From positions 1 through 27,765 of the IMG/VR virus record IMGVR_UViG_3300021959_000302: a stretch of DNA of 27,765 nt; one strand, written 5' to 3'. Below are positions 1 through 27,765 of this stretch, one piece after another. The notes beneath the pieces were generated by a model. It worked only from the letters and a program-made list of their open reading frames with translations, searched no databases and was not told where the DNA came from. The number at the start of each line of letters is the position of its first letter. Position 1 is the first letter of the stretch. The translations under genes were made by a program, and so were the position numbers. The stretch is from a virus.

Positions 1-69
1 TACATTGACAATATTAACAGTGAACATGTGAATGTTTTAAATAAAGATGAGGATAAGATAATACACTAA
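1..69 (+). CDS. 3' end of an unidentified phage protein (partial)
   Basis: Frame 1 is open from the first base to a TAA at 67-69 and encodes 22 residues of a C-terminus that is polar and charged, ending in DEDKIIH. The gene begins outside the window, so its function cannot be read. The stop shares bases with the next start in a TAATG junction (67-71), the same arrangement used at several later junctions. This supports it being a real gene end in the same operon. The fragment is too short to assign to a family. Confidence 0.55.
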   Translation, partial: YIDNINSEHVNVLNKDEDKIIH

Positions 70-284
70 TGTTATTAGATAAATTAAAACAAAGAGTACA
101 ACTTAAAAGTGGTGGCTCAACAGTAAACGCAGCCGGAAACTATACAGAACCGACAAAAAGAAAGAAGATATTCCAAAGAATAAAGTCTGCTGCTTCGCAC
201 GGAACTGCAGCCGGTAAATGGTCTGCACGAAAAGCACAAGCTTTAGCGAAAGCCTATAAGAAAGCTGGTGGAGGCTACAAGTAA
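69..284 (+). CDS. Small very basic phage protein ending in KKAGGGYK
   Basis: This encodes 71 residues rich in Lys and Arg with almost no acidic residues. The C-terminal half carries a pattern (GKWSARKAQALAKAYKKAGGGYK region, residues about 48-71) that I recognise as recurring in small proteins of many marine phages, but its function is unknown to me. The start at 69 overlaps the upstream stop (TAATG), and its own stop overlaps the next start in the same way at 282-286, so three consecutive genes look translationally coupled. The charge suggests nucleic-acid binding, which is inference only. No signal peptide or membrane segment is visible. Confidence 0.75.
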   Translation: MLLDKLKQRVQLKSGGSTVNAAGNYTEPTKRKKIFQRIKSAASHGTAAGKWSARKAQALAKAYKKAGGGYK

Positions 285-808
285 TGTTAAAGAAAGCTCA
301 AGAAGACCTAGTAAAATGGGGTAAACAAAAGTGGGGCACAAAGTCTGGACAACCCTCTAGTAAAACTGGAGAAAGATATTTACCTGAGAAAGCTAGAAAA
401 GCTTTAAGTGATTCAGAGTATGCAGCTACCACAGCAGCCAAACGTAAAGACAAAGCTTCAGGTAAGCAACACTCACCTCAACCTAAGAAAATTGCAGAGA
501 AAACAGCAAAGTTTAGGATGGCTAAAGGTGGAAAGGCTGATAGCAGATTAAAAAAAGCAGGAGTCAGTGGTTATAACCAACCTAAACGAACTCCTAATCA
601 TCCTACTAAGTCACATGTTGTTGTTGCTAAATCAGGCAGTACAATTAAAACTATTAGGTTTGGTCAACAAGGCGTAAGTGGAGCAGGGAAAAATCCTACT
701 TCAAAACGAGAGAAAGCAAGACGCAAAAGCTTTAAAGCTCGTCACGCTAAAAATATTGCTAAAGGAGTCTTATCAGCGGCTTACTGGGCTAACAAGGTGA
801 AATGGTAA
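284..808 (+). CDS. Basic phage protein, possible two-part conserved protein of unknown function
   Basis: This encodes 174 residues with a strong positive charge. The N-terminal part (about residues 8-95) holds WGTKSGQPSSKTGERYLPEK and downstream AEKTAKFR, a pattern I recall from uncharacterised phage and bacterial proteins. The C-terminal part (about residues 108-174) has a short conserved-looking core, SFKARHAKNIAKG followed by SAAYWANKVKW, also recurrent in marine phage proteins. The two halves are linked by a Gly/Lys-rich stretch, so it may be a fusion of two small families. A role in packaging or virion DNA contact is possible from its charge and its place upstream of the terminase, but nothing proves it. 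The stop overlaps the next start (TAATG at 806-810). Confidence 0.75.
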   Translation: MLKKAQEDLVKWGKQKWGTKSGQPSSKTGERYLPEKARKALSDSEYAATTAAKRKDKASGKQHSPQPKKIAEKTAKFRMAKGGKADSRLKKAGVSGYNQPKRTPNHPTKSHVVVAKSGSTIKTIRFGQQGVSGAGKNPTSKREKARRKSFKARHAKNIAKGVLSAAYWANKVKW

Positions 809-996
809 TGGCTGGAAAACAAATAGGAAGCGATGAGAAACCTATAACATTTAGGTCGCCAATTTATAAAAATACCCACGGTAGTAAGGGTGCAAACCCT
901 AGACCGGGATTTTATACAGATGACTATAGAGATAACTGGGAAAGAATATTCGGCAACAAAGATAAAGCCGAGGAGAAAAAGAATGAACAAGATTAA
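808..996 (+). CDS. Small hydrophilic protein of unknown function
   Basis: This encodes about 62 residues. Two in-frame ATGs exist, at 802 and 808. I prefer 808 because it forms the TAATG overlap with the preceding stop and has AAGGTGA (795-801) as a well-spaced ribosome binding site. The protein has an N-terminal KPITFRSPIYKN segment, a Tyr/Asp-rich middle (PGFYTDDYRDNWERIFGN) and a charged tail, with no membrane segment. I do not recognise the family. Its last 14 bases overlap the next gene. It belongs to the run of micro-proteins preceding the terminase. Confidence 0.6.
   Translation: MAGKQIGSDEKPITFRSPIYKNTHGSKGANPRPGFYTDDYRDNWERIFGNKDKAEEKKNEQD
971..975 (+). promoter_or_regulatory. Shine-Dalgarno AGGAG that sets the start at 983
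   Basis: AGGAG lies seven bases before ATG 983. The longer reading frame from ATG 890 has no such site and would overlap the preceding gene by over 100 bases, so 983 is the better start. Confidence 0.65.
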
Positions 997-1120
997 AAAC
1001 TGGATAAAGAAAGTAAAGAAAGCTTATGGTAAGCTATTTAAAAAAGCTTTATCCCCTATAAAAAAAACAACAACGAGGAAAACTAATGTTAAAAGAACTC
1101 CTAGAAAAAAGAGTAAATAG
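983..1120 (+). CDS. 45-residue extremely basic peptide
   Basis: From ATG 983 this gives 45 residues, roughly half of them Lys or Arg, with a single-Trp amphipathic start (MNKIKNWIKKVKKAYGKLF) and a Thr/Lys/Arg tail. The composition resembles DNA-condensing tails or membrane-active cationic peptides, and which applies is unknown. The same frame is open upstream to 890, but the strong ribosome binding site at 971-975 favours 983. Its 3' end overlaps the next gene out of frame by 35 bases (1086-1120). I do not recognise the family. Confidence 0.6.
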   Translation: MNKIKNWIKKVKKAYGKLFKKALSPIKKTTTRKTNVKRTPRKKSK

Positions 1121-1217
1121 TATTATTGACGCTAACGAACTTACAGACATGCAAGTCTGGGGTTGTTGGTGTGGCATAGGCTTTGTCTGTGCTTTGATTG
1201 TAATGTGGATTATCTAA
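1086..1217 (+). CDS. 43-residue single-pass membrane micro-protein
   Basis: ATG 1086 to TAA 1215-1217 encodes 43 residues. Residues 1-21 are charged and helical (MLKELLEKRVNSIIDANELTD). Residues about 24-43 form one hydrophobic segment with Trp, Cys and Gly (VWGCWCGIGFVCALIVMWII) ending at the stop, so the topology would be N-terminus inside with the chain ending in the membrane. GAGGA at 1075-1079 is a good ribosome binding site, and the stop directly abuts ATG 1218. It overlaps the basic peptide gene by 35 bases. A lysis or membrane-modifying role is possible, but nothing shows it. Confidence 0.55.
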   Translation: MLKELLEKRVNSIIDANELTDMQVWGCWCGIGFVCALIVMWII

Positions 1218-1511
1218 ATGCTTTTACCAGACGGATACATTAGAAGAGCAACCTCTACTATACCGTTTGGGTATGAGTTAGATACACTGACGAATCACTT
1301 AAAACCTATAGAAGAACAACTCGATGCTTTACAAGTAGTTGAGAACATGGTTGTTAATGAAGAGATATCTTTACAAGCTGCATGTGATTGGTTAGAATAC
1401 AAAACAGATAGACGCATATCTACTCCCGGCTTAAAAAAACACATAGATAAAAAATATGGAAAACGAAACGAGAGACTGGGAGACGAATCCTCATCTCTAC
1501 TTACAGAATGA
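1218..1511 (+). CDS. Putative terminase small subunit (DNA-binding)
   Basis: This encodes 97 residues. Its place immediately upstream of the large terminase, overlapping it by 56 bases, fits the small subunit that recognises phage DNA and hands it to the motor. The middle (about residues 28-78) looks like a helix-turn-helix region: PIEEQLDALQVVENMVVNEEISLQAACDWL followed by RRISTPGLKKHIDKKYG. This resembles the winged-helix pattern used by some small terminases and recombinases. It is short for the family, though small terminases in marine podoviruses can be near this length. The call rests mainly on synteny. No Shine-Dalgarno is seen, and translation may continue from the abutting upstream stop. 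Confidence 0.5.
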   Translation: MLLPDGYIRRATSTIPFGYELDTLTNHLKPIEEQLDALQVVENMVVNEEISLQAACDWLEYKTDRRISTPGLKKHIDKKYGKRNERLGDESSSLLTE

Positions 1512-3114
1512 AGATGGAAACTTTGTCTTAAAGAAAGACGGAACTCCAAAAAAGAAAGCTGGTAGACCTCAAACCACAACCGAAAAAGCTATTAGAGCTG
1601 CTCGGTCTACTGTCGGGCGTAAGAAAAGAAACATTCAAAAGCTTGAGCAAAAGCTAAACAACGCTAGACAATCGTTTAAGAAACAAAAAGAAACAATTCA
1701 AAAACTTGATAAGACTCTAGAAGGTCCTATCACTACCGATGAGCTAGAGACACTTCCTAAAGCTGTCACTGAAAATTTAGACAATCACAAAGTATTATTC
1801 CACGCCAACGAAGGTCCACAAACAGACTTCCTTGCGGCTGGTGAGAAAGATGTTCTATATGGTGGAGCAGCTGGTGGTGGTAAATCATACGCTATGATTA
1901 TCGACCCACTGCGTAACTGTCACAAGAAAGCACACAGGGCTTTAATCCTTAGACGGTCTATGCCAGAACTTAGAGAAATGATTGATAAGTCTCGAGAGTT
2001 ATACCCACAAGCTTTTCCCGGTGCTAAGTTTAGAGAAGTAGAAAAGCTTTGGAACTTTCCAAGCGGTGCAAAGGTAGAGTTTGGTTTCCTTGAAAGAGAT
2101 GCAGATGTATACAGGTATCAGGGACAAGCTTACAGCTGGATAGGGTTTGATGAGATAACTCATTTACCCACAGAGTTTAGTTGGAACTATCTAGCTTCTC
2201 GTCTAAGAACAACTGACCCCACCATTACAACATACCTACGCTGTACAGCTAACCCGGGTGGTGTTGGTTCTCATTGGGTTAAGAACAGATACATTGCACC
2301 GGCAGACCACAACTCTAGTTTCCTAGGTAAAGATGGACTAACACGTAAGTTTATTCCAGCCAAGCTTGAGGATAACCCATACCTTGCAGAGGATGGAGTC
2401 TATGAGCAGATGCTTAAATCTTTACCACCGATACAACGTAGACAGTTGCTTGAAGGTAATTGGGATGTAGCAGAAGGAGCAGCTTTTGTGGAGTTTGACC
2501 CACTTACTCATGTCATTACACCTTTTGAACTTCCCCTACATTGGGAAAGAGTTAAAGCAGTTGACTATGGATATGCTGCAGAGTCCTGTTGTTTATGGGG
2601 TATTATGGACCAAAATGACGGAACTTTAATAATATATAGAGAATTATACAGAAAAGGCTTGACAGGTGAAGAATTAGGTGCTATAATAACAAGTATGGAG
2701 CTAGAAGACCCTTACTCGGTCTCTGGTGTATTAGACACAGCAGCATGGGCTAGGACAGGTACTACTGGACCTACTGTTGGAGAAGCCTTAGTAAGGCAAG
2801 GACATAAGCTTAGACCCGCAGATAAGAATAGGGTACAGGGTAAAATCCAAATACATGAGTTCCTAAAGGTTAAAGAGAATGGTAGACCTAGGTTACAAAT
2901 CTTTAATAGTTGTCCTAACTTAATTAGGGAGCTACAAAGTATACCGCTATCTAAAACTAATCCTGAAGATGTAGATACACATGCTTCAGACCATGCATAC
3001 GATGCATTGCGTTATATGATAATGAGTAGACCGAGGATGTCAAGTACATTCGACAGGTTGAGAGGATTAAAAAGAGATATCCATCAACCGGCTGATTCAA
3101 CATTTGGATATTAG
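1456..3114 (+). CDS. terL: Terminase large subunit (packaging ATPase and nuclease)
   Basis: This encodes 552 residues and powers DNA translocation into the prohead and cuts the concatemer. Residues 1-110 form an unusual basic N-terminal extension with a coiled-coil-like stretch (about 55-90). The Walker A loop is GGAAGGGKS at 136-144. Walker B ends in D232-E233 (WIGFDEITH). A coupling motif follows (CTANPGG, about residues 263-269). The C-terminal RNase H-like nuclease shows its acidic residues at D370 (AVDYGYA), D427 (GVLDTAAW) and D512/D516 (SDHAYDALRY). All key residues are present, so it looks intact. The start overlaps the putative small subunit gene and lacks a clear Shine-Dalgarno, but no other in-frame ATG precedes Walker A. 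Headful or cos packaging cannot be decided from the sequence. Confidence 0.95.
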   Translation: MENETRDWETNPHLYLQNEDGNFVLKKDGTPKKKAGRPQTTTEKAIRAARSTVGRKKRNIQKLEQKLNNARQSFKKQKETIQKLDKTLEGPITTDELETLPKAVTENLDNHKVLFHANEGPQTDFLAAGEKDVLYGGAAGGGKSYAMIIDPLRNCHKKAHRALILRRSMPELREMIDKSRELYPQAFPGAKFREVEKLWNFPSGAKVEFGFLERDADVYRYQGQAYSWIGFDEITHLPTEFSWNYLASRLRTTDPTITTYLRCTANPGGVGSHWVKNRYIAPADHNSSFLGKDGLTRKFIPAKLEDNPYLAEDGVYEQMLKSLPPIQRRQLLEGNWDVAEGAAFVEFDPLTHVITPFELPLHWERVKAVDYGYAAESCCLWGIMDQNDGTLIIYRELYRKGLTGEELGAIITSMELEDPYSVSGVLDTAAWARTGTTGPTVGEALVRQGHKLRPADKNRVQGKIQIHEFLKVKENGRPRLQIFNSCPNLIRELQSIPLSKTNPEDVDTHASDHAYDALRYMIMSRPRMSSTFDRLRGLKRDIHQPADSTFGY

Positions 3115-3119
3115 ATTTT

Positions 3120-5321
3120 ATGGCAGACAAGGAAAATACATTTTTAAACGCTGACAATATCTACGAAGAGGTAGAAGGTGAAGCTGGTAAAAGTCTTGAC
3201 CTAGAATTTGACCAACAAACTAATCTTGTTGGCATTATCAAAGGTAGGTTTCAACAAGCTCAAGATGCTAGAAAAACTGACGAGACTCGTTGGTTAAAAG
3301 CATACGAAAACTACAGAGGACTTTACAATAAGTCTGTTAAGTTTAGAGACTCAGAGAAGTCTCGTATCTTTGTAAAGATTACAAAAACAAAAGTATTAGC
3401 TGCTTTTGGGCAATTAGTAGATGTAATATTTGGAACTGGTAAATTTCCAATAGGTATTACCGAAACTAAAATTCCAGAAGGTGAATTAGCTAATGCATAT
3501 CTTGATACACAAGTAGCTCCTCCCGGAATTGAAAGCACTATGGGCGGTGGTGAAATACCTGACGATATTGGTAATAGATTAGATAATCCATACGATGTAG
3601 GATATGAAGGAGACGGAAAAGTTCTTAAGCCCGGAGCTTCTTTTGGCAATGGTCTTTTTGAAGATAGCATTGAAGACCAATTAAGCGAACAGTTAATAGA
3701 AGGACTTAGCCCAAATCCAGCAGCCTTAGAAATTTCTCCAGCTCAAAAAGCTGCGAGAAGAATGGAAAAATTAATTCATGACCAAATAGATGAATCAAAG
3801 GGTTCATCAGAAATTAGAAATGCTCTTTTAGAATCTGCTCTGCTTGGCACAGGGATTGTAAAAGGACCATTTAACTTTAACAAAAAACTTCATAAGTGGG
3901 ACACCGATGAAACTGGTGAAAGAAATTATAACCCTTTAGAGGTTAGAGTTCCCCGTATAGAGTTTGTTAGCTGTTGGGATTTTTATCCTGACCCCGGTGC
4001 TACTAATGTAGACGAATGTGAGTTTGTAATTCATCGTCATAAGATGAACAAGTCACAGCTTAGAGGTTTACGTAACATGCCTTACTTTAATGAGGATGCT
4101 ATACGAGAATGTATACAACAAGGGGCTAACTACGAAGAAAAAGATTTTGAATCTCATCTTAAGGATGATTCAAGAGCAGACGAATACGAATCTAACTTTG
4201 AAGTTATTGAGTATTGGGGAATCATGGATGCAGAGTATGCACGTGCAGTAGGTATAGACCTTGCTGACGATATAGATGATTTAGATGAAGTACAAGTAAA
4301 TGCATGGACATGTGGAAATCAATTGCTTAGAGCAGTTGTAAATCCATTTACTCCTTACAGATTACCGTACCACGCTTTTCCATACGAAAGAAATCCTTAT
4401 AACTTCTTTGGTATTGGTGTAGCAGAGAACATGGATGATTCTCAACAGATTATGAACGGTCATGCAAGAATGGCTGTAGACAACCTAGCAATGGCTGGGT
4501 CGTTAGTCTTTGATGTAGATGAGTCTGCTTTAGTTGGTGGACAATCAATGGAAATATATCCGGGTAAAATCTTTAGAAGACAAGCTGGAATGCCGGGACA
4601 AGCTATACATGGTTTAAAGTTTCCTAACACAGCACCAGAAAACATGATGATGTTTGACAAGTTTAGACAACTTGCAGACGAACAAACAGGAATACCTAGT
4701 TATTCTCACGGACAAACAGGCGTACAGAGTATGACAAGGACTGCATCAGGCATGTCAATGTTATTGGGTGCATCAAGTTTAAATGTTAAAACAGTTGTTA
4801 AAAACCTTGATGACTTTTTATTAAGACCTCTCGGTGAGGCTTTCTTTCAATGGAACATGCAGTTCTTTGAAGGCGGTCTAGATGTCAAAGGTGATTTAGA
4901 AGTTAAAGCTACTGGAACAAACAGCTTGATGCAGAAAGAAGTAAGAAGTCAAAGACTAACTACATTCTTACAAACTGCACAGAATCCTGCAGTTGCTCCG
5001 TTTGTTAAAATTTCTAAACTTGTTAGTGAACTAGCCTATAGCTTAGACTTAGACCCAGAGGAAATATTAAATGACCCTGAAGAAGCAGCTATGATGGCAC
5101 AAATAATAGGAATGCAAAATGCTGGACAAACAACTAGCCCTGAAACTGAAAGCCTTGGTGGGCAACCAAACGGTATGGGAGCCCCTAGTGGAGCACCTCA
5201 ACAACCTCAAGACCTTGGACCTACAGGCACTGGCGGTGGCAACATCGGAATCGGAAATGTTCCGGTTGCAGGGGAGAGTGAATTCTCTGGTACGCCTAGA
5301 GCAGCTGGACCTACAGGTTAA
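3120..5321 (+). CDS. Portal protein (head-tail connector)
   Basis: This encodes 733 residues. It is the dodecameric ring at the packaging vertex through which DNA enters and leaves. Assignment rests on its size, its position five bases after the large terminase, and the pattern of podovirus portals: an N-terminal helical RWLKAYENYRGLY segment, a central FYPDPGATNVDECEF and PYHAFPYERNPYNFFGIGVAE region, and the QTGIPSYSHGQTG segment followed by TRTASGMSMLLGASS. The last 70 residues are Gly/Pro/Gln-rich and probably disordered, ending in a GGGNIGIGNVPVAGE motif familiar from marine phage portals. That tail is also read in another frame by the next gene. No Shine-Dalgarno is visible, so coupling to terL is likely. 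Confidence 0.9.
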   Translation: MADKENTFLNADNIYEEVEGEAGKSLDLEFDQQTNLVGIIKGRFQQAQDARKTDETRWLKAYENYRGLYNKSVKFRDSEKSRIFVKITKTKVLAAFGQLVDVIFGTGKFPIGITETKIPEGELANAYLDTQVAPPGIESTMGGGEIPDDIGNRLDNPYDVGYEGDGKVLKPGASFGNGLFEDSIEDQLSEQLIEGLSPNPAALEISPAQKAARRMEKLIHDQIDESKGSSEIRNALLESALLGTGIVKGPFNFNKKLHKWDTDETGERNYNPLEVRVPRIEFVSCWDFYPDPGATNVDECEFVIHRHKMNKSQLRGLRNMPYFNEDAIRECIQQGANYEEKDFESHLKDDSRADEYESNFEVIEYWGIMDAEYARAVGIDLADDIDDLDEVQVNAWTCGNQLLRAVVNPFTPYRLPYHAFPYERNPYNFFGIGVAENMDDSQQIMNGHARMAVDNLAMAGSLVFDVDESALVGGQSMEIYPGKIFRRQAGMPGQAIHGLKFPNTAPENMMMFDKFRQLADEQTGIPSYSHGQTGVQSMTRTASGMSMLLGASSLNVKTVVKNLDDFLLRPLGEAFFQWNMQFFEGGLDVKGDLEVKATGTNSLMQKEVRSQRLTTFLQTAQNPAVAPFVKISKLVSELAYSLDLDPEEILNDPEEAAMMAQIIGMQNAGQTTSPETESLGGQPNGMGAPSGAPQQPQDLGPTGTGGGNIGIGNVPVAGESEFSGTPRAAGPTG
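5108..5112 (+). promoter_or_regulatory. Shine-Dalgarno AGGAA inside the portal gene
   Basis: AGGAA lies six bases before ATG 5119 within the portal coding sequence. It supports independent initiation of the nested 77-residue gene. Confidence 0.5.
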
Positions 5322-5352
5322 AGAAGCAATAACTCGAAAGGAAGAAATATGA
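5119..5352 (+). CDS. Small helical protein nested out of frame in the portal 3' end
   Basis: This encodes 77 residues in the +1 frame relative to the portal, sharing 203 bases with it (5119-5321). It has its own Shine-Dalgarno (5108-5112) and ends in an ATGA overlap with the next gene (5349-5352). It is predicted all-helical with a Trp near the start (VWEPLVEHL, residues 19-27) and FRLQGRVNSLVRLEQL at 48-63. This W...L and LQGR..L layout matches small proteins I recall following portal genes in other marine podoviruses, so it is probably real rather than a chance frame. The function is unknown. Its location suggests a head or connector assembly factor, which is inference. Confidence 0.7.
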   Translation: MLDKQLALKLKALVGNQTVWEPLVEHLNNLKTLDLQALAVATSESEMFRLQGRVNSLVRLEQLDLQVKEAITRKEEI

Positions 5353-6371
5353 AAAAGAAAATACAAAGTTTATTAGAAGATTTTAGAAATACTTTTGATG
5401 ATATGCCAGAGACACTTAGTAAAGATGCTAAGAAAGATATGGAAGCTAAAGTAGTTAAAGATAAGATGAATGAAAATAAAGAATCTTTTACAAAATATCT
5501 TCCACTTTATGAGATGATTACTCAAACAGGCGAGTACGCAGAAGGCGAGAGTAAAGCTATAAACATACCAAAACGAACTCCTAAATCTATGGGTGGAGCA
5601 AGTATGTTAGAAGACGATAGACAAAGATATGCAGAGCCTGATGGACCTGTAAAAGATGAAGATGGTTTCTTAGGACACTTAGATGTTTCTAAAGAAGTTG
5701 TTGATAAAGTTATAGATGGAGACATGGCTACTGTATTAGAACTAGCGTCTAAATATAAAATGGACGTAGACGGATTGCTCATGGAAGCAAAAATTGAAAA
5801 AAACAAAAGAGAAGAAGAAAGAGAAGGAAGGGCTGAAGGCGGTCCTACAGACATGGATTCAGATGAAGAAATGGAAGAAGATTATTTAGATTACATACTT
5901 GATACAGCATTAACAGATGAAGAAGAAGAAATGCTTATGTCAAAATTAGAACAAGATGGAGACATGTCTATGCTTTTTGAAAAAGTAATAGATGTTGCTC
6001 AAGAATTTGCTGGGTCCGGTCCTGTTGAAGGTCCGGGTTCAGGAGTCTCTGATTCGATACCCGCAAGGTTATCTGATGGAGAATTTGTCTTTACTGCGAA
6101 AGCTGTGGAAGAAATCGGAGCCGATAAACTAATGGCAATGATGAAAGAAGCAGAAATGGAAGCAGATAATAGACAAGGTTTAGTTGAAGGCGGAATGCCT
6201 GAAGAGGAAAAAACTGTTACTATGGAAGTACAAGAGCAAAAAGAACCAAAAGTTCAAATTGCAAAAGCTACTGTAGATAGTACCAGAGGGTTATTAGATG
6301 AAGATGAAGTATCAAAAGGTATTAAATCTAAAATGATGCTCGACCCTCTACAGAGACACGTCAGAAGCTAA
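5349..6371 (+). CDS. Acidic structural-module protein with SDSIPARLSDGEFV motif
   Basis: This encodes 340 strongly acidic residues, with a dense Asp/Glu block at about 172-200. A short conserved segment lies at 228-253: G228-PGSG, then S234-DSIPARLSDGEF-V247 and TAKAV to V253. I know this motif from many phage tail and virion-associated proteins, but its biochemical role is not established as far as I know. The protein sits between portal and scaffold. It could be a capsid-assembly cofactor, an internal head protein or a virion-bound protein. It has no membrane segment or signal peptide. AAAGGAAG about six bases before ATG 5349 is a strong ribosome binding site, and the start overlaps the preceding stop. 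Confidence 0.75.
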   Translation: MKKKIQSLLEDFRNTFDDMPETLSKDAKKDMEAKVVKDKMNENKESFTKYLPLYEMITQTGEYAEGESKAINIPKRTPKSMGGASMLEDDRQRYAEPDGPVKDEDGFLGHLDVSKEVVDKVIDGDMATVLELASKYKMDVDGLLMEAKIEKNKREEEREGRAEGGPTDMDSDEEMEEDYLDYILDTALTDEEEEMLMSKLEQDGDMSMLFEKVIDVAQEFAGSGPVEGPGSGVSDSIPARLSDGEFVFTAKAVEEIGADKLMAMMKEAEMEADNRQGLVEGGMPEEEKTVTMEVQEQKEPKVQIAKATVDSTRGLLDEDEVSKGIKSKMMLDPLQRHVRS

Positions 6372-6382
6372 ACACAATAACC

Positions 6383-6416
6383 GATAGAGCTACCCTACTG
6401 TTGTAGGCACTCTATC
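6383..6416 (+). other. RNA hairpin upstream of the scaffold gene
   Basis: Outer arms GATAGAG (6383-6389) and CTCTATC (6410-6416) pair perfectly. Inner arms CCTAC (6394-6398) and GTAGG (6403-6407) also pair around a four-base loop, leaving an asymmetric internal loop. No U-run follows, so this is not a standard intrinsic terminator. RNA processing or message stabilisation upstream of the head genes is more plausible. Confidence 0.45.
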
Positions 6417-6473
6417 AAAACAAACCGAAAGGCGACCTTTACAAACAAGCCCTCTAGTCGACATAGAGCTACC
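6384..6473 (+). repeat. Direct repeat ATAGAGCTACC, two copies
   Basis: Exact copies lie at 6384-6394 and 6463-6473, 79 bases apart, in the intergenic region before the scaffold gene. The first copy forms part of the hairpin arm. This may be a protein or polymerase recognition sequence, or the trace of a local duplication. Confidence 0.45.
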
Positions 6474-6493
6474 TTGTGAACGAAGCCCTTAGT

Positions 6494-6498
6494 AGGAG
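6494..6498 (+). promoter_or_regulatory. Shine-Dalgarno AGGAG that sets the scaffold start
   Basis: AGGAG lies seven bases before ATG 6506. The alternative in-frame GTG at 6476 has no such site. Confidence 0.7.
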
Positions 6499-6505
6499 AA
6501 AGAAG

Positions 6506-7390
6506 ATGGCTAATAATAAAGTCAAAGAAGAAACGCCAAACCCTTATAATCAAAATAAGTCTTGGCACGAAGGAGAAGATAAACCTTTTGTATCATCTAA
6601 CAGTGTATACTTTGAAGAACCAAAGAATAGATTGTTTGAAAGCGATGACATTAACGAAGTGGAAGCTGAAGGAAGTGTTAATACTGAAGAACTGGAATCA
6701 AAAAAGGATACCCCTTATAAGAAACCAGACTACAAGAAACGCTACGATGATTTAAAAAAACATTATGATTCTAAACTGAATGAGTTTAAATCTAGAGAAC
6801 AAGAACTTTTAGACGAAGCTACTAGTAATAGACCAGCTTACAAAGCTCCAAAGTCTCAAGAAGAACTTGAAAGATTCAGAGCAGAATATCCTGATGTGTA
6901 TGAAGTTGTAGAAACTGTAGCTCATATGGAATCGGAGTCTAAAGCAAAAGTTCTAGAAGAACGCCTTAGTAAACTCCAAGAACGTGAGACAGAGTTAATA
7001 CGAGAAAGTGCAGAACAAAGGTTAATGGAAAGACATCCTGATTTTGAAGATATCAAAAACAGCGAAGACTTTCACGATTGGGCAAAAGAGCAACCTCAGT
7101 CTATCCAAGATTGGATATACAAGAACGCTACTGATGCTGATTTAGCTTCACGTGCTTTAGATTTATTTAAAAAAGATTTTGGAATTGACCTTCCTAAAAC
7201 TAAGTCATCTTCTAATAAACCGACCAAAGGTTCTGCTGCAGATATGGTCTCCACTAAAACAACTAGTGTAGATGCATCGCAAGAGAAAGTTTGGTCAGAA
7301 AAGGAGATTGCTGCAATGAGCATAGCAGAGTATGACAAGTACGAAAGTGCTATCAACGATGCTTGGCAAGAAGGCAGAATCACAAAATAA
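6506..7390 (+). CDS. Capsid scaffolding protein
   Basis: This encodes 294 residues from ATG 6506. It is a highly charged, mostly helical protein directly before the major capsid protein, which is the usual place for the scaffold that guides prohead assembly and is later expelled. The N-terminal third is hydrophilic and disordered-looking. A long Lys/Glu-rich helical region (about residues 75-180) has coiled-coil character. A compact segment follows (RHPDFEDIKNSEDFHDWAKE, then IQDWIYKNATDADLASRALDLFK), and the C-terminus is small and mixed-charge (about 255-294, ending QEGRITK). That tail may bind capsid protein, by analogy with other scaffolds. There is no motif that proves it; the assignment uses composition, length and position. 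Confidence 0.8.
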   Translation: MANNKVKEETPNPYNQNKSWHEGEDKPFVSSNSVYFEEPKNRLFESDDINEVEAEGSVNTEELESKKDTPYKKPDYKKRYDDLKKHYDSKLNEFKSREQELLDEATSNRPAYKAPKSQEELERFRAEYPDVYEVVETVAHMESESKAKVLEERLSKLQERETELIRESAEQRLMERHPDFEDIKNSEDFHDWAKEQPQSIQDWIYKNATDADLASRALDLFKKDFGIDLPKTKSSSNKPTKGSAADMVSTKTTSVDASQEKVWSEKEIAAMSIAEYDKYESAINDAWQEGRITK

Positions 7391-7394
7391 ACTA

Positions 7395-7417
7395 TATAGT
7401 TTAATTAATAAACTATA
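7395..7417 (+). promoter_or_regulatory. Perfect AT-rich palindrome in the capsid-gene leader
   Basis: TATAGTTTA (7395-7403) and TAAACTATA (7409-7417) pair perfectly across the five-base loop ATTAA. It occupies nearly all of the 46-base gap between scaffold and capsid genes, just upstream of the capsid Shine-Dalgarno (AGGAG at 7424-7428). It could be a message-stabilising 5' hairpin, a processing site or a protein-binding palindrome. It lacks the GC stem and U-run of a terminator. Confidence 0.5.
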
Positions 7418-7436
7418 ACTACAAGGAGAATATCCC

Positions 7437-8411
7437 ATGGCTCAATATTTTGAAGCATCAACGGATACAAATAGTAACTTTGCTAACTCTGTTGCAGGAC
7501 AAACTAATAGTTTCTTTTTACCTGCGGTTTACTCTAAAAAGGTCTTAAACTTTTTTAGAAAATCGTCTGTAATTGAAGCTATCACTAACACCGATTATTC
7601 CGGTGAGATATCTGCATTCGGAGACTCAGTTAATATTATCAAAGAACCCGTTATTTCAGTGTCAGCGTACACAAGAAATACCGATACTACGCAAACAATG
7701 CTAACAGACGCAGAAACAACTCTAGTTGTTGACAGTGCTAACGCTTTTAAATTCATCGTAGATGATATTGAGAGCAACATGTCACATGTTAATTTCAAAG
7801 AAGTTGCTTCAAGCTCTGCTGCATACGCATTGAAAGATGCTTATGACGCTGCTGTCTTAGTTACTATGTTTGCTGGATGCTCTGCATCTTCACCTAACCA
7901 CATCTTAGGTTCTGACAGTGCTACTGATTTAGCAGCTGGAACTTTAGATGGTACTGGTAACCTTGATATTGGTTTTGGTTCTGACGAACACGACCCTTTA
8001 GATATCATGGGTAGAATGTCAAGACTATTAGACGAACAGAACGTACCTGAAGAAGGTCGTTGGTTTGTTGCAAGTCCTGACTTCTACGAAGTTCTAGGTC
8101 AATCTAGTTCTAAATTGTTGTCTGTTGACTACAATGGTGGACAAGGTTCGATTAGAAACGGACTAGTATCAAGTGGAAAACTACGTGGATTTGATATGTA
8201 CAAATCAAACAACATTGCTGCAACATCTAATGCTGCTGGTAAATGTTTGGCTGGACATATGTCATCTACTGCAACTGCTAACACAATCCTTTCAACAGAA
8301 GTGTTGAGAGACCCAACTTCGTTTGGTGACATTGTGCGTGGTCTTCATGTCTATGGTGCGAAAGTACTTAGAGACGAAGCCATTGTAAGTGCATTCTACG
8401 GTATTGACTAA
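7437..8411 (+). CDS. Major capsid protein
   Basis: This encodes 324 residues. It is expected to have the HK97 fold and to form the icosahedral shell. It has the order and style of T7-like capsid proteins: a polar N-terminal arm (to about residue 25), then YSKKVLNFFRKSSVIEAIT, a FGDSVNIIKEP strand region, a long helix rich in Ala (KEVASSSAAYALKDAYDAAVL), DPLDIMGRMSRLLDEQNVPEEGRWFVASPDFYEVL, and a C-terminal FGDIVRGLHVYGAKVLRDEAIVSAFYG. The latter blocks match podovirus capsid proteins well. Its leader has the cleanest Shine-Dalgarno of the region and it is followed by the strongest terminator, as expected for the most abundant virion protein. No internal frameshift extension is apparent. Confidence 0.93.
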   Translation: MAQYFEASTDTNSNFANSVAGQTNSFFLPAVYSKKVLNFFRKSSVIEAITNTDYSGEISAFGDSVNIIKEPVISVSAYTRNTDTTQTMLTDAETTLVVDSANAFKFIVDDIESNMSHVNFKEVASSSAAYALKDAYDAAVLVTMFAGCSASSPNHILGSDSATDLAAGTLDGTGNLDIGFGSDEHDPLDIMGRMSRLLDEQNVPEEGRWFVASPDFYEVLGQSSSKLLSVDYNGGQGSIRNGLVSSGKLRGFDMYKSNNIAATSNAAGKCLAGHMSSTATANTILSTEVLRDPTSFGDIVRGLHVYGAKVLRDEAIVSAFYGID

Positions 8412-8422
8412 GTAGTCAGGTC

Positions 8423-8453
8423 GAGAGGGTCTTCGGACCCTTTCACTTTTTTT
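8423..8453 (+). terminator. Strong intrinsic terminator after the capsid gene
   Basis: A nine-base stem GAGAGGGTC (8423-8431) and GACCCTTTC (8436-8444), with one G-U pair, closes on a stable UUCG tetraloop and is followed by seven T's (8447-8453). It lies 11 bases after the capsid stop, the same place as the main late terminator in T7. Partial readthrough would lower expression of the tail genes. Confidence 0.92.
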
Positions 8454-8481
8454 AACGCATAAATTTACAGAGGTAAATAAT

Positions 8482-8958
8482 ATGACAATTGAAAATATAA
8501 GGGATACTGGACGTAACTCAGCAAGAACAGTCGATGTTCGAGTATTAGCTGAGAAAATTCAGAAACCTTCAGACACTGAAGCCGTAGTCGCAGCAAATGT
8601 AATTACAGCAGCAGAATCAGGTACTCGCTTTGTTATGAACGTAGCAGCAGCTAAAGTATCAACTCTTCCGGCTCCAGCAGCAGGTTTAGAGTATTGGTTC
8701 TATGTTGGAGCAACCGAACCTACAGGTACTCATACAATCGTAACAGCATCTAGTGCTAATATTATTGTGGGTAACGTATCTTCTCCGGAAGATGCAGCAG
8801 GTTCCGTAGCCACAGTTACAGATGCAGATACTATTTCATTAGTCGCTAATAAGGCAGTACACGGAGATTTTGTTCATGTATGGTCTGATGGCACTAACTG
8901 GTATCTTAACGGACAGTGTAAAGTTCAAGACGGTATTACTACAACTCAAGCGGGTTAA
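8482..8958 (+). CDS. Putative capsid decoration or head-associated protein
   Basis: This encodes 158 residues. It is a small beta-rich protein placed between two terminators, directly after the major capsid gene. Recurring Ala/Thr/Val strands, AAGLEYWFYVG, the internal GDFVHVWSDGTNWYLNG motif (about residues 132-148) and a Thr-rich end resemble small head proteins that I recall following capsid genes in many marine phages and that trimerise on the shell or form short head fibres. The FVxVxSDGTNWYxxG segment is the most recognisable part. No signal peptide is present. GAGG upstream gives a usable ribosome binding site. The decoration role is inference from family pattern and position. Confidence 0.65.
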   Translation: MTIENIRDTGRNSARTVDVRVLAEKIQKPSDTEAVVAANVITAAESGTRFVMNVAAAKVSTLPAPAAGLEYWFYVGATEPTGTHTIVTASSANIIVGNVSSPEDAAGSVATVTDADTISLVANKAVHGDFVHVWSDGTNWYLNGQCKVQDGITTTQAG

Positions 8959-8971
8959 TAGTACAGTCTAC

Positions 8972-8987
8972 GGTATTAACTGATACC
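8972..8987 (+). other. Small hairpin between the decoration gene and the second terminator
   Basis: GGTAT (8972-8976) pairs with ATACC (8983-8987) around a six-base loop, seven bases before the terminator-like hairpin. It could be incidental. Confidence 0.3.
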
Positions 8988-8993
8988 AAACTC

Positions 8994-9024
8994 GGAGGGG
9001 TCTTAGGATTCCTCCACCTATTTT
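8994..9024 (+). terminator. Weaker intrinsic terminator-like hairpin
   Basis: GGAGGGGTC (8994-9002) pairs along all nine positions with GATTCCTCC (9007-9015), including two G-U pairs, with a TTAG loop. Only a short TTTT follows, five bases later. Its length and layout echo the strong terminator after the capsid gene, which suggests a second, leaky stop isolating the decoration gene. Confidence 0.65.
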
Positions 9025-9040
9025 AAAAAAAGAGAAAAAT

Positions 9041-9190
9041 ATGAAGTACAGTTCAAATAAAAAAATGAAGGATAAAATGAATCCAAAGAGAATGACAAAA
9101 TCTTACGGTGGTTCTAGTAGAACTGGATATAAGACAGGTGGACAGCCTGAGTATAAGTCTGGTGAAATGCCTAAATGTATGCCTAAATAA
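9041..9190 (+). CDS. 49-residue basic Gly/Ser/Lys micro-protein
   Basis: ATG 9041 to TAA 9188-9190 encodes 49 residues. The N-terminal half is Lys/Met-rich, the second half has TKSYGGSSRTGYKTGGQPEY, and it ends EMPKCMPK. It lies between the second terminator-like hairpin and another tiny gene, with only a weak AGAG upstream. I do not recognise the family, though short phage peptides of this style sit near tail genes in other marine podoviruses. The function is unknown. Confidence 0.5.
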   Translation: MKYSSNKKMKDKMNPKRMTKSYGGSSRTGYKTGGQPEYKSGEMPKCMPK

Positions 9191-9192
9191 TT

Positions 9193-9363
9193 ATGAAAGG
9201 CGTACCACATTATAAAAGAGACGGAACTGAATGGAAAGGCAACACTCATAAAATGCCTAATGGACAATTGCACACAGGTAAAACTCATGGCAAAACAAGT
9301 GAAAGACTTTTTCACTTTAAAGATTTAAGTAAAAAAGCACAAGCAAAAGCTAAAGGTAAATAA
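9193..9363 (+). CDS. 56-residue His/Lys-rich small protein
   Basis: ATG 9193 to TAA 9361-9363 encodes 56 residues. The core reads HYKRDGTEWKGNTHKMPNGQLHTGKTH with a repeated NG/TGKTHxK pattern, then SERLFHFKDLSKKAQAKAKGK. I recall very similar short proteins in marine phages and some cellular genomes, always uncharacterised. The stop overlaps ATG 9363 (TAATG), which couples it to the first tail gene and supports it being expressed. Several His residues hint at metal binding, with no proof. Confidence 0.6.
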   Translation: MKGVPHYKRDGTEWKGNTHKMPNGQLHTGKTHGKTSERLFHFKDLSKKAQAKAKGK

Positions 9364-10130
9364 TGGCAACAACATATTTAGAGTTAACAAACGAAGTCCT
9401 TAGAGAACTTAATGAAATACCATTAACTTCTGCAAATTTTACAAGTGCTGTAGGACTACAACAGTTTGTAAAAGACTCTATCAACAAGTCTATATTTGAT
9501 ATAGCAAATGAAGAACCACAGTTACCATTTCTTGCAGTAGGCGAGAGTGGTGGAACTGACCCGTTCTATGGAAACGTGACCGTAGCTTCTGTAGCTGGTA
9601 CCCGATGGTACGAGTTAAAAGCAAGTAGCTCGAGTCTCAAAGATGATTACGCTTCGATAGACTGGGATGATTTTTATTTAACCACTATTAATGTTAGTGG
9701 TGAAACAGCCCCTTTTGTCTCTAAAGGGTTAGGATTTTTAAGTCTAGCTGATTGGAAAAGATATTACAGAGACAGTGAAAACGTAGACGATGCAGATGCA
9801 CAGTCTTATGGTGAGCCTTCTAGGGTTATTAAATCACCAGATGGCAGGAAGTTTGGATTAAGTCCAATACCTGACAAAGTTTACAACATACATTTCTATG
9901 CGTTTGACAAGCCTACAAAGCTTTCAGCACACGGAGACACGGTTGTATTCCCAGAACAGTACACAAATGTTATTACTGCTAGAGCAAGATATTATGTTTG
10001 GCAGTTTAAAGAAAGTCCACAACAAGCAGCATTTGCTATGGACGATTATAAGAAGGCGATGAGGACTATGAAGTCTAACTTGGTAAATCCAACTCCTCGT
10101 GCAATGACAGACGATAGACGATACTTTTAA
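9363..10130 (+). CDS. Tail tubular protein A (gp11-like head-tail adaptor)
   Basis: This encodes 255 residues. It is the ring that docks beneath the portal and links head to the tail nozzle in T7-like phages. The opening YLELTNEVLRELNEIPLTS, the FVKDSINKSIFDIANEEPQLPFL helix region, an internal beta-rich insert and the C-terminal FPEQYTNVITARARYYVWQFKESPQQAAFAMDDYKKAMRTM helix follow the family layout well. The length is slightly above T7 gp11 (196 aa), owing to the central insert. It begins in a TAATG overlap with the preceding small gene and is followed three bases later by the nozzle gene, so the two are probably coupled. Confidence 0.85.
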   Translation: MATTYLELTNEVLRELNEIPLTSANFTSAVGLQQFVKDSINKSIFDIANEEPQLPFLAVGESGGTDPFYGNVTVASVAGTRWYELKASSSSLKDDYASIDWDDFYLTTINVSGETAPFVSKGLGFLSLADWKRYYRDSENVDDADAQSYGEPSRVIKSPDGRKFGLSPIPDKVYNIHFYAFDKPTKLSAHGDTVVFPEQYTNVITARARYYVWQFKESPQQAAFAMDDYKKAMRTMKSNLVNPTPRAMTDDRRYF

Positions 10131-10133
10131 TTT

Positions 10134-11744
10134 ATGGCAGCATCACAACCCTATACAGTTGCATGTGCCGGTGGTTTAGTTAAAGCAACCAATCAAATTG
10201 AATTGCTTAAAACTCCGGGGGTAGCAACAGACCTAAAAAACTTTGAAGTTTCTATTAAAGGTGGTTATAGGCGTATTAATGGCTACAGTAGATTAGGAGC
10301 TGGAGACGCAGCTTTAGTAAGTGGAAGCATAGATACTATTCTTGGCGTTACACCTTATGGTGATGGTGTTATAGCTTGTGCAAGTACAGGTATATTTTTT
10401 AGTCAAGACGGTGAAAGCTGGTTGAACGTAAGTAGAAGTTCTGTAGCCGGTAGTGGTGATGATTACACAGCCTTTACAGGTCGTAGTGCATTAGCAAGGA
10501 CATCGCAAGGACAAGTAAGTTTTGCTTTGTTTGAAGGACCAACATACGATTACGGTATGTTAATGATTGCTGATGTAAATAATTTAATATATTATTTTAG
10601 AATGGAAGGTACTGGTGCTAACATTAACACTAGAACTTTCTTTTCAGGAACAATAGACCCAACACATTCAGCTACTAAGAATGCTCAACATGTAACAATA
10701 CATGATAAGCGTTTAGTTGCAGCAGGTGTTGAAGATAATTTAAGTACAGTATTTTATAGTTCTTTATTAGACCCAACAAGTTTTAATGGTACTGGTGCAG
10801 GGTCAATAACTTTATCAGACCAGATAGTAGGCATTAGAAGTTTCCGTCAGGAACTTTTTATATTTTGTAGGAACAGTATATTCAAACTCCAAGATATAAA
10901 CGGTACACCGGTGGTAGTTCCAGTGGCAAAGAACATTGGTTGTCTCTCAGGATATAGTATTCAAGAGATAGGTGGTGACCTTATATTCTTAGCACCCGAT
11001 GGACTAAGAACAGTTGCTGGTACAGCGAGAATTGGAGATGTTGAATTAGGTACAGTTAGTCAAGCTATACAACCTATTATTACACAGTTAGCAGAAAACA
11101 TTGACAAGTATGTACTTTCAAGTGTTGTTATTAGAGAAAAGTCTCAGTATAGATTATTCTATACAGACACAGACGTTGCAAATTCAGCACAAGAAGGAAT
11201 TATAGGAACACTTAGACCAAACGGGTTTGAGTGGTCAGAAACAAGAGGAATAGAAGTAACCAGTATAGGAGCTGGATTTAATCAAAATGGTGTTGAAAAA
11301 TATTTTCATGGTGATACTGATGGCTACGTGCTTGTGCACGATTCAGGCAATGACTTTAATGGGTCTGATATACTTGCTAGATATTCCACTCCAGACTATG
11401 ACTACGGAGACTTAGGAACTTTAAAAACTTTACACTATGTTAGAGTATCTGTATCAGCAGAAGGAACTGTAACTCCAGAACTTCAAGTTAAATATGATTT
11501 TGGTAGTTCAGATATACCTCAACCAGCAAGTAATTTTTCTTTTGGAACAGTTAATGCACCTGCAATATTTGGAGAAGCTGTTTTTAACACAACGGTATTT
11601 GGAGCTTCACAGTCACCTATGATAAGAATACCCGTACAAGGAAGTGGAACTAGTACTAACTTTACAGTTCTAACAGAAGACAACAAAGCACCATACAAAA
11701 TAAATGGTTTATATATAGATTTTATACCGTCAGGTAGGAGATAA
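10134..11744 (+). CDS. Tail tubular protein B (gp12-like tail nozzle)
   Basis: This encodes 536 residues and forms the nozzle through which DNA leaves. The N-terminus PYTVACAGGLVKATNQIELLKTPGVATDLKNFEVSIKGGYRRINGYSRLG is characteristic of podoviral nozzle proteins. A beta-propeller-like body follows, with repeated segments such as GDGVIACASTGIFFSQDG, DPTSFNGTGAGSITLSDQIVGI, RQELFIFCRNSIFKLQ and GGDLIFLAPDGLRTVAGTARIGDVELG. The protein is shorter than T7 gp12 (about 794 aa), but this shorter form is usual in marine podoviruses as I know them. Its stop lies four bases before the fibre gene. Confidence 0.85.
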   Translation: MAASQPYTVACAGGLVKATNQIELLKTPGVATDLKNFEVSIKGGYRRINGYSRLGAGDAALVSGSIDTILGVTPYGDGVIACASTGIFFSQDGESWLNVSRSSVAGSGDDYTAFTGRSALARTSQGQVSFALFEGPTYDYGMLMIADVNNLIYYFRMEGTGANINTRTFFSGTIDPTHSATKNAQHVTIHDKRLVAAGVEDNLSTVFYSSLLDPTSFNGTGAGSITLSDQIVGIRSFRQELFIFCRNSIFKLQDINGTPVVVPVAKNIGCLSGYSIQEIGGDLIFLAPDGLRTVAGTARIGDVELGTVSQAIQPIITQLAENIDKYVLSSVVIREKSQYRLFYTDTDVANSAQEGIIGTLRPNGFEWSETRGIEVTSIGAGFNQNGVEKYFHGDTDGYVLVHDSGNDFNGSDILARYSTPDYDYGDLGTLKTLHYVRVSVSAEGTVTPELQVKYDFGSSDIPQPASNFSFGTVNAPAIFGEAVFNTTVFGASQSPMIRIPVQGSGTSTNFTVLTEDNKAPYKINGLYIDFIPSGRR

Positions 11745-11748
11745 GGAA

Positions 11749-14700
11749 ATGGCAGGTTACATAAGACAGAGTTCGTTCGTTGATGGGGACACAATTACTG
11801 CTGCATTATTTAATAATGAGTTTAATCAAATGCTTAATGCATTTAGTAATACAGGTGGACACAAACACGATGGAACAGCAGCCGAAGGTCCTGTTATAGG
11901 ATTGATTGGTGATGCAGGAGAAACTGCTCCCAATAACAAAGTATTAATAGATACAACCAATAACTTTATTGAGTTTTATGTACAAGTATCAAGCAACCCT
12001 GTACAGCAATTATACATAGCCGATGGTGCTATCATACCTGTCACAGACAGTGATGTTGACTTAGGTACAACTGCTTTAAGATTTAAAGATACTTACACTG
12101 ATACAATTACTACAACTGGTAATGTCGGTATAGGTGGTAATCTAACAGTTACAGGTACAACTACTTTTAACGGTGGCACAATCACTATGGGTGATGCAGC
12201 TACTGATAACGTAGTCTTTGGTGCTGACATTGATTCTAATATTATCCCTGATGATGATAACACTTATGATTTAGGTAGTACTTCCCAAGAGTGGAGAAAC
12301 CTATACATTGATGGCACTGCAAATATTGACAGCTTAGTAGCTGATACTGCAGACATTAATGGTGGTACAGTTGATGGTGCTATAATTGGTGGCTCTAGTG
12401 CTGCTGCAATTACAGGTACAGCTATTACAGGTACAAGTTTTGTTATTGGTAGTGCTGATATTTCTGAAGCAGAACTAGAAACAATTGATGGAGTTACTGC
12501 AGGAACTGTAGCAGCTTCTAAAGCAGTTGTTGTAGATTCAAACAAAGACATTGGAAGTTTTAGAAACATTACACTTACTGGAGAACTTGATGCAGGTTCT
12601 TTAGATGTAAGTGGTAATGTAGATATAGACGGTACACTTGAAACAGATGCATTATCTATAAACGGTACAACCGTTACAAGTACTGCAGCAGAACTAAATA
12701 TATTAGATGGAGTAACATCTACTGCTGCTGAACTTAATATACTTGATGGTGTTACATCAACTGCAGCAGAGTTAAATATTTTAGACGGTGTTACAGCTAG
12801 TGCAACAGATATAAACCTTATAGATGGTATAACTAACGGAACTGTAATAGCAAGTAAAGTTATTATTACAGACTCTAACAAAGACATTACTGGTGGAAGA
12901 AACATAACCATTAGTGGTGAGTTAGACGCTGCAACCTTAGACATATCAGGCGATGCAGACATTGACGGAACTTTAGAAGCCGATGCAATTACTATTGCTG
13001 GTGTAACACTGGCTGAAACAATTAGTGATACTGTCGGAGCTATGGTTAGCTCTAATACTGAATCAGGTATTACAGTTGCTTATGATGATGCAGATAATAC
13101 ACTAGACTTTACAGTCGGCACACTTAATCAAAATACCACAGGTTCAGCAGCTACTTTAACAACTGCTAGAACTATTGGTGGTACAAGTTTTGATGGCTCT
13201 GCAAACATTGCAGTTGGACTTGCAGATACAGCTACAGTCTTAGCAACAGCTAGAACTATTGGTGGAGTATCCTTTAATGGTTCAGCTAATATTGATTTAC
13301 CGGGTGTAAATTCAGCAGGTAACCAAAATACTTCAGGTACAGCTGCAATAGCTACAACTGTTACTATTACAGACAACGAAAGCACAAACGAAAACAACGC
13401 AATTATCTTCACAGCCGGTGGAGACTTAGACGGTGGTAATTTAGGGTTAGAGTCAGACGGAGATTTATATTACAACCCAAGCACAGGAACACTAACAGTA
13501 CCTAACGTATCAGTAAGTGGTACATTTAGTACAGTTAATAGTGTGACTATGGATGCTAACAACGCTGTTATCTTTGAAGGTACTACAGCAGATGCACACG
13601 AAACAACTTTAACATCTATTGATGCTACAGGAGATAGAACAATATCTCTACCAAACGTATCAGGTACTATACCTGTCTTAGCAGCAGCTTCGGCTACAGC
13701 TATTACGTCTACACCAGAAGAACTAAACATTCTAGATGGCGTAACGAGTACAGCAGCTGAACTAAACATTTTAGACGGAGTAACTTCTACAGCTGCAGAG
13801 TTAAACATCCTAGACGGTGTTACAAGTACAGCAGCAGAGCTTAATGCCTTAGACGGTATTACAGCAGTCGTTGGAGAGCTTAATGCTCTTGACATAGGTA
13901 GCACAGCAGTCGGTACAGCAGTAGCTTCAAAAGCAGTTATACTAGACTCTAACAAAGATTACACGGGTGTTCGCAACCTTACAATTTCAGGTGAACTTGA
14001 TGCAGCTACATTAGACATTTCTGGAAATGTTGATATTGATGGAGTGTTAGAAACTGATAACTTAACAATTGGTGGGGCACAAGGAACTGATGGACAAGTA
14101 CTTACTTCAACAGGAAGTGGAGTAGGTTGGGAAGATGCTGGAAGTGGTGGAGCTTCAAACGTAAATGGTTTATCAGATGCTAAGACTTTTGGTACTTCAT
14201 CTATAATGATTGGAGATGCTACTACAGGAACGATTGATGCAGCTAACTATAATACTGGAGTTGGTGTAGATGTTTTTGAAGATTTAACGACTGGTGATAA
14301 CAACTCTGCTCTTGGATTTTTTGCTTTAGGCAACAATACTTCAGGCGGTAATAATACTATGGTTGGGGCGTATGCAGGTGCATTAAATATTGATGATTCA
14401 AATAATACAGCAATAGGCTACGCAGCAAATTACCCAGATGGTGGTTCTAACAATACAGCAGTAGGTAGTGTGGCTTTAAACGCTAATACAGCAAGCAACA
14501 ACACAGCAGTTGGCTATGCAGCAGGACAAGTAATTACAACTGGAGCAGAAAACACTTTAATTGGTAATCAAGCAGGAGACTCAATAACTACAGGACCTGG
14601 CAATGTATGTGTAGGCTCAGTTGCAGGACAAGCAATTACAACTGGTACTTATAATCAATGTATCGGTCAAGCAGCAGGGTATGCTATTACGACTGGAAGC

Positions 14701-15774
14701 AACAATGTAACAATCGGACCAAGTTCAGCAGTTGCTTTAACAACTGGAAGTAGTAATGTCGCAATCGGAATTAATGCACTTAATACACAAACAACACCAA
14801 CAGGTGAGGTTGCAATAGGACATGAAGCATTAAAAGCAGCAAGTAGTGCAGGTTATAATGTTGCCGTAGGTTATCAAGCAGGTGTAGCTGTTACATCAGC
14901 AGTTGGTGTTGTTCTAATGGGTTTTGAAGCAGGTCAAGCAATAACCACTGGAGATACTAATATTTGTATAGGTGGTTTTTCAATGGACGGTGGTGCAGGG
15001 AAAACTGCTTATGGTTGTACTCATGTAGGACACTCAGGACAGAGGACTGGAACTTCTGGAAATTTCAATGATTCATTTGGTATTGATGCTTATAAAAACC
15101 CCACAACAGGTAATTCTAATGTTTGCCTAGGCTCAGGGTCAGGAAATGTAATAACTTCAGGCTCGAGTAACTCACTAGTGGGTAGAACCGCAGGTGTAGC
15201 AATTTCAACTGGGTCATTTAATTCTTGTTTAGGTATTGTTGCAGGTAGTACTATTACAACAGGTAGCAGGAATCTTTGTTTAGGGTATGACGCAGGTACA
15301 TCAGGTTCTCCTAACCACATTACTACTGGTGATAACGCTATTGTTTTAGGTAATAATGCTACTGCATCTGCTCATATTAGAGTTGATTGGACTGTTACTT
15401 CAGACAAAAGAGATAAAACAGATATTGAGCCTTTAACAATGGGTTTAGATTTTGTTAATAAATTAGAACCTGTAACTTACAGATGGGATATGCGTTCTGA
15501 TTATAGTAAAGATTTTAGCATTACCCCTGACGGAACACATAAGCAACAAAAACTCTTAGGTGGTTTATTAGCACAAGACGTAGAAAAATTAGAAAGAGAA
15601 TACGGTTATAAAGTTGAAGATGAAACAGCTGTACTTACTGATAAACATAAAACAAATGGTAATTATGGTCTGACTTATTCTAAATTTATACCTGTGTTAA
15701 TAAATGCAGTACAAGAACTGTCTACGCAAGTAGATGAATTAAAATCAGAGCTATTAGCTCTAAAAGGAGAATAA
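11749..15774 (+). CDS. Tail fibre or tailspike with YadA-like repeats and S74 chaperone domain
   Basis: This encodes 1341 residues and is the likely receptor-binding trimer. Residues 1-115 resemble fibre attachment domains (SSFVDGDTITAALFNNEFNQML, then GGHKHDGTAAEGP). The shaft holds three copies of a roughly 50-residue SNKD..RN.T.SGELDA unit and two tandem arrays of TSTAAELNILDGV. Residues about 839-1210 form some 15-20 YadA-head-like units (NTAVGYAAGQVITTG pattern). Residues about 1214-1341 are a Peptidase_S74 intramolecular chaperone: S1218 in the SDKRDK motif with K1223 is the expected Ser/Lys cleavage dyad. It is followed by LGGLLAQDVEKL and a terminal coiled coil. The chaperone is known to trimerise the fibre and cleave itself off. 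TAGGAGATAAGGAA precedes the start. Confidence 0.92.
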   Translation: MAGYIRQSSFVDGDTITAALFNNEFNQMLNAFSNTGGHKHDGTAAEGPVIGLIGDAGETAPNNKVLIDTTNNFIEFYVQVSSNPVQQLYIADGAIIPVTDSDVDLGTTALRFKDTYTDTITTTGNVGIGGNLTVTGTTTFNGGTITMGDAATDNVVFGADIDSNIIPDDDNTYDLGSTSQEWRNLYIDGTANIDSLVADTADINGGTVDGAIIGGSSAAAITGTAITGTSFVIGSADISEAELETIDGVTAGTVAASKAVVVDSNKDIGSFRNITLTGELDAGSLDVSGNVDIDGTLETDALSINGTTVTSTAAELNILDGVTSTAAELNILDGVTSTAAELNILDGVTASATDINLIDGITNGTVIASKVIITDSNKDITGGRNITISGELDAATLDISGDADIDGTLEADAITIAGVTLAETISDTVGAMVSSNTESGITVAYDDADNTLDFTVGTLNQNTTGSAATLTTARTIGGTSFDGSANIAVGLADTATVLATARTIGGVSFNGSANIDLPGVNSAGNQNTSGTAAIATTVTITDNESTNENNAIIFTAGGDLDGGNLGLESDGDLYYNPSTGTLTVPNVSVSGTFSTVNSVTMDANNAVIFEGTTADAHETTLTSIDATGDRTISLPNVSGTIPVLAAASATAITSTPEELNILDGVTSTAAELNILDGVTSTAAELNILDGVTSTAAELNALDGITAVVGELNALDIGSTAVGTAVASKAVILDSNKDYTGVRNLTISGELDAATLDISGNVDIDGVLETDNLTIGGAQGTDGQVLTSTGSGVGWEDAGSGGASNVNGLSDAKTFGTSSIMIGDATTGTIDAANYNTGVGVDVFEDLTTGDNNSALGFFALGNNTSGGNNTMVGAYAGALNIDDSNNTAIGYAANYPDGGSNNTAVGSVALNANTASNNTAVGYAAGQVITTGAENTLIGNQAGDSITTGPGNVCVGSVAGQAITTGTYNQCIGQAAGYAITTGSNNVTIGPSSAVALTTGSSNVAIGINALNTQTTPTGEVAIGHEALKAASSAGYNVAVGYQAGVAVTSAVGVVLMGFEAGQAITTGDTNICIGGFSMDGGAGKTAYGCTHVGHSGQRTGTSGNFNDSFGIDAYKNPTTGNSNVCLGSGSGNVITSGSSNSLVGRTAGVAISTGSFNSCLGIVAGSTITTGSRNLCLGYDAGTSGSPNHITTGDNAIVLGNNATASAHIRVDWTVTSDKRDKTDIEPLTMGLDFVNKLEPVTYRWDMRSDYSKDFSITPDGTHKQQKLLGGLLAQDVEKLEREYGYKVEDETAVLTDKHKTNGNYGLTYSKFIPVLINAVQELSTQVDELKSELLALKGE
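12676..12792 (+). repeat. Tandem 39-base repeat, array 1 (TSTAAELNILDGV x3)
   Basis: Three exact 13-residue copies start at 12676, 12715 and 12754, followed by a decayed copy (TASATDINLIDGI). Protein copies are identical but codons differ, which points to selection on the peptide. This motif is common in marine phage fibres. Confidence 0.85.
13705..13902 (+). repeat. Tandem 39-base repeat, array 2 (TSTAAELNILDGV-like x5)
   Basis: Units start at 13705 (TSTPEELNILDGV), 13744, 13783, 13822 (ends LNALDGI) and a diverged unit from 13861 (VVGELNALDIG). This is the same peptide as array 1, located about 1 kb downstream in the fibre gene. Confidence 0.8.
14263..15370 (+). repeat. YadA-head-like repeat block in the fibre
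   Basis: Repeating units of about 20-25 residues have the core N..IG..AG..ITTG. Trimeric left-handed beta-rolls of this kind are known from YadA-type adhesins and S74 fibres. The block sits just before the cleavable chaperone, so it would form the distal tip after cleavage. Confidence 0.8.
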
Positions 15775-15776
15775 AA

Positions 15777-16043
15777 ATGACACAAACAGTAGCAGAAGTA
15801 TTAACAGCAGGAATGGATAGCGTTACGCTTATTAACGCAGTTAATGGTGGTTCATACTATGTAACAGGCATGACCCAAACAGAAATAAACGAAATGGTAC
15901 AGCGTAATGTTGACCATCTTGAAACTATTTTATCTTATGATTCATCAATGAAAGGAGTGCCAAACATAGTAGATTCATCAGAAGATAAGTCTAGCTATAC
16001 AGGTGCAATCACAACCGGCAAAGCTTACATTGCAGCAAACTAA
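15777..16043 (+). CDS. Small fibre-adjacent protein of unknown function
   Basis: This encodes 88 residues. An N-terminal helical part (AEVLTAGMDSVTLINAVNGG) leads to QTEINEMVQRNVDHLETIL and ends in GAITTGKAYIAAN. I recall small proteins with the same QRNVDHLE and AI..GKAYIAA features following fibre genes in other marine phages, so it is a conserved partner of unknown role. It starts three bases after the fibre stop, with AAAGGAG close upstream. It has no signal peptide or membrane segment. A fibre or nozzle assembly accessory role is possible from the neighbourhood only. Confidence 0.7.
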   Translation: MTQTVAEVLTAGMDSVTLINAVNGGSYYVTGMTQTEINEMVQRNVDHLETILSYDSSMKGVPNIVDSSEDKSSYTGAITTGKAYIAAN

Positions 16044-16046
16044 AAA

Positions 16047-16289
16047 GTGGAAGTCTCCGCATACGTTATTTGGAACGTCTTAATAACCCTTATCATTGCT
16101 CCTGTCTTTTATTCTATTAGACAAAACACAACAGAACTAAGAAGACAAGACATCCTGTTAAATAAAACACGGGAAGAGATTGCAAAAGAATACGTAACAA
16201 AAACAGAACTTCGAGATGACATGGGATTAATCATGGACAGGATAGAAAAGATTGGTGAAAAGCTTGACAAACTCTTTGAAGTTAAGTAA
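16047..16289 (+). CDS. Small membrane protein with coiled-coil tail (holin-like candidate)
   Basis: This encodes 80 residues from GTG 16047, three bases after the previous stop. Residues about 5-24 form a single hydrophobic segment (AYVIWNVLITLIIAPVFYSI). The rest is a charged helix with coiled-coil character (LRRQDILLNKTREEIAKEY, then ELRDDMGLIMDRIEKIGEKLDKLF). One transmembrane helix plus a cytoplasmic coiled coil fits small holins or membrane anchors of phages, and this protein recurs near fibre genes in marine podoviruses as I recall. Since a second holin candidate exists near the lysozyme, its role in lysis is not certain. The start codon is the weakest part of the call. Confidence 0.6.
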   Translation: MEVSAYVIWNVLITLIIAPVFYSIRQNTTELRRQDILLNKTREEIAKEYVTKTELRDDMGLIMDRIEKIGEKLDKLFEVK

Positions 16290-16304
16290 AATAGGTATAT
16301 AACA

Positions 16305-18476
16305 ATGACAAAAAAAATAAAAGATAAGCTTAAAAAAAGAGCTAAATATCAACGTGGGCGTGGCGTAGTAACTGATAATAACAATACACAGCTTATTGAT
16401 GGTGGTGGTAGAATAGACCAACCTCAAGAAAGAGGTAGAGGTAGAGACGAAGCTGGTCAAATTCCTAATGAGCCACCAGCACCAACACCTGCTCCTACTC
16501 CAGCTCCAACACCAGCTCCAACACCAGCTCCTACTCCAGCTCCTACTCCTGCCCCTACTCCGGCTCCAACACCAGCACCTATACCTGTTGATGAGACTCC
16601 TGAACAAAAAGAGATTAGACTAGCAGCAGAAGCAGAAATAGCTAGGTTAGTAGAAGAAGCTAGACTAGCAGCAGAAGCAGAAGCAAAGCGAGTAGCTTTA
16701 GAACGTAAAAGAATGCAAGACGCTAAAGAAACAGCTAAAGATTTAATATCTGGAAACATGACAGGACTTCCTGTAACTCCAGACCCTAAAGCAGTAGAAG
16801 TTGGAGAAATGGGTGTAGCTAAAGAACTAGCAGCACAGGACAAAGTTGAAGTAGATACAGTTGATACAATAACTGCTCCTACTGCTGACACTGTTACTAC
16901 TACAGATACTGCGGATGCTCCCGGTGCTTTAACTGCTGATACAATGACAGCAGCTGAAATTACAGAAGCTCCAGAAGTTGCTGTAGAGGAAGGAGAAGTT
17001 AGTGCTGAAGCACAAGCCCAAGCTGCTGAAACTGAACGAGTAGCTCCAATTGAAGCAGCTACGGTTGAAATTATTCCCGGTGCTTTAACTGAAAGAGTTA
17101 TTGGAACTATAAGCCCTACTGCTATGTCAGAAGCTGCTCAAGTAGCAGGAACAACTCTAGCACGGGTTACAAGGGCTAAAAAACAATTAGCTAATGCTGG
17201 TGTTAGTGCAGAAGATATAGCTACGTTAGGTAACGACCCTGAAAGTTTAGAAGATAGACTGATGGATTTAACCGAAGCAGAACGTGGAGTTATTGCAGGG
17301 CTTCCTGAAGAAGCTTTAGTATCTAATCAAGTAGATAGTTTATTAAAAGGTATTGAAGAAGGTGAGATTCCTACATGGGCTAGACCCGCTGTTGCTAGTG
17401 TAGAAGCTATGTTAGCACAACGTGGTATGTCAGCCTCTACTGTAGGTAGAGATGCTTTGCTCAATGCTATTATACAATCAGCTATCCCATTGGCTCAGTC
17501 TAACGCACAAGCAATACAAGCAAGTGTAGGACAACAGAAGTCTATTGAAGCTCAAGCTGAATTACAGAGTGCTCAGTTTAGACAACAGACAGCACTTGAT
17601 AACGCTGGTAAAGTTTTCCAAATGGACATGGCTCAGTTTAGTGCTGACCAACAAACCGCTTTATCTAACAGTAAGTTTTTACAAACTGTAGGTTTAACTG
17701 AAGCTAATAATAGACAACAAGCAACAATTCAAAATGCTGTGCTTATGTCACAAGCTAATTTAGCTGATGCAGACTTTTATCAGAAAACTCAGATAAACAA
17801 TGCTAATGCTTTCTTACAGACAGACTTAACAAATCTTAATAATAATCAACAAGCTAATGTGTTAAAAGCTCAACAAGCTCAACAAACGTTATTAAGTAAT
17901 CAGTCTGCTCAAAATGCTGCAAGACAATTTAATAGTGCTAGTGAAAATCAAACACAACAGTTTATGTCAAGTTTATCTGCACAAGTAGACCAGTTTAATG
18001 CACAGCAAACTAATGCTATGTCTCAGTTTAATACTCAACAGATTAATGCAAGACAAGCTTTACAGTTTCAAGCAGATGTAGATGTAGCTAAAGCTAATTC
18101 TGCTATGACAAATCAAGTCAATACATTTAATGCACAAGTAGAATTTGATAGAGAAAAATTTAATGTTGCTAATGCACAAGCTATTGAACAAGCTAATCTA
18201 GCATGGAGAAGACAAGCCAATACAATTAATACAGCAGCAGCCAATCAAGTGTCTATGCAGAATGCACAAAATGCATTTAATATGTCATCACAAGCACAAG
18301 CTTTCTTATGGCAAGAAATGCGTGACCAAGCAGATTTTAATTTTAGAGCTGCTGAAGGAAAAGAAAACAGAGAAACACAACTTTATGCTACAGCGTTAGC
18401 AAACGAAACAAGTACTGCAGAGAATTTTAATGCGTCATTAAATGCTGTATCAAATTTAATTAAAGCATTTGGATAG
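16305..18476 (+). CDS. Internal virion or ejection protein with Pro/Thr linker and Q/N-rich helical region
   Basis: This encodes 723 residues. The layout is a basic N-terminus (1-45), a TPAP repeat linker (57-95), a Glu/Ala-rich helical segment (97-140), an Ala/Thr/Glu-rich low-complexity region (160-265), a compact domain (about 285-400: IPTWARPAVASVEAMLAQRGMSAS, then ALLNAIIQSAIPLAQSNAQ) and a long Q/N/A-rich helical stretch to the end (FNAQQTNAMSQFNTQQINAR style). I recall the same WARPAV..E..L..RG...S core with a Q/N-rich tail in large virion proteins of marine podoviruses. The role is probably inside the capsid or in DNA ejection, as with T7 gp14-16. It could instead be a tail assembly protein. 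Confidence 0.7.
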   Translation: MTKKIKDKLKKRAKYQRGRGVVTDNNNTQLIDGGGRIDQPQERGRGRDEAGQIPNEPPAPTPAPTPAPTPAPTPAPTPAPTPAPTPAPTPAPIPVDETPEQKEIRLAAEAEIARLVEEARLAAEAEAKRVALERKRMQDAKETAKDLISGNMTGLPVTPDPKAVEVGEMGVAKELAAQDKVEVDTVDTITAPTADTVTTTDTADAPGALTADTMTAAEITEAPEVAVEEGEVSAEAQAQAAETERVAPIEAATVEIIPGALTERVIGTISPTAMSEAAQVAGTTLARVTRAKKQLANAGVSAEDIATLGNDPESLEDRLMDLTEAERGVIAGLPEEALVSNQVDSLLKGIEEGEIPTWARPAVASVEAMLAQRGMSASTVGRDALLNAIIQSAIPLAQSNAQAIQASVGQQKSIEAQAELQSAQFRQQTALDNAGKVFQMDMAQFSADQQTALSNSKFLQTVGLTEANNRQQATIQNAVLMSQANLADADFYQKTQINNANAFLQTDLTNLNNNQQANVLKAQQAQQTLLSNQSAQNAARQFNSASENQTQQFMSSLSAQVDQFNAQQTNAMSQFNTQQINARQALQFQADVDVAKANSAMTNQVNTFNAQVEFDREKFNVANAQAIEQANLAWRRQANTINTAAANQVSMQNAQNAFNMSSQAQAFLWQEMRDQADFNFRAAEGKENRETQLYATALANETSTAENFNASLNAVSNLIKAFG
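16473..16585 (+). repeat. Tandem 12-base repeats encoding a Pro-Ala-Pro-Thr linker
   Basis: About nine units of PAPT lie in the N-terminal part of the 723-residue protein. Codons for each residue vary between units. A stiff, extended linker is likely. The low complexity makes repeat number prone to change between relatives. Confidence 0.85.
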
Positions 18477-18484
18477 GAGATATT

Positions 18485-19471
18485 ATGGGATTATTTAGTA
18501 AAATTAAAAAGTCTTTAAAAAAGATTGTCAAGAAAGTTGGTGGTGCAATTAAAAAAGTTGCCAAAGGCATAGGTAAAGTAATGGGTAAAATTGCTAAACC
18601 CTTTGCAAAGTTTGGAATCCTTGGACAAATTGCTTTAAGTTTTGTTATGCCGTGGGCAATAGGCGGACTTATGTCTGGTATGGGTGCTTTGGCAGGGAAT
18701 GCTTTTGGAACGTTTGCAAGTGGGTTAGCTAAAAGTAGTAATCTATTTGTTAAAGTTGCAGGTAAACTTGCACAAGGCATTCACTACGGAGCTGCTGCAA
18801 TTAATAAAGCTTATACTTTTGTAAGCGATGGTATTACTAAAGGGCTTGACTGGGTTGGACAACAAGGAGCTAAGCTTAAGCAAGGAATTACAAATAAGTT
18901 TGATGCTGCTAAAGAATGGATTACAGGTGGACCATCACCTGACCTTGCTACAATTGACTTATCAAAAACTACTGTAGGGATTGCAGATGGAGTAACAGGA
19001 ACAGTTATAGATACTAGTAAGTTAAAATTTGACCCTATAGAAATAGGTACAGGAACCGGAATAGATATGTCTCAAGTAGGTTCAAAAGTTTCAATATTAG
19101 ATACAAACAAAATTGCAGCAGACACAATAGCAGAACAATCTAAAAATACTTTACAAAGACAAGGAGATAAACTAATAAGTGCTGGAACAGAAACAGCTAA
19201 AAACGTATTTACTTTAGACACTGCTAAAAATGAAATAGTTAAAGCTGCAGATGCACAAACAGCTGCAAGTACACCGTCTTATGAAGAAGGTCCTACAGTG
19301 TCTTATCTTCCATCAGTAGAAGCTAAAGCTATTGCTGATTATGATTTCTCAATTAAATCTGCTGGTGGGCAATACATGGGACCTGCTGATTCTGCAGTAG
19401 TTTTAGACACCTATAAAGAAACAATGAAACAGTATGGGATAGGAGCAGCAGGGGCTGCAATAACTTTTTAA
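18485..19471 (+). CDS. Putative ejection protein with cationic amphipathic N-terminus
   Basis: This encodes 328 residues. The first ~40 residues are Lys-rich and amphipathic (GLFSKIKKSLKKIVKKVGGA, then IKKVAKGIGKVMGKIAKPF), followed by a hydrophobic stretch (about 45-80, ILGQIALSFVMPWAIGGLMSGMGALAG). That resembles membrane-inserting peptides. The remaining two thirds is soluble and Ala/Thr-rich. The same opening pattern, with IAKPF..LG.LGQIALG, occurs in marine podovirus virion proteins I know, though their function is unproven. It is likely packaged and membrane-active during DNA entry (inference). AGGAG at 18475-18479 overlaps the previous stop (TAGGAG). Confidence 0.65.
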   Translation: MGLFSKIKKSLKKIVKKVGGAIKKVAKGIGKVMGKIAKPFAKFGILGQIALSFVMPWAIGGLMSGMGALAGNAFGTFASGLAKSSNLFVKVAGKLAQGIHYGAAAINKAYTFVSDGITKGLDWVGQQGAKLKQGITNKFDAAKEWITGGPSPDLATIDLSKTTVGIADGVTGTVIDTSKLKFDPIEIGTGTGIDMSQVGSKVSILDTNKIAADTIAEQSKNTLQRQGDKLISAGTETAKNVFTLDTAKNEIVKAADAQTAASTPSYEEGPTVSYLPSVEAKAIADYDFSIKSAGGQYMGPADSAVVLDTYKETMKQYGIGAAGAAITF

Positions 19472-19490
19472 TAATACAAAACAATAAAAT

Positions 19491-20069
19491 ATGATGGAAC
19501 CACAACAACTTGAACAAGAAGGTCTAGAAGTTCTAGGTCAAATGCAACGACCTATCCCGGGACAAAGTTTAACTAACAGTCCTGATACTCCTTATCCTTG
19601 GGAACAACCTACAGAGTTTACAGAAATACAACCTGCTATTGAATCTATGTTTATAAATTTAACAGAAGATGATGCTTATGAAGCTCTTGTTGATATTATA
19701 GATGCAGACAATACTATTGCTGAAGCTGCACAAATTATTTTATTTGCTGGTTTTGAAGAAGGTTTATGGAATCCTGATTTAATGACCCTACTAATTGAGC
19801 CAACTATGTATTTAATTATGGCGTTGGTTGAACGAGCAGGAAGAGTAGAATACAAAATTGATAGAGAACCTGACGAGTTAGACGAAGAAGATAAAGCTGA
19901 ACAAATTACAGCTATGGAAAAATTACTTAGCCAAGCAGCTGTACAAGCAGAAGAAGATAAAGTTAGCGGAGTTAAGTCTGGAGTTCTACCAACTGAGATA
20001 GAAAAGAAATTAAAAGAAATTAAAGTGCCTGAAAGTTTATTGGCACCTAAAAACACAGAGGAAGTATAA
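19491..20069 (+). CDS. Acidic structural-region protein with PIPGQSLTN motif
   Basis: This encodes 192 acidic residues. It opens with a Gln/Glu-rich segment, PIPGQSLTNSPDTPYPWEQPTEF (about residues 21-43), then a helical core containing EAAQIILFAGFEEGLWNPDLMTLLIEPTMYLIMALVERA. It ends in a charged tail. I recall this same PGQSLTN..PYPWE plus IL..GF.EG.WNPDLM..L.EP pattern in proteins of many marine myo- and podoviruses near virion genes, uncharacterised. It has no signal peptide; the hydrophobic core is short and helical rather than a clear membrane span. ATG 19491 and ATG 19494 are alternative starts. The stop overlaps ATG 20069 (TAATG). Confidence 0.7.
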   Translation: MMEPQQLEQEGLEVLGQMQRPIPGQSLTNSPDTPYPWEQPTEFTEIQPAIESMFINLTEDDAYEALVDIIDADNTIAEAAQIILFAGFEEGLWNPDLMTLLIEPTMYLIMALVERAGRVEYKIDREPDELDEEDKAEQITAMEKLLSQAAVQAEEDKVSGVKSGVLPTEIEKKLKEIKVPESLLAPKNTEEV

Positions 20070-22432
20070 TGGGAATAGCAACACTTGGAAAATCTTTACT
20101 ATCTTCTGCAAAGAAAAAAGCTAAGAAAGGACAGCAGTTTGGTCTTTTTGCTGGAGCAGCAATAGGTATAGCAGGAGCTGTTAATAGAGGTATTCGTGAG
20201 AAAGCTGTGCTAAGAGCACAACAGTGGGACCAAAGTTTGACTCCTCTTATAAATTCTTATTCAAAAGAATTTGCCACTATTAATGATACGAAGACAGACT
20301 ATGAAAAAAGAAACGACACTACTAAGTATGCCAACTATCAAGAAAGTTTTTATGAACCTGAAATAGAAAGACTTACTAAAATTGTAACAGGTGGAGCAAC
20401 AGATAAAACTTTAAGTCCTGCAGAATTAGCAGATATAAGAGTTCAAGCAATTGAGAATGTTTCTGATAATGTTTTAAAATATGAAACACGAGTTGAACAA
20501 TACAAACCTTATTTTGATTTAGACAAAGAAGCATTTGATAAAAATTTAACAGCTCTTCGTGCTAAAGGTGTAAAATTAATTTCTGATGATAGTTTAAAGA
20601 AACGTATAGGTCGTAAGTTTTTTGGCAGTACCGAAGGACAACAGCTAGTAAAGAAAATTAAAATGTCAGATACAGAAAGCATGGACATTTCTCTTCCACA
20701 AGAACTGATGGCAGCAATGGACACAACGTTTTTAAATTCATTAGCAGGAATAAAAACAAGAGAAGTTAAAGTTTCAGAAATTGAAATTATAGATGAACTA
20801 TATAATACTCCTGCAGACATAAATTTACTCCAAGAAAAAATTCTTAGAGACCCTCCGGTAGATGATTTGTCACAGGACACAATAAATGCTGTACTACAAA
20901 TAGTAACTCCTAGAACTAAAGGGGTTGGAGGAGCTGCAGATACAGAAAATATTAATTATATAGGAGACTTAACTTTTTCAAACTCTGAAAATAAAAGTAT
21001 TAAAGTACCTATGGCAGATTTACAAGCTATATTAGAAAAAACTATTAATGGCGGTGAACTTAATCCTGACTCTAGTAAGAATAATTTTACAGACTGGAAT
21101 CAGTTTCAAAAAGATATTGCAATGTTAACACAGGCAAGTGAAATTGAATACTCTCGTACTAGTAATGAACCAGTTGTACAGTCTCAAAGACAACAGTGGG
21201 CGGCTAATGCTGCTGTTGAAGTTGCTCGAAGTTTTACTATTACTGCAACAGAAGATACAAGTCGTTTTTGGGCACCTAGTAATGCAGAACAGCTTCTTAA
21301 AAAAACACAAGCTAATCAATCACAAACCCCTACTCCTACTGTTGATGGTGAACTACCTACTACTACTAGCACATCTCCCAACGAATTTAAAGTTGTTAAA
21401 GTTGTAGACGATTCTTTATTTAATAAACAAGCAGTAGTTAAAATAATAGATACTCCTGAATGGAGAGCAATGCCTATTGAAGAACAGTTTAATTTTTTTA
21501 ACGCATTAAAAAATCAACATCCTAATGCTATAAAAGAAATTGCAAATATGCAAAAAGCTTTATCAGAAAATAAACCTTTAGAAGAAGTAATGCAAGACAC
21601 TTTATCAGAAGACATGACACGTGTAGACGGTACAGAAAAGTCTTCTACAGGATTTAAAGGTCCTATTACAAATAACGTAGACAACTCTACAATGACAGAA
21701 GTTTCAGTAGGTGTTATGATTAATGGTAAAGAAACTTTAGTACCTGCAATTAATGAGCTAACAACAGATGCACAGATAAAAGTTTTACAAAATTTAAAAA
21801 TTGGAGTAGACCCTATACCTGAAGACATACAGATAACTGCTAAGAAAGCAGCAGAGGCACGTATAAAAGCAGGTCTTAATCCTTTCTATCAAGATGTAGA
21901 AAAAAAAGAAATACAAGAAAGTTTATTGTCTACAACTAAAGATGTACAAGCTGACTTAACAAATACTATAGAACAAAATACTTCTACAAGTTTATTATCT
22001 CCTGATAAAGATTCTGATATTGATGAGGATTCTAGTGCTAATAATTTTGATAATAGTTTAGTTACCCAAGACGTATTAGATAAATTTAAACCTAGCGAAC
22101 TTAAACAATACAAAAGTATTATGAAACGTGCAGAAGTTGCTCAAGAAAGATTAAACAGTGAAGAGTGGATGCTTGATGCGTCTCCATCAAAGATTCAAAA
22201 AACAGAAACAATTCTTAAAAATGCTCAAACTAACCTTAATAAATTAGTAGACTCTGCAGGAACAGCTTTATTTATTCCTGTATTTACTTCAGAAGAAGAA
22301 AGACTTGAAAAAATTATCGAGCAAAAAACTTTAAATCTTGATTACGCTACAGACATAAGTAAAAATGTAAGACAGAAAAGAGAATCAGAACTTACTGAAT
22401 TACGAAAACGTTTAGCTGAATTAAAACTTTAA
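20069..22432 (+). CDS. Putative internal virion or ejection protein (787 aa)
   Basis: This encodes 787 residues. It begins with a basic, Ala/Gly-rich segment and a short hydrophobic stretch (FGLFAGAAIGIAGAVNRGI, about residues 25-43), then long helical regions (for example FDLDKEAFDKNLTALRAKG and ELKQYKSIMKRAEVAQERL). It lies between two other likely ejection proteins, and by order resembles T7 gp15, but I see no specific motif. The C-terminal 90 residues look coiled-coil-like (TETILKNAQTNLNKL, EERLEKIIEQ, RQKRESELTELRKRLAELKL). Gln/Thr/Pro-rich linkers split the protein near residues 410-440. It starts in a TAATG overlap with its neighbour, with GAGGAA upstream. A structural role is inferred from position and size. 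Confidence 0.6.
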   Translation: MGIATLGKSLLSSAKKKAKKGQQFGLFAGAAIGIAGAVNRGIREKAVLRAQQWDQSLTPLINSYSKEFATINDTKTDYEKRNDTTKYANYQESFYEPEIERLTKIVTGGATDKTLSPAELADIRVQAIENVSDNVLKYETRVEQYKPYFDLDKEAFDKNLTALRAKGVKLISDDSLKKRIGRKFFGSTEGQQLVKKIKMSDTESMDISLPQELMAAMDTTFLNSLAGIKTREVKVSEIEIIDELYNTPADINLLQEKILRDPPVDDLSQDTINAVLQIVTPRTKGVGGAADTENINYIGDLTFSNSENKSIKVPMADLQAILEKTINGGELNPDSSKNNFTDWNQFQKDIAMLTQASEIEYSRTSNEPVVQSQRQQWAANAAVEVARSFTITATEDTSRFWAPSNAEQLLKKTQANQSQTPTPTVDGELPTTTSTSPNEFKVVKVVDDSLFNKQAVVKIIDTPEWRAMPIEEQFNFFNALKNQHPNAIKEIANMQKALSENKPLEEVMQDTLSEDMTRVDGTEKSSTGFKGPITNNVDNSTMTEVSVGVMINGKETLVPAINELTTDAQIKVLQNLKIGVDPIPEDIQITAKKAAEARIKAGLNPFYQDVEKKEIQESLLSTTKDVQADLTNTIEQNTSTSLLSPDKDSDIDEDSSANNFDNSLVTQDVLDKFKPSELKQYKSIMKRAEVAQERLNSEEWMLDASPSKIQKTETILKNAQTNLNKLVDSAGTALFIPVFTSEEERLEKIIEQKTLNLDYATDISKNVRQKRESELTELRKRLAELKL

Positions 22433-22448
22433 AATCTTAGGAAACTAA

Positions 22449-25400
22449 ATGACCCCTGAAACAGAATACAACTCTGAGTATTTTTTAAATTTGTATAATG
22501 AAAATGCAAACGTTACTGTGGATGATGAAAAAGAAGAGGAAGAAGAAGAAGAGGAGGAAGAACAAAAATTTGATTCTAGTTATTTTTTAAACCAATACAA
22601 CAGCTCTATTGATTCTGAACAAGAAGAAAAAGAATTTATTTTACAAGAAGAAGAACGTGTATCTGAAGAACGCATAGAATTAGAAAATCAAATTCTTGAC
22701 GAAGATGTTGAGTTAGAAAAGTATGAAGGTAAAAAAGAACTTATACGAGAAGCCGAGCCTACTACCTACAATTCAAATTACTTTTTAAATCAATACAACA
22801 GTACAACATCTAAAGACTTACCTAGTGCTGAACCTACTATTGCACAAAAAATACAACTTGGTGGAAAACTAGAACGTCATACACTCGGAAATCTTTTTAG
22901 GACTATAAAAGCTGGAGCAGCTACTATAAGTAATAATAAATCTTTTCAAGAAAACATTAAAGAAATTGAGACAGAACGTACTGATAAAATTTTTAAGTAT
23001 ATGGAAGAAGAGTACGGTATAGACTTTCGTAAAAATGAAAACGATGCTGCTGTTATAACAGGTCGAATAGGCGTTGCTATAGCAGACCCAGTAACATTTT
23101 TTATACCGTGGGCAAAGATTGCAAAGCTTGGAAAAATAGGAGCAACTGCGACAGGTGCAGGTATTGGAGCTGCTGACATGGCACTATACGAGTATGCTGC
23201 TTATGGAGAAGTAAATCCTAACAATGTTTTATTTGGTGCTGCTGTAGGTGGAGGAAGTTCTTTGCTCGGTGCAGCTGTAGCTAATAGATTTAAATCAGTA
23301 GATGGTGACGATATTAATCTAGGTAAAATAAATGGTCCAGATGCTGATGTTGTTGTTAAAAGCTCAGTCAAGCCTGAAAAAGTTGTAACATTAACTGCAA
23401 AAGAAACAGAAGACTTAAATAGAGTTCTCCCAATTGTTTTAAAAGAAAATTCAAATCTTTTAAAAGAGTTAGAAGGCTCATTAGTTTTAAGTAAAATGTA
23501 TGTCAAAGCTAAAAATGCTCAACAAGCATTAAAAGATGCAACCAAAGCAAACAGTAAATTTGACAAAGCTTCTAATAAATTAAAAGTAAAGATAGAAGGC
23601 AAAGCTCCTTTCTCAGCTATACAAATTAAAAATTTAACAAAGAAATCTGATGAAGCAAAAGAGTTTATGAACAACGAGTTTGTAGATTTAATGGAGAAAT
23701 ATGCTAAAGGACAAGCTTACATTGCTACAGATGGAACCCTAAAGATAATGAAGAAAGAAGGGGTTGAAATAACAGATGGAATTTTACAAACTGTTTTAAA
23801 CGAAACATTCAGACCTTTATTTGGAGCTGGGGTAGGTTTTACTGCTGGTACATTTATAGGTGATGAAGACGATGCAATTAACTATAGTTTAATGGGAGCC
23901 GGTATGACGTTCGGGCTTGTCTATAATAGAGTTAAAGATGCTCCTTATTTATTAATCGGTGAAAAAGAAAAAGCTTTTGGTATTATTAATAATAATGCTG
24001 CAAGAATGTTACATAACTTTTTAAAAGTTAAAGGTTCTGGAACTACAGCTTCTAGAAATATAAATCATGGGGGAGAAAACGAAGTACTTTCTCGTATGTT
24101 ACTCCCACAAATGGATGGTAAATACAAAAATATTATATCTGCAGAAGAAGCAACAGATGCTTTCATGGGTATATGGGCTAGACGCATTGATGATGTTGTT
24201 CAGAGGGCTACAGATGTAGAAGGTATTGCAGCCACTAAAATTATAAGGCAACTAACTACACCAGCTGAGTTAAAAGCTTCTGGTAAATTTACACCGGAAA
24301 GTTTAATTGTAATTAATAACTTGGTTAAGAACGGTAAACTATTTGTTAAAGAGATGAACGCGTATGCCGGACAAGTTATTAAGTATGACAAAATTAAAAA
24401 TTATGACCTTCCTCAAATTTGGAGTCAAGGTAAAATTTTAGGTAATATAAAAGAATCTAAAAAAATTGTACGAGAAGCTTTAAAAGCAGAAAATCCTAAA
24501 TGGAATTCTAAAAAAATTGCTACAGCTGCTGGTGATATCATAGATAATATTACAGGTAACGGGTCTGAAAAAATATTTAAAGGTTCTAACTTTGGAAGCG
24601 GGAAACTTGGTACTTTTACAGGAGTTCCTCAATTAAAAAACTTTGAAAAAGCAAGAACCTTCCAAAGTCTTGAAGCTAGAAAAATACTAGAACCTATTTT
24701 AGAAGAAAACTTAAAAGACCTTTTAGGAACATTTACTAAAAATACTGTTAAGGGTGTAGAGTTTGCTAGAAAGTTTGGACAGAACGGAGAAGTTTTAAGT
24801 TCGTTAAATAAGACGCTAGGTTTAAAATTAAAAAATGGATTAATAAATCAGAAAGAGTACAACATGAAAATTAAATTAATGGGTAATACTGTTAATGCTT
24901 ATTTTGGTATGCTTCATAAATCAGGAGATGACATACTGCAAGGCAACATGGCTAAAGATGGTTTTGCACTACTCACATTTTTAAGTAACTCTACAATGTT
25001 ACCACGTTCTATCATACCTCAATTAGGAGATTTTCTACAGCCGTTTCAAAATAGTAGTGTACGTTCTGCTACTACAGCAGCAGTTAACTCTTGGAGAAAA
25101 GATAACCTTGCTTCATTATATGGTGTAGGCGGAACTCGTTCTACATCCATTAGTTCTACTGTAGTAAAAGACCTCGAAGGAGCTTTTTCTGCAGGTATGA
25201 ATCCTACCACTAACCTACAAGCTAGGCTTGGTAATTTAACACAGACATTTTTTAAGTACAATTTAATGGCTCCAGCAACAAATCTAGCGGCAAGAGTTGC
25301 TTTTAGTTCTGGTATAGACGAAGTGTTCACCCTAGCAAAGAAAATTGGTAACAAAAAAACTATTAGTAAAGCACTGAGTACACGTTTAAAATACTATGGT

Positions 25401-26276
25401 TTAAATATGAAAGACTTAAAAGGTCTAAGTAAATTTAAAAGTGTAAAAGAAGCTTTAGAATCTCCTGTGGGAGAAAGTCTTTTAATTAAAGCAGGTAACA
25501 AAGCGTTTAAACGAGACGTAGGTTTGCCCGGAATAGGTAACAGAATGTTATTTGCTCAGTCTAATAACCCACTAGCCAAATCCGTAGGGTTATTTTTATC
25601 TTGGGCACAGTATAAAGTTGGACAAATGAACGGTTTAATAAATCGAGTAGAAGATGGAGATGTAAAGTTAGCTATCAAAATGTTAGGTACTATTACAATC
25701 TTTGGAGGTCTTAGAGAACTTCAAATGGAGATGAGTCCAGCACGAGAGTTTTATGAAAAAAACGAACCTGAAAACTTTGGTGCAAAGTGGTGGGGACAAG
25801 CGTCTGCGTTAGCGGGGTTTGTTGATTGGAGAATAGAAAAATTATCTAGAATCGTAAGCTCGTGGTCAGGCAATGGATACAGTAACGCCACTTCAAATAT
25901 TACTCCTTTATTTGGTGAGCTAGATAAATTATACAACGGAGCCGGTAAAACGTACAGGAATTTTTCAACTGGGGATTATGAGGGAGCTGCAGTAACAACA
26001 CTTAAGACTCTTCCTTTAGGTTCGGAGTTTGTAGATTATACTAACAGAGCTTCTGAATTTTTAACAGAAGAAGCTTTACTAGAAGATAGAGCTAATATAA
26101 AAACTTCTTCCGGTACACAACCGTTAATATCTAGAACTGACTTTTCAATGGGAGGAATCGTAGGTGAAGAACTTATACAAGGTCCTGAAGTACCTTTTAC
26201 ACAGGATAATGCTGCTGATAGAATCAACCCCATCACAGGATTACCCTACAATCAACCGGCAATTACATACAAATAA
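22449..26276 (+). CDS. Largest putative ejection protein (gp16-like), 1275 aa
   Basis: This encodes 1275 residues, the last gene before the lysis genes, where T7-like phages keep their largest internal virion protein. Residues 1-120 are acidic and disordered-looking, with three copies of a S.YFLNQYNS motif (Y7-N17, F41-S53, Y107-T119) separated by Glu-rich runs. Hydrophobic stretches near residues 205-240 (GRIGVAIADPVTFFIPWAKI) and 455-495 (FGAGVGFTAGTFIG, then YSLMGAGMTFGLVYN) could enter membranes during ejection. The remainder is helical with many Lys/Ile/Leu segments, including SNNPLAKSVGLFLSWAQYKVGQMNG near 1035-1060. I see no lysozyme or transglycosylase catalytic motif. AGGA precedes the start. 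The gp16-like call rests on size and position. Confidence 0.65.
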   Translation: MTPETEYNSEYFLNLYNENANVTVDDEKEEEEEEEEEEQKFDSSYFLNQYNSSIDSEQEEKEFILQEEERVSEERIELENQILDEDVELEKYEGKKELIREAEPTTYNSNYFLNQYNSTTSKDLPSAEPTIAQKIQLGGKLERHTLGNLFRTIKAGAATISNNKSFQENIKEIETERTDKIFKYMEEEYGIDFRKNENDAAVITGRIGVAIADPVTFFIPWAKIAKLGKIGATATGAGIGAADMALYEYAAYGEVNPNNVLFGAAVGGGSSLLGAAVANRFKSVDGDDINLGKINGPDADVVVKSSVKPEKVVTLTAKETEDLNRVLPIVLKENSNLLKELEGSLVLSKMYVKAKNAQQALKDATKANSKFDKASNKLKVKIEGKAPFSAIQIKNLTKKSDEAKEFMNNEFVDLMEKYAKGQAYIATDGTLKIMKKEGVEITDGILQTVLNETFRPLFGAGVGFTAGTFIGDEDDAINYSLMGAGMTFGLVYNRVKDAPYLLIGEKEKAFGIINNNAARMLHNFLKVKGSGTTASRNINHGGENEVLSRMLLPQMDGKYKNIISAEEATDAFMGIWARRIDDVVQRATDVEGIAATKIIRQLTTPAELKASGKFTPESLIVINNLVKNGKLFVKEMNAYAGQVIKYDKIKNYDLPQIWSQGKILGNIKESKKIVREALKAENPKWNSKKIATAAGDIIDNITGNGSEKIFKGSNFGSGKLGTFTGVPQLKNFEKARTFQSLEARKILEPILEENLKDLLGTFTKNTVKGVEFARKFGQNGEVLSSLNKTLGLKLKNGLINQKEYNMKIKLMGNTVNAYFGMLHKSGDDILQGNMAKDGFALLTFLSNSTMLPRSIIPQLGDFLQPFQNSSVRSATTAAVNSWRKDNLASLYGVGGTRSTSISSTVVKDLEGAFSAGMNPTTNLQARLGNLTQTFFKYNLMAPATNLAARVAFSSGIDEVFTLAKKIGNKKTISKALSTRLKYYGLNMKDLKGLSKFKSVKEALESPVGESLLIKAGNKAFKRDVGLPGIGNRMLFAQSNNPLAKSVGLFLSWAQYKVGQMNGLINRVEDGDVKLAIKMLGTITIFGGLRELQMEMSPAREFYEKNEPENFGAKWWGQASALAGFVDWRIEKLSRIVSSWSGNGYSNATSNITPLFGELDKLYNGAGKTYRNFSTGDYEGAAVTTLKTLPLGSEFVDYTNRASEFLTEEALLEDRANIKTSSGTQPLISRTDFSMGGIVGEELIQGPEVPFTQDNAADRINPITGLPYNQPAITYK

Positions 26277-26277
26277 T

Positions 26278-26730
26278 ATGAACATAGACTTATGCAAGTG
26301 GGAAATTAAAAGACACGAGGGCGAAGTCCTAGAAATCTATAACGACAGTTTAGGTTATAAGACTCTAGGAGTTGGTCATCTATGTCAACCACAAGACGAA
26401 GAATACGACTGGGAAATAGGCACACCTGTATCTCAAAAGGTTGTAGACAGATACTACATGATAGACTTTGATAGGCATTATGCAGAAGCTATACATGTGT
26501 TTGGAAGCCAAGAAGATTTTAATAATCTACCAGAAGATATAAAACGTGTGTTAGTAAACATGTGTTTTAACCTAGGTGGTACAAGACTTTCAAAGTTTCG
26601 TAACATGTTAAAAGCTTGTAAAGAACACAACTGGGCTGAGATGGCTAGACAAATGGAAGATAGCAAGTGGTTTAAACAGGTTGGTAGACGTAGTGTAGAG
26701 CTACAACAGTTAGTTTTAAACTTAGTATAA
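26278..26730 (+). CDS. Endolysin, T4-type lysozyme (GH24 muramidase)
   Basis: This encodes 150 residues from ATG 26278 and cleaves the peptidoglycan glycan chain for lysis. The catalytic region matches T4 lysozyme: E14 in KRHEGEVLEIYNDSLGYKTLGVGHL corresponds to T4 E11, D23 to D20 and T29 to T26. The downstream DIKRVLVNMCFNLGGTRLSKFRNML and SKWFKQVGRRSVELQQLVL segments are also typical of the family. The open frame extends upstream to 26164 inside the previous gene, but 26278, two bases after that gene's stop, is the right start. It has no signal peptide or SAR segment, so export needs a holin. The stop overlaps ATG 26730 (TAATG). Confidence 0.93.
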   Translation: MNIDLCKWEIKRHEGEVLEIYNDSLGYKTLGVGHLCQPQDEEYDWEIGTPVSQKVVDRYYMIDFDRHYAEAIHVFGSQEDFNNLPEDIKRVLVNMCFNLGGTRLSKFRNMLKACKEHNWAEMARQMEDSKWFKQVGRRSVELQQLVLNLV

Positions 26731-26867
26731 TGTTACTATACACCGAGAAACAACTTGAAATGTCGTATAACATTTATAGGATGCACCAGATTGGACAAGG
26801 ATTAGGGTTTATGACACTAGAAAATTTTAGAAATTTGTATGAAGAACTAATGGAGGATTTAGTATGA
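26730..26867 (+). CDS. 45-residue protein between lysozyme and holin
   Basis: ATG 26730 to TGA 26865-26867 encodes 45 residues, MLLYTEKQLEMSYNIYRMHQ region followed by GQGLGFMTLENFRNLYEELMEDLV. It starts on the last base of the lysozyme stop (TAATG) and ends in an ATGA overlap with the holin gene, so it is clamped between two lysis genes by shared bases. It is helical and acidic at the end, with no membrane segment. I recall similar short proteins in marine phages but no known function. Its location suggests a lysis-timing or chaperone role, which is inference only. Confidence 0.65.
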   Translation: MLLYTEKQLEMSYNIYRMHQIGQGLGFMTLENFRNLYEELMEDLV

Positions 26868-27337
26868 AAGGATTATTAACAAATATAATAGGTGCGGTAG
26901 CTCCAACGTTAGGTACTGCACTAGGTGGACCTATGGGTGGTATGGCTGCTAAAATGATTTCTGAAGTTTTAGGTGTTCCTAACAATCCAAAGGCTATTAA
27001 CAAAGCTATGGACGTAGCTACACCTGAACAGATGCTACAGCTCAAACAAGCTGAACAAGCTTTTGAAGTACAGATGAAAGAACTAGAAGTCGATGTCTTC
27101 TCATTAGAAGTACAAGACAAACAAGATGCACGTGGTAAGTTTAGTAAAGACTGGACTGCACGTATCATGGGTATAGCTGTGGTTGGTGGGTTTATGGGTT
27201 ACATATTCTTAGTAACTTTACAACCGCCAGAACAAAACAGCGAAGCATTAATTAACTTAGTGCTTGGTTATCTAGGTGGGTTGGCAAGTGCTGTAATTAG
27301 TTTTTACTTTGGGGCTTCAAACACCCCTGACAAATAG
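26864..27337 (+). CDS. Holin, GTA-type 3TM-like
   Basis: This encodes 157 residues. The layout is a Gly/Ala/Met-rich hydrophobic N-terminal segment (about residues 5-35), a soluble charged helical middle with AEQAFEVQMKELEVDV, then two membrane segments at about 104-121 (IMGIAVVGGFMGYIFLVT) and 130-151 (INLVLGYLGGLASAVISFYFGA) with a short loop and polar end. This matches the holin family I know from gene-transfer-agent and marine phage lysis regions: a charged linker followed by paired C-terminal membrane helices ending in FYFG.S. It permits lysozyme to reach the cell wall. ATGA overlaps the previous stop. GGAGG lies upstream. The stop doubles as part of the next gene's Shine-Dalgarno. Confidence 0.8.
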   Translation: MKGLLTNIIGAVAPTLGTALGGPMGGMAAKMISEVLGVPNNPKAINKAMDVATPEQMLQLKQAEQAFEVQMKELEVDVFSLEVQDKQDARGKFSKDWTARIMGIAVVGGFMGYIFLVTLQPPEQNSEALINLVLGYLGGLASAVISFYFGASNTPDK

Positions 27338-27340
27338 GAG
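27336..27340 (+). promoter_or_regulatory. Shine-Dalgarno AGGAG overlapping the holin stop
   Basis: TAGGAG merges the holin stop with the Shine-Dalgarno of the GTG-started gene at 27348, seven bases away. The same TAGGAG arrangement is used at 18474-18479. Confidence 0.6.
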
Positions 27341-27347
27341 AAAGAAA

Positions 27348-27765
27348 GTGACAAGAGGGGATTTAAACTTAGGGTTTATTGGACCATTATTTATACTAGG
27401 GCTGTTTGCCTTTTCGTTTGGTGTACAAGCAGACCAGACAGGTGACTGTACAGCTGGTACTCAGTATTGTGAAGACAATGGATTAACTACTATTAATACT
27501 ACGGTGACTACTAATACTAACACCAACAACAATACTAATAATAATACCAACACAAATTCTAATACGAATGTTAACACTAATAACAATACGAATGTTAACT
27601 CGAATACAAATAACTCTACGAACACAAATACGAATAATAGTACTGCTACAAATGCTAATACCAATACTAATACCAATAATAATACTTCTGTAAACACCAA
27701 TACAAATAATAATACATCTACATCTAACTCTACTGTAAACTCTACAGTTAATCAAAATGTAAACA
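27348..27765 (+). CDS. Secreted Asn/Thr-repeat protein (3' end cut by window)
   Basis: This starts at GTG 27348 and remains open to the window end, giving 139 residues so far. Residues 1-28 read as a signal peptide: polar start MTRGDLNLGF, hydrophobic IGPLFILGLFAFSFG, then VQA-D as a plausible cleavage site after A28. Two Cys (C34, C41) follow. From about residue 46 on, nearly every residue is Asn, Thr or Ser in irregular NTNT runs, with occasional Val. Similar low-complexity secreted or periplasmic phage proteins exist in marine genomes, always uncharacterised as far as I know. Position after the holin suggests a lysis-linked or envelope role, which is inference. The reading frame is supported by the Shine-Dalgarno at 27336-27340. 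Confidence 0.7.
   Translation, partial: MTRGDLNLGFIGPLFILGLFAFSFGVQADQTGDCTAGTQYCEDNGLTTINTTVTTNTNTNNNTNNNTNTNSNTNVNTNNNTNVNSNTNNSTNTNTNNSTATNANTNTNTNNNTSVNTNTNNNTSTSNSTVNSTVNQNVN
27484..27765 (+). repeat. Irregular AAT/ACN triplet low-complexity tract
   Basis: Asn codons (AAT/AAC) alternate with Thr codons in all four forms, giving a protein-level repeat without exact DNA repetition. It continues past the window end. Confidence 0.8.

Follow-up and report, generated by a model that had tools for sequence, protein, structure and literature searches.

To our knowledge, only in T7 is it resolved how a gp16-like ejection protein locates the tunnel proteins and keeps hold of them. The three ejection proteins of T7, gp14, gp15 and gp16, have 196, 747 and 1318 residues, and the cited sections of the T7 report describe an extended N-terminal segment of gp16 (gp16-N) as a molecular tape that stitches the C-terminal regions of gp15 (PMC8954989). 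The ratio is 8 gp15 to 4 gp16 in T7 (PMC11784390), and 30 gp20 to 12 gp16 in the cited part of a report on P22 (PMC8402733).

The window, by which we mean the whole stretch of 27,765 nucleotides analysed here (viral record IMGVR_UViG_3300021959_000302), carries an internal virion protein (IVP) that, like T7 gp16, is the last and largest of three predicted ejection proteins of similar sizes, and below we propose that its N-terminal segment likewise engages the C-terminal region of the middle one. T7 gp16, however, starts with a transglycosylase domain followed by the tape, and the cited sections mention no repeated motif (PMC8954989), whereas the arm of the window protein is the extreme N-terminus, is acidic and belongs to a family of arrays with two to four copies of a motif whose letters are lineage-specific. 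The gene order is the same as in HTVC103P, HTVC104P, HTVC115P and the HMO-2011-type podophages, the IVP being homologous in the HTVC phages, but the HTVC and HMO-2011-type lineages carry motifs unrelated to each other. Matched copies separated by acidic linkers are also found in multivalent short-linear-motif arrays generally. Here, unlike in such arrays, the motif itself is replaced between close relatives while its copies stay matched.

The Predicted Ejection Protein Genes

The window has small, medium and very large adjacent genes in the order of T7 gp14, gp15 and gp16 (Table 1). From gene order and size, the 1275-residue protein is most likely a gp16-like ejection protein, and its synteny suggests that virions would carry it and release it into the host. 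The nearest isolates to it are the Pelagibacter phages HTVC103P, HTVC104P and HTVC115P.

Table 1. Features of the ejection-protein region of the window
Feature	Position	Strand	Basis or remark
192-aa gp14-like protein	19491..20069	+	Completes three-gene ejection set (192/787/1275 aa)
787-aa gp15-like neighbour, candidate docking partner	20069..22432	+	Synteny in relatives; equivalent of HTVC103P gp53
Last 130 residues of 787-aa protein, predicted motif-binding domain	22040..22429	+	By analogy with relatives
1275-aa gp16-like IVP (ejection protein), predicted	22449..26276	+	ORF; syntenic with HTVC103P gp52, 24-26% identity
Acidic N-terminal arm, residues 1-131	22449..22841	+	Net charge -31; predicted disordered
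Motif copy 1, YNSEYFLNLYN, residues 7-17	22467..22499	+	YFL starts at 22479
Ten-Glu run, residues 29-38	22533..22562	+	
Motif copy 2, FDSSYFLNQYNSS, residues 41-53	22569..22607	+	YFL starts at 22581
Motif copy 3, YNSNYFLNQYNST, residues 107-119	22767..22805	+	YFL starts at 22779

PHROG and Pfam profile searches gave no match for the 1275-residue protein. Its relatives L042 and L072 match phrog_342, an internal virion protein with an endolysin domain. Family profiles of the IVP, of its neighbour and of the 192-residue protein matched nothing meaningful among PDB sequences. A PDB fold search with the model of the window protein gave no match at E≤0.001, and neither this model nor the L160 read-through model described below matched T7 gp15 or gp16. 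A peptidoglycan-hydrolase domain was not found at the N-terminus of the window protein, which is a disordered arm with no Pfam domain, and the lysozyme domain of HTVC103P gp52 sits C-terminally, not N-terminally. As the window protein has no enzyme domain at its N-terminus, and as its profile and fold searches came out negative or without a clear result, any placement of it in the T7 gp16 family is tentative.

A separate lysozyme-like ORF with a predicted start codon (26164-26730) overlaps the IVP gene at its 3' end by 113 bases. A 723-residue protein (16305-18476) carries a proline-rich, low-complexity PAPT repeat close to its N-terminus. In HTVC103P gp52 (L001:7963-12975), residues 1277-1421, upstream of the lysozyme domain, have a weak methyltransferase-like match, and stretches similar to them match proteins of CRP-3, CRP-738 and Microcystis phage MJing1.

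The Acidic Arm and Its Motif

A sequence-only reading had described S.YFLNQYNS as occurring three times in this protein, with acidic, probably disordered linkers and a run of ten Glu residues, and had placed these features at 22449-22810, which covers the arm correctly. The Glu run has exactly ten residues and three copies of the motif are present, but only copies 2 and 3 have the exact core YFLNQYNS; that of copy 1 is YFLNLYNE. The net charge of the arm agrees with the acidic character, and the predicted structure with disorder, since the motifs have a pLDDT of about 30-40 in a model with a mean pLDDT of 63. The arm is undocked in this single-chain model, which lends no support to docking of the motifs in cis on the IVP core, a reading that was set aside.

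The best 8-mer self-score of the 131-residue arm is 45, while the maximum among 20,000 shuffles is 40, and none of 2,000 shuffles reaches its three-copy score. YFLN or FLNxY was not found in the other proteins of the window. Among 120 ORFs of at least 300 residues from the window and from related or capsid-sharing podophages, an N-terminal repeat reaches p≤0.01 in ten; six of these are last, largest ejection-type proteins and the remaining four are mostly of low complexity.

Arrays in Related Phages

The array is conserved across the relatives, most of which are metagenomic contigs, while its letters differ by lineage and its copies are matched within each protein. By an automatic test, 69 of the 85 distinct arms have a significant internal repeat (p≤0.01), as do 41 of the 51 clusters, a few of these calls being acidic linker repeats chosen by the automatic picker in place of the aromatic motif (e.g. 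L024 and L029). There are usually two to four copies, and each of the 72 arms whose repeat reaches p≤0.05 is acidic. Close relatives (70% identity) keep three copies, all YFLNLYN. More distant homologues keep both arm and array with other letters, among them three copies of LSLSNLEG, NPFD, FENEQ, IIDKSKLVGGE or NNRPFYMSGG, or two of DVFSQF, GYxGDL, NEFDYLF or KYDKYI. NPFDD is also among the lineage-specific arm motifs of relatives. The sequence-only reading had staked its proposal on the motif being conserved wherever the rest of the protein is. As to the letters, this does not hold, since they vary among relatives; what is conserved is the array, whose copies are rewritten together.

N-terminal repeats are also present in other podophages, namely in HMO-2011 gp22, HTVC033P gp52, phiM6_30, MQM1_22, CHOED_17 and CRP-1 gp31. 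The repeats in the last ejection-type gene are IDEWLAN/IDKWLAS in the Vibrio phage CHOED (L202), NPFFSRE/NPFLTRE in CRP-1 (L203) and two copies of ELNPWDEGY in phiM6 (L104). No repeat was seen in several relatives whose conserved sequence begins no more than about 35 residues into the protein, nor at the N-terminus in the T7-like HTVC019P, and gp15-like and gp14-like proteins have no consistent motif copies. A literature search found no description of these N-terminal repeats.

Selection and Concerted Change

The copies within one protein have 85% amino acid identity. Of 469 residues that agree between copies, 307 are encoded by the same codon, where random use of that protein's own codons would give 303; with one arm taken per cluster, the count is 194 of 288, with 186 expected. 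Codon sharing no higher than chance at this level of identity argues that the copies are matched by selection on the protein. They are old, with their likeness maintained at the protein level and not by recent duplication.

Change of the motif is concerted and extends far beyond the arm. HTVC103P has three copies of LSLSNLEG in its arm and HTVC104P has two of DVFSQF, and each has another copy of its own type about 1400 residues downstream. These two C-terminal copies are in the same place, between nearly identical flanks, and are of unrelated types. In relatives, further C-terminal copies follow a GGxV...GD stretch, and their type is the N-terminal type wherever both could be read. Something appears to read all of the copies, and its preference appears to have shifted between lineages.

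HTVC103P and HTVC104P share a host strain, HTCC7211, and in a comparison of their proteins most of those for the head, packaging and replication show 80-99% identity. The portal is 98.5%, the major capsid protein 88% and Hsp20 100% identical, although the motifs are unrelated; the portal and Hsp20, so little altered across the motif change, were rejected as partners of the motif. The neighbour, gp53, is only 36% identical. Several tail-region proteins and gp58 differ too (41-69%).

Covariation with the Neighbouring Protein

Motif type covaries with the last 150 residues of the neighbour, and with no other part of it, in the pooled relatives (partial Mantel r 0.47, p=0.0005, with the IVP core and the remaining parts of the neighbour held constant). 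The same is true in three of four clades, those of 103P (partial r 0.71, p=0.0005), L160 (0.77, p=0.03) and L042 (0.85, p=0.008), the smaller clades having very few same-motif pairs; the fourth clade, to which the window belongs, does not reach significance (r 0.25, p=0.16). The motifs for these tests were assigned by eye, a possible source of bias. In the pooled set and the 103P clade the result is robust across motif thresholds, to removal of close pairs and to the use of continuous motif similarity. The signal arises only in linear partial tests, binary and continuous, and rank-based Mantel tests give none for the neighbour's C-terminus because most pairs are in the noise range. Identity over the whole of gp53 is a poor predictor of the motif across all loci, with no clear signal, since gp53 is fast-evolving and mosaic.

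The covariation peaks 130 to 65 residues before the neighbour's end and is weaker at the very end, in a fine test that excluded L106, whose neighbour ORF is cut in the contig. In the pooled set, the first 100 residues of the IVP after the arm do not covary with the motif, and the neighbour's N-terminus does not track motif type. Since the peak is off the gene junction and there is none after the arm, the covariation appears to be more than linkage alone would give; the arm and the neighbour's 3' end are adjacent, and exchange of the two as a cassette may account for part of it. Motif similarity also follows similarity of the IVP core overall (partial r 0.28, p=0.0005).

Individual loci illustrate the pattern. 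L114 is a chimera: its IVP core and the N-terminus of its neighbour belong to the L122/L127/L128 lineage, its motif and the C-terminus of its neighbour to the LSLSNLEG lineage, this C-terminus being 53% identical to that of L106. L097, in which motif and neighbour C-terminus were both replaced, has an IVP core and neighbour N-terminus near the LSLSNLEG lineage; its motif is unrelated, and its neighbour C-terminus matches no member of the clade. In L116, L118 and L120, the gp53 C-terminus tracks the motif while the middle of gp53 does the opposite. In the L160 clade, the gp53 C-termini of the sole same-motif pair are 59% identical, against 20-34% in motif-different pairs whose gp53 proteins are otherwise about as closely related.

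The last 130 residues of the window's 787-residue protein have no detectable homologue among the collected neighbours. An ELVKDFE domain common to L004, L021, L024, L027 and L029 is absent by sequence from the window's neighbour, and the YFLN core is shared. For this reason, and for want of significant covariation in the clade to which the window belongs, the C-terminus of the 787-residue protein is favoured as partner of the window motifs by analogy with the relatives. Two partners named in the sequence-only reading thus fare differently: the near-identity of the portal under unrelated motifs speaks against it, while covariation in relatives speaks for the neighbouring internal protein, through its C-terminal 130 or so residues.

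Proposed Role of the Arm

By analogy with the T7 tape, the arm would be a multivalent tether. Each motif copy, probably forming a short amphipathic segment, would dock on the C-terminal domain of one gp15-like subunit, so that one gp16-like chain would staple two to four gp15-like chains. Such a tether may keep the ejection proteins assembled inside the capsid, form the DNA tunnel across the periplasm once they have been ejected, or do both. Plug and socket would co-diverge, giving a private pair for each phage lineage. We regard this lineage-specific lock and key as rather probable. The ratios cited above for T7 and, from the part of the report drawn on, for P22 mean that each gp16-like chain is matched by roughly two to two and a half gp15-like ones, which would suit two or three plugs. 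Predicted disorder, protein-level selection on the copies and concerted change between lineages support the earlier suggestion that the motifs are docking sites on a flexible arm. When the L160 neighbour was modelled by AlphaFold2 as read through into the arm (an in-silico tether, 21 sequences), the motifs had a pLDDT of about 36-50 and no confident docking was seen.

Homotypic copies and concerted change would also follow naturally if the copies paired between IVP subunits, needing to match one another and no outside partner, and the correlation of the motif with the IVP core agrees with this. Such pairing does not predict covariation with the neighbour's C-terminus and seems unlikely; the undocked arm in the single-chain window model bears on it little, as such a model cannot reveal pairing in trans. 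Binding of the motifs to the interior of the HK97-fold shell or to the portal, as a means of packaging the protein, is quite unlikely. An internal protein whose disordered terminal arm bears short motifs would suit it, and encapsulin cargo-loading peptides and the T4 capsid-targeting sequence likewise direct internal proteins through short tags at the end of a flexible tail; the LSLSNLEG type bears a superficial resemblance to encapsulin loading peptides. Cleavage and shell binding would be putative here, the portal is practically unchanged and the shell little changed between HTVC103P and HTVC104P despite their unrelated motifs, and no motif-specific change in capsid or portal was mapped among the few contigs that hold both.

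If the neighbour's 3' end and the arm were one recombination cassette with no functional meaning, and the copies arose by duplication within the arm, their covariation would reflect linkage only. The two are a few bases to about 20 apart in most loci, and some arms (L032, L142) have identical codons in both copies. This explanation is nevertheless improbable, since the covariation peaks away from the junction and, in the pooled set, is absent after the arm, the distant C-terminal copy matches in type and the codons of the copies are randomised overall. For a protein expected inside the cell, one might also imagine motifs that bind a host component, be it the membrane, the peptidoglycan or a protein of the cytoplasm, or else a phage chaperone or protease, and HTVC103P-type phages encode Hsp20 just downstream. 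Such binding is the most improbable of these readings, because unrelated motifs occur in two phages that share a host strain and an identical Hsp20.

The multivalent tether may be one case of a wider address code of podophage ejection machines, which we offer tentatively and with some doubt: an array of two to four copies, N-terminal and sometimes also before the C-terminal enzyme domain, would pair with a fast-evolving gp15-like socket and be swapped together with it. If so, the ejection machines of co-infecting phages would stay separate and modules would be exchanged only as matched pairs. A conserved array with letters that change freely yet jointly is strong evidence for a specific multivalent interaction, and in these widespread marine phages the signal can be read from sequence alone. 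The array offers a prediction of partner pairs and a peptide handle on tunnel assembly, and it may explain the mosaic look of ejection modules.

Further Features of the gp15-like Proteins

At about residues 540-640 of the 787-residue protein is a cassette, MTRxDGTxKSxxGxKGPI..NNV..MTEVS, that is shared with relatives. It is up to about 90% identical between L004 and L024 with flanks about 20% identical, which points to exchange within the gene. Within the L160 clade, the gp15-like proteins of L160, L169, L082, L170 and L188 share a conserved C-terminal tail, FFQYxxxFxxNPL, whatever their motif type.
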